A DNA stretch of 64,000 nucleotides from Fibrobacter sp. UWT2 (GTDB lineage Bacteria; Fibrobacterota; Fibrobacteria; Fibrobacterales; Fibrobacteraceae): assembly GCF_900142545.1 (NCBI RefSeq), contig NZ_FRBF01000003.1, positions 186,001 through 250,000 on the forward strand, read 5' to 3'. Positions within the stretch are counted from its first letter, which is position 1, and every line of letters starts with the position of its first letter. The translations under genes were made by a program, and so were the position numbers. Below, piece after piece: positions 1-64,000 of the stretch. The notes under the pieces are model-generated. The model had not been told where the DNA came from and ran no database searches. It was given only the letters and a program-made list of their open reading frames with translations.

Positions 1-279
1 GCTTTTTCGGACTTGCCTTTTTGTGGAAGGCTTCTTTGTTTGCTGCTTCTTTGGCTGGGGCGTTTCGTCGGTGGTGCAATTTTCTAGGGCGTACACCTCG
101 GCCAGAATGCAGGCCTCTTGGGTATTGCCTTCTTCCAATAGGTCTAAAATTTCACGGGCCTCGTCGCTGTCAATGATTCCGTCGTCCCACCATTCAAAAA
201 CCTGAGCCTCGTTAAGGGTGGCGGCGTTGACCGCCAAAGCGAAGGCGGTTAAATAGAGCGTTAGTGCGAAAAACTTCAT
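1..279 (-). CDS. Secreted protein of unknown function, N-terminal part (cut by window edge)
   Basis: The frame reads leftward from an ATG at 279 and stays open for 93 codons to the window edge, so only the N-terminus is visible. The first ~19 residues (MKFFALTLYLTAFALAVNAA) form a typical signal peptide. After it comes a short acidic helical stretch (EWWDDGIIDSDEAREILDLL), two cysteines, and a Lys/Gln/Pro-rich tail. The product is probably exported. I do not recognise the family; the acidic helix looks like the N-terminal part of some Fibrobacter secreted helix-hairpin-helix proteins, but that is only a resemblance. It is divergent from rsmG with 85 bases between the starts. Confidence 0.6.
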   Translation of the reverse strand, partial: MKFFALTLYLTAFALAVNAATLNEAQVFEWWDDGIIDSDEAREILDLLEEGNTQEACILAEVYALENCTTDETPQPKKQQTKKPSTKRQVRKS

Positions 280-364
280 TTTTCAGGGGAGCCTCTATAC
301 TATATACGCCGTTTTGCACAAACCGGTTCATTTTTGCACCCTGAAAAGTTCTATTTTTGTTTTT

Positions 365-1150
365 ATGGCAAATAACTGGTCTAAAAAGCCCTTCTCGAAA
401 GGCCCCTCGAGGCAGCCTTCCCGCAACGCCTCTGCTGCTGGTCGCGACTTTGTGCCGCACCTCAAGGCTCCCCGCACCGACTTTCCGCTGTTCAACGGAA
501 AGCGTGTGACTCCGTCTTTGGCGGGCCTCGACAAGTTGCTGCATTACTATGGCGTGGAACTCCAGCCCGAAACGCTCAAGCAGATTTGGGAATTCCACCA
601 GTTGCTCCGTGCGAACAACGATGACCAGGATTTGACCCGCCTGAACGCTTTTGAAACGATGGTGGAACGTCATTACGCAGACTGCACGCTCATCAATGCG
701 TACGTGCCCAAGTGGCCTGCCCGCATGATTGACGTGGGTAGCGGCGCCGGATTTCCGGGCATTCCCCTCAAGATTGTGAACCCCTCCATTCGCCTCACCT
801 TATGCGAGCCCCGTCCGAATCGTATCAATTTCTTGAATATGGTTATCGAGAAAATGGGCCTCAAGGGGATCGACGTGTTCGGTCACAAGGTTACTAGCCG
901 CAGCATGACCATCCCGGTAGACGGAGTCATTAGCCGCGCTTTTGAATTGATGGAAAAGACGCTCCCGCGTATCGCCAATTCCCTGAAAGTGGGCGGCCGC
1001 GTATTCTTTATGAAGGGGCCCGCCGTAGCCGACGAACTCAAGACCTTCCATCCCGAAGATTTTGGCTACAAGTTCGTGGGCCAGCACTTCTATACGATTC
1101 CCAACAGCACGCAGGAACGCGCCCTGATTATTTTGGAACGCGTGGAGTAG
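365..1150 (+). CDS. rsmG: 16S rRNA (guanine-527-N7) methyltransferase RsmG
   Basis: RsmG (GidB) methylates N7 of G527 in 16S rRNA using S-adenosylmethionine. The 261-residue protein carries the SAM-binding motif I as DVGSGAGFPGIPLKI (about residues 120-134) in a Rossmann fold, followed by LTLCEPRPNRINFLNMV. It is slightly longer than the usual 205-240 residues because of a basic, Ser/Pro-rich N-terminus of about 50 residues. I chose ATG 365 rather than the in-frame TTG at 314 because a TAnnTTTG-type box (TATTTTTG, 352-359) ends 5 nt before this ATG and would leave little or no leader. No Shine-Dalgarno sequence is visible. The 3' end overlaps the convergent membrane-protein gene by 23 nt. Confidence 0.93.
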   Translation: MANNWSKKPFSKGPSRQPSRNASAAGRDFVPHLKAPRTDFPLFNGKRVTPSLAGLDKLLHYYGVELQPETLKQIWEFHQLLRANNDDQDLTRLNAFETMVERHYADCTLINAYVPKWPARMIDVGSGAGFPGIPLKIVNPSIRLTLCEPRPNRINFLNMVIEKMGLKGIDVFGHKVTSRSMTIPVDGVISRAFELMEKTLPRIANSLKVGGRVFFMKGPAVADELKTFHPEDFGYKFVGQHFYTIPNSTQERALIILERVE

Positions 1151-1640
1151 CCGCCTCTTTTGCAGTGTTTGCAGAAGTGTCTGCGGGGCATTTGGGAAGT
1201 TCCTTTGCCCAATAGCTCGTGTCGATGACAATGACTTTTTGCGTCGTCAGGTTGACAGAACCGGTGATTGACGTATGATAAACTGAATCGATTCTGGGAT
1301 CGTCAGTTTCGAGTTTGCGTAGCATTTCGGGCGTTTCGCTCCCGGTCAAGAATGGTCTGCAACCTCTGCGGATGTGCTTTTCGAAAATCAGGATGGAATT
1401 TCCATCGCGGTTGGTGGTGAGGGGCATCAGGTAATCGCGCTTTTCCCAGATCAGGTAGTTGTCGGGACAGTGGCCGACGACTTCGGCGACAATTTCTTTG
1501 ACGGTTTCTTTTTCGCTTTCGTTATCTTCGATGATCACGTAGGCGACAAAACCTCCTATGACGAATCCGACCAATCCCCAGAAGGCGTAGAACCATATGT
1601 TTGTCAGGGTTTGCTTGATAGCCGCGATGATGAATTTCAT
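1128..1640 (-). CDS. Single-pass membrane protein of unknown function
   Basis: A 170-residue protein with one strong N-terminal transmembrane segment (about residues 15-37, FYAFWGLVGFVIGGFVAYVI) followed by an acidic stretch and a soluble domain of about 125 residues, presumably periplasmic. No known family is recognised. The soluble part has three cysteines and ends in a Lys/Thr/Ala-rich tail. The start is supported by AGGAG about 9 nt upstream of ATG 1640. It converges on rsmG with a 23-nt overlap of the 3' ends and is divergent from the GH95 gene. Confidence 0.65.
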   Translation of the reverse strand: MKFIIAAIKQTLTNIWFYAFWGLVGFVIGGFVAYVIIEDNESEKETVKEIVAEVVGHCPDNYLIWEKRDYLMPLTTNRDGNSILIFEKHIRRGCRPFLTGSETPEMLRKLETDDPRIDSVYHTSITGSVNLTTQKVIVIDTSYWAKELPKCPADTSANTAKEAATPRVPK

Positions 1641-1740
1641 TGGTAGAACTCCTGTTTTTATTGATTTATCGACATTTTGAAGAAAATTGTCAAATCCTCG
1701 TGTTGATAAAAAATCAACACAAAGTGCCTTTTGGGGCGGT

Positions 1741-1768
1741 TTTTGGCCTGTTTTTGGGGCTAATTTTA
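1741..1768 (+). promoter_or_regulatory. Promoter region of the GH95 gene with shared CAZyme motif
   Basis: TTTTGGCC (1741-1748) is followed by TTTTGGGGC and the box TAATTTTA (1761-1768), a match to TAnnTTTA. The same arrangement precedes the GH43 gene at 4811-4837, and the core TTTTGGGGCTA precedes the GH10 gene on the minus strand at 21915-21925. A Shine-Dalgarno AGGAG follows just before ATG 1797. The promoter role is inferred from position and recurrence. Confidence 0.5.
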
Positions 1769-1796
1769 TAGTGGTTGGAAATTTTTAGGAGCTCTT

Positions 1797-4775
1797 ATGA
1801 AGACGCTGGGCTTAGTGTTTGGTACTTTGGCGTGTGCGGCGACGGTGTTTGCACCTGTGGCTTTCGCTGCCGAAAATCCCCTAAAATTGTGGTACAATAG
1901 CGATGCGGGTACCTCGTTTACCGACGCTTTGCCCATTGGCAACGGCTATATGGGCGGTATTGTTTATGGGGGTGTCGCAAAAGACATTATCGGCCTGAAC
2001 GAAAGTACCGTGTGGTCGGGTGGCCCGGGCGACAACAACAAGCAGGGGGCGGCGAGCCACTTGAAAGATGCCCGCGATGCCATGTTCCGTGGCGACTACC
2101 GCACGGCAGAATCCATCGTTTCTAATTATATGATTGGCCCGGGCCCGGCGAGCTTTCAGCCGGTGGGCGACCTGGTGATTACCACGTCGCATTCGGGCGC
2201 TACCAATTACCGCCGCGAACTGGACCTCAAGACGGCTATCGCCAAGACCACGTATACGGCGGGCGGCGTCAACTACACCCGCGAATATTTTGCAAGCTAC
2301 CCGGACCATGTGATTGTGGTGCGCCTCACGGCCGACAAGAACGGCTCGGTGAGTTTTGGTGCCACCATGACGACTCCGCACCGCAGCAACAGCATGTCGA
2401 ACAGCGGCAACACGCTCGTTTACGACGTGACGGTGAATTCCATCAAGTTCCAGAATCGCCTGAACGTGGTGGCTGACGGCGGCACGGTTTCGGTCGCGAA
2501 CGGCAAAATCAACGTGCAGGGCGCAAATTCTGCAATGCTCGTACTCACCACGGCCACGAACTTCAAGTCTTATAACGATGTCTCGGGCAACCCGGGCTCC
2601 ATCGCCACCGAAATCATGTCCAAGGTGGCCAAAAAGTCTTACGACGACTTGCTCTCCGCGCACCTCAAGGATTACCAGACTATTTTCAATCGCGTGTCGC
2701 TGAACCTGGGCGAACCCGACAAGAGCGCAGGCGACATTACCAGCACTCGCGTCAAGAATTTCAATTCCACGAACGACCCTTCTCTGGTGGAATTGCACTA
2801 TCAATTCGGCCGTTACTTGCTGATTTCTAGCTCGCGCAAGGGTGGCCAGCCCGCCAACTTGCAGGGCATTTGGAACAAGGATACGAACCCGGTTTGGGGC
2901 AGTAAGTACACCACGAACATTAACCTCGAAATGAACTACTGGCCGGTAGAGACGGCGAACCTCGGCGAATGCGTGTGGCCGCTCATTGACAAAATCAAGA
3001 GCATGGTGCCGCAGGGCGAAAAGACTGCCAAGGTGCACTGGGGCGTAGACGAAGGCTGGGTGGAACACCACAATACCGACCTCTGGAACCGTACCGCTCC
3101 GATCGATGGCGCGTGGGGCTTGTGGCCTACGGGCGCAGGCTGGCTAAGCACGCACTTGTGGGAACATTACCTGTTCAACCCGACCGACAAGGCCTACTTG
3201 CAAGACGTTTATTCGACCATGAAGGGGGCGGCGCTCTTCTTTGTGAATAGCCTTATCGAAGAGCCCGAAACCGGCAACAAGTACTTGGTCACGGCGCCGA
3301 GCGATTCTCCGGAAAACGATCACGGCGGCTACAATGTCTGCTTTGGCCCGACCATGGACAACCAGATTATTCGCGACGTGCTGAATTACACCATCGAGGC
3401 TTCCAAGATTCTGGGCGTCGACGAAGATGCCCGCGCCAAGATGGAAGCGGTGGTAAAACGCTTGCCGCCTACAAAGACGGGTAAGTACGGCCAGATTACG
3501 GAATGGCTGCAGGATTGGGATGACCCGAACAACAAGAACCGCCATATTTCGCACTTGTACGGCCTTTTCCCGAGCGCACAGATTACGCCCGAAGAAACTC
3601 CCGACTTGATCAAGGGCGCAGGCGTTACGCTCAAGCAGCGCGGCGACGATGCGACCGGATGGTCCTTGGCTTGGAAGATCAATTTCTGGGCGCGTATGCA
3701 CGATGGCGATCACGCTTACACGATGATTCGCATGCTGCTTACGCCGAACAAGACTTACAATAATTTGTTTGATTCCCATCCGCCGTTCCAGATTGACGGT
3801 AACTTCGGTGCGGTCTCGGGCGTGAACGAAATGCTCATGCAGAGCCACAACGGCCGAATCAACTTGCTGCCGGCACTGCCTTCGCAGTGGAAAGACGGTA
3901 GCATCAAGGGCATTCGCGCCCGCGGCGGTTTTGAAATCGATTCCATGGCCTGGAAGGGAGGCAAGCTCACTTATGTGGCCATCAAGTCCGATGTGGGCCA
4001 GACGCTCAACCTGGTGAATGGCTCTAACAAGTTTACGACCACCACGGTTCCGGGCAAGGTTTATGAATTCGATGGCAATCTCAAGCTCACGAACCAGCCG
4101 TTCGAGCCGGTGGTCATTCCGGGCAAGATCCAGGCCGAAAGCTACATCTCCATGGACGGCGTGCAGATAGAGCCCGACACCGATGGCGAGCCGAATCTCG
4201 GCTGGATTAACGACGGCGATTACAGCGAATACCTGGTAAAGGTTCCGGCTGCAGGTGCTTACAAGCTTACCGCCCGCGTGGCCTCTGGTGCCGAAGAAAA
4301 GTCGACCATTGCGGTGACCGATTCTACGGGCAAGGCGCTTGCGACGCTTACGGTGGACCCTGCAAAGACTGAAGGTTGGAACGACTGGTACGAAACTTCG
4401 ACCGCGATCGATTTGCCCAAGGGCGAACAGAAGCTCAAGTTCACTTATAACGGAAGCGACACGTACCTGATGAATGTCGACTGGTTCAGCTTCGATAGCG
4501 ATCCGACGGCGATTCCGACGGCGGTTCGTGTAGCAAATTCGCTCAGTGTTCATGCGGTGTCGATGGCCCGCGCCTCGGTGGCCCTGATGGTAAGTGCCGA
4601 CGGCGACTTTGAGGCCCGCCTGTACTCGGCAAATGGCAATTTGGTGGCAAAACGGCAGGGTAGCGGTAATTCTTTGGTGGAATTCGGCAAAAATGGCCGC
4701 CTGCTGCAAGGGACTTACATTGCGGTTGTCAAGAGCGGTAACCTGCAAAAAACGCTCAAAATCAAGGCATATTGA
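1797..4775 (+). CDS. GH95 alpha-L-fucosidase with CBM6 and C-terminal sorting-like domain
   Basis: Secreted 992-residue glycosidase expected to release alpha-1,2-linked L-fucose (or, in some GH95 members, L-galactose) from xyloglucan or related side chains. Order: signal peptide (1-24), GH95 N-terminal domain opening with LPIGNGYMGGIVYGG, catalytic (alpha/alpha)6 barrel, CBM6 (about 771-903, from IPGKIQAESY), and a C-terminal domain (about 905-992) shared with the neighbouring enzymes. The GH95 catalytic landmarks are visible: NxN in NINLEMNYWP (about 374), the glutamate in SDSPEN (about 505) and the aspartate in QIDGNFG (about 667). First of a run of hemicellulases with its own promoter-like motif (1741-1768) and terminator (4784-4816). 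The start has AGGAG upstream. Family assignment is firm; fucosidase versus galactosidase specificity is not settled. Confidence 0.92.
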   Translation: MKTLGLVFGTLACAATVFAPVAFAAENPLKLWYNSDAGTSFTDALPIGNGYMGGIVYGGVAKDIIGLNESTVWSGGPGDNNKQGAASHLKDARDAMFRGDYRTAESIVSNYMIGPGPASFQPVGDLVITTSHSGATNYRRELDLKTAIAKTTYTAGGVNYTREYFASYPDHVIVVRLTADKNGSVSFGATMTTPHRSNSMSNSGNTLVYDVTVNSIKFQNRLNVVADGGTVSVANGKINVQGANSAMLVLTTATNFKSYNDVSGNPGSIATEIMSKVAKKSYDDLLSAHLKDYQTIFNRVSLNLGEPDKSAGDITSTRVKNFNSTNDPSLVELHYQFGRYLLISSSRKGGQPANLQGIWNKDTNPVWGSKYTTNINLEMNYWPVETANLGECVWPLIDKIKSMVPQGEKTAKVHWGVDEGWVEHHNTDLWNRTAPIDGAWGLWPTGAGWLSTHLWEHYLFNPTDKAYLQDVYSTMKGAALFFVNSLIEEPETGNKYLVTAPSDSPENDHGGYNVCFGPTMDNQIIRDVLNYTIEASKILGVDEDARAKMEAVVKRLPPTKTGKYGQITEWLQDWDDPNNKNRHISHLYGLFPSAQITPEETPDLIKGAGVTLKQRGDDATGWSLAWKINFWARMHDGDHAYTMIRMLLTPNKTYNNLFDSHPPFQIDGNFGAVSGVNEMLMQSHNGRINLLPALPSQWKDGSIKGIRARGGFEIDSMAWKGGKLTYVAIKSDVGQTLNLVNGSNKFTTTTVPGKVYEFDGNLKLTNQPFEPVVIPGKIQAESYISMDGVQIEPDTDGEPNLGWINDGDYSEYLVKVPAAGAYKLTARVASGAEEKSTIAVTDSTGKALATLTVDPAKTEGWNDWYETSTAIDLPKGEQKLKFTYNGSDTYLMNVDWFSFDSDPTAIPTAVRVANSLSVHAVSMARASVALMVSADGDFEARLYSANGNLVAKRQGSGNSLVEFGKNGRLLQGTYIAVVKSGNLQKTLKIKAY

Positions 4776-4783
4776 TAACTTGT

Positions 4784-4816
4784 CCACGCGAAATGCCCTT
4801 TCGCGTGGAATTTTGG
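4784..4816 (+). terminator. Rho-independent terminator after the GH95 gene
   Basis: Ten-base-pair stem CCACGCGAAA/TTTCGCGTGG (4784-4793 with 4799-4808), short loop, then AATTTT. It directly precedes the promoter-like motif of the GH43 gene, so the two genes are probably separate transcription units. Confidence 0.8.
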
Positions 4817-4837
4817 CCTTTTTTGGGGCTAATTTTA
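4811..4837 (+). promoter_or_regulatory. Promoter region of the GH43 gene with shared CAZyme motif
   Basis: TTTTGGCC (4811-4818) followed by TTTTGGGGCTAATTTTA (4821-4837), nearly identical to the element in front of the GH95 gene. The TAATTTTA box fits TAnnTTTA. The ATG at 4888 lies about 50 nt downstream, preceded by a purine-rich AAAGGG. Confidence 0.5.
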
Positions 4838-4887
4838 GATGGGTGAGTAAAGAAAATCGCTCCTGTGGGGGCGTAAAGGGATGAAAT

Positions 4888-6951
4888 ATGATGTTTGCGA
4901 AGAGTATTAAGGCGGCTGTTGCCTTGGTTGGTTTCGGGCTCTGCACGCAGGCCATGGCCGAAAACCCGCTTATCCAGACATATTATTCTCCGGACCCGGC
5001 GCCTGTCGTGTTCGGCGATACGCTTTGCACCTATTCCGGCAACGACGAGGGCGGTAGCTTTTTTACGATGCACGGCTGGCGCGTATCGTGCACCACGGAT
5101 ATGGTGAACTGGACCGACATGAACACCCTCATTCTGGAAGCGGGTGACTTCAACGGTTCTGCCAAGAAAAACGGCGACTGGGCTTCTCAATGCATTCGCC
5201 GCAATGACAAGTACTATTATTACGTGACCGTGGAATCCACCCGCGGCGGCCGCGCCATTAACGTGGGTGTGTCCGACAAGAAGGAAGGCCCCTTCAAGGA
5301 TGCCCTGAACGGCAAACATTTGGCGGGCCCCAACTGGGACTACATCGACCCCACCGTATTTATTGACGACGATGGCCAGGCATGGCTTTACTGGGGTAAC
5401 CCCAAGCTTTATTACTGCCCCCTCAAGGAGAACATGATTGAATGCGCAAGCGAAATCAAGGTCTCCGACATGAGCACCTTTAACGGCAAGTATACCGAAG
5501 GCCCATGGATTCACAAGCGCGGAAAAAAATATTACATGATTTACGCCGCCGGTGGCATTCCCGAATCCATTGACTATTCCTGGAGTGATTCCCCGACGGG
5601 TCCCTGGACCTACAAGGGCGTCATTATGCCGAAAAGCGAACCGGGTGCCGCGTTCACCGTTCACTCCGGCATTGTCGACTTCAAGGGCCGCAGCTTCTTC
5701 TTCTATCACAACCAGAAGAACGTGAAGGGTGGCGGCTACAGCCGTTCTACCGCAATTGAAGAATTCACCTGGAATGCCGACGGTACCATTCCCACTATCC
5801 GCGCTACCAACAATGGCGTCGTGAAGCCCATCAAGAACCTTGACCCGTTCGTGCGCGTGGAAGCCGAGACCAAGTCTTGGGTTGGTGGCATGACTGTCAA
5901 TACGTCGGGCGGCTACACCATCATCGAACATGTGAAGGCTCAAAACGGTGCGGTTTACCTGACCAATATGGGTAACAGCTTCTACACCAAGGTGCGCTCT
6001 GTTGACATGGGCGACGGTGCCGACCGCATTATCGTTTGCACTAGGGGCAACGGCGGTAAGCTTGAACTCCATGCCGGCTCCGAAAACGGTGCGCTCCTTG
6101 CTACAATGAATATTCCGTCTAGTTCTGCCTGGCAAGAAAATTCGTTCGACTTGACTGATGCCGCAGGCGTCGATGACTTGTTCTTCGTGGTAAAGCAGGG
6201 CGGGTTCGATTTTGACTACTGGTACATGGAAAGCGAAAAGACCGCTGTGCCGCAGACTCCTTACAAGGAAGTGGCTGCAAAGATTCCGGGCAAGATCGAA
6301 GCCGAAAACTACGACGTGGGCGGCCACAATAAGGCCTTCTACGACAACGACCGCGAAAACCAGGGCAAGGCCTACCGCGAAGACGAAGTCGATGTGGTTG
6401 ACATTAGTGATTCCAAGTGCGGCGACGCCGCCTGTGCGGGCTATGCTATCGGTTACACGAACGATGGCGAATGGGTGGAGTACACCATCAATGTCACGGC
6501 GGATGCCAAGTACGACATTACGGCGAATGTGGCGACCGCCTTCGAAACTTCTGCAATGCAGCTGTTCATTGACGACAAGGAAATTACCGAATCGGTGGTG
6601 GCTCCGAAGGTCGACAGCGTATGGACTACGTACAAGGAAGTGGAAATCGGTTCCGCAGAGCTCAAGAAGGGCGAACATGTGCTCAAGCTCTTGATTACCG
6701 GCGGTTACTTGAATGTTGACTGGATTCAGTTTACCGATCCGAACGACACCACGACTTCTATTGCGAAGAACGTAAAGCTTGCCCCGCAGACAGCGTCTTA
6801 CAACGTGTTCGGCACCACCGGCAAGTTCCTCGGTCGCGTAGAATCCGGTGCGAACATGGCTGCAACCCTTAAGAATGCTGGGTTCGCAAGCGGTATGTAC
6901 ATCTTGCGTGCCGTGGGCCTGAACAAGACCCTCCGCGTGCAAGTCCGCTAG
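4888..6951 (+). CDS. GH43 glycosidase (xylosidase/arabinofuranosidase type) with CBM6 and C-terminal domain
   Basis: Secreted 687-residue enzyme of the GH43 five-bladed propeller family, which removes arabinofuranosyl or xylosyl units from hemicellulose. Signal peptide 1-24. The GH43 triad is visible: base Asp36 in SPDPAPV, pKa-modulating Asp154 in YIDPTVFIDDDG, and acid Glu204 in YTEGPWI. Residues about 305-455 form a beta-rich, CBM6-like module (VRVEAETKSW onward), and a clearer CBM6 follows (about 466-610, from IPGKIEAENYD). The last ~70 residues are the shared C-terminal domain. The start is ATG 4888 or the adjacent ATG 4891; AAAGGG lies just upstream. Arabinofuranosidase and xylosidase specificity cannot be separated by reading alone. 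Confidence 0.88.
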   Translation: MMFAKSIKAAVALVGFGLCTQAMAENPLIQTYYSPDPAPVVFGDTLCTYSGNDEGGSFFTMHGWRVSCTTDMVNWTDMNTLILEAGDFNGSAKKNGDWASQCIRRNDKYYYYVTVESTRGGRAINVGVSDKKEGPFKDALNGKHLAGPNWDYIDPTVFIDDDGQAWLYWGNPKLYYCPLKENMIECASEIKVSDMSTFNGKYTEGPWIHKRGKKYYMIYAAGGIPESIDYSWSDSPTGPWTYKGVIMPKSEPGAAFTVHSGIVDFKGRSFFFYHNQKNVKGGGYSRSTAIEEFTWNADGTIPTIRATNNGVVKPIKNLDPFVRVEAETKSWVGGMTVNTSGGYTIIEHVKAQNGAVYLTNMGNSFYTKVRSVDMGDGADRIIVCTRGNGGKLELHAGSENGALLATMNIPSSSAWQENSFDLTDAAGVDDLFFVVKQGGFDFDYWYMESEKTAVPQTPYKEVAAKIPGKIEAENYDVGGHNKAFYDNDRENQGKAYREDEVDVVDISDSKCGDAACAGYAIGYTNDGEWVEYTINVTADAKYDITANVATAFETSAMQLFIDDKEITESVVAPKVDSVWTTYKEVEIGSAELKKGEHVLKLLITGGYLNVDWIQFTDPNDTTTSIAKNVKLAPQTASYNVFGTTGKFLGRVESGANMAATLKNAGFASGMYILRAVGLNKTLRVQVR

Positions 6952-6954
6952 AAC

Positions 6955-6982
6955 GTCATTCCGAACTAGGTTCGGAATCAGC
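6955..6982. repeat. Dispersed palindromic repeat, GTCATNCCGAAC type
   Basis: GTCATTCCGAACTAGGTTCGGAATCAGC, an imperfect palindrome (CCGAAC/GTTCGG) just after the GH43 stop codon. Members of the same family occur at 15094-15144, 37206-37243 and 51985-52012. Confidence 0.7.
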
Positions 6983-7017
6983 TTTGCTCCGAAATAGGCG
7001 TTGACAACTTGTCAACG

Positions 7018-7046
7018 AGAACTCCCTAAAAGGGAGTTCTTTTTTG
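7018..7046 (+). terminator. Rho-independent terminator after the GH43 gene
   Basis: Stem AGAACTCCCT/AGGGAGTTCT (7018-7027 with 7031-7040), loop AAA, followed by a T-tract. It is preceded by the palindrome GTTGACAACTTGTCAAC (7000-7016). Confidence 0.85.
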
Positions 7047-7086
7047 TTGTATAAAAGATATTTTTCTTATTGGTGTGAATGATTAA

Positions 7087-10587
<3,501 letters not shown>

Positions 10588-10589
10588 TT

Positions 10590-10616
10590 GTCATCCCGGA
10601 CTTGATCCGGGACCCC
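10590..10616. repeat. Dispersed palindromic repeat, GTCATCCCGGAC type
   Basis: GTCATCCCGGACTTGATCCGGGACCC just after the GH2 stop codon, with complementary CCCGGA/TCCGGG arms. It belongs to the same general family as the GTCATNCCGAAC repeats in the window. Confidence 0.7.
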
Positions 10617-10639
10617 GAAACTCCACACCCCATGCAATG

Positions 10640-10667
10640 AACGCCCCGGAAATTTTCCGGGGCGTTT
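10640..10667 (+). terminator. Terminator after the GH2 gene
   Basis: Thirteen-base-pair GC-rich stem (AACGCCCCGGAAA with TTTCCGGGGCGTT) with almost no loop, followed by TTCCTTAT. Its symmetry may let it work in both directions. Confidence 0.75.
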
Positions 10668-10840
10668 CCTTATAATAAACAAAAACAAAATGTGGTTGAC
10701 CTTTTGGAGTTCTCAGAATGCATTGGAACTTATAGTAGTGCCGAGTTGAGTCGACAAGCAAAAGCTTGTCGTCGAAACGAAGGGCGACCAAAGAGTGGTA
10801 AACCTTTTGGAGCTTTCGTATGTCTTTGGTAGCGTATATA

Positions 10841-10872
10841 AAAGAAGTTCCTGCCGAGGCGGGAACTTCTTT
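10841..10872 (-). terminator. Terminator of the esterase gene
   Basis: Stem AAAGAAGTTCCTGCC/GGCGGGAACTTCTTT (14 of 15 pairs). Read on the minus strand, the stem ends in CTTCTTTTATATA, downstream of the esterase stop codon at 10934. Confidence 0.7.
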
Positions 10873-10933
10873 GGTTTGGTTGGTTTTTAGGAGGTATTCT
10901 TAGGAGTACTAAGATTCGTTTGTGAGAGAGAAC

Positions 10934-12460
10934 TTACTTCACGAAGCTTGCCGGGAGCGTGAACTGCTTCAGGAACGGCCAGCCGATGCTTGCGTCACCG
11001 TAGTCGTGGCCACCGCCCTGCTTGGTGCAGAGAACAACCTTCGTGCCGTCCTGGCAGTTGGAGTATTCGTCGCAACCATTGGCGTTCTTGGTCGGAGCCC
11101 CGGTACAGCCGTTCTTTTCAGCCCAGAACTTGAAGGTGCCTTCGGCGCCGAGGAAGTTCAAACCGTCATTGAAACCACTGTCGCCACCTTGGTAACGGCA
11201 GACCGGGTCGTTTGTGCCGCGGAAGTTGATGACAGAGATCGGACGAGACATCTTGCACTGTGCACTGTTGGTCTTGTTCAAGTCCATAGCTGCCGGAGCG
11301 ACTGCTGCAAAGACATCGGACATCATACAGGCCACGTGGTTGCTCATGCCGCCACCCATCGAGAAACCGGTTGCGTAGATGCGCTGCGGGTCGATACAGG
11401 CGATTTCTTTGAGTTTGTCGATCATTGCGTAAGAGAACTTGACGTCGTCGTCGTTGGAGCAGCAGGGGCCGACGTTCCAGCCGTTACCCATTCCACCCGG
11501 TTTGCTGGTGCCGTCCGGGTAAAGCGTGATTACGCCTTCGGGGTCAGTCTTGGCCTTGTACGGAGAACTTCCGAATTCGCCATTGCCGGAACCGCCAATC
11601 GGGTGGTAGTCAATAACGAGCGGTACGGGCTTGTCGCCCTTGTAGGCACTCGGAATGTGCATAATAAAGGTGCGCTGCTTGCCATCGACGGTCACGGACA
11701 TGTTTTGCTTATCTCCGACCTTTGCAGTCTTGCCGGAGCAATCAACTACGATAGGTCCGTCGTTGCCGGCACTGCTGGAAGATTTCGGCGGTTCGACCTG
11801 TTGAGAGCTAGAAGATTTCGGCGGTTCAATAGCTTCAGAGCTGGAAGAAGCGTCGGCAGAGGGCCTTACCATTTCGATGGTCACGCCGGTCTCGGTTTCG
11901 CTCTGCATCTGGTAGACAAAATTGGCGTAGCCGTCAAGCGCGAATTGGAGCATCGGCAACAAGTCGCCTTCTTTCTTGAGAGCCTTGACGGCGCCCTTGT
12001 CGGTCACCATAAAGGTGCTGTTGCGGTTGTCTGCGTTGACGCGGATAATCTTTGCGCCTTTTGCAAGCTTGCCCAAGTCAAGGGAGACGATTCCCTGGAT
12101 GTTTTCAATGTTGCTTCTCTTGAGGACTTTGCCCAAGGGGTTGATTACGGACACGGTGAGGGAACGTGCGTCCGCATTGTAAACGGTGAGCGTGTTGCCT
12201 TCCATGTGGAGGGCGATATTTGCGGTGTAGGCGTTGGCGACAATGCCGGTGTTGCCATCGCTGCTGAGGTGGAACGTGCCGTCTTCGGCGCTCACGGTTT
12301 CAAATCCGCCGAAGTTAAAAGTGTTGACCTTTACACCAGATAGCAAACGGCCAGAAACTTTGGATTTGACCACGCCGTCAATGCTCCAGGCGAATGCCTG
12401 GCTGCTGAACAAGCCGAACAGTGCCAGGCTAGCGATACTTGCGAATTTGGGGTTACGCAT
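10934..12460 (-). CDS. Secreted CE1-like (feruloyl/acetyl-xylan) esterase with N-terminal accessory domains
   Basis: A 508-residue secreted esterase of the PHB-depolymerase/CE1 fold, likely removing ferulate or acetate from xylan. ATG 12460 is chosen because AAGGAGTATTT lies directly upstream and a signal peptide (MRNPKFASIASLALFGLFSS) follows. After the signal come a carboxypeptidase-regulatory-like beta domain (about 24-70), a beta-rich segment resembling the C-terminal domain of the neighbouring glycosidases (about 95-160), and a Ser/Pro linker with two PPKSSSS units (about 208-235). The catalytic domain runs from about 240 to the end. The nucleophile serine is in GFSMGGG (about 368), the likely acid in RGTNDPV (about 417) and the histidine in GGGHDYG (about 482). 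A TAAATTTA box lies at 12504-12511. CE1 membership is reasoned from motifs; substrate is inferred from the neighbours. Confidence 0.82.
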   Translation of the reverse strand: MRNPKFASIASLALFGLFSSQAFAWSIDGVVKSKVSGRLLSGVKVNTFNFGGFETVSAEDGTFHLSSDGNTGIVANAYTANIALHMEGNTLTVYNADARSLTVSVINPLGKVLKRSNIENIQGIVSLDLGKLAKGAKIIRVNADNRNSTFMVTDKGAVKALKKEGDLLPMLQFALDGYANFVYQMQSETETGVTIEMVRPSADASSSSEAIEPPKSSSSQQVEPPKSSSSAGNDGPIVVDCSGKTAKVGDKQNMSVTVDGKQRTFIMHIPSAYKGDKPVPLVIDYHPIGGSGNGEFGSSPYKAKTDPEGVITLYPDGTSKPGGMGNGWNVGPCCSNDDDVKFSYAMIDKLKEIACIDPQRIYATGFSMGGGMSNHVACMMSDVFAAVAPAAMDLNKTNSAQCKMSRPISVINFRGTNDPVCRYQGGDSGFNDGLNFLGAEGTFKFWAEKNGCTGAPTKNANGCDEYSNCQDGTKVVLCTKQGGGHDYGDASIGWPFLKQFTLPASFVK

Positions 12461-12691
12461 AAATACTCCTTTTTTATGATACCCTTTTGTTTTCACTCCA
12501 TAATAAATTTACACATTTATTGCTAAAATGTAATATATTTTGCGTAAAGTTTGCGAAACCACGAATAAATCTTACACATTTCCGTGTAAAAAGCGTTTTA
12601 AAACGACTTTGTTTTTCAATGTTTACCTGCCCTTGGACGTTTTGTCAATGGAACTGTTTGCCCAAGGGGGGCTTTCGGGCCTTTTTCGCGG

Positions 12692-12699
12692 TAGATTTA
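12692..12699 (+). promoter_or_regulatory. Probable -10/-7 box of the GH10 xylanase gene
   Basis: TAGATTTA matches TAnnTTTA and lies 36 nt before ATG 12736. It is preceded by GGGCCTTTTTCGCGG, which resembles the GGCC-TTTTTGGGGC context in front of the GH95 and GH43 genes. Confidence 0.4.
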
Positions 12700-12735
12700 T
12701 CATTGGTTGGTACACATTAAAAAGGATGTTGTTTC

Positions 12736-14514
12736 ATGAAGAAGACAATTCTCTCTACGATTGCCTTGGCTGCATCGTTTGCAACCATGGCTCAGGCGGC
12801 TCCGCTTGCAGAAGGTGGCGCCAAATTCCTGGGTAACATTACTACCCGCGGCCAAGTTCGAAGCGATTTTGGTACCTACTGGAACCAGATTACCGCCGAA
12901 AACGAATGTAAGTGGGCCTCTATCGAAGGAACCCGCGGCCGTTACAATTGGTCCGGTTGCGATGCCTGTTACAACTGGGCAAAAAAGAATAACGGACATT
13001 TCAAGTTCCACGCCTTGGTTTGGGGCTCTCAGTACCCGAACTGGCTCAATGGCCTTAGCACCGACGAAACCAAGAAGGCGATTACCGCTTGGTTTGATGC
13101 GGTGGCCGAACATTACCCCGACCTCGAAATGATCGACGTGGTGAACGAAGCTATCAAGTCTGGTGGCAAGTACCACTCCAACTATGGCTCTCAGGGCAAC
13201 AATAACATCATCGCTGCTCTCGGTGGTGACAACGGCAACTATGAATTTGTCGCCGAAGCGTTCAGAATGGCTCGCAAACGTTGGCCGAACGCAATCCTTA
13301 TCTATAACGACTATAACACCGTCCAATGGCAGAAGAATGAAGGTATCGACCTCATTCAGAAATTGAAAAAGGCCGGTGCTCCGGTGGATGCCTATGGCTT
13401 GCAGGCTCACGACATGCAGGTTTCTGGCGGTCAGGCCGGTGGCCAGGGTGGTGGCGGTTCCTGCTTGAACATCAATACGCTCAAGAGCACTATTGAAGAA
13501 ATTTGGAACAAGACTCAGATTCCGCTGTTCATCTCTGAATACGATATCGCTAGTAACGACGATAACGACCAGAAGAACTGCTACTCTCAGCAGATCTCCT
13601 ACTTCATGGAAAATGAACACATCGCCGGTATTACCATTTGGGGTTATATCTACGGTGCAACTTGGACCTCCGGCGGTAACTCCGGTATCATCAGGGATGG
13701 TAAGGACCGTCCGGCCATGACTTGGCTGAAGGATTACCTCTCCAAGAACAAGGGTGCAAATACCACTGGTCTTGCCACTGGCGAAGTGACCCCGGTTGAA
13801 CCTGAACCGCAGACTCCGTTCAAGGGTGAACCTCTCGCCGTTCCGGGCAAGATTGAAGTCGAAGACTTCGACATTCCGGGTAAGGGCAAGAACGAAGACG
13901 GTACGAGCAACGCTTCTTACGCTGACGATGGTGAAAATCATGGCGACAGCGACTACCGCGATGGTACCGGTGCCGACCTTTACAAGAAGGCTACTGGCAT
14001 CGCTCTCGGTTACAACAACACTGGCGACTGGTATGAATACACGATCAACGTTGCCGAAGCTGGCGACTACACCGCAGTGGCTTCTGTCGCTACCGAAGGC
14101 GAAGGCGCATTCACGCTCTCTATCGACGGCAAGGTTGTTGCTGAATTCGAAGTCACTGGTACTAGCTATGACAGCTTCTCTGACGTAAGCAAGAAGGTGA
14201 CTCTCACTGCTGGCAAACATATCCTCCGCTTGGATGTGACTAAGGAATACTTCGACATCGACTACATCAACTTCGTGAAGGGTGATGCTGGCGATCCGAT
14301 GATCGTGCAGCAGAATGTCAAGCTTGACAACAATGCTCGTCAGGACTACCACGTGTTCGACCAGAACGGTGTCCATATGGGTGTGCTCACGGCCTACGGT
14401 TTCGATGCCGCCAAGGAAATCCTCCAGTCCTCTAGCGCTGTGAAGAGCTCCGGCATCTACTACCTGCGCAGCCGCACCACTGGCCAGATGCAGTCTGTAA
14501 GAGTGACGAGATAA
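12736..14514 (+). CDS. GH10 endo-beta-1,4-xylanase with CBM6 and C-terminal domain
   Basis: Secreted 592-residue xylanase that cuts the xylan backbone with retention of configuration. Signal peptide 1-21 (MKKTILSTIALAASFATMAQA). In the GH10 barrel the acid/base is Glu138 in DVVNEAIKS and the nucleophile Glu268 in FISEYDIAS. A glycine-rich loop (GGQAGGQGGGGSC, about 233-245) interrupts the barrel and looks like a family-specific insertion. A Pro/Glu linker leads to CBM6 (about 369-515, from VPGKIEVEDFD), then the shared C-terminal domain (about 520-592, YHVFDQNGVHMGVLT onward). It is divergent from the esterase with 275 bases between the starts; both enzymes would act on feruloylated or acetylated xylan. 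A hairpin terminator follows. Confidence 0.94.
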   Translation: MKKTILSTIALAASFATMAQAAPLAEGGAKFLGNITTRGQVRSDFGTYWNQITAENECKWASIEGTRGRYNWSGCDACYNWAKKNNGHFKFHALVWGSQYPNWLNGLSTDETKKAITAWFDAVAEHYPDLEMIDVVNEAIKSGGKYHSNYGSQGNNNIIAALGGDNGNYEFVAEAFRMARKRWPNAILIYNDYNTVQWQKNEGIDLIQKLKKAGAPVDAYGLQAHDMQVSGGQAGGQGGGGSCLNINTLKSTIEEIWNKTQIPLFISEYDIASNDDNDQKNCYSQQISYFMENEHIAGITIWGYIYGATWTSGGNSGIIRDGKDRPAMTWLKDYLSKNKGANTTGLATGEVTPVEPEPQTPFKGEPLAVPGKIEVEDFDIPGKGKNEDGTSNASYADDGENHGDSDYRDGTGADLYKKATGIALGYNNTGDWYEYTINVAEAGDYTAVASVATEGEGAFTLSIDGKVVAEFEVTGTSYDSFSDVSKKVTLTAGKHILRLDVTKEYFDIDYINFVKGDAGDPMIVQQNVKLDNNARQDYHVFDQNGVHMGVLTAYGFDAAKEILQSSSAVKSSGIYYLRSRTTGQMQSVRVTR

Positions 14515-14544
14515 TTAGAGTACTCAATACACCAAACAACGGGC

Positions 14545-14575
14545 CCCGAAGCGAATGCTTCGGGACTTGTTGTTT
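14545..14575 (+). terminator. Terminator after the GH10 gene
   Basis: Stem CCCGAAGC/GCTTCGGG (14545-14552 with 14557-14564), loop GAAT, extended by further partial pairing (CAAC/GTTG). The T-tract is broken (ACTTGTTGTTT). Confidence 0.6.
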
Positions 14576-14682
14576 ATGAGCCCGCTCGCGCCCAATCATA
14601 TAAGTACGTCCCCCGAGCGCACGCTCTCGCCACCGCCCCAGCTTAACGCTTGGGGCTTTATGGCTCACGTAAGCCCGCTCGC

Positions 14683-15597
14683 TTAGATTTCCAAATCGGC
14701 GGAATAGACTGTTTCGACGGAGCCGTCGTCGCATTTGAAGAGCAGGCTGCCGTCGTCTTGCATGTCGAGGATGCTGCCGGTCTTTTTGGTGGCGCCTTCG
14801 CCGCTGTCGCGGTTTGCGTCGGTGCAGCGGTTGTTCACGATGATTGTTCCGCGAGCGCCTATGAATTGGTCCATGCGCTTCCACGCGGCGACCCACGGGC
14901 GAATGCCGAAGGCGCGGAATTGTCCGACTGCCCGTTCAAGGTTGCCGATGAGCATTTGCAGAAGCTTTTCGCGGTTGATGCTTCGACCGCAGATGTCTTT
15001 CAGCGTCGTGACGGCGCGGCCCAGGTGCGCGTAATCCAGCGGACTGCTATTCACGTTAATCCCCACACCCATACTCACCGCCGGCACACTCACGTCATGC
15101 CGAACTTGGCCACTCACGTCATGCCGAACTTGTTTCGGCATCAGTTTTTTCACGTAAACAACCTCAGCCAAAATTCCGCAGAACTTGTGCTTGCCGCAAA
15201 GAATGTCATTCGGCCACTTGACAGTAACTTTCCCGAGACTCTTGTTGCCGAGTCCCTGCGCGTTCGATTCGTCTTGCAGACTCTTGAATACTTCGGCAAA
15301 GGTGAGTGCGGCCACCTGCGTAATCTGCGGTGCCGATGCGAGCGGAATGCCGTCTAGGGAAATTAAAATGTTGAAGTAAAGGTTCTGCCCGGCCGGAGAC
15401 GCCCAGGTGCGCTCATGGCGCCCGCGGCCCGCTGTTTGCCTGTCGGCGACAATAAGGGCGCCGCCTGCGATTTCGCCTGCGGCAGCTCGCTGCTTCATCA
15501 AGCTGTGCGTACTTTCGAGAGATTCAAAGATAAATGCGGGCGAATTGCCGAAACCGCAAAGTTGCCAATCGACAAAATTTCGTTCGGGAGAAAACAT
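14683..15597 (-). CDS. birA: Biotin--[acetyl-CoA-carboxylase] ligase BirA, with repeat-derived insertion
   Basis: Attaches biotin to the biotin carboxyl carrier protein through biotinyl-5'-AMP. The 304-residue protein has the biotin/ATP loop GRGRHERTW (about 56-64), KWPNDIL and GVGINVNS, plus a C-terminal SH3-like domain. There is no N-terminal helix-turn-helix, so it is a non-regulatory ligase. Residues about 152-171 (KQVRHDVSGQVRHDVSVPA) are foreign to the family: they are encoded by two copies of a dispersed GTCATGCCGAACTT repeat (15094-15144) and lie in a normally short loop between two strands before GVGINVNS. The frame stays open, so the enzyme is probably functional. The ATG is 2 nt after the stop of the upstream gene, so the two are likely translationally coupled. 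Confidence 0.92.
   Translation of the reverse strand: MFSPERNFVDWQLCGFGNSPAFIFESLESTHSLMKQRAAAGEIAGGALIVADRQTAGRGRHERTWASPAGQNLYFNILISLDGIPLASAPQITQVAALTFAEVFKSLQDESNAQGLGNKSLGKVTVKWPNDILCGKHKFCGILAEVVYVKKLMPKQVRHDVSGQVRHDVSVPAVSMGVGINVNSSPLDYAHLGRAVTTLKDICGRSINREKLLQMLIGNLERAVGQFRAFGIRPWVAAWKRMDQFIGARGTIIVNNRCTDANRDSGEGATKKTGSILDMQDDGSLLFKCDDGSVETVYSADLEI
15094..15144. repeat. Two copies of the GTCATGCCGAACTT repeat inside birA
   Basis: GTCATGCCGAACTTGG at 15094 and a second copy, GTCATGCCGAACTTGTTTCG at 15118 running on into GCATCAG. They are read in frame on the minus strand as part of BirA. Confidence 0.8.
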
Positions 15598-15599
15598 GC

Positions 15600-16064
15600 C
15601 TACTGGTCTTTCTGCTGGTCTTCAAGCATCTTGAGCGCTTCTTCGGGGAAGATTGCAAAGTACTGCTTCTTCTTGTCTTCGAAGAGCTGCAGCAGACGTT
15701 CCTGTTCGAACTGTTCGCGGTCGATATTCTGCATAAAGAATTCGTCGCGGGCAAAATCGCGGGTCGTCATCTGCTTCTTGATGTCTTCGGAAAGGTCAAC
15801 TTCGTCCCACAGAATATAGTACGAACCAACCATGCCATCGGCAAAAATGTCGACGTTCAAGGTGACGGCGTTGTTCTTGGTGGAATCCACCAGCTGCACC
15901 TTGGTGTCGCGCTTTTCGGGGCGGAACACTTCTACGTCGTTGACGGGCTTGTCCAAGTCGTCCTGGGCCCAGACTCCGGTGGCAAGACTACAAAGCAAAC
16001 ACACGGCTAAAAGGCTTGCCGTGTTCATTAAACGAAGAGTCTTGTGCGCTACTTTATTGAACAT
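15600..16064 (-). CDS. Secreted protein of unknown function upstream of birA
   Basis: A 154-residue exported protein. From ATG 16064 it starts MFNKVAHKTLRLMNTASLLAVCLLCSLATGVWAQ, a signal peptide of about 33 residues; the internal Met at 16028 is a possible alternative. The mature part is acidic and ends in a Gln/Glu/Lys-rich helix (about 115-154). No family is recognised. ATG 16064 is favoured because a TAnnTT box (TATATTAT on the minus strand, 16069-16076) ends 4 nt upstream, which would give a near-leaderless message. The longer open frame running further upstream overlaps the MATE gene terminator and has non-coding character. It forms a two-gene operon with birA, 2 nt apart. Confidence 0.7.
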   Translation of the reverse strand: MFNKVAHKTLRLMNTASLLAVCLLCSLATGVWAQDDLDKPVNDVEVFRPEKRDTKVQLVDSTKNNAVTLNVDIFADGMVGSYYILWDEVDLSEDIKKQMTTRDFARDEFFMQNIDREQFEQERLLQLFEDKKKQYFAIFPEEALKMLEDQQKDQ

Positions 16065-16120
16065 ACCTATAATATACAATGTAAAAATAAAAAAAGAAAG
16101 GTATGTGCAAAAAAGCGTGA

Positions 16121-16150
16121 TAAAAAGAGGGCTAAAATGGGGTTTAGCCC
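16121..16150 (-). terminator. Terminator of the MATE exporter gene
   Basis: Minus-strand stem GGGCTAAA/TTTAGCCC (16129-16136 with 16143-16150) followed by TCTTTTTA, ten bases past the MATE stop codon. Confidence 0.8.
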
Positions 16151-16159
16151 CGTTTGAAC

Positions 16160-17491
16160 TTACACTACGCCGTAGCGTTTCCACTTGCCGCCACGCCAAC
16201 GGATGTAGTTGACGATGGAACGGTAGAATTCGTCGGCGGCCATGCCGAGCCAGATGCCGACCAGACCGAGTTCTAGGCCGAAGGCGAGCAGAAGGGCGGT
16301 GCCCAGGCCGCAGGTCCACATCATGGCAGAACCCACGATGGCGGGGAACTTGGAGTCACCCGAAGCACGCAAGGCCGAGGTAATGACCATATTCGCGGCC
16401 TTGAAGGGCTGCAAGATCACGTCGCACCAAAGGCAGAGCTTGCCCAGGCGAATCACTTCGGGGTCGCTGGTGTAGAAAGACAACAACTGGGTGCCGAAAA
16501 TAGCGACGATGATTGCGACGATAAGTCCGCTGGCGCTACCGGCGATAAGGCTCTGGTGGAGTCTGCGGTTTGCCTTGTCGAAGTCGTGAGCGCCCACCAG
16601 GTGGGCCACGAGAATCTGGTTGCCGCTACTCAAACCCACGCTCAGAATCACGGCAAGCATGGCGAAGTTCGCACTGAAGATGCGGGCGGTCATGGCGATA
16701 ATGCCCAAGTGCACCACGATGGCGGTCAACACCACCTGGAAAATCTGGAAACTGACGGGTTCAACAGCGGCGGGGAATCCGATGCGAATCCAGTCCGGCA
16801 AAATCACGCGGGAACGCTTGAAATCGGTACGGCGAATCTTGTGGTGAACCTTGACGCGCAAGATGATGAACAGAATGCTTGCTGCAATCAGCCAAGAAAG
16901 CATGGTGGCAAGCGCCACGCCTTTCACGCCCATCTGCGGAAAACCGAGATAGCCGTTCAAGAAGATGACGTTCATGATGGCGTTCGAAATAATCGTGATG
17001 ATGTTGCCGAGCAGGTTCCAGACAGTAAGCCCGTGGGTAGCGATCAGCGAGGTGAGGCAGGATTGCAGGGCTCTGAATGCAAAGCCTATGGAAACGACAT
17101 GCAAAAAGTCGCGGGCGTGGTGGGCGGCCTCGCCGGAAAGCCCCATCCAGCTCACAATCTGGTTGTTCAGGGGGATAATGACCAGTGTGATGGCGATACC
17201 GAGCAAGAGGCTGCCCAACAACACCATAGTCTGGGTGGTGCCAGCTTGCTTGGGGCGTTCTGCTCCCATGAATTGGGAGGCGATGCTCGCCCCTGCCTGG
17301 GCGAAGGCGTTGATTGCCATAAAGAGTGCGCCCAGGACGGGCATTAATGCCCCCACGCCCGCAGCCGCTGTTTCGGAGGTGCGCGACAAAAACCAGCTGT
17401 CCATCATGGGCTGGCAGGTCGCGATACCGAAGGTAATGAACAACGGCCACGAAAGGCTCAATAAGGAGCGGTCTTTGACTTGCACTTGCAT
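16160..17491 (-). CDS. MATE-family multidrug/cation antiporter
   Basis: A 443-residue integral membrane protein with about 12 transmembrane helices in two homologous halves, typical of MATE exporters, which extrude cationic drugs or metabolites using a Na+ or H+ gradient. Typical stretches are WPLFITFGIATCQPMMDSWF at the N-terminus, NAFAQAGASIASQFMGAERP in helix 2, and IGFPAAVEPVSFQIFQVV at the start of the second half. The start is ATG 17491. A TAAAATTG box on the minus strand (17499-17506) ends 7 nt before it and no Shine-Dalgarno is visible, consistent with a leaderless message. It is divergent from alaS and followed by its own terminator. The substrate is unknown. Confidence 0.9.
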   Translation of the reverse strand: MQVQVKDRSLLSLSWPLFITFGIATCQPMMDSWFLSRTSETAAAGVGALMPVLGALFMAINAFAQAGASIASQFMGAERPKQAGTTQTMVLLGSLLLGIAITLVIIPLNNQIVSWMGLSGEAAHHARDFLHVVSIGFAFRALQSCLTSLIATHGLTVWNLLGNIITIISNAIMNVIFLNGYLGFPQMGVKGVALATMLSWLIAASILFIILRVKVHHKIRRTDFKRSRVILPDWIRIGFPAAVEPVSFQIFQVVLTAIVVHLGIIAMTARIFSANFAMLAVILSVGLSSGNQILVAHLVGAHDFDKANRRLHQSLIAGSASGLIVAIIVAIFGTQLLSFYTSDPEVIRLGKLCLWCDVILQPFKAANMVITSALRASGDSKFPAIVGSAMMWTCGLGTALLLAFGLELGLVGIWLGMAADEFYRSIVNYIRWRGGKWKRYGVV

Positions 17492-17638
17492 ACGACGCCA
17501 ATTTTAGAAATGCTCAAATCTAAAGGCTAGGGCTAAAAGAATATTTTTTGTATACAGCCGTGGGCGCTTTTACAACCTTCGGTCCGTTATTCTAGTCATA
17601 TTCTCTCGTCTCTCGTCTATTATCTCTCGTCTATTTTC

Positions 17639-17646
17639 TAAATTTA
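17639..17646 (+). promoter_or_regulatory. Probable promoter box of alaS
   Basis: TAAATTTA, 26 nt before ATG 17673, with AAAGGG between them as a ribosome-binding site. The same TAnnTTTA/G box occurs in front of many genes in this window. Confidence 0.4.
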
Positions 17647-17672
17647 CCCCCGAAAAAATAAAGGGACACATT

Positions 17673-20318
17673 ATGCCTACAATGACTTCTGCGCAGGTGC
17701 GCGAATCTTTCATCAAGTTCTTTGAATCCAAGGGCCACCTCTTTGTGCGTTCTTCGCCGGTGGTTCCGCATGACGACCCGACGCTCATGTTCACGAACGC
17801 GGGCATGAACCAGTTCAAGGCTATCTTCCTGGGCGACAATCCGAAGGGTTGGAAGCGCGCATGCAACAGCCAGAAGTGCCTTCGCGTGTCCGGTAAGCAC
17901 AACGACCTTGACGTGGTGGGCCGCGACAACTACCACCACACCTTCTTCGAAATGCTCGGTAACTGGAGCTTCGGCGACTACTACAAGAAAGAAGCTATTT
18001 CTTGGGCTTGGGAACTCCTGACTGAAGTTTGGAAGCTCCCGAAGGAACGCCTGTTCGCCACCGTGTACCAGGATGATGACGAAGCCTGGCAGATTTGGAA
18101 GGACGTGTCCGGTCTTCCGGATGACCGCATCATGCGTTTTGATGCTCACTCCAACTTCTGGGAAATGGGCGATACCGGTCCGTGCGGCCCCTGCTCCGAA
18201 ATCCACTATGACCGCGGCGACCTCGCTACGCAGGCCGAAACGTTCAAGGACCCGATCAAGGGCGTGAACGGCGAAAACGACCGCTATATTGAAATTTGGA
18301 ATAACGTGTTCATGCAGTACGAACGCGTGAGCGACGGCTCCCTGATTCCGCTGAAGGCCAAGAACGTTGATACCGGCATGGGTTTCGAACGTATCTGCGC
18401 TATTCTGCAGGGCAAGACCAGCAACTACGACACCGACGTGTTCACCCCGATCATCGCAAAGATTGCTGAACTTAGTGGCGTTCCGTATAACGATGGCGAA
18501 GCCGGCACTCCGCACCGCGTGATTGCTGACCACATCCGCGCCATTTCTTTTGCTATTGCTGACGGCGCACTTCCTTCCAACGAAGGTCGTGGCTACGTGC
18601 TCCGCCGCATTCTCCGCCGCGCAAGCCGCTTTGCCCGCCTCCTCGGTCAGAAGAAGCCGTTTATTTGCCAGCTCGTGCAGGTGCTCGCCGACACGATGGG
18701 CGATGCCTTCCCGGAAATCCGTGAACGCAAGGAATTTGTTGCTAGCGTCATCAAGAGCGAAGAAGAAAGCTTTATCCGCACGCTCGACGCTGGTCTCGAA
18801 CGCTTTGCCGCTATCTCCGCCGAACTCAAGAAGGGCGACAAGATTCCGGGCGACAAGGTGTTCCTCCTGTATGATACCTATGGATTCCCGCCGGACCTCA
18901 CTGGCATTCTCGCCGAAGAAAAGGGCCTCCTCATCGATGAAGAAGGCTACGAGAAGTGCATGGAAGAACAGAAGGCTCGCGCCCGCGCCAACATGAAGCA
19001 GGGCATCAACACGATGGGTACCGAAGGCTGGACGCAGTACAGCGAAGAAAGCACCAAGTTCGTGGGCTACGAACTCTCCGCTTGCGAAACGAAGGTTGTT
19101 CGCTGGCGCGAAGACAAGGGCGTGCTCAGCATCGTGCTTGAAACTTCTCCGTTCTATGCCGAAATGGGTGGCCAGGTCGGCGATAAGGGTACGCTCGTTT
19201 CTGGCGACCTCGAAATTGACGTGTTCGACACCGTGAAGGTGAACGATACCGCCCTCTGCCGCGGTAAGGTGAAGAAGGGTGCGGCTAACGAAACGACGAT
19301 GGGTGCTGTGTTCATGGCAACCGTCGACAACGACCGCCGTAACGACATTCGCAAGAACCACTCCGCCACTCACTTGCTGCAGGCGGCGCTGCGTCAGGTG
19401 CTCGGCACTCACGTGCAGCAGCAGGGTAGCTTCGTTTCGAACGAACTCCTCCGCTTCGACTTCAGCCACTTCAACGCGATGACCGCCGAAGAAATCCAGA
19501 AGGTGGAAGACATCGTGAACGCGAAGGTGATGGAATGCCTGCCGGTCAACACCCAGGTGATGGGCGTCGACGAAGCTAAGGCCAGCGGTGCTATGGCTCT
19601 GTTCGGCGAAAAGTACGGCGACGAAGTCCGCGTGGTGAAGATGGGTTGCGCTAACGAAGAATTCTCTAAGGAACTCTGCGGTGGCTTGCACGTGCAGAAT
19701 ACCGGTAACATCGGCCTCGTGAAGATTATCTCTGAATCTAGCGTGTCCGCTGGCGTGCGCCGTATCGAAGCGGTCTCTGGCCGTGGCGTGCTCTCGCTGC
19801 TCCGCGCCGGCACGCAGATTTTGACTGCCCTCCGCGAACAGATCCGCTGCAAGGATGCCGAAGTTCTCGATCGCATTCAGCAGAGCTTTGCCAAGACGCA
19901 GAACTTGGAAAAGAGCCTGCAGTCCGTGAAGCTGGAACTTGCAACGCTCGCCGCTGCCGAACTCTTGAACGGCGGTATCAACGTGGCTGGCGTGAACCTC
20001 TACGTTCGCGAACTCTCGATTCCGGATGAAAAGTACAAGAACTTGCTCGACGGCGTTCAGAACAAGCTTGCAACCGATTCTGTGGCCGTGATTGCCAACA
20101 AGGATAATGGTTCTGGCAGCATCGCCGTGTTGGTCGGCAAGGATGTGCAGGCCAAGGGCATCAAGGCCGGCGACCTGGTGAAGGATCTCGCCGCTGCTTG
20201 CGGTGGCCGCGGCGGTGGACGTCCGGACCGCGCTCAGGCCGGCACCAAGGAAATCGACAAGATTGCCGGTGCTATCGCCAACGCGAACAACTGGATTAGA
20301 GCTAAGTTGGGCGCATAG
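17673..20318 (+). CDS. alaS: Alanyl-tRNA synthetase
   Basis: Charges tRNA-Ala with alanine. 881 residues, the usual length. The class II aminoacylation core is at the N-terminus (RSSPVVPHDDPTLMFTNAGM, GNWSFGDYYKKEAISWAWELL). The editing domain has the zinc site HSATHLLQAAL and CGGLHVQNTG. A C-terminal C-Ala/DHHA1 domain carries GGRGGGRPDRAQAG. AAAGGG lies just upstream of ATG 17673. It stands alone as a single transcription unit, with a promoter-like box at 17639-17646 and a hairpin terminator at 20371-20397. Confidence 0.97.
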   Translation: MPTMTSAQVRESFIKFFESKGHLFVRSSPVVPHDDPTLMFTNAGMNQFKAIFLGDNPKGWKRACNSQKCLRVSGKHNDLDVVGRDNYHHTFFEMLGNWSFGDYYKKEAISWAWELLTEVWKLPKERLFATVYQDDDEAWQIWKDVSGLPDDRIMRFDAHSNFWEMGDTGPCGPCSEIHYDRGDLATQAETFKDPIKGVNGENDRYIEIWNNVFMQYERVSDGSLIPLKAKNVDTGMGFERICAILQGKTSNYDTDVFTPIIAKIAELSGVPYNDGEAGTPHRVIADHIRAISFAIADGALPSNEGRGYVLRRILRRASRFARLLGQKKPFICQLVQVLADTMGDAFPEIRERKEFVASVIKSEEESFIRTLDAGLERFAAISAELKKGDKIPGDKVFLLYDTYGFPPDLTGILAEEKGLLIDEEGYEKCMEEQKARARANMKQGINTMGTEGWTQYSEESTKFVGYELSACETKVVRWREDKGVLSIVLETSPFYAEMGGQVGDKGTLVSGDLEIDVFDTVKVNDTALCRGKVKKGAANETTMGAVFMATVDNDRRNDIRKNHSATHLLQAALRQVLGTHVQQQGSFVSNELLRFDFSHFNAMTAEEIQKVEDIVNAKVMECLPVNTQVMGVDEAKASGAMALFGEKYGDEVRVVKMGCANEEFSKELCGGLHVQNTGNIGLVKIISESSVSAGVRRIEAVSGRGVLSLLRAGTQILTALREQIRCKDAEVLDRIQQSFAKTQNLEKSLQSVKLELATLAAAELLNGGINVAGVNLYVRELSIPDEKYKNLLDGVQNKLATDSVAVIANKDNGSGSIAVLVGKDVQAKGIKAGDLVKDLAAACGGRGGGRPDRAQAGTKEIDKIAGAIANANNWIRAKLGA

Positions 20319-20326
20319 TTGCCAGT

Positions 20327-20358
20327 GTCATCCTGAGAGGTGAAGCCTCGAAGGATCT
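20327..20358. repeat. Dispersed repeat, GTCATCCTGAG...CGAAGGATC type
   Basis: GTCATCCTGAGAGGTGAAGC followed by CTCGAAGGATCT, just after the alaS stop codon. It belongs to the repeat class seen in altered form inside uvrB (56626-56661). Confidence 0.65.
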
Positions 20359-20370
20359 AAAACATTTAAG

Positions 20371-20397
20371 AAAGGCTGCGGTAAAACGCAGCCTTTT
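20371..20397 (+). terminator. Terminator of alaS
   Basis: Stem AAAGGCTGCG/CGCAGCCTTT (20371-20380 with 20387-20396), loop GTAAAA, followed by T-rich sequence. Confidence 0.85.
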
Positions 20398-20434
20398 CTG
20401 TATATGGTTGAGTTCGCGGAATGCCGCACTCGTT

Positions 20435-21856
20435 TTACTTTATCACAAATCTCTGCATCAGACTCTTGGAACCGTCGCGCACGCGAACCACGTACATGCC
20501 TTCGGCAATCTTCAAGTCTATAGAACCCTTCACGTTTTTCGCGCTGAATACCGGGCGGCCCTGCATGTCGAATACGTCGACCTTGGCGGCGGTGGCGCCT
20601 GCAATAAACAGCGTGCGGTCAGAAAGGTGCATCGAAAGGCTGCTCATGCTGGCGATAGTCTTGATCGCGATGGTAGAATCGTTCGATGTCGTGTCTGTCT
20701 TGGTGGTGTCTGTCTTGGTTGTATCCGTTTTAGTCGTGTCGGTTTTCGTAGTGTCCTGCTTTACCGTATCCTGCGGCGGTTCATACGTCTTAAGTCTCAC
20801 CAAGATGCTGTCGAATGCCGGTTTCGGTTGCAAGTTGTCGTCGTAAATGAGACCCTTTTGCCTGTTCAGGCCGCCAAGCCAACTCCATTTATCAGAAACG
20901 CCCCAAATCAGGTAGGTGTCCGCATTCGGTTCTTCAAGGATAATGTCCAGGTACTGGCGGAAAGTCTGGCCTTGGCGTTCAAGATCGCTCTTGCTCACGT
21001 TGATGCCGCTCTTGAATCCGATATCGAGTTCGGTGATTTTCAGCTTGATATTGAGTTTTGCAAGTTCCTTGGCAAGGGAACGGAGACTGTCCGGCGAACC
21101 GATAAAGTGCTTGTCGGTCGTGGTGTCTTCCACGTGCGTCTGGGAACCCACGCAATGAATAGGAATGCCGTTTGCGACCCAGCGCTTCACCTGTTCCAGC
21201 AAAAAGCCTGCCTTGGCTTTCGGGTTGACGCCCTGTTCCAGGTTGTAGTCGTTGTAGCAGAGCTCCGCATTGGGGTCGGCGGCGTGCGCCCACACGAAGG
21301 CGGAGTCGATAAATTCGGGGCCGATTCCCTGGTACCACACGGAATAGGAACGCCATTGGGGTTCGTTGTTGCTGATGGCCTCGTTCACCACGTCCCATTC
21401 ATCCACCTGGCCTTTCCAGTGTCCGACCACGTTGTTGATGTGGTTCTTGAGCACGCTGAGAAGTTTCTTTTTGTCGTTCTTGTAGTTGTTCACCCAGTTC
21501 GGAACCTGGCTGTGCCAGGCGAGGGCATGGCCACGGACACGCATGCCGTTCTGCTTTGCGTACTTGACCATTTTGTCGCCGTTATTGTAGTTGAAACGGT
21601 TTTCGCTCGGTTCGGTGGCGTCGAATTTCATCTCGTTTTCGGCGACGACAATATTGAACTGTGTCTTGTGAATTTGTTCGTAGTTGCCTGGGAGGCCACC
21701 GCCAAACCACTGCGAGTTCAGAATGGCGCCGATGTAGATATTGTTTTTATCTGCGAGTGACCTGAGTGTTTCATCTGCAGCAAAGGCGCTCGTGAGTCCC
21801 GTGCCGAGAAGGGTCGCGCACAAAGCGAGGCCCGCAATGGAATGATTGCTCATCAT
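20435..21856 (-). CDS. GH10 endo-beta-1,4-xylanase with TKTDT-repeat linker and C-terminal domain
   Basis: Second secreted GH10 xylanase, 473 residues from ATG 21856 (an adjacent ATG at 21853 is equally possible); AGGAGT lies just upstream. Signal peptide about 1-26. The barrel has acid/base Glu159 in EWDVVNEAIS and nucleophile Glu276 in KITELDIG, with the xylan-binding histidines in HALAWHSQVPNW. Instead of a CBM6, a Thr/Lys/Asp linker made of four TKTDT repeats (DNA 20690-20757) leads to the C-terminal domain (VDVFDMQGRPVFSAK ... MYVVRVRDG), which resembles a type IX secretion type A signal. The minus-strand motif TTTTGGGGCTATTTTTA (21909-21925) upstream links it to the GH95/GH43 cluster. 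Confidence 0.94.
   Translation of the reverse strand: MMSNHSIAGLALCATLLGTGLTSAFAADETLRSLADKNNIYIGAILNSQWFGGGLPGNYEQIHKTQFNIVVAENEMKFDATEPSENRFNYNNGDKMVKYAKQNGMRVRGHALAWHSQVPNWVNNYKNDKKKLLSVLKNHINNVVGHWKGQVDEWDVVNEAISNNEPQWRSYSVWYQGIGPEFIDSAFVWAHAADPNAELCYNDYNLEQGVNPKAKAGFLLEQVKRWVANGIPIHCVGSQTHVEDTTTDKHFIGSPDSLRSLAKELAKLNIKLKITELDIGFKSGINVSKSDLERQGQTFRQYLDIILEEPNADTYLIWGVSDKWSWLGGLNRQKGLIYDDNLQPKPAFDSILVRLKTYEPPQDTVKQDTTKTDTTKTDTTKTDTTKTDTTSNDSTIAIKTIASMSSLSMHLSDRTLFIAGATAAKVDVFDMQGRPVFSAKNVKGSIDLKIAEGMYVVRVRDGSKSLMQRFVIK
20690..20757. repeat. 15-bp tandem repeat encoding the xylanase linker
   Basis: About four diverged copies of a 15-bp unit encoding Thr-Lys-Thr-Asp-Thr on the minus strand, inside the GH10 gene. 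Synonymous drift between copies suggests selection on the peptide rather than a recent expansion. Confidence 0.8.
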
Positions 21857-21908
21857 TACTACTCCTTTTTCTTTACCTCCCACACGATCACTCATTTTAT
21901 AAAATAAA

Positions 21909-21927
21909 TAAAAATAGCCCCAAAAGA
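21909..21927 (-). promoter_or_regulatory. Promoter region of the second GH10 gene with shared CAZyme motif
   Basis: On the minus strand the sequence reads TCTTTTGGGGCTATTTTTA, with the TAnnTTTA box at 21909-21916, about 52 nt before ATG 21856. It matches the TTTTGGGGCTAATTTTA elements of the GH95 and GH43 genes. Confidence 0.5.
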
Positions 21928-22027
21928 TGTAAACAAAGCGAAACCAAAAGTTCCGGTTTTTGAGCGTTTAAAGGATGATTTTCTTTATATTGGGCTTTAG
22001 TTTCTTTTTGGCATCAATGACAGCGTA

Positions 22028-22402
22028 TTATTCGACTTTTTGCACAGTGATATCGCCGATGGTTTCGTTTTGGGCAAGTTCTAGAAGCAGGGCAAATTTG
22101 TCCTTGGAGTTGAGCTTTAAGCACCTGCAGATGTATGCTAGGTTTTCTCCTTCGGGCAAGAGTCCGCTAAAGAAGGGAAATAGGTATCGCGAAGAAAAAA
22201 TCCTTTGTGTCTTGGGGAATCCAATAGCGATGGAGGATCCTCCGGTTGCGAGGTAATTGCAGTCGTAGATAAATACAATGCGTCTTTTGTTTGCTAGCAG
22301 GTATCCTGCTGTTTTCCAGTTTTTGAGAACCCGCGCCTTGCGTATTTTGTAGTGAGTCGTTTTAATCATGAATGACTCGCCCCTGCAGGGTAATTTTGTC
22401 AT
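22028..22402 (-). CDS. HipA N-terminal-domain protein (HipS-like), toxin-antitoxin component
   Basis: A 124-residue protein that corresponds only to the N-terminal subdomain 1 of HipA kinases (Couple_hipA), as in the stand-alone HipS of three-part HipBST systems. The diagnostic stretch is FPFFSGLLPEGENLAYICRC followed by KDKFALLLELAQNETIGDIT. No kinase motifs are present. In HipBST, HipS neutralises the kinase HipT. Start ATG 22402 shares one base with the stop of the upstream gene (TAATG); Met12 at 22369, preceded by AGGGG, is an alternative. Downstream only the xylanase promoter follows, so no HipT is encoded nearby: the system is incomplete, reduced, or works with a kinase elsewhere. Domain call good, function inferred. 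Confidence 0.72.
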   Translation of the reverse strand: MTKLPCRGESFMIKTTHYKIRKARVLKNWKTAGYLLANKRRIVFIYDCNYLATGGSSIAIGFPKTQRIFSSRYLFPFFSGLLPEGENLAYICRCLKLNSKDKFALLLELAQNETIGDITVQKVE

Positions 22403-23022
22403 TATGCAAATACATCGTAAAGTTTCAAATCGTAGATAGACTTGTATGTTTTTAGGGGGAAGTTTTCGATGTATTTATCCACATCGGCGCGGAGAATTTT
22501 GTTGCGCAGGATATGCCTGCGAATGATGTCGGGAGCTTCCTCTTCACTGCAATAATCGGTGTATTCTTCTACATCCTTTAGCAAATCTAGGAGTTGAAGA
22601 ACGTTGCGATTTTCTTTGGTTACGGCGACCTTGGCACGACGAATGTAAAACGGAATGTTGCCTACTTTAACTTCGCGTGCGATGGCTGTTGCGTTGTTTG
22701 TTACGATTTCTTCTTTATAAGGTACTTGTAAGCACAGTCCAAGTTGATTTGCGAAGGTGTAGCCCGAATAATAGCCGTAGATTTCATCGCCATTAGTGAT
22801 GTACTTATATTCAGCGACCGTATTTGACGAAATCGGGTAATATTCGTGATTGTGGTCCGGCAGAAAATAGACTCCGGGTTCATAGCGAAAAAGTTCGCCG
22901 GAATCAACGAGCTTTTTTAACTGTTGACGTAGATTCCCTGCCGAAAGTCCGAGTGGTTCGGCGTCTTCCGTAAAAATGGGCTTTCCTGGCCCAAATTTCG
23001 ATTTTAAATATTCTAAAAGCAT
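22402..23022 (-). CDS. AbiEi/DUF6088-like antitoxin-type protein
   Basis: A 206-residue protein with an N-terminal winged helix-turn-helix (about 1-55, including LSAGNLRQQLKKLVDSGELF) and a domain like those of AbiEi-type antitoxins (YYPISSNTVAEYKYITNGDE, GYYSGYTFANQLGL). Such proteins repress their own operon and neutralise a partner toxin. It is co-transcribed with the HipS-like gene (one-base overlap) rather than with an AbiEii nucleotidyltransferase. The start has GGAG six bases upstream, and that site lies within a short inverted repeat (CCGT/ACGG, 23030-23041) that could be an operator. Assignment to DUF6088 is from recall of the family pattern. Confidence 0.68.
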   Translation of the reverse strand: MLLEYLKSKFGPGKPIFTEDAEPLGLSAGNLRQQLKKLVDSGELFRYEPGVYFLPDHNHEYYPISSNTVAEYKYITNGDEIYGYYSGYTFANQLGLCLQVPYKEEIVTNNATAIAREVKVGNIPFYIRRAKVAVTKENRNVLQLLDLLKDVEEYTDYCSEEEAPDIIRRHILRNKILRADVDKYIENFPLKTYKSIYDLKLYDVFA

Positions 23023-23121
23023 ATTGACTCCGTATTAACGGAATTTAATATATATAATTAAAATTCGTTTGCCAATAGGGGTTGTGCAGCATCAGCTTTT
23101 TCTGACATTCTCTGTGGATTT

Positions 23122-23213
23122 GTCATGCTGGATTTGATCCGGCATCAACTTTCCATACGTCATTCTGGGCGTATTGTCTCCCTGAACTTGTTTCAGGGTT
23201 GGTTCAGCATCAG
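23122..23213. repeat. Cluster of degenerate dispersed palindromic repeats
   Basis: GTCATGCTGGATTTGATCCG at 23122 (with GCATC following) and a second unit from GTCATTCTGGGC at 23159 through CCTGAACTTGTTTCAGG to CAGCATCAGC at 23213. Both are variants of the GTCAT...ATC family. Confidence 0.6.
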
Positions 23214-23306
23214 CTTTTCTCGCATATTTACTTATATTATCAGTATAAAGAGTTTTGTCTCTTGTTCTCACGACTGAAACCTAGACAATTTCAAACCCGA
23301 GAACAA

Positions 23307-23322
23307 GGCGAACGCTCACGCA
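23307..23322. repeat. 16-bp repeat, left copy
   Basis: GGCGAACGCTCACGCA, identical to 29992-30007. The two copies lie on either side of the mod-res-DUF4417 block. Confidence 0.6.
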
Positions 23323-23401
23323 TGCATTGGCGGAAGCCTGTGCATCGCTATGTCCATGCCCAGATTCTGTCCGGGTCTTTGGTGCATTGTGCCCTTTATG
23401 G

Positions 23402-23480
23402 GGCGTGGGTCGTGCGTTTATCGGGTTAAGGCTTAGTCTAGGGCCGCAGTCGTGGTAAACGTTTCGACTCACGCCTTTTT
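23402..23480 (+). other. Nested hairpin with terminator-like end upstream of mod
   Basis: Outer stem GGCGTGGGTCG/CGACTCACGCC (23402-23412 with 23465-23475, 11 pairs including one G-U). Inner stem CGTTTA/TAAACG (23415-23420 with 23456-23461) encloses a 35-base loop. TTTTT follows directly. It could be the 3' end of a small RNA or a large terminator. No plus-strand gene ends just upstream. Confidence 0.5.
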
Positions 23481-23554
23481 CTATTGCATTAAAAGCGTGG
23501 ATTGAACGTCAGGCAAGAGCATGCTGATGTTTAACCTTTTACCGGTATGGCTGC

Positions 23555-25657
23555 ATGTCCACGCTTAACGAACTGATTGAACAGGTTGAAAACCCGGAAC
23601 TCAAGGCAAGAATTCGGGCCGAGGTTGCCCGACTTAGCAAGCAGAAAAAATTTGGACTTGTATTCGAGGAGCACCTACCGGAATGCACTCCGCTTTACGA
23701 GATTCCCGTAAAGAAGGGGGCGACTGTCGCACTTAAAGCGGGCAAGGCGAATGAGACTTACACGGTTCTTTGCATTGATGATGGTATGACAACTTGTGAA
23801 CGGCAGGACAATCATGAGCACGCGCAGTTCTCGGTAGCGGATTTGGTATGCGTGGCAAAGTTCGGCGAAGCGATTTACCCATACCTTAAGCCGATTGATT
23901 CCGTTTGCAATGCACCGGATTCATCCCTTTGGCATGCGCTTATCGAAGCGGACAATTATCATGCGTTACAACTGCTGGTTTACCTGTATGGTGGCATGGT
24001 GGACTGCATTTACATTGATCCGCCGTACAATACCGGAGCAAAGGACTGGAAATACAACAACGATTACGTGGATAGCAACGACAGCTACAGGCATAGCAAG
24101 TGGCTTTCCATGATGCAAAAGCGCCTGAAACTCGCGAAGCAGTTGCTGAACCCGAAAGATTCCGTCCTAATTGTGACGATTGATGAGAAGGAATACCTGC
24201 ACCTTGGTTGCTTGTTAGAGGAAATGTTCCCAGAAGCAAGAATTCAGATGGTGAGCAGTGTGATTAATCCTGGAGGAGCAAGTCGATTTAATGCTTTCAA
24301 CCGCACAAATGAATTCATCTATTTCGTAATGTTTGGTAATGCTGCTCCCATGGCTTTACCATTGAATGATGAATGGAAGGGGAATATTAAAGGAGGTTCG
24401 CGTGATACGCTTCGATGGCGAGAACTACGTCGAGCTAGTACTAATGCGCGAAGAATTGATAGACCAAATCTTTTTTATCCCATTTACCTATCTAATGATG
24501 GAAGCCGTATTTTAGGATGTGGGGAATCTCCCTCTTTTTCGGATGATTACAAAAAATGGAAGTCGCCTTATGAAAATTCGATTATCATATTTCCAATAAG
24601 GCCAAATGGTGAAGAGGGTAATTGGCAATTATCGCAAGTAAAATTGATGGAAATGTATAAAAAGGGTTTTGTAAAAATTGGAAATTATCGTTCAGAAAAC
24701 ACGGCTTTTTCTTATCTAGCAGAGGGTGAAAGAGAAAAAATAGAAAAGGGTTTGTTCCCGATTATTGGCAGAAAAGAAGACGGATCAATAATTGTTGATG
24801 ATAGTAATTATCAGGCAAAATTTATCCCTGGAACTCAATGGTGGATTGGATCTCATGACGCTACGCAACAAGGCTCTAAAATTATTAATAATATCGTTGG
24901 TCGTGGCAGGTTTGATTTTCCTAAATCCCTTTACGCGGTTCATGACACAATTCGTTTTTTTGTCGCCAACAAACCAAACGCCTTAATTGTCGACTTTTTC
25001 GCAGGCTCCGGCACGACGCTCCATGCCGTCAATCTGCTCAATGCTGAAGATGGTGGAAATCGCCGTTGCATTATGGTCACCAACAACGAGGTCTCTGCTG
25101 ACGAATCCAAGGAATTTCTCGCAAAAGGAATACATCCCGGTGATGACGAGTGGAATGCAAAAGGCATCGCACGTTACGTTACTTGGCCACGTACCGTTTG
25201 TTCCATTGAAGGCCATGATGTAAACGGCAAACCGCTCCAGGGAAAGTATATCGGTTCCGACCTTGAAATGTCCGCCGGCTTCAAGGCAAATGCTGCTTTC
25301 TTCCATTTGGGTTTCTTGGACAAAAATGCGGTGGCGATTGGTAGGCAGTTCAAGGAATTGCTTCCGCTATTGTGGATGAAGGCGGGTGCCATCGGCCCAT
25401 GCCCCAAACTTCCCATGAACAAGCCCTTGCCGGAATACATTATTCTCCCCGAAAATAGGTTTGCCGTTCTAATTGACGAAAATGCGTTCCATCCGTTCTC
25501 CAAGGAACTTGCAAAAGCGCCCGAAATTGACGTTGCCTACATAGTCACCGATTCTGAACGCGGATATCGGCAGATGATTTCCAAATTGAACATTGAAACT
25601 ACCTTCCAACTCTATCGCGACTATCTGGATAATTTCCGCATCAATAAGGCCCGCTAA
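23555..25657 (+). CDS. mod: Type III restriction-modification DNA methyltransferase (Mod)
   Basis: A 700-residue N6-adenine methyltransferase of the beta class, the modification and target-recognition subunit of a type III system. Catalytic motif IV, DPPYNTG, is at about residue 155 and precedes the SAM-binding motif I, FFAGSGTTLHA (about 480), the order expected for Mod. The region between (about 230-470) should be the target recognition domain. An N-terminal extension of about 100 residues precedes the catalytic core. The DNA for the recognition domain (about 24250-24960) is visibly richer in A+T than the rest of the gene, suggesting exchange of this segment. The res gene starts 2 nt after the stop. 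No clear Shine-Dalgarno precedes ATG 23555. Confidence 0.9.
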   Translation: MSTLNELIEQVENPELKARIRAEVARLSKQKKFGLVFEEHLPECTPLYEIPVKKGATVALKAGKANETYTVLCIDDGMTTCERQDNHEHAQFSVADLVCVAKFGEAIYPYLKPIDSVCNAPDSSLWHALIEADNYHALQLLVYLYGGMVDCIYIDPPYNTGAKDWKYNNDYVDSNDSYRHSKWLSMMQKRLKLAKQLLNPKDSVLIVTIDEKEYLHLGCLLEEMFPEARIQMVSSVINPGGASRFNAFNRTNEFIYFVMFGNAAPMALPLNDEWKGNIKGGSRDTLRWRELRRASTNARRIDRPNLFYPIYLSNDGSRILGCGESPSFSDDYKKWKSPYENSIIIFPIRPNGEEGNWQLSQVKLMEMYKKGFVKIGNYRSENTAFSYLAEGEREKIEKGLFPIIGRKEDGSIIVDDSNYQAKFIPGTQWWIGSHDATQQGSKIINNIVGRGRFDFPKSLYAVHDTIRFFVANKPNALIVDFFAGSGTTLHAVNLLNAEDGGNRRCIMVTNNEVSADESKEFLAKGIHPGDDEWNAKGIARYVTWPRTVCSIEGHDVNGKPLQGKYIGSDLEMSAGFKANAAFFHLGFLDKNAVAIGRQFKELLPLLWMKAGAIGPCPKLPMNKPLPEYIILPENRFAVLIDENAFHPFSKELAKAPEIDVAYIVTDSERGYRQMISKLNIETTFQLYRDYLDNFRINKAR

Positions 25658-25659
25658 TT

Positions 25660-28440
25660 ATGAAAGTCGAACTTTTCTCATTCCAGAAAGAAGCTGTTGA
25701 AAATTTGCGCATGTGGGTCTATGAATCCCAGGGGGCATTTCGCCGCACGCATGTTCCGCAGGTTATCTCTTTTACCGCTCCTACCGGGGCCGGTAAGACC
25801 ATTGTCATGGCGTCGCTTATCGAAGAAATCTTCAATGGCGACGACTCTCACGCCGATGAACGTGATGCCGTATTCGTGTGGCTGTCCGATTCTCCGGAAT
25901 TGAATCTGCAATCTAAGGCGAAAATTGACCTCAAGGCAGACCGGATTAGGCTTGGCCAGTGTGTTGTGATTGAAGACGAATCTTTTGATAGGGAAGAACT
26001 AGAAGATGGTCATGTGTATTTCTTGAATACGCAGAAATTGGGCAAGTCTTCCAATTTGACCAAGCATTCTGACGGCAGGCAATACACTATTTGGGAAACG
26101 CTTCAGAATACGATTGTGAACAAGCCCGACCGCCTATATTTTATTATTGACGAGGCGCATCGCGGTGCTTCCGGGAATGCTGCCGCAACAGCAACTACAA
26201 TCATGCAGAAGTTCATCAAGGGTAGTCCCGAAAATGGGCTTTCTTCAATGCCGATTGTTATTGGCATGTCTGCAACACCGGAGCGGTTCAATGCCCTTGT
26301 CAAGGGGTACACAAATTCGTCTATCCATAATGTAGTCGTAACGCCCGATGATGTTCGTAAGTCAGGTTTGCTGAAGGATCGGATTATCATCACGCATCCG
26401 GAAGACGACAAGGTAACCAACGAGATGAGCATCTTGCAGGCTGCCGTTGACGAATGGCAGCACAAGTGTGCCCACTGGCACCAGTATCTTGTGGAACAGC
26501 ATTATGCTGTCTTTAATCCGGTTCTTGTTATACAGGTTTTGGATGGAACTGCAGGCAAGGTTTCCGAGACTCCGCTGGAAGATTATCTTCGCAAAATCGA
26601 GGAACGAATCGGCCGCACATTCGATGCCGGCGAAGTGGTGCAGACATTTGATACCAAATCTGCAATCGATGTTGGCGGATACCAGATGCAGTACATAGAA
26701 CCGTCAAGAATTGCAGAAACAAAGAATGTCAAGGTTGTATTCTTTAAGCAGAATTTGAGCACGGGTTGGGACTGTCCCCGTGCAGAAACCATGATGTCTG
26801 TCCGCCGTGCAAAAGATTCTACGCATATCGCGCAGTTGCTTGGCCGTATGGTCCGTACACCCACCCAACAGCGGATTCAGGTGGATGATTCGTTGAATGA
26901 TGTCCATTTGTATTTGCCGTATTTTGATTCTGAAACGGTCAAGGCGATTGTAAAGGATTTGCAGGACCGTGAAGGCGGTGAACTCCCTACCGAAATTGAA
27001 TCTGAAAGATTCGATGACGGCCCTACACAAATACTGCAAATCAAGCCCAAACGTATTGTGCAGAAACCTGTGGTAATACCTGTTGTAATTGAAGAAAAAT
27101 CTTCTCCGAAACAGCCTGCTGCTCCGGAAGTAAAAATGCCTGTACAGGAAACATCTGTAAAGGAGTCAACCGCTGAATATAATGCTGCAAAAGATGCCGC
27201 TGCAAAGAATGCTCCTAAAGAGGCAACTAGTAAAAAAGAAGAATCAGTCTTTGTCCCGGTTGAAGAGGAGGTTGTTTTAGAAGATGGCATAGATCGCGAG
27301 TCTGTAGTCAAGTTTATTAACGATTCAGAGTTTGATACTTTCGACGTGCGTTCCGTCCGCATCAGTAAAAATCATGTTTCGTCACTGTTTGCCTTGGTTC
27401 AGGTTCTGGTAATGACGGATATATGGCGTGATGGGTTGCGGACAGTCAAAACGGAAATTGTGGACTTGATTCGTGATTATGCCGATGGACTCCGCAAGTC
27501 CGGGAAATATGAACAACTTTCCAAGGACATCACCGAATTCAAGTTGTCGTCTGAAATATTCGACGTGTATGGAATTTCCATTCAAGACGAAGTTCAAGGC
27601 TCAATTGCGACAGCGCAGTCTGATATAGATCGAATCTTTAAACTTGCTGATAAAAAACTAGGTGAAACAGGAATCGGAAACTTCTATATCACCAGTTCGT
27701 CCAAGACAGATGCCGATTGGGAAAATCCGGAATTCAAGGTGGATGTCATCTTGTTTGCGGCCGACAGCGAATGCTTGCGAAAGTTGGATGACTACGCGTC
27801 CAAGCGATTCAATGAAATTGATGATGCTTATCGCCGTAAGGTGAACTTGCTCAAGGGCGCCGATGAAAAATTCAAGAAGGAATACAACGATATCGTTAGT
27901 AATTCTGCCGAGGTCACCAAGCATGTGTTCGGTTTGCCGGAAACGATTATGGGCACGGACCGTGATGGCGAAAAGTTTGAAAAGCATCTTTTCGTCGATG
28001 ATCATGGTTTTGCAAAATTTAAACTGAATAATTGGGAAAAGAAAACTCTTGCTGAGGAATTTGCTCGCGAAGATTTTGTTACATGGTATAGAAATCCTCC
28101 TCGAAAATCGTTCTCGCTCGCAATCCCGTATGAAAAGGATAATCAGATAAAGGCGATGTATCCGGACTTTATCATAGTGCGCAAGGATGGTGATTCTTAC
28201 GTGGCGGATATGTTGGAACCGCACAACCCTGAATTGGGCGATAATCTAGGCAAGGCGAAGGCGTTTGCAAAGTACGCCGAAGAACGCGCCTTGTTCGGGA
28301 GAATCCAACTCATTCGTGTGAACGGAGAGCATGTAAAACGATTGGAATTTACCAAGCGCGATGTTCGCGAAAGGGTTTTGCTTTGCAATAATCTGGAAGA
28401 CCTAAACCGAGTCTTCAGTGATTGCGCCGTGGAAGAGTGA
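25660..28440 (+). CDS. res: Type III restriction enzyme helicase-nuclease subunit (Res)
   Basis: A 926-residue ATP-dependent helicase/endonuclease that with Mod cleaves unmodified DNA. Superfamily 2 motifs: Walker A TGAGKT (42-47), DEAH (164-167), SATPERF and QLLGRMVRTP (motif VI). A low-complexity Ala/Lys/Pro/Glu segment (about 455-540) separates the helicase from the C-terminal part. Near the end, YPDFIIVRKDGDSYVADMLE followed by PH replaces the classical PD-(D/E)xK nuclease signature of EcoP15I-type Res; the 'LEPH' variant seems to be a subgroup feature, and whether it cuts is uncertain. Two nucleotides follow the mod stop, so the genes are co-translated. It converges on the minus-strand cassette with an 8-base gap. 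Confidence 0.88.
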   Translation: MKVELFSFQKEAVENLRMWVYESQGAFRRTHVPQVISFTAPTGAGKTIVMASLIEEIFNGDDSHADERDAVFVWLSDSPELNLQSKAKIDLKADRIRLGQCVVIEDESFDREELEDGHVYFLNTQKLGKSSNLTKHSDGRQYTIWETLQNTIVNKPDRLYFIIDEAHRGASGNAAATATTIMQKFIKGSPENGLSSMPIVIGMSATPERFNALVKGYTNSSIHNVVVTPDDVRKSGLLKDRIIITHPEDDKVTNEMSILQAAVDEWQHKCAHWHQYLVEQHYAVFNPVLVIQVLDGTAGKVSETPLEDYLRKIEERIGRTFDAGEVVQTFDTKSAIDVGGYQMQYIEPSRIAETKNVKVVFFKQNLSTGWDCPRAETMMSVRRAKDSTHIAQLLGRMVRTPTQQRIQVDDSLNDVHLYLPYFDSETVKAIVKDLQDREGGELPTEIESERFDDGPTQILQIKPKRIVQKPVVIPVVIEEKSSPKQPAAPEVKMPVQETSVKESTAEYNAAKDAAAKNAPKEATSKKEESVFVPVEEEVVLEDGIDRESVVKFINDSEFDTFDVRSVRISKNHVSSLFALVQVLVMTDIWRDGLRTVKTEIVDLIRDYADGLRKSGKYEQLSKDITEFKLSSEIFDVYGISIQDEVQGSIATAQSDIDRIFKLADKKLGETGIGNFYITSSSKTDADWENPEFKVDVILFAADSECLRKLDDYASKRFNEIDDAYRRKVNLLKGADEKFKKEYNDIVSNSAEVTKHVFGLPETIMGTDRDGEKFEKHLFVDDHGFAKFKLNNWEKKTLAEEFAREDFVTWYRNPPRKSFSLAIPYEKDNQIKAMYPDFIIVRKDGDSYVADMLEPHNPELGDNLGKAKAFAKYAEERALFGRIQLIRVNGEHVKRLEFTKRDVRERVLLCNNLEDLNRVFSDCAVEE

Positions 28441-28448
28441 ATTTAGTC

Positions 28449-28757
28449 TCACCCCAATTCGTCATCTACCCATTCAACTTCGCGCTCGATCTCAGGGAGT
28501 TTCTTTCCTTCAAAGATTGGCTGCTCAAGAAATTCCTGGGCGCATTCGCTCAATGATGCCTTGTAGGTTTTCCAAAGGTATTCTTTGTCTTGTCCTTCGG
28601 TTTCGCCCTTGACTAGGAAACAGCACATGAAATATTTAGACGGATCTTTCGTCTCGTGCCACCCTTCGACAAAGTAGATTTTCCCCTTGTACTTGAGGTA
28701 CATTTCTTCGCCGTAATTCAGGTTGTCGAGAAATTCAACGTAATTACCATTGATCAT
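28449..28757 (-). CDS. Small acidic protein of unknown function
   Basis: A 102-residue acidic protein, not recognised. It has the pattern of a small beta-rich domain (YLKYKGKIYFVEGWHETKD) and a C-terminal acidic helix ending EREVEWVDDELG. The start ATG 28757 overlaps the upstream gene by 14 nt and has GGAG 8 nt before it, so it is very likely the last gene of the three-gene minus-strand operon. No transmembrane segment or signal peptide. It may act with the preceding protein (for example as an immunity or accessory protein), but only gene order supports that. Confidence 0.6.
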   Translation of the reverse strand: MINGNYVEFLDNLNYGEEMYLKYKGKIYFVEGWHETKDPSKYFMCCFLVKGETEGQDKEYLWKTYKASLSECAQEFLEQPIFEGKKLPEIEREVEWVDDELG

Positions 28758-29127
28758 ACTTGGGTACTCCTACGAAAAATTTAGAATATTTGTCGTAAAG
28801 TTCTTTTGTAATCGGTTCAGCTGTTTGTCGATTGAAATTAGGCCCGTATCTGTGGATGTGGAGAACGCTTTGCCTGCTCTTGTCGATATTTGGCTCTGGG
28901 TGATAGGCGATATCAAGAACGGCTTCGTGATTGTCGCCATAAATACGCATTTCATGAAAGGTTCCGTTTTCTCTGAGTTTGATATAGGCTTTGCTTGTGT
29001 GAGATTCTTCGGGAAGAGCGTGCTTTCCGCTAAGACCCTTCAGCACTTTAACGTCGTGAATCATCCCAACTGTTTCATAGGTGAACGGCACATTTCTTCC
29101 TGCCGCAAAAGTTCCTCTGCCTCCCAT
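28744..29127 (-). CDS. Accessory-region protein, phage/toxin-like 'MGGRG' type
   Basis: A 127-residue protein starting MGGRGTFAAGRNV, with a central part reading HALPEESHTSKAYIKLRENG, then EMRIYGDNHEAVLDIAYHPE, and a His-rich VLHIHRYGPNF. I recall similar domains at the ends of phage head-morphogenesis or other accessory proteins of Firmicutes, but cannot name the family. The conserved His/Asp/Glu residues would suit a small enzyme or toxin domain; that is speculation. It starts one base after the DUF4417 stop and overlaps the following small gene by 14 nt, so the three genes are one operon. Confidence 0.6.
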   Translation of the reverse strand: MGGRGTFAAGRNVPFTYETVGMIHDVKVLKGLSGKHALPEESHTSKAYIKLRENGTFHEMRIYGDNHEAVLDIAYHPEPNIDKSRQSVLHIHRYGPNFNRQTAEPITKELYDKYSKFFVGVPKYDQW

Positions 29128-29128
29128 C

Positions 29129-29749
29129 TTAAAACCTCCATGTGTTTACGTAACTGACCGTATAAAGAGGCTGTGCCTCCATTTCGTGGAACGGCTCTCC
29201 AACGCAGATAATGCATTCTGGGGTAATCCGCTCACACATGGCGTCAAACCCCTTGAGAAAACTGCGTTTGGAATGCTTGCACCCAATCATGCCGACTGCT
29301 ACATAAGCGTTTTTCTCAACGCCATCAAAGGCGTAATCAAAACTTTCGGGCGTACTCCAACTTATGGTTGGGACAACTGTCAATCCGTTGCTTTGCCAGT
29401 AGGCTCCGCACCATCTGCTTTTCCCTGTGCTTTCGATTCGTCTCCAGGGTTGCATTTCCCCGTACAAAGAAAAATCTGGAGTGAGGAGCAGTTTATATTG
29501 TTTTAGCTTTGCCAAATTTTTATCTGGTTGGGAATAGACAACTTCGAAACGGTTGTCGTCCACAAAGAAATGGACCGCGAATTCCCTAAACATGGGGGCT
29601 TCGTCATTTCTGGTGCTGTTGAATGCCAGAAAGTTGATGTTTGAAAGTTTTATCTGCTGTTTTCTCACGATAGGGATATCCCATCTTCCGTCTCCTTTGA
29701 AGGAACTTCGAAGGAAACGCTGTTGATTTCGAAAAGCATAACTTTTCAT
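29129..29749 (-). CDS. DUF4417 domain protein
   Basis: A 206-residue protein matching the DUF4417 pattern: a central LLLTPDFSLYGEMQPWRRIE, then RWCGAYWQSNGLTVVPTISW, the stretch FDYAFDGVEKNAYVAVGMIG, and a C-terminal CERITPECIICVGEPFHEME. The function is unknown; the family is common in phages, integrated plasmids and accessory islands of gut bacteria. Lys/Arg-rich N-terminus. AAAGGA lies just upstream of ATG 29749. It is the first gene of a three-gene minus-strand operon beside the type III system, on the opposite strand to mod-res. Confidence 0.72.
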   Translation of the reverse strand: MKSYAFRNQQRFLRSSFKGDGRWDIPIVRKQQIKLSNINFLAFNSTRNDEAPMFREFAVHFFVDDNRFEVVYSQPDKNLAKLKQYKLLLTPDFSLYGEMQPWRRIESTGKSRWCGAYWQSNGLTVVPTISWSTPESFDYAFDGVEKNAYVAVGMIGCKHSKRSFLKGFDAMCERITPECIICVGEPFHEMEAQPLYTVSYVNTWRF

Positions 29750-29855
29750 ATTTTTCCTTTGACCTTTGGCCAGTCTTTTGATTGTTGGTAGCCAAAATGC
29801 CCGGAAATTCCTATCTTGAGAAATACCCTAGCCTCGAGATAGCAATATCTAGGCG

Positions 29856-29893
29856 AGCCGTGGTGCTATTGGCGTAGCGCTGCGGCTTTTTTT
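29856..29893 (+). terminator. Orphan plus-strand terminator
   Basis: A 13-pair stem AGCCGTGGTGCTA/TAGCGCTGCGGCT (29856-29868 with 29875-29887, three G-U pairs), loop TTGGCG, then seven Ts. No plus-strand gene ends just before it and the minus strand lacks a T-tract, so it may end a small RNA. Confidence 0.7.
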
Positions 29894-29991
29894 GATGGCT
29901 GTTTGTTATTTCAAATATAGCATTCTTTTAAAATTGTGTCAATTTATGACATTAAAAATTTGTGCGTTTTAGGGTGAGTTAGTTAAGGTGG

Positions 29992-30036
29992 GGCGAACGC
30001 TCACGCACTTGTCCTTTGGTGCGTGGGTTGTTCGTC
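29992..30036. repeat. 16-bp repeat, right copy, forming a hairpin
   Basis: GGCGAACGCTCACGCA (29992-30007) is identical to 23307-23322. Here CACGCAC pairs with GTGCGTG and GCGAAC with GTTCGT, giving an interrupted hairpin. Confidence 0.6.
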
Positions 30037-30451
30037 TTCGTTATCCGATTTGGAAAATAGAAATAATTAGCGAGTGTCGAAATTTGGTGTGTAATTAATA
30101 TGGGTGTTTTTCTCTATATAAAACAACTTGTGAATAAGGAATTCCTGATAGGGTAGTTCGTGTGAGCGTATAAATTGAAATCAAGGGCTACGCCATTTTT
30201 TAACGAGATTGTAAGAAGTTCCCCTTGCCAGACAAATCTTTCTTATTTATATTTGTGGTGCTCAAATGTGTACTTACATGCTTTGAATGATGAACCGTAA
30301 AGCCCCGCCTTTTTATACTTGTAGGCGGAAGGAGAGAAAGATGAATGAAAAAGAATGGCCAAATTCGGCCTCAAATCCGCAAATTAGCGGTCAAATATAT
30401 TGCATTTGCATTGAAAATGAATTAGATTTGTATAAAAATGAGGTAATTCAT

Positions 30452-30727
30452 ATGGCAAATGCAGTTTTACAGACGAGAATCGACAAGGCCACCAAAGATC
30501 AGGCGGAGGATTTGTTTGAATCGCTCGGTTTGGATATTACCACGGCTATTAGACTGTTCTTGAAACAGGCGATTAACCAACGCTGCATTCCTTTTGAAAT
30601 TGTTCCTCCTCAACGTGAGTTTTCCGATTCAACGTTAGCCGCTATTGAAGAAGCTAAAAGCCTTGCAAGGAGCCCCAGAGCGAAAAGGTATTCTTCTGCT
30701 AAGGAACTCCTTGAGGATTGCAAGTAA
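30452..30727 (+). CDS. RelB/DinJ-family antitoxin
   Basis: A 91-residue antitoxin of the RelB/DinJ family with an N-terminal ribbon-helix-helix DNA-binding domain (MANAVLQTRIDKATKDQAED, then LGLDITTAIRLFLKQAI) and a C-terminal toxin-wrapping segment. It neutralises the YafQ-like toxin and usually represses the operon. I chose ATG 30452 because it gives the canonical family N-terminus and has GAGG 8 nt upstream. The frame stays open further upstream, and an in-frame ATG at 30341 has a good AAGGAG, so a longer form is possible; a TATAAA sequence (30431-30436) between the two supports the short form. The toxin start overlaps its stop by one base. Confidence 0.9.
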   Translation: MANAVLQTRIDKATKDQAEDLFESLGLDITTAIRLFLKQAINQRCIPFEIVPPQREFSDSTLAAIEEAKSLARSPRAKRYSSAKELLEDCK

Positions 30728-31008
30728 TGGTCTATGAACTTCTTAAGACTTCTCGCTTTAAGGCTGGCGTAAAGCTCGCCCGAAAGCGGGGGTTGGATCT
30801 TTCTCTTCTAGAAGATGTCATTGAAAAATTGCGACTTGATCAACCGCTTGAAGCAAAGCATCATAACCATGAATTGTCAGGAAAATTCAAAGGCGTCTGG
30901 GAATGCCATATTCAACCGGATTGGCTGTTGCTTTACTTGAAAGACAATGGGGTACTTGTATTGACTTTGGTCGATACGGGAACGCACAGCGATATCTTTA
31001 AGAAATAA
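30727..31008 (+). CDS. YafQ-family mRNA interferase toxin
   Basis: A 93-residue ribosome-dependent mRNA endonuclease of the RelE/YafQ family. All residues important in E. coli YafQ have counterparts: the His in HHNHELSG, then GVWECHIQPDWLLLY (His, Asp and Trp) and the C-terminal TGTHSDIF (His and Phe). The toxin is therefore probably active. Start ATG 30727 lies within TAATG, sharing a base with the antitoxin stop, a typical coupling that keeps the toxin below the antitoxin. An in-frame upstream start at 30718 would lie inside the antitoxin gene and is less likely. The gene pair sits at the edge of the restriction island. Confidence 0.92.
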   Translation: MVYELLKTSRFKAGVKLARKRGLDLSLLEDVIEKLRLDQPLEAKHHNHELSGKFKGVWECHIQPDWLLLYLKDNGVLVLTLVDTGTHSDIFKK

Positions 31009-31023
31009 AGTTCGATTGGCAAT

Positions 31024-31602
31024 CTAAGGTTTCCGCTCAATAGTAATGGTGTCCTGCAGGTCTATGCGCAGGAGCCCTTCCCTTGCGGCAACGTAGAACT
31101 TGTCGAAGTTGCAGGTGTTTTCTTCGGCACCGGTGGCGTCGAATTCCAGCACGTCCGTGAACGTTTTCTTGCCGACGGTGAGCGAATCCAGCATGTGCAC
31201 GGTGTAGCCGTCGCTATTGGTCATCTTGTTGCCCTTAAGGTCCCTGAACACGATGTCCGAACCGTAGTGCAACAAGCCGTCGCGTAAATATTTGAGGCAC
31301 GAAACTGTCATCTTGCCGCCATCTTCATTGCATTCGACGCGCATTTCAATGTTGATTTCGTTGATGCTGCCCGATGTTTCGAAATAGAAGTTCTCGGGCT
31401 TGTGACTGTAGATGCGCTCGCTGTAGGTGTCTTCGATGCCCCAGTTGTCTACGACCTTGATTGTGTCGCTCCATTCCTGTTCTTTCTGCACCAACTTTGC
31501 GAAATTACCTCCGACATAGTCGTCCGACGTGTCGAACATTCCGCACGAAGTAAGCGCCATGCCCACGATCAGTATGCCCACCATCTTTACGAACCTATTC
31601 AT
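31024..31602 (-). CDS. Lipoprotein of unknown function (first of a pair)
   Basis: A 192-residue predicted lipoprotein. The signal peptide MNRFVKMVGILIVGMALTSC ends in a lipobox (LTSC, lipid-modified Cys20). The mature part is beta-rich and acidic. It shares its general build with the neighbouring lipoprotein: both have a '(M)LDS/TxTxxxxxxxDV/SV' segment and a C-terminal 'GxLxxxxxxxxxTI' strand, so they are probably diverged paralogues. Its start overlaps the upstream gene by 8 nt. Convergent with yafQ, 15 bases apart. The family is not recognised; cell-envelope location is inferred. Confidence 0.75.
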   Translation of the reverse strand: MNRFVKMVGILIVGMALTSCGMFDTSDDYVGGNFAKLVQKEQEWSDTIKVVDNWGIEDTYSERIYSHKPENFYFETSGSINEINIEMRVECNEDGGKMTVSCLKYLRDGLLHYGSDIVFRDLKGNKMTNSDGYTVHMLDSLTVGKKTFTDVLEFDATGAEENTCNFDKFYVAAREGLLRIDLQDTITIERKP

Positions 31603-32260
31603 TGTCGCCCCCTTCCTTGATGGTGAAACTCTTACCGTCGGTGGTTTCGAATTTCAGGATTCCCTTTTCCTTGGAAAAATAAAGGTAGGCTGTATCGCCT
31701 GGAACATCTTCGTGGTAGTTGAGACCATCGTAATGCGCATTGTCCATGATGACGAATACGCTGTCGTAGGTTGTTCCGTTGAAGGTGATGGTGTCGAGCA
31801 TCATGAGGGTGTTCTCGATGCCCTTTTCCAGCGGGGTGCCGTTGGAATCAAGGGCGGCGGAGAATTTAGTGTTTCCGTGGCTTATGCGCATCGGCATGCG
31901 AGTGTTTTTTTCGTCGCTGTCGTCAATGTTGCCGTAGAAGTTTACCTCGACGCTCATGATGGGGTAGGTGGACGTGAGCAGAATGGTTCGATCCTCTTCT
32001 TCGACCTCTACGCAAAACTCGCTCCATTCGTTCTTGAAAATGGAGTCCTGGCTTACGGTCAGGTCGAATTCGAAACCTTCGGAATGTATGTAGTGGGTCG
32101 TTGCGCCCTTCTTGAAGCTGCCAACTGTTTTCTGACAATCGGCGAGCTTTAATTTTGGGTGACGCACTTCGTTGCAGGTGTCGGTAGACCCGCAGGCAGT
32201 GAGAACCGCGCTACAAGCGGCAATCGCTAGCCCGGCTGTAAATAAAACTCCTTTTCGCAT
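31595..32260 (-). CDS. Lipoprotein of unknown function (second of a pair)
   Basis: A 221-residue predicted lipoprotein. Signal peptide with lipobox LTAC (MRKGVLFTAGLAIAACSAVL then TAC). The mature region is acidic and beta-rich, with segments MMLDTITFNGTTYDSVFVIM and GILKFETTDGKSFTI that parallel the downstream lipoprotein. AAGGAG lies just before ATG 32260. It is only 12 bases after the GSCFA gene stop, so the three minus-strand genes may form one operon. No known family. Confidence 0.75.
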   Translation of the reverse strand: MRKGVLFTAGLAIAACSAVLTACGSTDTCNEVRHPKLKLADCQKTVGSFKKGATTHYIHSEGFEFDLTVSQDSIFKNEWSEFCVEVEEEDRTILLTSTYPIMSVEVNFYGNIDDSDEKNTRMPMRISHGNTKFSAALDSNGTPLEKGIENTLMMLDTITFNGTTYDSVFVIMDNAHYDGLNYHEDVPGDTAYLYFSKEKGILKFETTDGKSFTIKEGGDNE

Positions 32261-32272
32261 ATTGTTCTCCTT

Positions 32273-33325
32273 TTACCCTAACTTCAATCCCGCAATCTGT
32301 TTCTCAAGTTCTGTCGCTTGCGTTGCAAGCTTCTTCTTGAGTTCCTGTGTGGCGGGGGAGTTTTCGTCCTGGATTCGGTGGTTGGCCGTTTTCAGGAACT
32401 TTTCCACTTTCGCCATGTTCTCGCGGGTGGCGCTGTCGCAGTAGGTTTCGACCATTCGCTCAAAGATGTATTCTTCTGCGGTTTTAGACAAATGGATCAT
32501 GTCGTCGCTGTAAAAGCGGTAGTCGCGCAGTTCATCCATTACTATTTCGTAGCTCGGGAAATAATCAACGGTGTCATTGCGCGAAGCGCATGACTGCTGC
32601 GTCTCGCAAATGCGTGAGTAAACTCCCGCGCTTGCTCGACTTGCGTTGTCATTGCGAGGAGCCAACGGCGACGTGGCAATCTCTTTGTTGATGGCGAGCA
32701 GTACCGTCGCCTTTGAAAGGTTGTTCCCGTGAGCGCCGTCGCCTAGGTGCCTGATAGGCGATACGGTGAAGACGATGCGGGCGTCGCGATTCATGTCGCG
32801 GAGCAGGGTGACGATCCTTTGGATGGCTTCGGCGGCTTCGTCGACCGAAATTAGCTTGCGTTCAAATTGGCTCGGGTCTTGCCGGTGACAATTCGCTACG
32901 GGTTTGCCGCTGTCTTTTAAATAGTAGACAAACGCGGATCCGAGCGTGATAAAGATGACGTTTGCCTTCTGCAAAAAATCGCGGGCTTGTGTTGCCGCGG
33001 CATTCAGCTTGCCGATACATTCTTCTTTTGTCGTGCTCGAAAGCGAACTATGTGCGTCCCAACAGTGCCAAAGCCTGTCGCATCGCGTGTCCTGAAAAAC
33101 ATCTTCTTCTCCGAAAACTTTCCCGTCGGCAATCGCCTTGATCTGGCTCGCTAGCGAAACCGGATTATAGACCGTTCCGAACGGATTCGCAAGAACGTTG
33201 AATTTTCGTTCTGCGAACAGCGCCGAAATATTGTCGGCAAAGCACGACCCGAAAAATGCCAAACGACTCGTGTAGTCGATTTTAAAATCTGCGGCGGGAA
33301 TGTCGATCTTCGTGAAAAAGTTCAT
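32273..33325 (-). CDS. GSCFA-domain protein with repeat-derived insertion
   Basis: A 350-residue protein of the GSCFA family, related to SGNH/GDSL-type esterases. The signature FFGSCFADNISALFAERKF is at about 26-44, followed by NPFGTVYNPVSL, LGSAFVYYL and VSPIRHLGD. The exact substrate is unknown. Residues about 212-252 (TSPLAPRNDNASRASAGVYS onward, up to RNDTV) do not belong to the family: they are encoded by copies of a GTCATTGCGAGGAGC-type repeat (32571-32684), inserted in frame just before the conserved YFPSYEIVMDELRDYRFY block. ATG 33325 is preceded by the box TAAATTTG (minus strand, 33330-33337) only 4 nt upstream, suggesting a leaderless message. Confidence 0.88.
   Translation of the reverse strand: MNFFTKIDIPAADFKIDYTSRLAFFGSCFADNISALFAERKFNVLANPFGTVYNPVSLASQIKAIADGKVFGEEDVFQDTRCDRLWHCWDAHSSLSSTTKEECIGKLNAAATQARDFLQKANVIFITLGSAFVYYLKDSGKPVANCHRQDPSQFERKLISVDEAAEAIQRIVTLLRDMNRDARIVFTVSPIRHLGDGAHGNNLSKATVLLAINKEIATSPLAPRNDNASRASAGVYSRICETQQSCASRNDTVDYFPSYEIVMDELRDYRFYSDDMIHLSKTAEEYIFERMVETYCDSATRENMAKVEKFLKTANHRIQDENSPATQELKKKLATQATELEKQIAGLKLG
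32571..32684. repeat. GTCATTGCGAGGAGC-type repeats inside the GSCFA gene
   Basis: GTCATTGCGCGAAGCGCATG (from 32573) and GTCATTGCGAGGAGCCAACG (from 32648, continuing GCGACGTGGCAATCTC), with about 50 bases between. Read in frame on the minus strand as ~40 residues, including the hallmark peptide TSPLAPRNDN. Confidence 0.8.
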
Positions 33326-33508
33326 GCTACAAATTTAAATAGAATAAGCGGGGCGAATTGTATATGCTTAACGGTGTTTCTGAAAGAAGGGGTGGAGTGT
33401 TGCCTTTTTTTTTGCTGTATTTATTGTGAAAAATATTGATTTTTTATATAAAATTCTGCAAAATGCTTAAATTTTAGAAATTTAGTGAAAAATTTATTGT
33501 AAAAACTA

Positions 33509-33537
33509 TTGACTTTTGAAAAATCTTTGTTTATATT
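33509..33537 (+). promoter_or_regulatory. Promoter of the TIGR02147-FISUMP operon
   Basis: TTGACT (33509-33514), 17-base spacer, TATATT (33532-33537, extending to the TAnnTTTA form TATATTTA). A leader of ~30 nt carries AGGAGG before ATG 33575. The flanking DNA is very AT-rich. Confidence 0.6.
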
Positions 33538-33574
33538 TAGGGTGTACTTAACCGGGGGGTTAAGAGGAGGACAA

Positions 33575-34408
33575 ATGAAAGATATACTTGAATATACGAG
33601 CTACCGTCAGTATATCGCGGATTATTACGCCGACAAAAAGGCGAAATCTGCGTTTACCTGGCCGGAGTTCGCTTCTGCGGCGGGATTTTCTTCGCCGGTC
33701 TACCTAAAATATGTGAGCGAGGGCCGCTTCAACTTGAGCGAAGCGGCTGTCGATCGCGTTGCCGCGGCAATGCACCTGTCCGGTAGCGATCTTGATTTTT
33801 TCCGCGAGATGGTTCGTTTCGATCATGCGAAGTCGGACAAGGCGAAAAAGGAATCTTTCCAGAAGTTGGTGGCGATGGCGGAAAGTCGTAAGGCAAAAGT
33901 GATTGAGGCCGATGCGTTCCGCTATTTTGACAGCTGGAAAAATCCCGTGCTTCGTGAATTGGCGCCTGCCATGCCCGGGGCAAAACCGTTAGCACTTGCA
34001 AAAGCGTGCCGTCCTAAAATTACTGCTGCCGAAGTGAGCGATTCGCTGAACTTTCTGATTAAGGCGAACATGCTTCAGAAAGACGAAAACGGCAATTACG
34101 TTCAAACGGACAGGTCGATTACGGCCGGGCCCATGGAAGTGACACCTGCGGTGATTCGCGGATTGCACCGCCAAATGGGCGAACTTGCGCTCGACACAAT
34201 CGAGGGCGTGCCGCAAAACGAAAGGCATTTTTCAGGCGTGACTTTGGGCATTACGCAAGGCGCCTACGACGAAATCGTCGCTGAAATCAATGCGTTCCGC
34301 AAGCGCATTATTGAAATTGCCACTAGGGAAACTGAAACGGATGAGGTGTACCGCCTGAACATCCAGTTTTTCCCCATGACAAATAAAAACGGTACAAAAA
34401 AGGGTTAG
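33575..34408 (+). CDS. TIGR02147-family protein (Fibrobacter-type regulator, DUF4423)
   Basis: A 277-residue protein of the TIGR02147 paralogous family found in Fibrobacter and a few other phyla, with a degenerate helix-turn-helix-like N-terminal part (YTSYRQYIADYYADKKAKSA, then WPEFASAAGFSSPVYLKYVS) and a C-terminal DUF4423 region ending in the conserved VYRLNIQFFPMT. These are thought to be transcription regulators, but direct evidence is scarce. ATG 33575 is favoured over upstream starts because AGGAGG lies 4 nt before it and the family normally begins at this point. The FISUMP lipoprotein starts 10 nt after its stop, so the two are one operon. Confidence 0.88.
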   Translation: MKDILEYTSYRQYIADYYADKKAKSAFTWPEFASAAGFSSPVYLKYVSEGRFNLSEAAVDRVAAAMHLSGSDLDFFREMVRFDHAKSDKAKKESFQKLVAMAESRKAKVIEADAFRYFDSWKNPVLRELAPAMPGAKPLALAKACRPKITAAEVSDSLNFLIKANMLQKDENGNYVQTDRSITAGPMEVTPAVIRGLHRQMGELALDTIEGVPQNERHFSGVTLGITQGAYDEIVAEINAFRKRIIEIATRETETDEVYRLNIQFFPMTNKNGTKKG

Positions 34409-34417
34409 GAGGATATC

Positions 34418-36265
34418 ATGAATTACTCAAAAATGGCTGTGCAGTTTGTCTGCAAAATGGCAATGCCGCTCGCCTTGATGTTCGCGGCCTGTTCCACTGA
34501 CGAAGGGAATACCATTTCAAAGGTGGAAACGACTCCGGGAACGCAGATGGGAGGCTCTTCGGAAGAGCCGAGTGTTATCGCGTACGAAAATATCTCTTTG
34601 AGAGGGCGTGCTTATTATGCGCCTGCAAAAAGTGAAACCAAGCCTTCTCTGGAAAACTTGGATGCCTCTTTCCCGCAGGATGTCTTTGGGGCGGGCGGTT
34701 CGGTAACGCTGAAAGAGTTGGATTCAACAACATTGGAATGGATCGATGGCGCGTCTTATACGGCGGAGATCGACGGTGCTGTAGAAGATTCTGTGACCGG
34801 AGAGATGTGTCCGAGTAATAATGGCTCAATCCAGTTTGACAGTGTTTCTCTAAACAGCCCGGTTGTCATGCTGATTGCGACTTCTGACGATATTTCTTTG
34901 CGTGCGATTCTTGATTTGCGAGACACAAATTCTTTTGTTGTTGATGCCTTGTCTCATTTGAAGGCTTATCGCCTTCAAAAACTGGTTGCTTCTGGGGAGT
35001 CTTTTGCGTCGGCGAAGATTCAGGTAGAAACTGAAACGGCGAATATGTTTGGTTTTTGCGGACAGGGGACGCTTGAAGCTGCTGATGTTCGTGAAATGCT
35101 GAATGAATTTCCGTTTGAATTGTTGCAATCAATAAAAGAGGATCTCGGTAAAACAGGCTCAATTGCGGGACTCTCTGAAAGTACAAAAGAATCTATGCGT
35201 TTCTATGCGTTGCGTTCGTATTTTATGAAGGTTTCGCTGTTTCCGGAATCGCAGTTTGAAAGACTCGACGAAGCTGCTGTCTTGTTCTATCAAGAAAATC
35301 TGAAAAAGAAACAGTATTTGCTTAGTATGCTTGCTAGAGTGTATGGGTATGACTGCACGTCGGCAAATGAAGGAGCGCTTGTTGAAGTTTATAAGAATGA
35401 GACTCTCTTGAAATGCCATGAAGGAGACTGGGAGTTAGTTGATAATCGTGTCGCTCAGTTGAATGTTTCTTCGACCATGGGGACTATGATTGATTCAAGA
35501 GATGGTCAAACCTACAAGACGGTCAAGCTTGAATATGATGGTATTTCGCAGACGTGGATGGCGGAAAATCTGAACTATGTTACGGAAAAATCGAGTTGCT
35601 TTAGAGATGATTCGTCGTATTGCTCGGTGTATGGCCGCATGTATTCGTTCTTCCCGCTGGATTCGATTTACAATAAATATGCGTCAGAAGAGGACTGCGT
35701 TGCAGATCGCATAAATGTTTGGCTGGCGGAGTATCGTGCACTTGCGGACTCGTTGGATGAAATTGATCCGTTGAGTGAGGACGATTCCCTGCGTTTTGTA
35801 GACGAAGCGCATAGGCTCTGTAAGGAACTTGGCGAAAGTCCGGAAAATCCTGACAATGTGAATTGGAGCAAGGTGATTGATTCTCTGGATGTGCTGAACT
35901 ATAATGTATGTCCTGAAGGTTGGCGTATCCCCTCGTATGAAGATTGGGAAGCCTTGTTGACTCATGTCGATTATGACTTGCTGCATTCCGCTAATGGGGA
36001 TCCGGTGGGCTTTGGGCTCGAAACTTTGGGAATTGTCCGTGGCTCAAATGGCAATTATAGAATGACGATAATGGGAGGCGCTAGCTACCTGTTTACGCCG
36101 AGACCCACGCCTGAAGAATATCTGCAGCCGGGGATGCCGTATATGGGAGATGCGATAGGAATGATTTATACGTCGGCGTCTCAATTGAATAATGGCTTTT
36201 TAGGTACTGGATATACGTATGCGATGTGGAGTCGCGGATTTGTCCGCTGCATCAAAAACGACTAG
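34418..36265 (+). CDS. FISUMP-domain (TIGR02145) lipoprotein
   Basis: A 615-residue lipoprotein: signal peptide with lipobox FAAC (Cys about 26), a 300-residue helical and acidic middle region of unknown type, then the Fibrobacter major paralogous domain from about 355 (MIDSRDGQTYKTVKLEYDGI, WMAENLNYVT) through CPEGWRIPSYEDWEALL to the C-terminal RGFVRCIKND. The domain belongs to the C-type-lectin/formylglycine-like fold group and may bind ligands at the cell surface; the function is not known. An extra segment (about 430-480, with Asp/Leu-rich helices) interrupts the domain between YGRMYSF and CPEGW. AGGAGG precedes the ATG. Co-transcribed with the TIGR02147 gene. Confidence 0.88.
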   Translation: MNYSKMAVQFVCKMAMPLALMFAACSTDEGNTISKVETTPGTQMGGSSEEPSVIAYENISLRGRAYYAPAKSETKPSLENLDASFPQDVFGAGGSVTLKELDSTTLEWIDGASYTAEIDGAVEDSVTGEMCPSNNGSIQFDSVSLNSPVVMLIATSDDISLRAILDLRDTNSFVVDALSHLKAYRLQKLVASGESFASAKIQVETETANMFGFCGQGTLEAADVREMLNEFPFELLQSIKEDLGKTGSIAGLSESTKESMRFYALRSYFMKVSLFPESQFERLDEAAVLFYQENLKKKQYLLSMLARVYGYDCTSANEGALVEVYKNETLLKCHEGDWELVDNRVAQLNVSSTMGTMIDSRDGQTYKTVKLEYDGISQTWMAENLNYVTEKSSCFRDDSSYCSVYGRMYSFFPLDSIYNKYASEEDCVADRINVWLAEYRALADSLDEIDPLSEDDSLRFVDEAHRLCKELGESPENPDNVNWSKVIDSLDVLNYNVCPEGWRIPSYEDWEALLTHVDYDLLHSANGDPVGFGLETLGIVRGSNGNYRMTIMGGASYLFTPRPTPEEYLQPGMPYMGDAIGMIYTSASQLNNGFLGTGYTYAMWSRGFVRCIKND

Positions 36266-36338
36266 CGAATTTGGGGGTTAGGCCTGTTTGGAGGACCGGT
36301 TAGGAGGATTCGGTTGGGGGAGAACAGGCCGAGAACGA

Positions 36339-36365
36339 GAAGGTGGGCTTCGGCCCGCCTTCTTT
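36339..36365 (+). terminator. Terminator after the FISUMP gene
   Basis: Stem GAAGGTGGGC/GCCCGCCTTC (36339-36348 with 36353-36362, one G-U), TTCG tetraloop, then TTTG. It lies between the FISUMP operon and the GGGP synthase gene. Confidence 0.8.
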
Positions 36366-36443
36366 GTAATTTTTGTGGCATGGAGGAAACAAATAATGTA
36401 TCTTTATGGTATCTTGCGGAGTAGACGCAAGAAAAGGAATTGT

Positions 36444-37199
36444 ATGAAACCTGGGAAGACTGAACTCCGTCTGAATGCTGAAATCGAAAAACGCGGTGCG
36501 CTTTTTGCCGTGCTGCTGGATCCCGATACGTCTGACGAAGCCGCCTTTGTGAAGGCGGGCGCTATGGCCGCCGAAAACGGTGCCGACCTCTTGCTGGTGG
36601 GCGGTTCTTACCTAGGTAACTTTACGCTGCCGAAGCAGGTGGCTGCCCTCAAGGCGAACGTGAACTTGCCCGTGGTGCTGTTTCCAGGTGGCGCTTCGCA
36701 GGTGGTGCCTGGCTTTGACGCGATGCTCTTTATGACGCTTGTGAGTGGCCGTAATCCGAATTACCTGATCGACGAACAGGTTCGCGGTGGCGCACTCGTG
36801 CGTGCCTTGAATATGGAAGCGATTCCGACGGCCTACCAGCTGATCAACAGCGGCAAGCGTACGACTGTTGAATATATCAGCGGTACCATGCCGGTGCCTG
36901 CCAATAAGCCTAAGCTCAGCATGGTGAACTCCATTGCGGCCGAACTCATGGGCATGCGCTATGTGTATCTGGAAGCTGGCAGCGGTGCCGAAGAGCCCGT
37001 GCCGGTAGAACACATCGCCTACACCCGCAAGGCAACCGAAATGACGATTATGACCGGTGGTGGAATCAAGGATCCGCAGACAGCCGCTATCCGCGTGGCT
37101 GCCGGCGCAAACATCATCGTGACCGGCACCCTCTGGGAAAAGGTGGAAGACCCGAAGCTGTTGGCTGAATTTGCCTCCGCAATTCACGTGAAAGGCTAG
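36444..37199 (+). CDS. Geranylgeranylglyceryl/heptaprenylglyceryl phosphate synthase family protein
   Basis: A 251-residue TIM-barrel prenyltransferase that in archaea and some bacteria joins sn-glycerol-1-phosphate to a polyprenyl diphosphate, the first ether-lipid step. Motifs: LLDPDTSD near the N-terminus, ADLLLVGGSYLG, VVLFPGG, YISGTMPVPANKP, YLEAGSGAEEPV (G1P binding) and TGGGIKDP. ATG 36444 is chosen because AAGGA lies 7 nt upstream and the family begins here; the frame extends further upstream but without family sequence. It is preceded by a terminator and followed by dispersed repeats (37206-37243). No other archaeal-type lipid gene is in the window. The family is certain; product chain length is unknown. 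Confidence 0.9.
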   Translation: MKPGKTELRLNAEIEKRGALFAVLLDPDTSDEAAFVKAGAMAAENGADLLLVGGSYLGNFTLPKQVAALKANVNLPVVLFPGGASQVVPGFDAMLFMTLVSGRNPNYLIDEQVRGGALVRALNMEAIPTAYQLINSGKRTTVEYISGTMPVPANKPKLSMVNSIAAELMGMRYVYLEAGSGAEEPVPVEHIAYTRKATEMTIMTGGGIKDPQTAAIRVAAGANIIVTGTLWEKVEDPKLLAEFASAIHVKG

Positions 37200-37205
37200 C
37201 AGCAC

Positions 37206-37243
37206 GTCATCCCGAATGTCATCCCGAACTCGTTTCGGGATCG
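37206..37243. repeat. Dispersed palindromic repeat, one and a half copies
   Basis: GTCATCCCGAAT followed directly by GTCATCCCGAACTCGTTTCG and GGATCGG, just after the GGGP synthase stop. The full unit pairs CCCGAA with TTCGGG. Confidence 0.7.
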
Positions 37244-37349
37244 GCGTTTTTATAAGCATTTTTAGGGAAGCGGCTTTCCCTTTACTCAAATATTTGTGTA
37301 TTTTTCTGTTAAAAGGAATGCACCGTTTTGGTGCAGTTTTGAGGTATCT

Positions 37350-37628
37350 ATGAAAAAACTCGTGATTGTGACTTATGTGCTCCGTGCGCTGGGCTTTGTG
37401 CTGGTGCTTTTGATGCTTTTCGGGCATAGCATTGTCTTGAATATGTTCCCCGGACTCGAGGGCCATTCGATCAATCCGATATTCTATACGGGCGTGGCAT
37501 GCTACGCCGTGGGTGCGATCATCCATTTCTTTATCAAGAAGCAAGAAAGGGAAGAACGCCGTCGCAGAGAAATCGCAGAAGCCTCGGAACGAGCCTTTGG
37601 TAAAAAGTCCGAAGATTCGGATAAGTGA
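37350..37628 (+). CDS. Small two-helix membrane protein
   Basis: A 92-residue protein with two transmembrane helices (about 5-24, IVTYVLRALGFVLVLLMLFG, and about 42-62, NPIFYTGVACYAVGAIIHFF) and a highly charged cytosolic tail (KKQEREERRRREIAEASERA). ATG 37350 is chosen because GAGG lies 6 nt upstream; the longer frame from 37296 lacks a ribosome site. It is the first gene of a six-gene plus-strand run ending at 44245; the ABC ATPase begins 11 nt after its stop. No family is recognised. Confidence 0.7.
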   Translation: MKKLVIVTYVLRALGFVLVLLMLFGHSIVLNMFPGLEGHSINPIFYTGVACYAVGAIIHFFIKKQEREERRRREIAEASERAFGKKSEDSDK

Positions 37629-37639
37629 TTGGGTTGTTT

Positions 37640-38551
37640 ATGATTAAGATTGAACATTTGCATAAGACGTACCGCAGCGGTTTCTTGACGAAACCGAAGC
37701 TTGCGCTTAAGGATGTGAGCTTTAGTGTGGAACCGGGGCAGGTCTACGGATTTATCGGGCCGAACGGCGCGGGCAAGTCCACGACTATCAAGGTGCTTAC
37801 GGGTCTTTTGAATTTTGAATCGGGCAAGGTTTTGGTGAACGGAATCTCGCCGCGAGATGTAAAGAGCAGGCGGTTTATCGGTTACTCTCCGGAACAGCCG
37901 TACTTCTATGATTATTTGACGGGTCGTGAACTCTTGCAGTTCTACGGTAAGTTGGTCGGTCTTTCCGGGGCGGAACTCAATAAGCGCATCGACTGGTCGC
38001 TCGACTTGCTGCATGCGAACAAGGACTGGATTGATCGTCGTCTGCGTTCGTACTCCAAGGGCATGATGCAGCGCGTGGGCATTGCACAGGCGATCCTCGG
38101 CAAACCGAAGCTGTTGATTCTCGACGAACCCATGAGCGGTCTCGACCCGATGGGCCGTCGCGACGTGCGCGAAGCAATTATGGAACTCAACCGCACGGGT
38201 GTGACGATTTTCTACTCAAGCCATTTGCTCAGCGATGTGGAATCGATTAGCCACAAGGTCGCGATGATTGTCGATGGCAAGATCGTGCGTGAAGGTACCG
38301 TAGACGAAATTACGGAATCTTGTGGCGTGGAATACCATGTGCGAACCCGCGAAGCGATTCCGCAGGCAGAACTGCCTGAAGGTGTTTCGCCTGCCGGTCA
38401 TCCGCAGGAATGCGTTTGTGCAGACGACGCTGCCCGCGACCGCTTGCTGCGCTTCTGCTTGGAAAAAGGAATTGCGGTGGAGCGCATGGACCACAAGCGC
38501 CCGAGCCTCGAAGACATTTTGACGGAGGAAATTGCCCGTGCAGACGCTTAA
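37640..38551 (+). CDS. ABC transporter ATP-binding protein (ABC-2 type)
   Basis: A 303-residue ABC ATPase of the NodI/CcmA class paired with an ABC-2 permease. Walker A GPNGAGKSTT (about 37-46), signature YSKGMMQRVGIAQAI, Walker B LLILDEPMSGLDP, and the switch histidine in FYSSHLLSD. The start could be ATG 37640 or the in-frame ATG at 37625; 37640 gives the usual family N-terminus (MIKIEHLHKTYRSG). The C-terminal ~80 residues contain no extra recognisable domain. Its stop lies within the permease gene (14-nt overlap). Substrate unknown. Confidence 0.93.
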   Translation: MIKIEHLHKTYRSGFLTKPKLALKDVSFSVEPGQVYGFIGPNGAGKSTTIKVLTGLLNFESGKVLVNGISPRDVKSRRFIGYSPEQPYFYDYLTGRELLQFYGKLVGLSGAELNKRIDWSLDLLHANKDWIDRRLRSYSKGMMQRVGIAQAILGKPKLLILDEPMSGLDPMGRRDVREAIMELNRTGVTIFYSSHLLSDVESISHKVAMIVDGKIVREGTVDEITESCGVEYHVRTREAIPQAELPEGVSPAGHPQECVCADDAARDRLLRFCLEKGIAVERMDHKRPSLEDILTEEIARADA

Positions 38552-39341
38552 GCATATCGGCATTATTGCCCTCAATACGTTCCGCGAATCCATTCGCGAC
38601 AAGATTCTTTATAACATCGGGTTTTTGGCCATCGCCATGACTTTGTTCAGCATTGTGCTTGGTGAATGGTCGGTGTTTGACCGCGCCTACGTGATCAAGT
38701 CCACGACTCTTTCGGTGATGAGCCTTTCGGGCTTGTTGATTTCGATTTTCGTGGGCATTAGCCTAGTGCAAAAGGAAATCCAGCGCAGAACAGTGCTTAC
38801 GCTGTTGTCGAAACCCATTAGCCGAGCCTCATTTATCGTGGGCAAGTACTTTGGACTTTTGGCGGTAGTGGCGGTGCACCTGACGCTGTTGACCGGCATT
38901 TACTACGTGATGCTGTTCCTCACGGGTTCCGCTCCGACGCTTAGTCTGCTTACGGCCATCTACCTGATTTTCTGCGAAATGGCGGTGGTGATTGCAGTGG
39001 CGCTCCTGTTCAGCAGCTTCAGCAGCACGGTGCTTTCGGCACTCTTCACGCTGGGTGTCTACTTTGCGGGCCACTTGAGCGACCAGCTCTTGGAACAGGT
39101 CCGCTTTGCCACCCGCATGGGCGAACTCAACGGAACGTCGAGCATGCTTTTCCAGAAAGCCGCCGAAGTCATTCACGCGATTTTCCCGGGACTGTACCGC
39201 TACAATGTGACGACTTACGTGGTGCATGGCGTGGCGCTCCCCGATATGTATGTGTTCTGGAATAGCATTTATGCGCTGGGCTACATCGGCTTGTTCCTCG
39301 CGGTTGCAAGCTGGTGGTTTAGCCGGAGGGACTTCTTATGA
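38538..39341 (+). CDS. ABC-2 type transporter permease
   Basis: A 267-residue membrane protein with six predicted transmembrane helices (for example LSGLLISIFVGISLVQKEIQ followed by RRTVLTLLSKP, the usual ABC-2 cytosolic motif). GTG 38538 is preferred because GGAGG lies 9 nt upstream; the in-frame TTG at 38532 is only 3 nt from it. It overlaps the ATPase gene by 14 nt and the following PilT-like gene by 4 nt (ATGA), so translation is tightly coupled. Such ATPase/permease pairs export lipids, polysaccharides or toxic compounds, or act in gliding motility (GldA/GldF); the role here is unknown. Confidence 0.88.
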   Translation: MQTLKHIGIIALNTFRESIRDKILYNIGFLAIAMTLFSIVLGEWSVFDRAYVIKSTTLSVMSLSGLLISIFVGISLVQKEIQRRTVLTLLSKPISRASFIVGKYFGLLAVVAVHLTLLTGIYYVMLFLTGSAPTLSLLTAIYLIFCEMAVVIAVALLFSSFSSTVLSALFTLGVYFAGHLSDQLLEQVRFATRMGELNGTSSMLFQKAAEVIHAIFPGLYRYNVTTYVVHGVALPDMYVFWNSIYALGYIGLFLAVASWWFSRRDFL

Positions 39342-40954
39342 GAAACCAATACATGGCGAAAGTCCTTGTGCATAACAAGGTCGTTACAGAAGCTCAGGTT
39401 AAAGCCCATTGGGGTGAAGTTACCGACAAGAAGGATATTGGTCAGGTTCTTGTAGATGCAGGAATCCTTCCGCCTCCGATGTACATCAAGGTGCTTGCCT
39501 TTGTGAAGAATCTTGAGGCGAAGGCTGCCGCCGAAGGTGGTAGCGCTCCTGCCGCAGCACCTGCAAGTGTTGCTTCCGCGGCTCCGCAAAAGCAGTCAAC
39601 CGCACGCTTCGAGGCTCCTCCGGCCTCGGCCCCGTCGGTAGCGCCCGCACAGCCCGCTCCCTCCGAAGGTTTACAGATTGAAGGTAACAGCAGCTTGTAT
39701 GGCGAAGTTTCGACCTCCAATGTGGAAGTCGAAGCGGTCGCGGGCCTCGAATCGACCAGCATCAGCACGGTGCAGGTGCAGGCCGAAGCCGAAGAAGAAG
39801 CAACTGGCGAAGATGCCGAAAAGTTGCCGAGCCGCTTTGCGATTTTGACCGGCGAAGGAACGCCCGTCGAAGCTCCTGAAAAGATTCGCCCGATGACGAA
39901 CCTTTCGCAGATTATCGCTTTCGCCCGTAAGTTCGGTGCAACGGACATTTACCTGTATGCGGATCGTCCGGTGGTGATGCGCCAGTCGGGCGCGCTCTTT
40001 GTCGCCTCGGATGATGTCCTAGATCTGTCCCGCATCAATGAACGTTTGGACGAAGCTGCCAAGGGATTCTCGGACGGCTACAAGATTGTTGTCGGTAAGA
40101 ACTTTAGCAAAACGATTGGCTTGGCCGGTGTCGGTCGCGCCCGTATCACGGTCACGTGGAACGGCACCAATCCGAGTGTTTCGATTCGCGTGATTCCGCA
40201 GGAATCGACGACACTCGAAAACTTGTACCTGCCGGCATTCTGCAACCAGTTTACGGAACTGAACAGTGGCCTTGTACTTGTGGCGGGCCCTGCAGCTAGC
40301 GGTCGCTCGACGACGATTTCCACTTTCGCCGAAACGATTGCAGCTAATCGTGATGTTTATATCCAGACGGTTGAAAAGCCTATTGAACGTGTGCTCCAGA
40401 ATCCGCGCGGCGCCATTGCCCAGCGTGAAGTCGGCTTGCATGTGCGTTCGGGTGTCGAAGGTGTGGAACTTGCCATGCAGAGTGGCGCCGATGTCATCTT
40501 GTTCGACTATCTGGAAAATATGGATGAACTTGCAATGCTGTTGCGCGCATCCAATGCCGGCGCCTTGGTATTCGCCGTAACGGCGGGCAACAACATTCAC
40601 GCTCTGCTTTCCCGTTTGCTTTCGTCGGTGTCTGCCGAAAAGCGTACGGCCTTTGCGAACTCGCTCGCTGAACAGCTCAAGGGAATTATCGTACAGCACT
40701 TGATTCCGATTGTGCAGAATCAGGGCCAGGTGCTGGCTGTCGAAGCTGCCAAGATGAATTCGACGATGGCGAACATGCTCCGCCGCGGCGAGATCTCGCA
40801 GCTTTCTGCTTCGATCAGCAGCCAGAAGGATCAGGGCATTTCGCTGGATGATTCTTTGCAGAAGTGCGTGGAATCCGGTTACATTGAAGGTGCCGAGGCT
40901 TGGAAACGCGCCTGCGACAGTCGCCGTTTTGCCGCTTACAGGGCTCAGAACTAA
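39338..40954 (+). CDS. PilT/GspE-like ATPase with degenerate nucleotide-binding site
   Basis: A 538-residue protein: a short N-terminal domain like that of GspE/PilB (about 1-60), an Ala/Pro/Ser-rich linker (about 64-160), then a PilT-type core (from about 185, ATDIYLYADRPVVMRQSGAL). The core is clearly homologous (TVEKPIERVLQNPRGAIAQR for PilT TIEDPIE...QREVG), but key residues have changed. Walker A reads GPAASGRSTT, with Arg323 in place of the catalytic Lys. The Walker B glutamate is absent (VILFDYLENMDEL) and the His box is replaced by VTAGNN. It is probably a regulatory or structural pseudo-ATPase. GGAGG precedes ATG 39338, which overlaps the permease stop. Confidence 0.82.
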   Translation: MRNQYMAKVLVHNKVVTEAQVKAHWGEVTDKKDIGQVLVDAGILPPPMYIKVLAFVKNLEAKAAAEGGSAPAAAPASVASAAPQKQSTARFEAPPASAPSVAPAQPAPSEGLQIEGNSSLYGEVSTSNVEVEAVAGLESTSISTVQVQAEAEEEATGEDAEKLPSRFAILTGEGTPVEAPEKIRPMTNLSQIIAFARKFGATDIYLYADRPVVMRQSGALFVASDDVLDLSRINERLDEAAKGFSDGYKIVVGKNFSKTIGLAGVGRARITVTWNGTNPSVSIRVIPQESTTLENLYLPAFCNQFTELNSGLVLVAGPAASGRSTTISTFAETIAANRDVYIQTVEKPIERVLQNPRGAIAQREVGLHVRSGVEGVELAMQSGADVILFDYLENMDELAMLLRASNAGALVFAVTAGNNIHALLSRLLSSVSAEKRTAFANSLAEQLKGIIVQHLIPIVQNQGQVLAVEAAKMNSTMANMLRRGEISQLSASISSQKDQGISLDDSLQKCVESGYIEGAEAWKRACDSRRFAAYRAQN

Positions 40955-40963
40955 GGGGATATT

Positions 40964-41962
40964 ATGGCTACAGAAATTGAATCTTTGCTGGAATATACGC
41001 TGAATGTGGGCGCCTCTGAATTGGTGATTACCGAAGGTGCTGCCTCTGCGGTACGCTTGGCGGGTAAGGTTTGTGCCATTCCCGATGCTCCTGCGGTTGA
41101 AACGGGTTCCCTTCGCAATTTCTTGAATTCTATGGATGGCGAATCGGGTACGGTCATGGGCGGCCCCTGGTGCGGCTCCAAGTGGCGCGTGCATTATAAC
41201 CGTACGGCTTTGGGTAGCTCCGCTATTTTCCGCCCGGTACTCGATGAATGCCCGGACTTTACGGCGCTGGGCGTTCCCGAATCCATGATGAACTTGCTCG
41301 GAATCCGCTCGGGCCTGGTGGTCTTTAGTGGCCCTGCCTGCAGCGGAAAGACGACCTCTGCGACGGCTTATGTGTCGGCTCTTTGCCAGTCGGGCATTAT
41401 GCGTGTGAGTCTGTTGGATCCTGATGCCGAAATGCCTGTAAAGCGCGGCGACAGCTTGGTGCTTGAAAATTCTACGGGAACGATTCCCGAAAAAATGGAA
41501 CAGGCGCTCCGCAGTGGAATCGACTTGATTTGGCTCGGTAATTTCGAAGGCCAATCGCTGATTCCGGTGCTGCGTGCTGCTGAAGCGGGTGCCCTTGTTG
41601 TGCTTACGGTGACTGCCGGTAATGCGGTGGGCGCGCTCGATGCTTTGCTTTCTTCGGAATCACTTGAAAACCGCGATATGGCATGCAATATGCTCGCTTC
41701 TGTACTGAAGGCTGTCGTGGTGCAGCGTTTGTTGCCGGGTGCCCAGGGCGTTGTGCCTGCTTGGGAAATCCTTTACGGCACGCAGAACGTGGCTTCTAAA
41801 ATCCGTAGTGGCGAACATTACACCTTGCCTTCGATTATTGCGGCTTCCGCTTCCGAAGGCATGATGCTTATGGATGACTGCTTGGCGGAACTTGTAAAGG
41901 CGGGCTATGTATCTCAGGAAGATGCAATCCGCGTGGTTTCGAATCCGGCTCGCTTAGGGTAA
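40964..41962 (+). CDS. PilT-like ATPase paralogue, Walker A intact, other motifs altered
   Basis: A 332-residue PilT-family protein lying 9 nt after its larger paralogue. Walker A is intact (GPACSGKTTSA, about 125-135), but the Asp box is lost, Walker B lacks the glutamate (IDLIWLGNFEGQS), and TVTAGNAV replaces the His box exactly as in its partner. The N-terminal PAS-like half (GASELVITEGAASAVRLAGK) and the C-terminal helical part (DDCLAELVKAGYVSQEDAI) are conserved. The pair could form a mixed hexamer in which this subunit binds nucleotide. No pilin or pilus-assembly gene is adjacent. AGGGGATATT is the likely ribosome site. Assignment is by motif reading. Confidence 0.82.
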   Translation: MATEIESLLEYTLNVGASELVITEGAASAVRLAGKVCAIPDAPAVETGSLRNFLNSMDGESGTVMGGPWCGSKWRVHYNRTALGSSAIFRPVLDECPDFTALGVPESMMNLLGIRSGLVVFSGPACSGKTTSATAYVSALCQSGIMRVSLLDPDAEMPVKRGDSLVLENSTGTIPEKMEQALRSGIDLIWLGNFEGQSLIPVLRAAEAGALVVLTVTAGNAVGALDALLSSESLENRDMACNMLASVLKAVVVQRLLPGAQGVVPAWEILYGTQNVASKIRSGEHYTLPSIIAASASEGMMLMDDCLAELVKAGYVSQEDAIRVVSNPARLG

Positions 41963-41965
41963 TTC

Positions 41966-44245
41966 GTGCGGAATGGGTTAGGCAAATTTGTCGCGGCGAT
42001 TGCGCTGTGCGCAACGTGGGCTTTCTCGGGCGAGAATGCCGCATCAAAAGGTGCACCGTCTCTAGATTTGCTGAAGGCGTCTGCTGATTCTATTGCGAGT
42101 GCGACCGCTACGGATTCCTCAAAGGCGAATTCACTCAAGACGGTTCTCTACTTGGGTGGCGGTGAGCGTTCTCCCTGGTTCCAGCTGGGCGTGCTTTATG
42201 CTATCGAAGAGTACGGCATCCCTGTAGATTCCGTGGTGGCGACATCTTGGGGCGCATGGATTGCTTCTTTGTGGACGCGAGGCGTTCCCCTGGATGATAT
42301 CCAGGTGCTGATGCTGGATTCTACTATCGCACCCTTTGTGGGTCATGATCTTACGGCTGCAGAAAGCGAATATGGCTATCAAAAGCGAGATGCTTATGAA
42401 ATGCCGATTTCGCTGTCGGGAATGCCTTCGATCAGATCCCGCTACAGTGTGGTGATGGATACTTCCCGCTCGATTCACGTCGAAAAGAAAGCTCTGACGA
42501 TGGATTCCATGCAGGTGGTGCGTGCCCTTGCAAAGCTGCGTTTTCAAGAAAGCCTTTACCGTCAGCGACAAAATGCCCGCATCCCATTGTCGCTGCAGTC
42601 TTGCGAATCGGGAAAGCCCGTTGTCGTCGAAAGTACTATTCCGCAGGTGATTGCTTCGCTCCCGCTCTGGGGACAAGATTCTGCAGGAGTGTCTGGCGAA
42701 CTTTGCCCTTATTACGCCTTGCCTATCGAAGACAATGCGCGAGAGCTTTCGATTATCGTCGTGTCTGATCCGTTGCGTGCACCTATCGTGGGCGATGAAC
42801 GGATGCGCTTGATCAAACAGCATGCTGGCGAAATTCTTGCGAGTCAGCCCGGCGTTATTGTTCGTGCCCATACGATTCTAGATACGAATCGTGCGGTTTG
42901 GATTCAGTCCGGATTTTCTTCTTTCGAAAAGCAACTGTCCAGTTTCAAGATCTTGAATGGGCGCCGTCAAGATTATTCTGCGGGCCGTATCTCGGCGAAA
43001 CCTTGGTTCCGCTTCGAGCCTTCTTATAACGGTCTCTCTTCCGAGGTGCAAAATGCGGTGAAGGCTTATTGGGTGGAATCCGATACGGCAATGATCGCTC
43101 CCGAGAATTTCGCCTTGGATTTGCTGCAGAATCCTGCTTACGATTCCTTGCGTTTAGATATGCAGCCTAGCGGTAATGTCGCTGTTGAAACGGCGGTACA
43201 TCCGACGCTGGACCTTGCTGCGGGTGGCTTTGGTTCCAATATGATTGGCCCCAACGCCTACGCCGAAGCGACGGTGCATTATGTGGACCATGTCGAAATT
43301 GAGTTGGTCTTGGCTGGCTTCTGGGGTGGAAATTCCTACGGAATTCGCCCGCGCCTGAATATTTCAAAGTTGTGGAACCGCCATTGGGATTTGCAATTTG
43401 GCTACGATTACATGAAGCTGGTTCCGCTGAAGTCTTATAACCGCAATATCAATCGGGGACTTCGTATAGAATCTGAAGAACGCAGTGACTTGACGATGAA
43501 CCTGTTGTATACGGTGGACCGTTTCCAGCGGGTTTCGGCGGAGTTTATGTTTGGTTCCAGGTACTATGACCTGGATACGGCTTACTATGGCGATCGTGTC
43601 ATCAAGACTTATCCCGTGTCGCCTATGCTGCATTACCGCTACTTGAATGGCGCTGACGACAACTGGTTTGCTGATGACGGCTACGTTCTGAATGTCTGGG
43701 GTGGCTTTGAATCGATTGGCTTTGATGATGGCATTATCGATGTGGTGCCCATCTACTGGAAGCTTCTAGCCGATGCCCGCTATACGATTTCGCCGGTGCG
43801 TTTCGTGACATTGAATGTGGCTGCTGCTGGCGCCATTGAACGTTACCACGACGAAGGCCACGGTTATGTTTCGCCTAAGTCCATCGGGAAGGCTCCTCTG
43901 GATGTTGCGTACCGTCAGCATGCCGCGGCAACGCCTTGGTCTACCGAATGGTACCATCCGGAACTTTCATCTCATGAATATGCAATGCTGCGGTTTAACG
44001 GAGGCTTGCACGGGAACTATCTAGGCGCTTGGTTATTCGGTGCCTACTACCACGACTTCGAAGGCAGCCCCGAAGCGGAATTGGACGAAAACAAATTCGT
44101 GTTTGAACCGGCTCTGCGTTTTGCATACCGCTCGGTCACCGCTTATGCGGGAATCAGCCGTATCGTAGATTACGGCACCTTTGGTGATTTGACTCATTTG
44201 AGCGGATACAATTACTTTATCCGCATCGGAAACTATAGCTTTTAA
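41966..44245 (+). CDS. Patatin-like phospholipase/outer-membrane protein
   Basis: A 759-residue exported protein with an N-terminal signal peptide (ending about WAFSGENA), a patatin-like domain (about 55-300) and a C-terminal region rich in alternating aromatic and polar residues (about 400-759) that should form a BamA/PlpD-type beta-barrel, ending in the aromatic FIRIGNYSF. Patatin features: oxyanion loop GGGERSPWFQLG, nucleophile region VVATSWGAWIASL, and a DSAG aspartate (about 234). The nucleophile box is A-T-S-W-G rather than the usual G-T-S-x-G. GTG 41966 is 3 nt after the stop of the PilT-like gene; no ATG is better placed. It ends the operon and converges on tsaD. Confidence 0.8.
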   Translation: MRNGLGKFVAAIALCATWAFSGENAASKGAPSLDLLKASADSIASATATDSSKANSLKTVLYLGGGERSPWFQLGVLYAIEEYGIPVDSVVATSWGAWIASLWTRGVPLDDIQVLMLDSTIAPFVGHDLTAAESEYGYQKRDAYEMPISLSGMPSIRSRYSVVMDTSRSIHVEKKALTMDSMQVVRALAKLRFQESLYRQRQNARIPLSLQSCESGKPVVVESTIPQVIASLPLWGQDSAGVSGELCPYYALPIEDNARELSIIVVSDPLRAPIVGDERMRLIKQHAGEILASQPGVIVRAHTILDTNRAVWIQSGFSSFEKQLSSFKILNGRRQDYSAGRISAKPWFRFEPSYNGLSSEVQNAVKAYWVESDTAMIAPENFALDLLQNPAYDSLRLDMQPSGNVAVETAVHPTLDLAAGGFGSNMIGPNAYAEATVHYVDHVEIELVLAGFWGGNSYGIRPRLNISKLWNRHWDLQFGYDYMKLVPLKSYNRNINRGLRIESEERSDLTMNLLYTVDRFQRVSAEFMFGSRYYDLDTAYYGDRVIKTYPVSPMLHYRYLNGADDNWFADDGYVLNVWGGFESIGFDDGIIDVVPIYWKLLADARYTISPVRFVTLNVAAAGAIERYHDEGHGYVSPKSIGKAPLDVAYRQHAAATPWSTEWYHPELSSHEYAMLRFNGGLHGNYLGAWLFGAYYHDFEGSPEAELDENKFVFEPALRFAYRSVTAYAGISRIVDYGTFGDLTHLSGYNYFIRIGNYSF

Positions 44246-44254
44246 TTGCTGCTT

Positions 44255-45262
44255 TTAAATGGCGAGCGGCATCCAGGGCTTGACTTCGTTGACTGAAATC
44301 AACTTGCCCTGACGCTTGCGGCGAATGGCTGCGGCTGCAATCATGGCACCGTTGTCGGTGCTCAGGCTGCGTTCCGGAATGCAGAACATGATTCCGTGCT
44401 TATCGCAGTAATCTTGCAGGCGTGTGCGGAGCCATGCGTTGGCACTTACGCCACCGCCGACCACGAGAGTCTTCATCTTGGTCTTTTTAAGGGCGGTAAT
44501 CGTCTTGGTCACGAGGCTATCGACAATCGCATCTTCCAGGGAGGCGCAAATGTCGCCGATGTTCTTCTGAATGAATTCAGGGTCGTGCGTTTCGGTGTAA
44601 CGCAGTACAGCCGTTTTCAAGCCGCTGAAAGAAAATTCGCAGTTGTCGTGCACATGGAGGGCGCGCGGAAAATCCACGAATTTGCGGTTGCCGTCTTTGC
44701 CGAGGCGGCTGATGGTAGCACCTGCGGGGTACTTGAGGCCTAGCAGCTTACCGCACTTGTCGAAAGCCTCGCCGGCGGCATCGTCGCGGGTGCGGCCGAT
44801 ACTGGTGTACTTAAAGCCAGGTTCTTCGAGCACGAGTTCCGTATGTCCGCCCGAAACGGTAAGCGTCAGGAACGGCGGCTCGATTTCGGGGTGCGTGAGC
44901 CACGCGGCGGCCAAGTGGCCTTCCAAGTGGTTCATGCCGTAGGCCGGAATTTGCAAGTCGCGGGCGAGGCCCTTTGCAAAGCTTGCTCCCACCAGAAGCG
45001 GTCCCATAAGGCCCGGACCCGTCGTGTAGGCGATTGCATCGATATCCTTGAGTTCGATGCCAGCTTCCTTGACGGCTGCTTCTGCAATCGGCGAAATCTT
45101 TTGCAAGTGCGCACGTGCAGCGATTTCAGGAACCACGCCGCCGTAAAGGGCGTGTTCGTCAATCTGACTGTAAAGAGGATTCGAAAGAACTTTTACGGGA
45201 TCGTCTTGCAGAATGGCGCAGGCGGTTTCGTCGCAGCTGGATTCAATTCCAAGCCAAATCAT
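44255..45262 (-). CDS. tsaD: tRNA N6-adenosine threonylcarbamoyltransferase TsaD
   Basis: Transfers the threonylcarbamoyl group to A37 of ANN-decoding tRNAs (t6A). 335 residues, the usual length, with the N-terminal MIWLGIESSCDETACAIL, the metal-binding HxxGH as NHLEGHLAAAW, the ATP site SGGHTELVLEE, CEFSFSGLKTAV, and VVGGGVSANAWLR. The start ATG 45262 overlaps the stop of the upstream YbbR-like gene by 4 nt (ATGA), so the two are co-translated. Partner genes tsaB, tsaC and tsaE are not in the window. Confidence 0.97.
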   Translation of the reverse strand: MIWLGIESSCDETACAILQDDPVKVLSNPLYSQIDEHALYGGVVPEIAARAHLQKISPIAEAAVKEAGIELKDIDAIAYTTGPGLMGPLLVGASFAKGLARDLQIPAYGMNHLEGHLAAAWLTHPEIEPPFLTLTVSGGHTELVLEEPGFKYTSIGRTRDDAAGEAFDKCGKLLGLKYPAGATISRLGKDGNRKFVDFPRALHVHDNCEFSFSGLKTAVLRYTETHDPEFIQKNIGDICASLEDAIVDSLVTKTITALKKTKMKTLVVGGGVSANAWLRTRLQDYCDKHGIMFCIPERSLSTDNGAMIAAAAIRRKRQGKLISVNEVKPWMPLAI

Positions 45263-46266
45263 GGTGCAACCTCTTCGAGAGAGTCCGCGGTAGCGACAGG
45301 CTTGGTTTCTTTCTTGCGGAGCGTCACCTTTTCGGGTTTCAGCTGGATAGCCTTGATTGCCATTTCGCGGTTGATGTGGGCCGGGAGCGTGAGCTTCACC
45401 GTCGGAGAAAGACTGTCTGCGTCTTCGATGGCGAATCGGTTGTATTCCATCACCAATTCAATGTTCTGGGCGGTAATAGAGTCAAGTACCTGTTCGCCAC
45501 CCGTGATTTCCACGGAAAGGCTCTTGGGCTCCAGGGAATAAACTTGTCTGTCGAAGAATCCGATGAGGCTTACGGGGATACTGTCGTAAGTGCGGCTGCT
45601 CATCTTCTGGATGTTCACCGAAATCTTGACCGAGGAATCGCTCGGCGAAACGAATGCCGGCAGGTTGCTGAAGTCCAGCGGAATGGTGAATTCCTGGCTG
45701 GCGTGCAAGGTGTCAAAGAAAGAAGAATCGGTCGGAATATCGATGATGCGGGTAAGGGCGTTGCGTGCGCCGGACACCAACAGCTCTTCAGGGGAAATCG
45801 CAGGCTCGTCGGCAATCAGGTAGCCTTGGGCCGCCGTAAATGTGGCGACGGATTTAATGGGAACGTTTCTTGTAATGCGGGTATCAATATCGAGGTCTAC
45901 GAACAAAAGCTGATTTTCGGGTTCCACGAAGTGAATGTCCGGGAATCCTGCAGAAACAAAGTTCTTGCTGTCCAGGTGAATGCGCTTTGCACCCAGTTCG
46001 GCTTGCTGCAGGTCTACTACCATGGCAATGGAATTTTGTTTGGGATCGTTCACGATGTTGTTCAAACGAATCAAATCCCAGGACTTGCCTTCGACGGTAA
46101 TGTGCAGGGAGTGGGGCGGTTTCGAAGCAATCGCCATTGTTTCGGGAAGTTTAACAAAGTTCAAAGGGACACTCACCGAAAGCTGGAAATCCTTTTGAGA
46201 TATGACAAGAAACCAGAGGGCGATGCCAAATATCAGTGCGGTTATTTTTAGAACGATGTTTCCCAT
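45259..46266 (-). CDS. YbbR-like domain protein (CdaR family)
   Basis: A 335-residue membrane-anchored protein: one N-terminal transmembrane segment (VLKITALIFGIALWFLVISQ) followed by tandem YbbR-type beta domains (VSVPLNFVKLP, VTVEGKSWDLIRL, DIDTRITRNVPIKSV, EELLVSGARNALTRI). In Firmicutes the related CdaR controls the diadenylate cyclase CdaA; no cyclase gene is adjacent here, and tsaD follows instead. It is divergent from ftsX with only 44 bases between the starts. Role in this organism unknown. Confidence 0.85.
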   Translation of the reverse strand: MGNIVLKITALIFGIALWFLVISQKDFQLSVSVPLNFVKLPETMAIASKPPHSLHITVEGKSWDLIRLNNIVNDPKQNSIAMVVDLQQAELGAKRIHLDSKNFVSAGFPDIHFVEPENQLLFVDLDIDTRITRNVPIKSVATFTAAQGYLIADEPAISPEELLVSGARNALTRIIDIPTDSSFFDTLHASQEFTIPLDFSNLPAFVSPSDSSVKISVNIQKMSSRTYDSIPVSLIGFFDRQVYSLEPKSLSVEITGGEQVLDSITAQNIELVMEYNRFAIEDADSLSPTVKLTLPAHINREMAIKAIQLKPEKVTLRKKETKPVATADSLEEVAP

Positions 46267-46310
46267 AGAACTCTCGAATGACTGTCTAAAATTTAGTTAT
46301 AATTCACCCT

Positions 46311-47198
46311 GTGTTCGGACAACTAGGCTATTTAATATCGGAATCTTTTCGCGGAATGCGGCAACACCGTACGGTAATCCTTCCGTCGTTTGCCACAATC
46401 TTCCTGTGTTCCCTGCTTCTGTCGGCTTCCTTTACCGCTTTCGGGGCGGTGATGCGGATTCTTTCCATGGAAAAGAACCTGTATGCCCTTGAAGCCTTCC
46501 TGCCGGAATCTGTAGGCGAAGATTCTCTGACGGTCATCCAGAATCGCCTGGAACATACCAAGTTTATCGATTCGGTGACTTTTGTGAGCGCCGATTCCGC
46601 CTTAGCCGATTTCCGCAAGCATTTTTCGGGCGAAATGCTGGACCTTGTAGAAGGTAACCCCATTCCGCCGTTCTTCAGGGTCACCCTAGTTGAAGACCAT
46701 AAAAATCCGGCCACCCTGATCGAAGTGAAAAACAATCTTTCCCGCATGGACTTTTTCGAAGAAGTGCAGGCTCCGGTGCAGTGGGTCGAAAAAATTTCGG
46801 CCTGGAAGTTCCGCATGCTGTTCTGGCCCATTTGCGTCAGTGTTCTGCTGCTGTTTACCCTTTCCTTGATTATCTGCAATTCCGTAAGGCTTTCGCTTCT
46901 TTCTCGCAGGCTCCTGGTCGAAAATATGAAGTATGCGGGCGGTAGCCATTTCTTTATCGAATTCCCGTTCGTACTGCAGGGAGCGTTCCAGGGTGTCGTG
47001 GGTAGCGGTCTTGCCGTTATTTTGCTCGCGGTCGTTTTAAACTCGGTGGCGGATGCGTTCCCCATTGTGGCTGCGAACCTGACTGGCCTTGGCTCTTGTC
47101 TTGCCTTAGTGGTCCTTCTGGTGACGGCTCTTTCGGGCTATTTCAGTTACCGTACGGTGCGCGGGTTCCTTTCGATCAAGCGCAATGAACAGGATTAA
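46311..47198 (+). CDS. ftsX: Cell division protein FtsX
   Basis: A 295-residue FtsX-family membrane protein: N-terminal helix (FATIFLCSLLLSASFTAFGA), an extracellular loop with LPESVGEDSLTVIQNRLEHT and QAPVQWVEKI, then three C-terminal transmembrane helices. FtsX with FtsE transmits a division signal to a periplasmic murein hydrolase or its activator. The start is GTG 46311: a TATAATTC box (46298-46305) ends 5 nt before it, consistent with a leaderless message. The EnvC-like gene follows 2 nt downstream, which strongly supports the FtsX assignment; FtsE is not adjacent. Confidence 0.9.
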   Translation: MFGQLGYLISESFRGMRQHRTVILPSFATIFLCSLLLSASFTAFGAVMRILSMEKNLYALEAFLPESVGEDSLTVIQNRLEHTKFIDSVTFVSADSALADFRKHFSGEMLDLVEGNPIPPFFRVTLVEDHKNPATLIEVKNNLSRMDFFEEVQAPVQWVEKISAWKFRMLFWPICVSVLLLFTLSLIICNSVRLSLLSRRLLVENMKYAGGSHFFIEFPFVLQGAFQGVVGSGLAVILLAVVLNSVADAFPIVAANLTGLGSCLALVVLLVTALSGYFSYRTVRGFLSIKRNEQD

Positions 47199-47200
47199 CG

Positions 47201-48562
47201 ATGCGGCTTGTGGTTTTGCTTTTTTGCCTGTTGCTGGGGGTTGGCGCCGAAAACGCCTACGCTAAGCCTGCCGCAAAAAACACCAAGAGTGCTCCGGCAA
47301 AATCCGCTCCTGCCAAAAAATCGACGAAGGCCACGACAAAGTCTGCGTCCAAGTCTTCTGCGACAAAAAAGACTGACGCCCAGATTAACGAGCAGAAAAA
47401 CGCCCTGAAAAAGTTGGAGTCGGACTTGGCTAAAAAACGCCAAGAGCTGGCGCTCCTCGAAACCGAAGAGAAAGGCGTGCTGAATACGATTTCGATTCTC
47501 GACCAGAACTTGAACCAGACCCGAACTTACCTCTCGGAACTCTCCAAGAGCGAAGTCATGCTGGAACGGGCTCTTGTACAACTTTCTGCAGACATTGATT
47601 CCTTGGACCGCAGAATCGAGACTCGCCGGGAAGCCATGAAAAAGCGAATCCGGACGCTCTATGTCAGCGGCCGCAACAGCGAGGCAAGAGTCCTATACGG
47701 CCTGCTTACGCAACAAGGGAACCCCGACCGCCAGGTGTATTGGGTGCACCATATTCTGAACCAGGACCAGCAAGAAGTAGAAGTCCTGCAACAGCTGGTG
47801 CAAGAACGGGATGAAAAGAAACAAATGGAATCGGCTCACTTGGACGATCTTAAACAGATGCGTTCCAAGAAGGCTGCCGAAGAAAAGGGCCTAGTTTCCC
47901 AGATGAGCGGCCAGGAAAAAATGCTCATGTCTTTGAAGCATGACCAGAACATGCAACGCCGCGCCCTGAAGGAATTCGAACAGAACCAGAAGACCATGCT
48001 GGCCCTTATCAAGAAGCTCGAAGAAAAGCGTAAAAAGGAAATCGAGCAGGCCAAGAAAGACGAGGCTGCTCGCAAGGCCAAGGAAAAAGCCGGCAAGGAT
48101 AAAAAGAAGGACAAGAAGACTCCGACCAAGACGGTGGAAAAGCCGAAGGTCACCGTGGCTGAATCGGTAAAGGGCCCCAAGTGTACGCCGCTGAAGGGTG
48201 ATGTCATCAGTAATTACGGTTTGCAGGAACATCCGGTGCTGCATATTATGACGCGTAACCTGGGCGTCGAAATCCGCGGAAAACGCGGCGCTGCCGTTCG
48301 TGCCGCCGCGGCGGGAACGGTGGTGATGGTGGCCGAAATTGACGGCCGCGGCCCCTCTGTCATTATTGAACATGAGGGTGGAACTTACTCCGTTTATGGT
48401 CACCTTGCGTCAATTCGTGTGCAAGAAGGCAAAGAAGTGCGAAATTGCGAAGAAATTGGTGAAGTGGGCGATGTTGCCTCTCTAAATGGAATTAAATTGT
48501 ACTTCCAAGTGAGCGAGGGTACACAGACCGTGGACCCCTTGCAGTGGTTGAAACAGAAATGA
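47201..48562 (+). CDS. envC: EnvC-like murein hydrolase activator (M23/LytM domain)
   Basis: A 453-residue periplasmic protein with a signal peptide (MRLVVLLFCLLLGVGAENAY), a Lys/Ala/Ser-rich stretch (about 25-60), a long coiled coil (about 60-300), a Lys-rich hinge and a C-terminal LytM domain (about 325-453). The LytM active site is degenerate: the usual HxGxD reads RNLGVEIRG, so the first zinc-binding His and the Asp are missing, though YGHL remains. This matches EnvC, which has no hydrolase activity itself but activates amidases at the septum under FtsEX control. It follows ftsX by 2 nt and overlaps holB by 4 nt (ATGA). Confidence 0.88.
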   Translation: MRLVVLLFCLLLGVGAENAYAKPAAKNTKSAPAKSAPAKKSTKATTKSASKSSATKKTDAQINEQKNALKKLESDLAKKRQELALLETEEKGVLNTISILDQNLNQTRTYLSELSKSEVMLERALVQLSADIDSLDRRIETRREAMKKRIRTLYVSGRNSEARVLYGLLTQQGNPDRQVYWVHHILNQDQQEVEVLQQLVQERDEKKQMESAHLDDLKQMRSKKAAEEKGLVSQMSGQEKMLMSLKHDQNMQRRALKEFEQNQKTMLALIKKLEEKRKKEIEQAKKDEAARKAKEKAGKDKKKDKKTPTKTVEKPKVTVAESVKGPKCTPLKGDVISNYGLQEHPVLHIMTRNLGVEIRGKRGAAVRAAAAGTVVMVAEIDGRGPSVIIEHEGGTYSVYGHLASIRVQEGKEVRNCEEIGEVGDVASLNGIKLYFQVSEGTQTVDPLQWLKQK

Positions 48563-49683
48563 TCGAATATACTTTACATGGTCCTGCCTCTCAAGAACGC
48601 GCCCGTATCCGGGTGATGTCTGCGCTCCGCGAGAACCGCTTTCCCCAGGCGATTTTGATTGATGGTCCTGCAGGAATCGGCAAGAAATGGCTCGCCATGG
48701 AAATTGCGAAGTCGCTTCAGTGTACCGATCCGAACATGCGCCCCTGCGGTCATTGCTTTGGATGCCGCATGGCCGACGATAGCGGTGCCACCGACGGTTG
48801 GGTGGTCCCCATGGAAGCCGACGAGGCCCGCGCCCGCAGTTCCGATGACGTGGCTCCGGGCAGCAAGGCGAAAACCATTGAAGACTTTAAAAAGGCCTAC
48901 ATCGAAGAAATTCAGAAGAACCCGTACCGTGTCGATATCTTTTCGGCGGGAGCCTATATCTCGGTAGACCTGATTCGCTCCATGACATCTAGCTTTGCTA
49001 TGAAGGGCGACCGTATTCGCACCATTATTATTGCCGAAGCGGACCGCATGAACGAATCGGCGGCCAACGCCTTCCTCAAGACTCTTGAAGATGTTCCGGC
49101 AAACACCTACTTTATCTTGACGACGAGCTCCCGCGAAAAGATGCTCCAGACCATTCGTTCCCGCTGTCTGGCACTGCATCTGTTGCCTCTTTCCGACGAC
49201 GAAGTGCGGTCGGAAGTGCTACGGGTAGCCGGCGAAGAATTTGACGAAGCGTCCCTGACGGACGATGTGATTGGACTTGCGGTCGGCTCTCCGGGCAAGG
49301 CCCTTTACTATGCGGAACATGCGAAAGCCTGGTGCAAGTTGGCATCTGATTTCGTTGTATTCTCCTTGCGCGGGAGCTATACGGAACTGTTCATGCAGCT
49401 AAAGGAAACGTCGCTCGACGAAGCCTACGACGCCAATCGCTTTTTGGAAGTGCTTTCGTTCTTGCTGGCGGACTTGCTGCGAGAACAGGCGAATGCGCCC
49501 TTGCGCATGCCCGAAACCACCACGGCCGTGGGGCTTTCGAACTTCCCCCGTGTAGATGCGACTGCTTTGGAACTGGCCCTTGTGGCGGTACAAGAAACCA
49601 TGTCTCGAATCGAGTCGAGACGAGTGTCTGCATCCATGTGCCTGCAGAACCTTTCCCTGAAACTTTTCGAGGGCTACAAGTAA
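48559..49683 (+). CDS. holB: DNA polymerase III delta' subunit (clamp loader)
   Basis: A 374-residue AAA+ clamp-loader subunit. Walker A-like GPAGIGKKW (about 36-44), the zinc-binding cysteines in CTDPNMRPCGHCFGC, the sensor region AEADRMNESAANAFLKTLED and the SRC motif in TIRSRCLALHLLPLSDDE are all seen. An acidic insertion (about 83-120) sits between the zinc module and the DVLIRSM-like segment. The in-frame GTG at 48544 lies inside envC; ATG 48559 overlaps the envC stop as ATGA and gives the normal N-terminus. recJ begins directly after its stop codon. Confidence 0.9.
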   Translation: MIEYTLHGPASQERARIRVMSALRENRFPQAILIDGPAGIGKKWLAMEIAKSLQCTDPNMRPCGHCFGCRMADDSGATDGWVVPMEADEARARSSDDVAPGSKAKTIEDFKKAYIEEIQKNPYRVDIFSAGAYISVDLIRSMTSSFAMKGDRIRTIIIAEADRMNESAANAFLKTLEDVPANTYFILTTSSREKMLQTIRSRCLALHLLPLSDDEVRSEVLRVAGEEFDEASLTDDVIGLAVGSPGKALYYAEHAKAWCKLASDFVVFSLRGSYTELFMQLKETSLDEAYDANRFLEVLSFLLADLLREQANAPLRMPETTTAVGLSNFPRVDATALELALVAVQETMSRIESRRVSASMCLQNLSLKLFEGYK

Positions 49684-51477
49684 ATGACCGAGGCGCAGGA
49701 CGAAATCATGAACGAACACCTGGCTTCGGCAATGTCGAAAAGCCTTCGCGTTCCCCATGTGGTGGCGCGTTTCCTGGTGTCTCGTGGAGTTCGTTCCGTG
49801 TCCGAAGCGCACCGCATGCTGTGTGGTAACGCAGGCGATGTGCTGGATCCGTTCCTGATCAAGGGAATGGATGCTGCCGTGGCTTGGCTCTTAGATGTCC
49901 GCGAAAAGCACGAAAAGATTTTTGTCTTTGGCGATTACGATCTGGACGGCATGTCCGCTGTAACGCTTATGACACGCGCATTGGCCGAACTTGGTATCGA
50001 GTCCGATTGGCGACTCCCGAACCGTTTTGGCGATGGCTACGGCCTTTCGTCTTCGGCCGTCGAAGAAATGCACCAGGCGGGCGCCCGCTACGTGATTACG
50101 GTAGATACCGGCATCACGGCAAATGCAGAAATTGCGCTGGCCAAGCAATTGGGCATGTCGGTGTTGGTCATTGACCATCACCAACCTTCGGGCGACGGCC
50201 TCCCGGAATGCGACGTTCTATTGGATCCGCATCAAGAAGGCGATACCTACCCGAATCCAGAACTCTGCGGTGTCGGTGTATCTTATAAGTTTATTTGCGC
50301 TCTGTACTCTAAGCTTTCTCTGCCGGAACCGACCAAGTTCCTGGACCTGGTAGCCTTGGGCACCTTGGCCGACTTGGTCTCTATGACGCCTGAAAACCGC
50401 GCCTTTACTAAGGCGGGTCTTAAGTCTATTGAAAGCAGCCATTGGCCGGGCCTGCAAGAAATGTACAGCAACTTGATGAAGGGCCACGGCAGCGTGGGTG
50501 GCATCGATGTGATGTACAAGTTCGCCCCGCTCCTGAATGCGCCTGGCCGTATGGAACGCCCGGATCCGGCTCTCAAGCTTTTGCTGAGTCCGAACATGGC
50601 TACGGCCAACGCCCTGATGGCGGAACTGCGTGAATGGAACAGCAAACGCAAACAGAAAGAAGCGGAAATTACCGAGATGGCTCAGTCGCAGATGACTGCC
50701 ATGTATGGCGAAAACCTTCCCACGGTAATTGTGGTGGCTGGTAACGATTGGCATGTGGGCGTCATTGGAATTGTGGCGGCTAAGCTCGCGCAGGAATACC
50801 ACCGCCCTACGGCAGTGCTTTCCATTCAAGATGGTGTGGCTCATGCTAGCGCCCGTGCGGTACCTGGCTTTAACTGGCACAAAGCCTTGTTTGAATCTCG
50901 CGATTTATTTGACCGTTGGGGCGGTCATGCCAACGCCGCGGGCTTCTCCCTTCCGGCCGATAAAATCGATGAACTCCGTAAGCGTCTGGAAGTTTCTGCC
51001 GCAAGCCAGAACTACACCGGAGCAGAGGAGTGCGAAGGCGAGGCTGCTCCTTGTTCCTACGACATTTGCATTTCGCTCAATGAACTTGTGGTCGAAGCTT
51101 CGCAGTATATGTCGCCCCGTGAATACGGCGCCGGCAATGCTGCAAACAAAAACCAACTGATTTCCATTCTGGATTTCATCGATCTGCTGGAACCCTTTAG
51201 CGGAAACTTCCCGTACCCGACGTTCCGCGCCGATAACGTCAAGGTGCACCGCCTTCGCGAACTCAAGGGTGGACACTTGCAGATGGATATTTCCCAGGCG
51301 GGAAGTCGCGTGTATCCGGCCATCGGCTTCGGGCTTCGCAAGTTCAAGAGTTTGCTTAGCAAGCCCGTATCGGTTATCTTTGAACCGACCTGGAATTATT
51401 TCAACGATCGCAAATCCTTGCAGCTTTGCATCAAGGCGATTGAACCTTATACAGAACCTTCCACCGTCAACAACTAG
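49684..51477 (+). CDS. recJ: Single-stranded-DNA-specific exonuclease RecJ
   Basis: A 597-residue 5'-3' exonuclease used in recombination and mismatch repair. DHH-family motifs: DYDLDGMSAVTLM (motif I), VIDHHQPSGDGLPECDVLLD (motif III with DHH), VALGTLADLVSMTPENRAF, and the DHHA1 motif GGHANAAGFSLP. A C-terminal OB-like domain follows. The ATG at 49684 immediately follows the holB stop; an in-frame Met at 49711 (MNEHLAS) is an alternative. A Cys/Glu insertion (EECEGEAAPCSYD) lies after the DHHA1 motif. Confidence 0.95.
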   Translation: MTEAQDEIMNEHLASAMSKSLRVPHVVARFLVSRGVRSVSEAHRMLCGNAGDVLDPFLIKGMDAAVAWLLDVREKHEKIFVFGDYDLDGMSAVTLMTRALAELGIESDWRLPNRFGDGYGLSSSAVEEMHQAGARYVITVDTGITANAEIALAKQLGMSVLVIDHHQPSGDGLPECDVLLDPHQEGDTYPNPELCGVGVSYKFICALYSKLSLPEPTKFLDLVALGTLADLVSMTPENRAFTKAGLKSIESSHWPGLQEMYSNLMKGHGSVGGIDVMYKFAPLLNAPGRMERPDPALKLLLSPNMATANALMAELREWNSKRKQKEAEITEMAQSQMTAMYGENLPTVIVVAGNDWHVGVIGIVAAKLAQEYHRPTAVLSIQDGVAHASARAVPGFNWHKALFESRDLFDRWGGHANAAGFSLPADKIDELRKRLEVSAASQNYTGAEECEGEAAPCSYDICISLNELVVEASQYMSPREYGAGNAANKNQLISILDFIDLLEPFSGNFPYPTFRADNVKVHRLRELKGGHLQMDISQAGSRVYPAIGFGLRKFKSLLSKPVSVIFEPTWNYFNDRKSLQLCIKAIEPYTEPSTVNN

Positions 51478-51488
51478 GATTTAAACAA

Positions 51489-51983
51489 ATGCGCAACCTG
51501 CCGATCTATTTCTTGATTCTGGTTTTTGCGGGGCTCATGTTCGCCCTATCAAGAGTTCAGCTCTATACTCCGGTGATTACCGTAGAGCCTGAACCGACGC
51601 CGGTTTTGCCCGATGACGGTTTCCTGGGCCGTATGGAAATGCCGTCGCTGGATGATATCTATGTGCTTGACAATTCTGCCGGCCGCGACTTGGTGAAGTT
51701 CGAAAAATTCCTGAAAGGTCGCGCGGCGAGCCTTCACTTTGCTTCTGCTGCTTATTTCAAGGCGAACCGCAAGAATATTCACAAGGATTCTAACGCCTTC
51801 ATGGGAATCAAGCTCACGCTGGATTCATTGGGCGCATTCTCTCCCGAAATTCTTTTCACCAACGTGAACGACGAAAATTTTAAAGGCCTGGTACTTTCGC
51901 AGATCCAGGCCTATTGGCGTTACCCGCGCAGCGAACAGGGAAAGTTCGTGGCTTGGGTTCCCTTCGTGTGGAAGAACCACTAA
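51489..51983 (+). CDS. Membrane-anchored protein with possible TonB/AgmX-like C-terminal domain
   Basis: A 164-residue protein with one N-terminal transmembrane helix (YFLILVFAGLMFALSRVQ) and a Pro/Glu linker (EPEPTPVLP). The C-terminal ~85 residues (GIKLTLDSLGAFSPEILFTN, then FKGLVLSQIQAYWRYP, ending VAWVPFVWKN) recall the 'v.l..dG...' to 'W.FP....' pattern of TonB or AgmX/PglI C-terminal domains. The resemblance is weak and the length short. It lies 11 nt after recJ and is probably the last gene of the operon; a dispersed repeat follows the stop codon. Confidence 0.6.
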   Translation: MRNLPIYFLILVFAGLMFALSRVQLYTPVITVEPEPTPVLPDDGFLGRMEMPSLDDIYVLDNSAGRDLVKFEKFLKGRAASLHFASAAYFKANRKNIHKDSNAFMGIKLTLDSLGAFSPEILFTNVNDENFKGLVLSQIQAYWRYPRSEQGKFVAWVPFVWKNH

Positions 51984-51984
51984 T

Positions 51985-52012
51985 GTCATGCCGAACTTGG
52001 TTCGGCATCAGC
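51985..52012. repeat. Dispersed palindromic repeat
   Basis: GTCATGCCGAACTTGGTTCG followed by GCATCAGC, immediately after the stop codon at 51983. It is the same unit that is duplicated inside birA. Confidence 0.75.
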
Positions 52013-52018
52013 ATAAAA

Positions 52019-52447
52019 TTATTTGCTCTTGAGAATCGCCAGCAATTCGGCGGTTCTTTTTTCAATCAAGATAAAGGCTTCGAACATACGGGCTTCGCGC
52101 CACTTGACCAGATACTTGGCCTTCCATTCTTCGGCCACTTCTTCGGGGTCTTCGTGGTGGGACTCGTTGCGGTACCATTCTTCCTTCTTGATTTCCTTGA
52201 TCATGTCGCCCATTTCGGCGGCAGGCTGCAAGGAACCCTTGCAGAGCAGAAGGGCGCGCAGGTTGTCGAGCAGGATTTCGTCGGTGGGATTGTCGGAGTC
52301 ATCACGAGCGCAATCCCAGATTTCGCCGCGGTGGCGTTCCGTCCAGCCCATCAGGTGCTTTTCGGTTTTCTGGAGTTCACCCTTGGCGAGCTTTTCTTCG
52401 ACTGCTTCGCGAGGATAGTAGATGCTGTTCGGGTAGAATTCAATCAT
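52019..52447 (-). CDS. Acidic helical protein of unknown function
   Basis: A 142-residue protein, highly charged and mostly helical, starting MIEFYPNSIYYPREAVEEKL and ending EAFILIEKRTAELLAILKSK. The frame runs further upstream, but that part reads through tRNA-Leu, so ATG 52447 (with GGGAG 7 nt upstream) is the real start. It lies 24 nt downstream of the tRNA gene on the same strand and may be co-transcribed with it. No family recognised; no membrane segment. Confidence 0.7.
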   Translation of the reverse strand: MIEFYPNSIYYPREAVEEKLAKGELQKTEKHLMGWTERHRGEIWDCARDDSDNPTDEILLDNLRALLLCKGSLQPAAEMGDMIKEIKKEEWYRNESHHEDPEEVAEEWKAKYLVKWREARMFEAFILIEKRTAELLAILKSK

Positions 52448-52471
52448 AATGGCTCCCTGGTTTGCCGTAAA

Positions 52472-52554
<83 letters not shown>

Positions 52555-52637
52555 TCGGGCGTGGCCTAAATATAGTAAAAGAGTGCAAGGGAAGAATGCG
52601 CAAAAACTTGTTTCTGGCTTTTTCTAAATTAAAACCT

Positions 52638-53162
52638 ATGAAACATCTTGCTTTTATCTTCGCCTTATTTCTTGCAGCACCGCTTTTCGCCTACGATGGC
52701 GATATGGATACCTACCACGAATTTAAGGAAGATCTTTCGCTTGCTCGCGATGGCTACGTTGCATGCCTCAATATGGCGATGGAATCCGCTAACGAAAGCA
52801 CCGAAGGTTCCTTGGAAGGCTGGTTCAGCTTGCGCGATAAGGGTGGCGCCCGCTCCTGGATGCAGCTTGATTTCGAAGCCCCTACGTTCAAGTTTCTGAA
52901 GATGGAAGAAGTTCCTTACGGCTTCAAGCTGAAAGGCTCTCACGGCCCGTACAAGATTGACGCTGAAGTCCGAGTCGTTACCCGCGATACCGACATCTTC
53001 TATGATGTTAAATACAACAAGGCGAGCAACGCCGCCGGCAAGGAAATCTTCGGCGAAGTCTTCCGCAACGACCGTGTCGTTTTCTACGACGAAAGTACGC
53101 CCTGCAAGCGCAAGGCAGTCACCTGCATCAACGAATATTCCCGCGGCACTTTAGGTAAATAA
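52638..53162 (+). CDS. Secreted protein of unknown function
   Basis: A 174-residue exported protein: signal peptide MKHLAFIFALFLAAPLFAYD, then an acidic helical part and a beta-rich domain (SWMQLDFEAPTFKFLKM, YGFKLKGSHGPYKIDAEVRV) that reads like a small lipocalin- or START-like sheet, with two C-terminal cysteines (PCKRKAVTCIN). No known family. ATG 52638 is chosen because it opens the signal peptide; the frame upstream overlaps tRNA-Leu. The box TAAATTAA (52625-52632) ends 5 nt before the ATG, suggesting a leaderless message. A terminator follows directly. Confidence 0.75.
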   Translation: MKHLAFIFALFLAAPLFAYDGDMDTYHEFKEDLSLARDGYVACLNMAMESANESTEGSLEGWFSLRDKGGARSWMQLDFEAPTFKFLKMEEVPYGFKLKGSHGPYKIDAEVRVVTRDTDIFYDVKYNKASNAAGKEIFGEVFRNDRVVFYDESTPCKRKAVTCINEYSRGTLGK

Positions 53163-53188
53163 AAAAGGAACCCTTTCGGGTTCCCTTT
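53162..53188 (+). terminator. Terminator of the secreted-protein gene
   Basis: Stem AAGGAACCC/GGGTTCCCT around loop TTTC (core 53167-53173 with 53178-53184), followed by TTTCTATAATTTTT. Confidence 0.8.
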
Positions 53189-53259
53189 CTATAATTTTTC
53201 TCAAAGCAGCATAGCTGCGACCTCATCGCTCAAAGCGACTGTAGGTCGCGTGCTCATAC

Positions 53260-53295
53260 CTACTTGATGATGAGCATCGAGTCGTCCCAAGCCTC
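53260..53295 (-). pseudogene. Vestige of a second gpmI 3' end
   Basis: On the minus strand this reads EAWDDSMLIIK followed by a stop, against EAWDESMLIVK and stop at the end of the intact gpmI 218 bases away. Only these ~12 codons match. It looks like a remnant of a tandem duplication or of recombination. Confidence 0.6.
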
Positions 53296-53425
53296 TCGTG
53301 AGACTCCGCACCTATGGTGCGGGAGAAGGGTTTTATACCCTTCGTTCGTCGAACGAAATCGTTGTTTTTAGAGATGCGCCAGCCTATGGCTGCCGCAGCT
53401 CTTAACAAGGATTTGGAGGCGTAGC

Positions 53426-53455
53426 AAAAATGGAACCTTTGCAGGTTCCATTTTT
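53426..53455 (-). terminator. Bidirectional terminator after gpmI
   Basis: Stem AAAAATGGAACC/GGTTCCATTTTT (53426-53437 with 53444-53455), loop of six bases, with T-tracts in both directions; 22 bases past the gpmI stop. Confidence 0.85.
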
Positions 53456-53477
53456 AATCTCGTTATATGTTAATCGT

Positions 53478-55112
53478 TTATTTAACGATTAACATAGATT
53501 CATCCCACGCCTCGTGCTTTTCGAGGCCGAGGAGGTTGGCCGTCGTAGCAGCGATGTTGGAAAGACCCCAGTCGCCTTCCTTGAGGCCGAGCTTGCCGCC
53601 CGTTACGTTATCGTAAAGAATGCACGGCACCTTGTTGAGCGTGTGGCTCGTCTTGGCCTTGAAGGAACCGTCCTTGTTGACCTTCGGCATGCCGGTCTTC
53701 TTGTCGATTTCGTACATTTCGTCGGCGTTACCGTGGTCAGCCGTGATGATAGCAACACCACCGAGGGCGTCGATCACCGGGAGGAGTCGTGCGAGGCCGA
53801 TGTCCACAGCTTCGATAGCCATCGTAGCAGCGCGGAAGGAACCAGTGTGGCCCACCATGTCACCGTTCGGGAAGTTGCAGCGGAGCGTCTGGTACTTGCC
53901 GCTCTTCAATGCTTCGATCATGGCGTCGGTGATTTCGGCAGCCTTCATCCACGGGCGCTGTTCGAACGGAACAACGTCAGATTCAATTTCGAGGTAGGTT
54001 TCGCCGTCGAACTTGCTGGAACGGTTACCATTCCAGAAGTAAGTCACGTGGCCGTACTTCTGCGTTTCGGAGCAAGCGAACTGCTTGACGCCCGTTTCAG
54101 CGAGCCATTCGCCGCTAGTTTCCTTGATGGCCGGAGGCGGAACGAGGAAGCGGTTCGGGAGCTTGAGGTCGCCGTCGTACTGGAGCATGCCAGCGTAGCA
54201 GACGTGCGGGAAGCGCTTGCGGTCAAATTCGCTGAAGGATTCTTCTTCGAAGGCGCGGGTGATTTCGATGGCGCGGTCGCCACGGAAGTTGAAGAACACC
54301 ACGGAGTCGCCGTCGTTGATGGTGCCGACCGGCTGGCCGTCCTTGGCAATCACGAACGGCGGGAGATCCTGGTCGATAGCCTTGGTTTCGCCACGGAGAG
54401 TTTCGATAGCCTGGGTGGCGTTGTCGAAGTAGCGGCCTTCGCCGAGCACGTGGGTCTTCCAGCCGAGTTCCACCATCTTCCAGTTTGCGTTGTAACGGTC
54501 CATGGTGATCTGCATACGGCCACCGCCGCTAGCAATGCAAACGTCGAATTCCGGGCTGCGGAGTTCGTCGAGGAACTTTTCGAACGGGCCAACGTAATCG
54601 AGTGCGGATGTTTCCGGCACGTCACGACCGTCGAGGAGGATGTGCACGCGGACCTTCTTGAGGCCTTCCTTCTTGGCCTGGGCAACCATGGCTTTCAGGT
54701 GAGAAATGTTGGAGTGAACGTTACCGTCGCTGAAGAGACCGATGAAGTGGAGGACGGTGTTCTTTTCGCGGGCGTTGCCGGCGATTTCCTTCCAAGCGTC
54801 GCGGCCGAAGATGTCGCCGGAGACGATGGCGTCCTGCACGAGGGCTGCACCCTGATTGTACACCTGGCCAGCACCGATAGCATTGTGGCCCACTTCGGAG
54901 TTACCCATGTCTTCGTTGGTCGGCATACCCACGGCGCGGCCGTGAGCCTTCAGGAGCACGTTCGGGTACATCTTGAAGAGGTTGTCGAGAGTCGGGGTGC
55001 GGGCGGCCTTGATGGCGTTGCCTTCGACCTTATCGGTGATACCAAAACCATCCATCACGATGGTTACGACCGGTCCCTTGATGCCGGGGAAGTTGGAAAG
55101 TTTCTTGAGCAT
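53478..55112 (-). CDS. gpmI: 2,3-bisphosphoglycerate-independent phosphoglycerate mutase
   Basis: Interconverts 3- and 2-phosphoglycerate in glycolysis/gluconeogenesis using two Mn2+ ions and a phosphoserine. 544 residues. Motifs: metal site VVTIVMDGFGITD, nucleophile serine in GNSEVGHNAIGAGQVYNQG, HFIGLFSDGNVHSNISHL, HILLDGRDVPE, NFRGDRAIEITRAF, and the second metal site ITADHGNADEM and SHTLNKVP. A TAAATTTA box lies on the minus strand at 55142-55149, 29 nt before the ATG, and GGAG precedes the start. A perfect 20-bp palindrome (55170-55189) lies just upstream of the box. Followed by a strong terminator. Confidence 0.96.
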   Translation of the reverse strand: MLKKLSNFPGIKGPVVTIVMDGFGITDKVEGNAIKAARTPTLDNLFKMYPNVLLKAHGRAVGMPTNEDMGNSEVGHNAIGAGQVYNQGAALVQDAIVSGDIFGRDAWKEIAGNAREKNTVLHFIGLFSDGNVHSNISHLKAMVAQAKKEGLKKVRVHILLDGRDVPETSALDYVGPFEKFLDELRSPEFDVCIASGGGRMQITMDRYNANWKMVELGWKTHVLGEGRYFDNATQAIETLRGETKAIDQDLPPFVIAKDGQPVGTINDGDSVVFFNFRGDRAIEITRAFEEESFSEFDRKRFPHVCYAGMLQYDGDLKLPNRFLVPPPAIKETSGEWLAETGVKQFACSETQKYGHVTYFWNGNRSSKFDGETYLEIESDVVPFEQRPWMKAAEITDAMIEALKSGKYQTLRCNFPNGDMVGHTGSFRAATMAIEAVDIGLARLLPVIDALGGVAIITADHGNADEMYEIDKKTGMPKVNKDGSFKAKTSHTLNKVPCILYDNVTGGKLGLKEGDWGLSNIAATTANLLGLEKHEAWDESMLIVK

Positions 55113-55169
55113 GTTTTACTCCATGTTTGAATTTACGCGGGTAAATTTAGTAAAAGGCGAGCGCAGCGA

Positions 55170-55189
55170 CAAAACAACTAGTTGTTTTG
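55170..55189. promoter_or_regulatory. 20-bp perfect palindrome upstream of gpmI
   Basis: CAAAACAACTAGTTGTTTTG, a perfect inverted repeat centred about 31 bases upstream of the gpmI promoter-like box (55142-55149). It could be an operator for a dimeric regulator or part of a repeat; no other copy was noticed in the window. Confidence 0.4.
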
Positions 55190-55236
55190 GCATTGCCGAG
55201 CCGTACTAAATGCGCTCCGAAGGAGCGCCAAGATAG

Positions 55237-55264
55237 AAAAAAGGCTCCCCTTGGGGGAGCCTTT
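55237..55264 (-). terminator. Terminator of the lipoprotein gene
   Basis: Minus-strand stem AAAGGCTCCCC/GGGGAGCCTTT with a 3-base loop, followed by TTTTTTCTA; it lies 21 bases past the lipoprotein stop. A second hairpin GCGCTCC/GGAGCGC (55212-55228) lies beyond it. Confidence 0.85.
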
Positions 55265-55284
55265 AAACTTGGTTTTGAACCAGA

Positions 55285-56343
55285 TTACTGGACTCTGTAA
55301 AGTCTCACAGTGAGGTTGTAGTCGCCGTTGTTTCCTTCGACAGCATCAACGATGGCGAATGCATAGAAGCCCACGCCAGTGTCAGTGTTGTAGCCCGGAG
55401 CCAGAGCGACGTAAATCTGGTTGGAGTTTTCGATCATGGTGGCAAGGGAGTTGCCCGTACCGGTGCTCTTGAACTTGAAGTCGCTCACGTAGGCAGCGGC
55501 AGGAACGCGGTCAGCGTTCAGGTCTTCCGGCCACATATCCACTTCGTAGTCGTCGGTGTACGGCGGAAGGTCGCCGTTGTTGATCGGAGCGAGAGAAACG
55601 GTTGTGCTGGTGGCGGTGAGTTCCGCATTGCCGTTAACCTTAGCCTTGGCGAAGACGATGTCGCCAGCAGTGCCTGCAGTGCAGGCGGCGAGGTTCAGGG
55701 CCGGAGCGAGGTTCGTAGACAGGTCAACTTCGCAATAAGTCATCACGACTTCCTGCTTGACCGGTTCCGGTTCCGGCTCCGGTTCGTCAGACTTGCAGAA
55801 GTACGGATCGCGAGTGAACGGGATCAGCACGGTGCTTTCGAATTCCTTGTCGCCATTCTTTGCCTTGACGGTGACCATAAGGTTGTAGGTACCGCAAGCG
55901 GTAAAGCCTGCGTCCTTCATGTCGATGGACACGTCAGCAGAGGTCTTGGAGTTCAGGTTGATACCGGTGGTGGGGAAGATGTTCATGTTCGAATTGACGG
56001 TTACGCCAACAAGAGCATTTGCTGCATCAAGCACCTTGTAATCAATACCGGTGAATGCGATAAGGTCGTTATTTTCGTTTGTGGAGTCGACGGTAATGTC
56101 AAGACCGAAACGGCCGTGGAAACGCATAATGTCAGCAGATTCCGAAGCGTTGGTCAAAAGGCCTTCGCCGACAAGTTCGCTACTCAAGGTGATGTTGGCG
56201 TCCTGCTGGGTCGGAATGACAACCGGATCACCCGGCTTTTCCTGTCCGGGTTCGGTAGAAGACTTGCTATCGCTTCCGCATGCAATGAGTCCGAATGCGC
56301 CAAGGGCGAAAACGGAACCCACGAAAAGTTTCTTAAAATTCAT
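55285..56343 (-). CDS. Lipoprotein of unknown function
   Basis: A 352-residue predicted lipoprotein: signal peptide with lipobox LIAC (MNFKKLFVGSVFALGAFGLI then AC), a Ser/Pro/Glu stretch, an N-terminal beta-sandwich-like domain (about 45-180, ending VLIPFTRDPYFC), an EPEPEPEP linker, and a second beta-rich domain (about 200-352). No family is recognised; the build suggests a surface-exposed protein. A purine-rich GAGGAAAGATC precedes the ATG. Upstream on the minus strand lie GGCCTTTTTTG and TATTTTCA, similar to the CAZyme promoter regions. The gene has its own terminator. Confidence 0.78.
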   Translation of the reverse strand: MNFKKLFVGSVFALGAFGLIACGSDSKSSTEPGQEKPGDPVVIPTQQDANITLSSELVGEGLLTNASESADIMRFHGRFGLDITVDSTNENNDLIAFTGIDYKVLDAANALVGVTVNSNMNIFPTTGINLNSKTSADVSIDMKDAGFTACGTYNLMVTVKAKNGDKEFESTVLIPFTRDPYFCKSDEPEPEPEPVKQEVVMTYCEVDLSTNLAPALNLAACTAGTAGDIVFAKAKVNGNAELTATSTTVSLAPINNGDLPPYTDDYEVDMWPEDLNADRVPAAAYVSDFKFKSTGTGNSLATMIENSNQIYVALAPGYNTDTGVGFYAFAIVDAVEGNNGDYNLTVRLYRVQ

Positions 56344-56486
56344 GATCTTTCCTCATAAAAAGTTTTTCTGCCCTTGAAAATAAACAAAAAAGGCCGAAAA
56401 TGCAAACAAAAAAGTGTAAATTTTGGCTAAAATGGGGCAAAAAACACGCTTTTTTGCGTAAAAAAGCGGATTTTCGTGATATTAAT

Positions 56487-58712
56487 CTATTTCATGCTGC
56501 GAATGATGTCGCGAAGTCTGGCCGCTTCCTCGAAATCGAGGCGTGCGGCAGCCTCTTTCATCTGTTTTTCCAGGTCTTCCAGCTTGGATTGTGGGTCTGG
56601 ATTCTTCGACTTCGCACGATGCGGAGCCTGCCCTGAGCTTGTCGAAGGACTCAGAATGACACTGTTGTCTCGTTTCGAGCCTCGTGTACCCTTCTTCTTC
56701 GTCTTGCTGCTCGGCTGCAGCGGTTCCATCGGGCGAATTCCGTTGCTGTCATCTTCGTAGTCGTCGTCGACAGAATCGTCGCCGATATCGCCTAACGGGT
56801 CGTTGATTCTCAGGTCGTCTTCCAACTTGCGGGTCACGGATTTTGGCGTGATGCCATGTTCTTTGTTGAACTCTTCCTGAACGGCTCTGCGGCGGGCGGT
56901 TTCGGTGATGGCCTTGTCGAGGCTGTCGGTCATGTTGTCGGCAAAAAGCAGTACGGTGCCGTTCACGTTACGGCTTGCGCGGCCCATCGTCTGGATGAGG
57001 CTGCGGTAGTTGCGCAGGAATCCTTCCTTGTCGGCATCGAGAATGGCTACCATGCTCACTTCGGGCAGGTCGAGGCCTTCACGTAGCAGGTTGATGCCGA
57101 CGAGTACGTCGAATTCGCCGGTGCGGAGCCCGCGAATCAGTTCGTGGCGTTCGAGCGTCTTGATGTCACTGTGCAAGTAACGTGCACGGATGCCTGCTTC
57201 TACAAAGAAGTCGGTGAGGTCCTGCGCCATCTTCTTGGTGAGTGTCGTGACCAACACACGGTCGCCCTTCTTGACCACTTCTTCGATGCGGTACAGCAAC
57301 ACGTCCATCTGGCCCTTGATGGGGAACATCTCGATTTTCGGATCCAAAAGGCCGGTTGGCCTGTTAATTTGTTCGGTAACAACGCCGCCCGTTTTGGTCA
57401 GTTCGTAATCGCCGGGGGTGGCGCTCACGAAAAGCACTTGCTTCGGGTACATGTACTCGAATTCGGCAAAGTTCATCGGGCGGTTGTCGAGCGCGCAGGG
57501 CAGGCGGAACCCGTACTGCACCAGCGTGGTCTTGCGGCTTTTATCGCCTTCGGCCATGCCGCCTACCTGCGGAATGCTCACGTGGGATTCGTCGATCATC
57601 AAAAGCCAGTCATCGCCAAAGTAGTCGATGAGCGTAAAGGGGCGCGTACCCGGAGCGCGGTTTTCGATAATGCGCGAGTAGTTTTCAATGCCGCTGCATT
57701 GGCCCGTCTCGCGGATCATTTCCATGTCGTAGCGGGTGCGGCTGCTGAGTCGGGCCGATTCCAGAACCTTGCCTTCTTTGTCGAGTTCGGCGAGGCGTTC
57801 GGTGAGTTCCACTTGCATGCGCTGCAAAATGCCTGCGCGGCCTTCTTCCTTCGTCACAAAGTGCTTGGCCGGGGCAACTGTCATCTCGTCCAGTTCCTGA
57901 GTGACTTCGCCGGTGACAATGTTGAAGCGGCAGAGTCTGTCGACTTCGTCACCGAAAAGTTCAATGCGCAGCCCTTCTTCGTCGTAGCTGGGCTGGATTT
58001 CAATCACGTCGCCGTGGACGCGGAAAGTACCACGTTCCAAGCTGAAGTCGTTGCGGGTGTACTGAATGCGCACCAGATCGTGCAGAATCTTGTCGCGGTC
58101 GTAAACGTCGCCCTTCTTGATTCGCACCATCAAGTCAAAATATTCACTCGGGCTTCCCAAACCGTAGATGCAGCTGACAGAGGCAACGATGATGACGTCG
58201 CGGCGGGTCAGCAAATTCGCGGTGGCACGCAAGCGGAGCTTATCGATTTCATCGTTGATGCTAGCGTCTTTTTCGATGAATGTATCCGTGTGCGGAATGT
58301 ACGCTTCGGGCTGGAAATAGTCGTAATAGCTGACGAAATATTCCACCGCATTGTGCGGGAAGAAAGCCTTGAATTCTTGGTAGAGCTGCGCCGCCAGCGT
58401 CTTGTTGTGCGTCAAGATTAGCGTGGGCTTACCCACGTTCTTGATGACGTTTGCCATCGTAAAAGTTTTGCCCGAACCGGTCACACCCAGGAGTGTTTGG
58501 AACTGGTCGCCGCTCTTGAATCCGTTCGTGATTTCTTCGATGGCTTTGGGCTGGTCGCCTGCAGCTCCGTAAGGGCTTTCCAGAATGAACTCCGCACGCG
58601 TCGGCGATTGGAATTGCTTGAGTTTTCCGGGCAGGCTCTGCTCGGGCGGTAGCGGTTTCGCTATCGGTTTCGCATACGGGTCCGGTGTAATGGTTTTGCG
58701 AGCGCGAGCCAT
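56487..58712 (-). CDS. uvrB: Excinuclease ABC subunit B with repeat-derived insertion
   Basis: DNA-damage recognition helicase of nucleotide excision repair. 741 residues, longer than the usual ~670. Walker [15 protein letters not shown], the damage-probing hairpin region [48 protein letters not shown] and [12 protein letters not shown] are all in place, and the C-terminal UVR domain that binds UvrC closes the protein ([20 protein letters not shown]). The extra length is in the linker before the UVR domain: an N-terminal acidic part, then [13 protein letters not shown] (about 684-699), which is encoded by a dispersed repeat (56626-56661) read in frame. The gene follows the penicillin-binding protein gene by 22 nt. 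Confidence 0.95.
56626..56661. repeat. Dispersed repeat inside uvrB
   Basis: Contains CCTGAGCTTGTCGAAGGACT followed by CAGAATGAC. On the minus strand it reads GTCATTCTGAGTCCTTCGAC and gives the hallmark peptide SPSTSSGQA. Confidence 0.8.
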
Positions 58713-58734
58713 AATTTGCCCTAGCTTCTAATCG

Positions 58735-61700
58735 TTATTCTGCTTCGATAGGCACGAAAGCGCTCTTGCTATCAAAGCCTTCAGGCAAATCCCAGTCGTC
58801 GTCCTTGGGCATGGCGGCAGCCTTCGGCTGGGCCGGTTGTGCAGACTGTGCGGGTACGGCCACGGCGGCAGGCTCCGAGGTAGAGCCTTCGGCAGGAGCA
58901 CTCGGGGCGGCGCCGGCTACATTGGCAGAATCTGCGGGCGCGGCAGGTGCGGCGGCCGGCATGGGCAAGCTAATCATGATTCCGTGGGCGGCGATGTCTT
59001 CGGCGGCCGCGGCGTGTACCTGCGGCGGCGTGAATCCCGGAACTTCAATCCACGGGAGCGGGCGGCCTTGTTCGGCGCTACCGCCTGCGATAATGCTACC
59101 GGTCATCGGGTCAACGGTCAGCTGGCCGCGTTCGTTGGGAAGTACCAGCGGAACTTCGCCCGCGGCAAGCATCGAAATGTCGAGGAAGTCAATCTTTTCT
59201 GGCAGTCCCAAAATATCGATTTCTTTCTTCGCAAAGTCAGCCCACTGCGGAAGGCCGCCGCTTGCGCCAGCAATACGCGTGCGGCCCGATTTCAGCGGCT
59301 TGTTGTCGTCAAAGCCCACGTAGCTACCGATAGCAATCACGGAATCAGTAGAAATGCCGTTCTTCTCGTTCACGTAAGTCGGGAGCGCGCCGAGGAATGC
59401 CACGTTGCGGTAATCGTTGGTGGTTCCGGTCTTACCGAGGGCGGGGTAGCGCAGCGTAATGGCTTTATCCGGCGAGGTCACCGTAATGTGCGTGTACTGG
59501 CTGCGTGCTGTACCGTTGATGAACACGGAGTGCAACATCACGGCCATCTGCGAGGTAATCGTGTCGCCAAGAACCACCTTGCTTTCGCTCTTGTTTCTAA
59601 AGATCACCTTGCCGTCGCGGTTCTTGATTTCCTTGATGAAGCAAGGATCGGTCCAGTCCCCATCGAGGCACTTGAATACCTTGCCAGTTAAAAGCGTCTG
59701 GTAGGCTGTCGAAATTTCAGCCAGCGTAATGTCGTTCACGCCGAGCGGCATACTGAATACTTTCTGCAGCTTCTGGTGAATACCGATTTCTTTGGCAAAG
59801 CGTGCGTATTCGGCAAAGGACAAGGAACGTCTGTAATCGGGCCAGTAGCGCAGGTGTTCTGCATCCAGGTAATCGACTTCGCTATCCACCGGTTCGATCA
59901 TGGTAGAAAGTCGCTTCATGTCGGCAAGCGTAAAGTTGTTGTACAGCACCACCGATTCGATAGGCGGAAGATCAACGGTCGGGTCGAGTTCCTGAGCCTG
60001 GCGTTCGCGCAAGATTTCGGAATAGCGCTTGTAGTTGTGCTTAATGAATCCGAGAGTCTTCGCATCTTTCTTGGACTGCTTCACGGCGATATCGTTAAAG
60101 GTTCCGTAGCGCAGGTTCAGCACGTCACGGGCTTTGTCGTCTTTACCTTCGAGCCTGTAGCGTTCGGCAAGGGCGTCGCGGGCCTTGGTGAATTCGATTT
60201 CGCGCTTGGTGTCTTCTTTCAGAATCAGACCGTACTTGTCGCGCAAGCGTTCAAAGAACTTCTTGGTGTCTTCGTCTTCGTGGCGAGCCATGTCGTTCAC
60301 GGTGGCGATGTCGTTGAATTCTTCGAGCGACAGCTTGTCGAGCAAGTGTTCCAGAAGCCAGATACTTGCAATGTTTTCAGAACGCGTGGCAGACCAGGCG
60401 ATGCTTACGACGTCACCCTTGTTCTTGTGGTCCGGGCGCGGGAAATAGAACTGGTTGGTGAACTGGAAAACGTTGAAGTCGTTTTCAAGCATGTCCAGGT
60501 AATTCCAATGGTACTTGAGGGCGAGCGCGTAAAGAATCGGCTTCCAGCTAGAACCCAGCTGTCGCACGGCCTTAAAGCTACGGTCGAATCCGGTGTTGTG
60601 GAAACCGCCCTGGCTTGCGATTACGTTGCCGTTCTGGATAGCGAACAGGGCGCCTTGCAGTACAGGTTCCGTTTCAATCTGGCAAGGGGCAAAGCCGTCT
60701 ACAAGCTTATCGTCCATGATGCTCACCAAGAGGATTGCTCCCTTCTTGAGCTGCGGGGCCAAAATCTTGTTCACGTCGCCGCCGGCCTTTTTCGCGAAGT
60801 CCTTCACGGCGGCTTCAGAGACCAAGCCCTTGAGTTGGCCGAAGCTGAGCGTCAGAGCCTTAAGTCCGCCCTGGTCGTCGACCATGATGCTGTCTACAGT
60901 GCCGTATAGGTAGTCTCCCTTGCGCGCCGTCTGGGCGCGGTTAGCGAACTGTGCCTTCGGAAGAACAAAACCACCGAGCTGCATCTGGAGTCCGCTGATG
61001 TTTGCCTGCAAAGCGGTCTTTGCGGCGTTCTGGCTGCGGGCATCTACGGTCGTCGTAATCGAAAGCTGAGCCTTGCGCCAGTCTTCGATGCCTTCGGCTT
61101 CAAACTTTTTCTGGAAGAATTCGCCATCCAGCTTTTCTTCGATGCGGTCCAGCATGGTGCTCACGCTAAAGCGGAAGTTACCGTGGTTGAATTCCAGCGG
61201 CTTGGCGAGCGCTTCGCTCATATCTTCTTCGGAGATGTAGTTTTCTTCGACCATGCGGCCGAGTACATATTCCAAACGTTCCTTACCGCGGGCCAAGGCC
61301 TTCTCGCGGCGTTCGGCGCTGCGCTGAATGAACGGGTCGTAGTTGAACGGGCCCTTCACCGAACCTGCAATAAAGGCGCATTCGGCAAGCGTCAGGTCCT
61401 TGAGTTCCTTGTTAAAGAAGTACTGGGCGGCAATGGCCACGCCCTTTCCGGTACCCGAAACGTGGAACTGGTTCAGGTAGAATTCCAGGATGTCTTCTTT
61501 GCTAAAGTGCTTTTCCATGCGGAGCGCGTTAATGAGCTCCTTGCCCTTTTCCTTGATGCTTCGTTCTTCGCGGCCAAAAATGTTCTTGACGGTCTGCTGG
61601 GTCAGCGTAGAACCGCCCTGGCGCATGTGCCCGCTCTTGATGTTCGAAATCATGGCGCGGGTAAAGCCGTAAATGCTGAATCCGGAGTGTGTCCAGTAGC

Positions 61701-61992
61701 CGGCGTCTTCGGCTGCGATCAAGGCGTTCACGATATTGGTCGGAATGTCGCCGTAGGGCACGTACACGCGGTGGTTTGCGTCAAAGAAGGCGCCCAAAAG
61801 TTCTTCGCCGTCATTATAATAGACGCGAGTTTCGCCTGAAAGCACCTGCAGGATGGTGGAACGGTTGAACTGGTTGTCCGGATCCTGGGTCGGGAGGATC
61901 TTGAATACCACGATGTAGGCGGGAATACAGCAAATGAGTCCGACCAGCGCAAATGCGGCCGCGATTTTTAACACTTTGGATAAGAAACGCAT
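58735..61992 (-). CDS. Class A penicillin-binding protein (GT51 transglycosylase + transpeptidase)
   Basis: A 1085-residue bifunctional peptidoglycan synthase of the PBP1A type. N-terminal membrane anchor (about 8-32). GT51 domain with the catalytic Glu95 in AAEDAGYWTHSG, then RQGGSTLTQQTVKNIFG and KEDILEFYLNQFHVSGTGKG. A large middle region precedes the transpeptidase domain with SSWK (about 481-484), SEN in TRSENIASIW and KTG in GKTGTTNDYRNVAF. A long Ala/Pro/Glu tail (about 1000-1085) is unusual. The box TAAATTTT on the minus strand (61997-62004) ends 4 nt before the ATG, suggesting a leaderless message. uvrB follows 22 nt downstream. Confidence 0.93.
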   Translation of the reverse strand: MRFLSKVLKIAAAFALVGLICCIPAYIVVFKILPTQDPDNQFNRSTILQVLSGETRVYYNDGEELLGAFFDANHRVYVPYGDIPTNIVNALIAAEDAGYWTHSGFSIYGFTRAMISNIKSGHMRQGGSTLTQQTVKNIFGREERSIKEKGKELINALRMEKHFSKEDILEFYLNQFHVSGTGKGVAIAAQYFFNKELKDLTLAECAFIAGSVKGPFNYDPFIQRSAERREKALARGKERLEYVLGRMVEENYISEEDMSEALAKPLEFNHGNFRFSVSTMLDRIEEKLDGEFFQKKFEAEGIEDWRKAQLSITTTVDARSQNAAKTALQANISGLQMQLGGFVLPKAQFANRAQTARKGDYLYGTVDSIMVDDQGGLKALTLSFGQLKGLVSEAAVKDFAKKAGGDVNKILAPQLKKGAILLVSIMDDKLVDGFAPCQIETEPVLQGALFAIQNGNVIASQGGFHNTGFDRSFKAVRQLGSSWKPILYALALKYHWNYLDMLENDFNVFQFTNQFYFPRPDHKNKGDVVSIAWSATRSENIASIWLLEHLLDKLSLEEFNDIATVNDMARHEDEDTKKFFERLRDKYGLILKEDTKREIEFTKARDALAERYRLEGKDDKARDVLNLRYGTFNDIAVKQSKKDAKTLGFIKHNYKRYSEILRERQAQELDPTVDLPPIESVVLYNNFTLADMKRLSTMIEPVDSEVDYLDAEHLRYWPDYRRSLSFAEYARFAKEIGIHQKLQKVFSMPLGVNDITLAEISTAYQTLLTGKVFKCLDGDWTDPCFIKEIKNRDGKVIFRNKSESKVVLGDTITSQMAVMLHSVFINGTARSQYTHITVTSPDKAITLRYPALGKTGTTNDYRNVAFLGALPTYVNEKNGISTDSVIAIGSYVGFDDNKPLKSGRTRIAGASGGLPQWADFAKKEIDILGLPEKIDFLDISMLAAGEVPLVLPNERGQLTVDPMTGSIIAGGSAEQGRPLPWIEVPGFTPPQVHAAAAEDIAAHGIMISLPMPAAAPAAPADSANVAGAAPSAPAEGSTSEPAAVAVPAQSAQPAQPKAAAMPKDDDWDLPEGFDSKSAFVPIEAE

Positions 61993-62129
61993 GGTGAAAA
62001 TTTAGAAAATTTGGTTTTTCGCTCCATGTAATGTAAAAAAAAGTGCCATTATGGGGCTAAATTTGCCATTTTTGCGTCTTTACCCTTGAAAAATTACCGA
62101 ATTTTATCTAAAATTTGTGTCCCCAAGAT

Positions 62130-62218
62130 GGGAAGATGGCCGAGCTGGCCGAAGGCGCGTCCCTGCTAAGGACGTATAGGACTTAATCCTATCGCGAGTT
62201 CGAATCTCGCTCTTCCCG
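62130..62218 (+). tRNA. tRNA-Ser (GCU)
   Basis: Acceptor stem GGGAAGA/TCTTCCC with discriminator G, anticodon loop CTGCTAA (anticodon GCT), a long class II variable arm (TATAGGACTTAATCCTATC) and T-arm GCGAGTTCGAATCTCGC. The CCA end is not encoded. A TAAATTTG box lies at 62058-62065 and TAAAATTTG at 62109-62117. Confidence 0.96.
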
Positions 62219-62224
62219 CTGCAA

Positions 62225-62260
62225 AGACCCTCTGGAGCAATCCAGGGGGTCTTTTGCTTT
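62225..62260 (+). terminator. Terminator of tRNA-Ser
   Basis: Stem AGACCCTCTGGA/TCCAGGGGGTCT (one G-U), loop GCAA, then TTTGCTTTTTAT. Confidence 0.9.
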
Positions 62261-62288
62261 TTATATTTTGGTCGTAAAGGAATCAAAA

Positions 62289-62990
62289 ATGAACAACTTC
62301 CTGAAACTGTTTTTTTCTGGTGCGGTGCTGCTTTTGACGGCGTGCACGACGGATTCTGGTGAATCTAGTGTAGTTGATGATTTCGATGCAAGTGTTGTGT
62401 GCCCGGCTGAGGGGACAAACGCCTATGGCATGCCGAACCGAGGCACGTTTGTAGACGAGCGAGATGGTCAGGAATATAAGTACACGACTATCGGTGACCA
62501 AGTATGGATGGCCGAAAACCTGAATTACAATGCGGTGGGCAGTATTTGCCAGGGCAAGGATGAGTCAAAGTGTGAACTATACGGCAGATTGTATAGGTAT
62601 ACTTGGCAGGATCGGAATACAGGGCGTGATACCATAAATTGGGACTTTATTGATTCAGTGTGCCCGCCCGGTTGGCACTTGCCTAAATTGGCTGAATGGG
62701 AACTTTTGCAGTCGTATATGGGTGGAACGGATTCAATGGCTGTTGCATCAAGATTAAAGTCCGAAAATGGTTGGGAAAATAGCAACTGGGGAGCGGGAAT
62801 AGATGCATGTGGCTTTTCTGTGTTACCTGCAGGATACTTTTCGTATGAAAGTTCAGTAGAGGGCAATTCTGCTTTTTTTCTTTCTGCTACAGCAGGATAT
62901 GAAACTATGAATTATGTAGTTTCATTTGGAAAAATAATTGGCATTTTCCCTTATGGAGGCAGTTACACAATTCGTTGCATTAGAGATTGA
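62289..62990 (+). CDS. FISUMP-domain (TIGR02145) lipoprotein, short form
   Basis: A 233-residue lipoprotein: signal peptide with lipobox LTAC (MNNFLKLFFSGAVLLLTAC), a short acidic spacer, then one Fibrobacter major paralogous domain: GTFVDERDGQEYKYTTIGDQ, WMAENLNYNAVG, CELYGRLYRYTWQ, VCPPGWHLPKLAEWELLQ, CGFSVLPAGYF and the final YTIRCIRD. ATG 62289 opens the signal peptide, with AAGGAATC just before it; the frame upstream has only a weak TTG. Unlike the long FISUMP lipoprotein at 34418, there is no TIGR02147 gene beside it. Function unknown; surface ligand binding is possible. Confidence 0.9.
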   Translation: MNNFLKLFFSGAVLLLTACTTDSGESSVVDDFDASVVCPAEGTNAYGMPNRGTFVDERDGQEYKYTTIGDQVWMAENLNYNAVGSICQGKDESKCELYGRLYRYTWQDRNTGRDTINWDFIDSVCPPGWHLPKLAEWELLQSYMGGTDSMAVASRLKSENGWENSNWGAGIDACGFSVLPAGYFSYESSVEGNSAFFLSATAGYETMNYVVSFGKIIGIFPYGGSYTIRCIRD

Positions 62991-63091
62991 TATAGGGAAA
63001 AAATGGGAGTTTTTTTAATGCTGCTCGCCATAGTATCCGTTGTATTAAGGACTAAAAGCCCAATTTTCATGGATTTGCCCCTAAAAATCCG

Positions 63092-63119
63092 AAAAAAAGA
63101 CCTCTTTAGGTCTTTTTTT
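63092..63119 (+). terminator. Terminator before the small coiled-coil gene
   Basis: Stem AAAAAAAGACCT/AGGTCTTTTTTT (63092-63103 with 63108-63119), loop CTTT. T-tracts on both strands; presumably ends the FISUMP transcript. Confidence 0.85.
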
Positions 63120-63180
63120 ACTTGATTTTTCTATTTTCAGAATGGATATTATAAGAAAAGATTTTTCAAGGAGCTTAAAA

Positions 63181-63522
63181 ATGAAAGCATCAAGTTTTTT
63201 TGCTGGTCTTGCCTTGGGCGCTGTTGCTGCTATTGCCGCTTCTAAAAAACTCAAGGCCATGTGCGACGACGAAGATGATTCTTGCGACAACGATGCCGCT
63301 CTCAAGGATGCCGAAGACACCGTCCAGAGCCTCCGCAACTCTGCCGACAGCTTGCTGAACGATCTCAAGACCCAGACCGAAGCCAAGCAGACTTACGCTG
63401 CCCAGTGCGAAGATCTTAAGGACCAGCTTGCAAAGAAAGACGCCGAAATCAACAACCTGAAGAATGTCTGTGACAAGCAGGCCGGCGAAATCAGCAAGCT
63501 CGAAGCCGCTCAGGCAGGCTAA
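63181..63522 (+). CDS. Small membrane-anchored coiled-coil protein
   Basis: A 113-residue protein with an N-terminal hydrophobic helix (SFFAGLALGAVAAIAAS, about 4-20), an acidic Cys-containing segment (CDDEDDSCDND) and a coiled coil (about 45-110, with LKDQLAKKDAEINNLKNVCD). It resembles YtxH-type envelope-associated small proteins in build, but no family is recognised. AAGGAG lies 7 nt before ATG 63181. It is flanked by terminators on both sides, so it is a single-gene unit. Confidence 0.75.
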   Translation: MKASSFFAGLALGAVAAIAASKKLKAMCDDEDDSCDNDAALKDAEDTVQSLRNSADSLLNDLKTQTEAKQTYAAQCEDLKDQLAKKDAEINNLKNVCDKQAGEISKLEAAQAG

Positions 63523-63546
63523 TTAACCGCCAGATTTTGCAATTTA

Positions 63547-63577
63547 TCCGATTTCCGGCTCGGGAATCGGAGTTTTT
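63547..63577 (+). terminator. Terminator of the small coiled-coil gene
   Basis: Stem TCCGATTTCC/GGGAATCGGA (one G-U), loop GGCTC, then GTTTTTCTT. Confidence 0.85.
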
Positions 63578-63602
63578 CTTATAATAAAGGTATATTTGAC
63601 CC

Positions 63603-64000
63603 ATGACAAAGTACCTTTTTGTTCTGACTAGTTCCCCGAAGGATTTTTTCTGTGAACAGACGCTGGTGGCGATTGCGTCGCTCCGTGTCCATAACCCGGG
63701 CGCCTTTGTGACGCTCTTGACCGACGACAAGACGGCGGCGACTCTCACTGGCCCGCGTGCGGTCCTTAAAGACGCGGTGGACGAACTCAAGGTACTCACC
63801 CTCGACGAAAAGTTTACGCCCATGCTCCGCTCCCGCTACCTCAAGACGGTCATGCGCAATGTGGTCGACGGCGATTTTCTGTACATGGATTCCGACATCG
63901 CCATCGTGGGTGACCTCTCGATTCCCGAAGAATGGAAAGGCGGCATCTATGCGGTGCTCGACTTCCACACGAATCTTTCGAAGGCGATTAACCGCAAGAA
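63603..64000 (+). CDS. Glycosyltransferase-like protein, N-terminal part (cut by window edge)
   Basis: The frame from ATG 63603 runs to the window end (132 codons). The visible part is a GT-A type nucleotide-sugar transferase domain: MTKYLFVLTSSPKDFFCEQT, a Rossmann-like half with LTDDKTAA, and a metal-binding DxD-type motif in GDFLYMDSDIAIVGDLS (about residue 98). The pattern resembles GT8-type enzymes but the acceptor cannot be told. The TATATTTG box (63591-63598) ends 4 nt before the ATG and no Shine-Dalgarno is seen, so the message is probably leaderless. Confidence 0.75.
   Translation, partial: MTKYLFVLTSSPKDFFCEQTLVAIASLRVHNPGAFVTLLTDDKTAATLTGPRAVLKDAVDELKVLTLDEKFTPMLRSRYLKTVMRNVVDGDFLYMDSDIAIVGDLSIPEEWKGGIYAVLDFHTNLSKAINRK

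Follow-up and report, generated by a model that had tools for sequence, protein, structure and literature searches.

A conserved tandem of PilT-like proteins with degenerate ATPase sites, encoded between an ABC exporter and a predicted patatin-like barrel protein in Fibrobacteraceae

The residues that make up the ATPase site of PilT-like proteins, tallied below, are reported to be conserved throughout PilT-like ATPases; the role of the catalytic Glu is taken from the same article, and in PilB one and the same packing unit contributes the Walker A and the ASP-box residues (PMC5424180). A precedent for partners defective in hydrolysis comes from Vibrio cholerae, where PilT Walker mutants support retraction when PilU is active, and where proteins mutated in Walker A retain two-hybrid interactions with PilC and with each other (PMC6821130). 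PilB/GspE carry the MshEN domain, the c-di-GMP motif of which was defined as two RLGxx...Q repeats (PMC5013675). An ABC system, PilGHI of Myxococcus xanthus, is cited as essential for pilin passage across the inner membrane (PMC3724824). Type IV pilus genes were reported in all Fibrobacteres genomes studied, and F. succinogenes S85 was listed with three counts of PilT (PMC4704652). Our PubMed Central searches found no account of conserved inactive members of the PilT family, and there was no mention of patatin or PilT in the main texts of two papers on the F. succinogenes envelope and cellulose degradation.

The window, i.e., the whole stretch of 64,000 nucleotides analyzed here, lies on contig C3 of a Fibrobacter genome whose nearest named relatives are MAGs labelled F. 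succinogenes. It holds a cassette of six genes, all on the forward strand and arranged in the order S110, ABC ATPase (ABCa), ABC-2 permease (ABCp), T1, T2 and PAT (Table 1), in which neighboring genes overlap by, or are separated by, at most 20 nt. ABCp and T1 overlap by 4 nt (39338-39341), and the T1-T2 and T2-PAT gaps are 9 and 3 nt. A preliminary description of this DNA had recorded two adjacent PilT homologues, an Arg in place of the Walker A Lys in the first of them, a 4-nt overlap with an ABC exporter, and a patatin-like barrel protein, and all of these were borne out. The motifs of ABCa are intact (Walker A GPNGAGKST, signature YSKGM, Walker B LLILDEP), as they are in 77 of 79 sampled relatives, and judging by these motifs ABCa is the sole clearly intact ATPase of the cassette. 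A homologue of S110 is found 5′ of the ABC ATPase gene in nearly all relatives. A comparison with PHROGs returned one unnamed family only.

Table 1. Coordinates of the cassette genes and of their domains and motifs in the window.
Feature	Position	Strand	Basis or remark
S110, small membrane protein, 92 aa from internal ATG	37350..37628	+	first cassette gene
ABCa, ABC ATPase	37640..38551	+	PF00005 4.3e-29
ABCp, ABC-2 type permease	38532..39341	+	PF12679 5.9e-10; alignment
T1, MshEN-like helical N-domain, disordered linker and PilT core with degenerate ATPase site (predicted)	39338..40954	+	TIGR01420 3.6e-54; AF2 model
T1 N-domain, residues 1-65, four predicted helices, MshEN_N-like	39338..39532	+	model, hhalign
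T1 Walker A GPAASGRST, Lys to Arg, residue 323	40286..40312	+	motif tally
T1 Walker B region GADVILFDY, canonical Gly to Asp, catalytic Glu to Tyr	40484..40510	+	motif tally
T2, second PilT-fold protein	40964..41962	+	TIGR01420 2.8e-38; motif tally
T2 Walker A GPACSGKTT, Lys present	41330..41356	+	motif tally
T2 Walker B LGN, catalytic Glu to Asn	41534..41542	+	motif tally
PAT, signal peptide, patatin-like domain, POTRA and 16-stranded Omp85-type barrel (predicted)	41966..44245	+	PF01734 7.7e-8; AF2
PAT patatin-like domain	42131..42865	+	ATSWG Ser kept; Ser-Gly-Glu where the Asp of DG[GA] is expected

Both T1 and T2 matched the PilT/PilU model TIGR01420, with scores (184 and 132 bits, respectively) below its cut-off of 319 bits, and in phmmer searches of PDB sequences PilT/PilU ranked first for each of them. 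T2 aligned to PilT over its full length in these searches, by which a PilT fold is predicted for it. For T1 an AF2 model (pLDDT 78) predicts a full PilT fold (TMt 0.91 to 6ojy/6ojx, Geobacter PilT4), in which a four-helix N-domain is followed by a disordered linker (67-160) and by a PilT core made of a PAS-like N2 domain and a RecA-like domain. Searched alone against Pfam, the N-domain gave no domain. It aligned in register with the MshEN domain of this genome's PilB-like protein (hhalign probability 70, E 4e-5), and shares with the MshEN of PilB/GspE the two-repeat four-helix layout and spacing; unlike in MshEN, however, the Arg of RLG and the terminal Gln are replaced in both repeats in 22/22 T1 N-domain sequences. 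As these contact residues are gone, c-di-GMP binding by the N-domain is not expected, and we disfavored control of T1 by this route. A phylogenetic tree built to choose between T1 and T2 as sister duplicates and an origin of T1 from the N-domain-bearing PilT-like proteins of other Fibrobacterota gave weak support (72/60), with long branches.

The ATPase-site residues were tallied in 47 T1 and 36 T2 proteins. At the position of the Walker A Lys, T1 has Arg in 45/47, Lys in one protein (G147) and a loss in another; Asp replaces the Gly of the atypical Walker B in 45/47, and the catalytic Glu, present in 0/47, is His in 36/47 and Tyr in the window copy (FDY). The ASP-box Glu of T1 is kept in nearly all of the 47 proteins, as are the Arg fingers, which were assigned by alignment only (R267 in 47/47, R269 and R284 in 46/47). 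T2 retains the Walker A Lys in 34/36 and has lost the ASP-box Glu and the HIS box. Its catalytic Glu position is occupied by Asp (29/36) or by Asn (6/36, including the window's clade, where the window copy reads LGN), together 35/36, and its Arg fingers, again assigned by alignment only, are R75 (35/36) and R90 (31/36). The HIS-box His (canonical LHT) is replaced in both proteins. Going by their sequences, T1 and T2 have lost ATPase residues that are conserved across the PilT family. The loss of the Walker B Glu and His box that the preliminary description attributed to both proteins is thus real, but the Glu was substituted differently in each. The string VTAGN, said there to be common to the two, did not hold up: counted from the common GALV it starts one residue later in T2 than in T1, and among other members it varies (V[TA]xGN; V[TN]AG[NS]). 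Because of this offset it is not one motif, and we rejected it as a signature of common origin.

With its Walker A Lys retained and its catalytic position filled by Asp in most of the proteins, T2 could conceivably still hydrolyze ATP at a residual level. A mixed T1/T2 ring might then still turn over ATP as a slow, specialized retraction or export motor, T2 providing the Walker A Lys and the Asp as a weak base, and T1 the ASP-box Glu and the Arg fingers. The complementary retention of these residues, those of T1 being almost invariant, and the fact that T1 and T2 are always co-encoded in the cassette agree with such a motor. Still, we find it quite improbable, as the would-be base is Asn in the window's own clade, the equivalent residues of PilB reside in a single packing unit, as cited above, and one genome of another genus (G146, genus g8) keeps the operon with both P-loops lost.

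The gene order of the cassette was constant in about 60 sampled Fibrobacteraceae loci from Fibrobacter, F. intestinalis, AD312 and further genera, against flanks that varied; the co-occurrence of the pair with the ABC genes and the patatin gene, which the preliminary description had proposed to look for, was thus found. The T1/T2 pair itself was detected in nearly all of the 80 genus genomes searched, the exceptions being incomplete assemblies, and also in seven other genera. For the F. succinogenes clade, pooled dN/dS was 0.026 in the N-domain of T1, 0.045 in its PilT core and 0.069 in T2, close to the values of the ABC genes (0.027 and 0.037), and 0.105 for PAT; genus-wide it was 0.106 for the T1 core and 0.111 for T2 (0.07-0.11 over T2 and the folded domains of T1). 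All of these ratios are approximate, since for many pairs dS approaches or exceeds 1. T1 and T2 are therefore under strong purifying selection. It could be argued that they are dying pilT duplicates awaiting deletion: they diverge faster than live PilT (58-65% identity for T1 vs. 93-95%, for the same distant genus members), T1 lost its ATPase domain in one genome (G043) and both P-loops were lost in G146. However, the T1 and T2 frames are open in the sampled genus loci, dN/dS is 0.045-0.11, the odd residues are themselves conserved, and the operon is conserved over many genera, so that we hold such decay to be very improbable indeed. As for decay confined to this locus, we rejected it on the basis of dN/dS and conservation: the window copy is not simply decayed, since the motif losses are family-wide, the pair is under purifying selection and it is conserved with the ABC genes and PAT.

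PAT is the predicted outer-membrane end of the cassette. Its AF2 model (pLDDT 86) comprises a patatin domain, one POTRA and 16 C-terminal barrel strands; it matched the PlpD profile (5.9e-10), and the nearest solved folds found by Foldseek were TamA and BamA. The Ser of GxSxG is kept in 43/45 aligned proteins; loss of this Ser was seen in G044, G146, G043 and G053. PAT appears to lack the patatin Asp, which was not found at its expected place in the alignment, where SGE stands in place of DG[GA]. To judge from these residues PAT is probably catalytically impaired as well.

Several relatives retain only part of this arrangement. In G146 all six genes are present, with both P-loops erased and the patatin GxSxG gone. 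In G043 (g2) T1 is cut down to its N-terminal domain, directly 5′ of PAT, and in G053 (g4) PAT and the ABC genes lie apart, without T1/T2 beside them. Class-level relatives (G154-159) have the ABC genes close to a PAT-like gene, and a tandem PilT-like pair elsewhere in the genome in which the Walker A Lys and the Glu after Walker B are present. This series of losses and the layout in G154-159 suggest that the older core consists of PAT and the ABC genes, to which live PilT-like proteins were probably added later; these would then have lost ATPase function, the proteins themselves being kept.

There are no pilin genes locally around the cassette, as the preliminary description had stated, but a set of type IV pilus genes does occur elsewhere in the same genome. 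PilT is encoded twice with intact motifs, beside pilC on C7, a contig other than that of the cassette, and on C5, and there are two GspE/PilB-like ATPases, on C1 and C16. Closer neighborhoods were found in relatives. In G150 the stop codon of PAT is followed after about 70 nt by pilT-pilC, directly downstream and in the same orientation; in G057 a GspE-like gene and a secretin gene lie 2.4 kb downstream of the cassette; at locus L218 pilT-pilC lie about 5 kb from the ABC genes; and, elsewhere in the phylum, in G020 and G038 only, a type IV pilin is encoded close to a homologous ABC-2 pair. In 13 genus genomes pilC is on the same contig as T1, 13-40 kb away, which may reflect one ancestral arrangement. 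All 147 genomes with the ABC permease match PilT too, and none of the five genomes that lack a PilT match, four of which are of one genus, has ABCp; in at least ten genomes T2SSF/PilC is present and ABCp was not detected. These pilus links of the cassette are not conserved across relatives. In view of the pilT-pilC, secretin-pair or pilin neighbors of the cassette or its ABC genes in relatives, we regard a connection with type IV pili as plausible, though unproven.

The same data bear on a scaffold independent of pili, in which T1 and T2 would serve the ABC exporter and PAT only, e.g., as an assembly platform for the export of lipid, lipoprotein or polysaccharide. Conservation is far stronger for the order of the cassette than for any association with pil genes, a small membrane protein with an ABC-2 exporter and an Omp85-type barrel suggests export across both membranes, and some genera kept the ABC genes and PAT without live T1/T2. 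Against this, the adjacency of the cassette or ABC genes to pilT-pilC, secretin or pilin genes recurs in separate lineages, and ABCp is missing from the genomes that lack PilT matches; we consider a role entirely apart from pili somewhat unlikely. The earlier suggestion that these PilT folds are used for something other than pilus retraction is accordingly supported insofar as T1 and T2 do not look like a retraction engine; their independence from pili is not, given the neighbors in G150, G057 and G020/G038 and the co-occurrence of PilT with ABCp.

Our best explanation, to which we assign about an even chance (roughly 0.5), is that the T1/T2 pair has been conserved as pseudo-ATPases which scaffold or regulate the ABC/outer-membrane module, probably in connection with pili. 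T1 and T2 would be PilT-derived pseudo-ATPases that kept the fold (for T1, as modeled) and most of the Arg residues at subunit contacts and are probably unable to run the hydrolysis cycle; T1 may still bind nucleotide, as a switch or sensor. Together they would make up the cytoplasmic side of an envelope module in which the ABC-2 exporter is the one ATPase clearly intact, and in which the patatin-POTRA-Omp85 barrel of PAT would lie at the outer membrane. We infer that a non-hydrolyzing PilT-like ring or adaptor would dock on the ABC transporter and/or on the pilus platform (PilC, live PilT), and so would connect the exporter, and whatever substrate it carries, to an export route through PAT, and the pilus machine to both. 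As the ATPase site was lost, the shape kept and the operon fixed, the motor fold seems to have been reused as a structural or regulatory part and not as an engine. In a bolder form of this proposal, which we think unlikely, the cassette would encode a previously undescribed trans-envelope machine, where two catalytically dead paralogues of PilT form a ring that joins an ABC-2 exporter to a pseudo-patatin Omp85 barrel dedicated to it, the filament-motor fold being a passive coupler.

Fibrobacter is a fiber-degrader of the rumen and a major degrader of cellulose. A family-wide selected pair of this kind would show the recruitment of a motor fold as a scaffold or switch, and would suggest how the pili, exporter and outer membrane of Fibrobacter are coupled during attachment to cellulose. 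It is also a caution that pseudo-motors may be among the proteins counted as K02669 'PilT' in Fibrobacter.

Among known systems, T1 and T2 are most readily compared with PilT/PilU (TIGR01420), which they resemble in the modeled T1 fold, in their pilT-pilU-like tandem and in the Arg fingers. They differ from PilT/PilU in their sub-threshold scores, in the missing Walker A Lys of T1, catalytic Glu and HIS box of both, and ASP-box Glu of T2, in the extra N-domain of T1, and in an operon that holds an ABC exporter and an Omp85-type barrel in place of pilus genes. The exporter recalls PilGHI of M. xanthus in having an ABC-2 ATPase and permease, a likeness by make-up and by the pilin neighbors in G020/G038 only; no PilG was found in the cassette, and T1/T2 and PAT have no counterpart there. 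PAT shares its predicted patatin domain, single POTRA and 16-stranded barrel with the PL-Omp85 proteins of type Vd (PlpD, FplA), and departs from them by a patatin Asp not found at its place, the loss of Ser in some genomes, and the fixed operon with ABC genes and pseudo-PilTs. The tandem PilT-like pairs elsewhere in Fibrobacterota (G154-159, G028, G038, G019, G020) are likewise adjacent, the first protein with a T1-like N-domain and the second about the size of T2, but in these pairs the Walker A Lys and the Glu after Walker B are present in both proteins, the second is canonical, and neither ABC genes nor PAT adjoin them.

Many relatives also have a PcrB-family gene 5′ of the cassette that carries the two degenerate PilT-fold genes, at a spacing that is not constant. 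One gene further out, relatives have at the matching position either a weakly similar (28%) or an unrelated gene, and the 3′ flank likewise differs among them.

Genes flanking the cassette (window positions) and the PilB/GspE-like ATPase of the same genome
Feature	Position	Strand	Remarks
615-aa protein	34418-36265		lipoprotein-like signal; 5′ of PcrB gene
PcrB/heptaprenylglyceryl-phosphate synthase family	36447-37199		immediately 5′ of cassette; NF003198 match above cut-off
TsaD, YbbR-like	within 44255-48562	−	named by eye
FtsX-like, EnvC-like peptidase	within 44255-48562	+	after TsaD/YbbR-like; named by eye
PilB/GspE-like ATPase	8064-10109 of locus L101 (contig C1)		several MshEN-like repeats, one with RLG motif

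In the four small, near-complete genomes of genus g15 (G160-G163), matches to PilT, PilC, the ABC-2 permease and the patatin-POTRA-Omp85 barrel protein were all absent, as if the pilus and the module encoded by the cassette had been lost jointly. Tandem PilT-like pairs were also seen in other Fibrobacterota (L087-L096), where the first member has Asn at the expected HIS-box His but has lost neither its Walker A Lys nor the Glu that follows Walker B.

MshEN is a c-di-GMP-binding domain type; the repeats in the PilB/GspE-like protein, including the one with the RLG motif, make it plausible that the live assembly motor of this genome is under c-di-GMP control.
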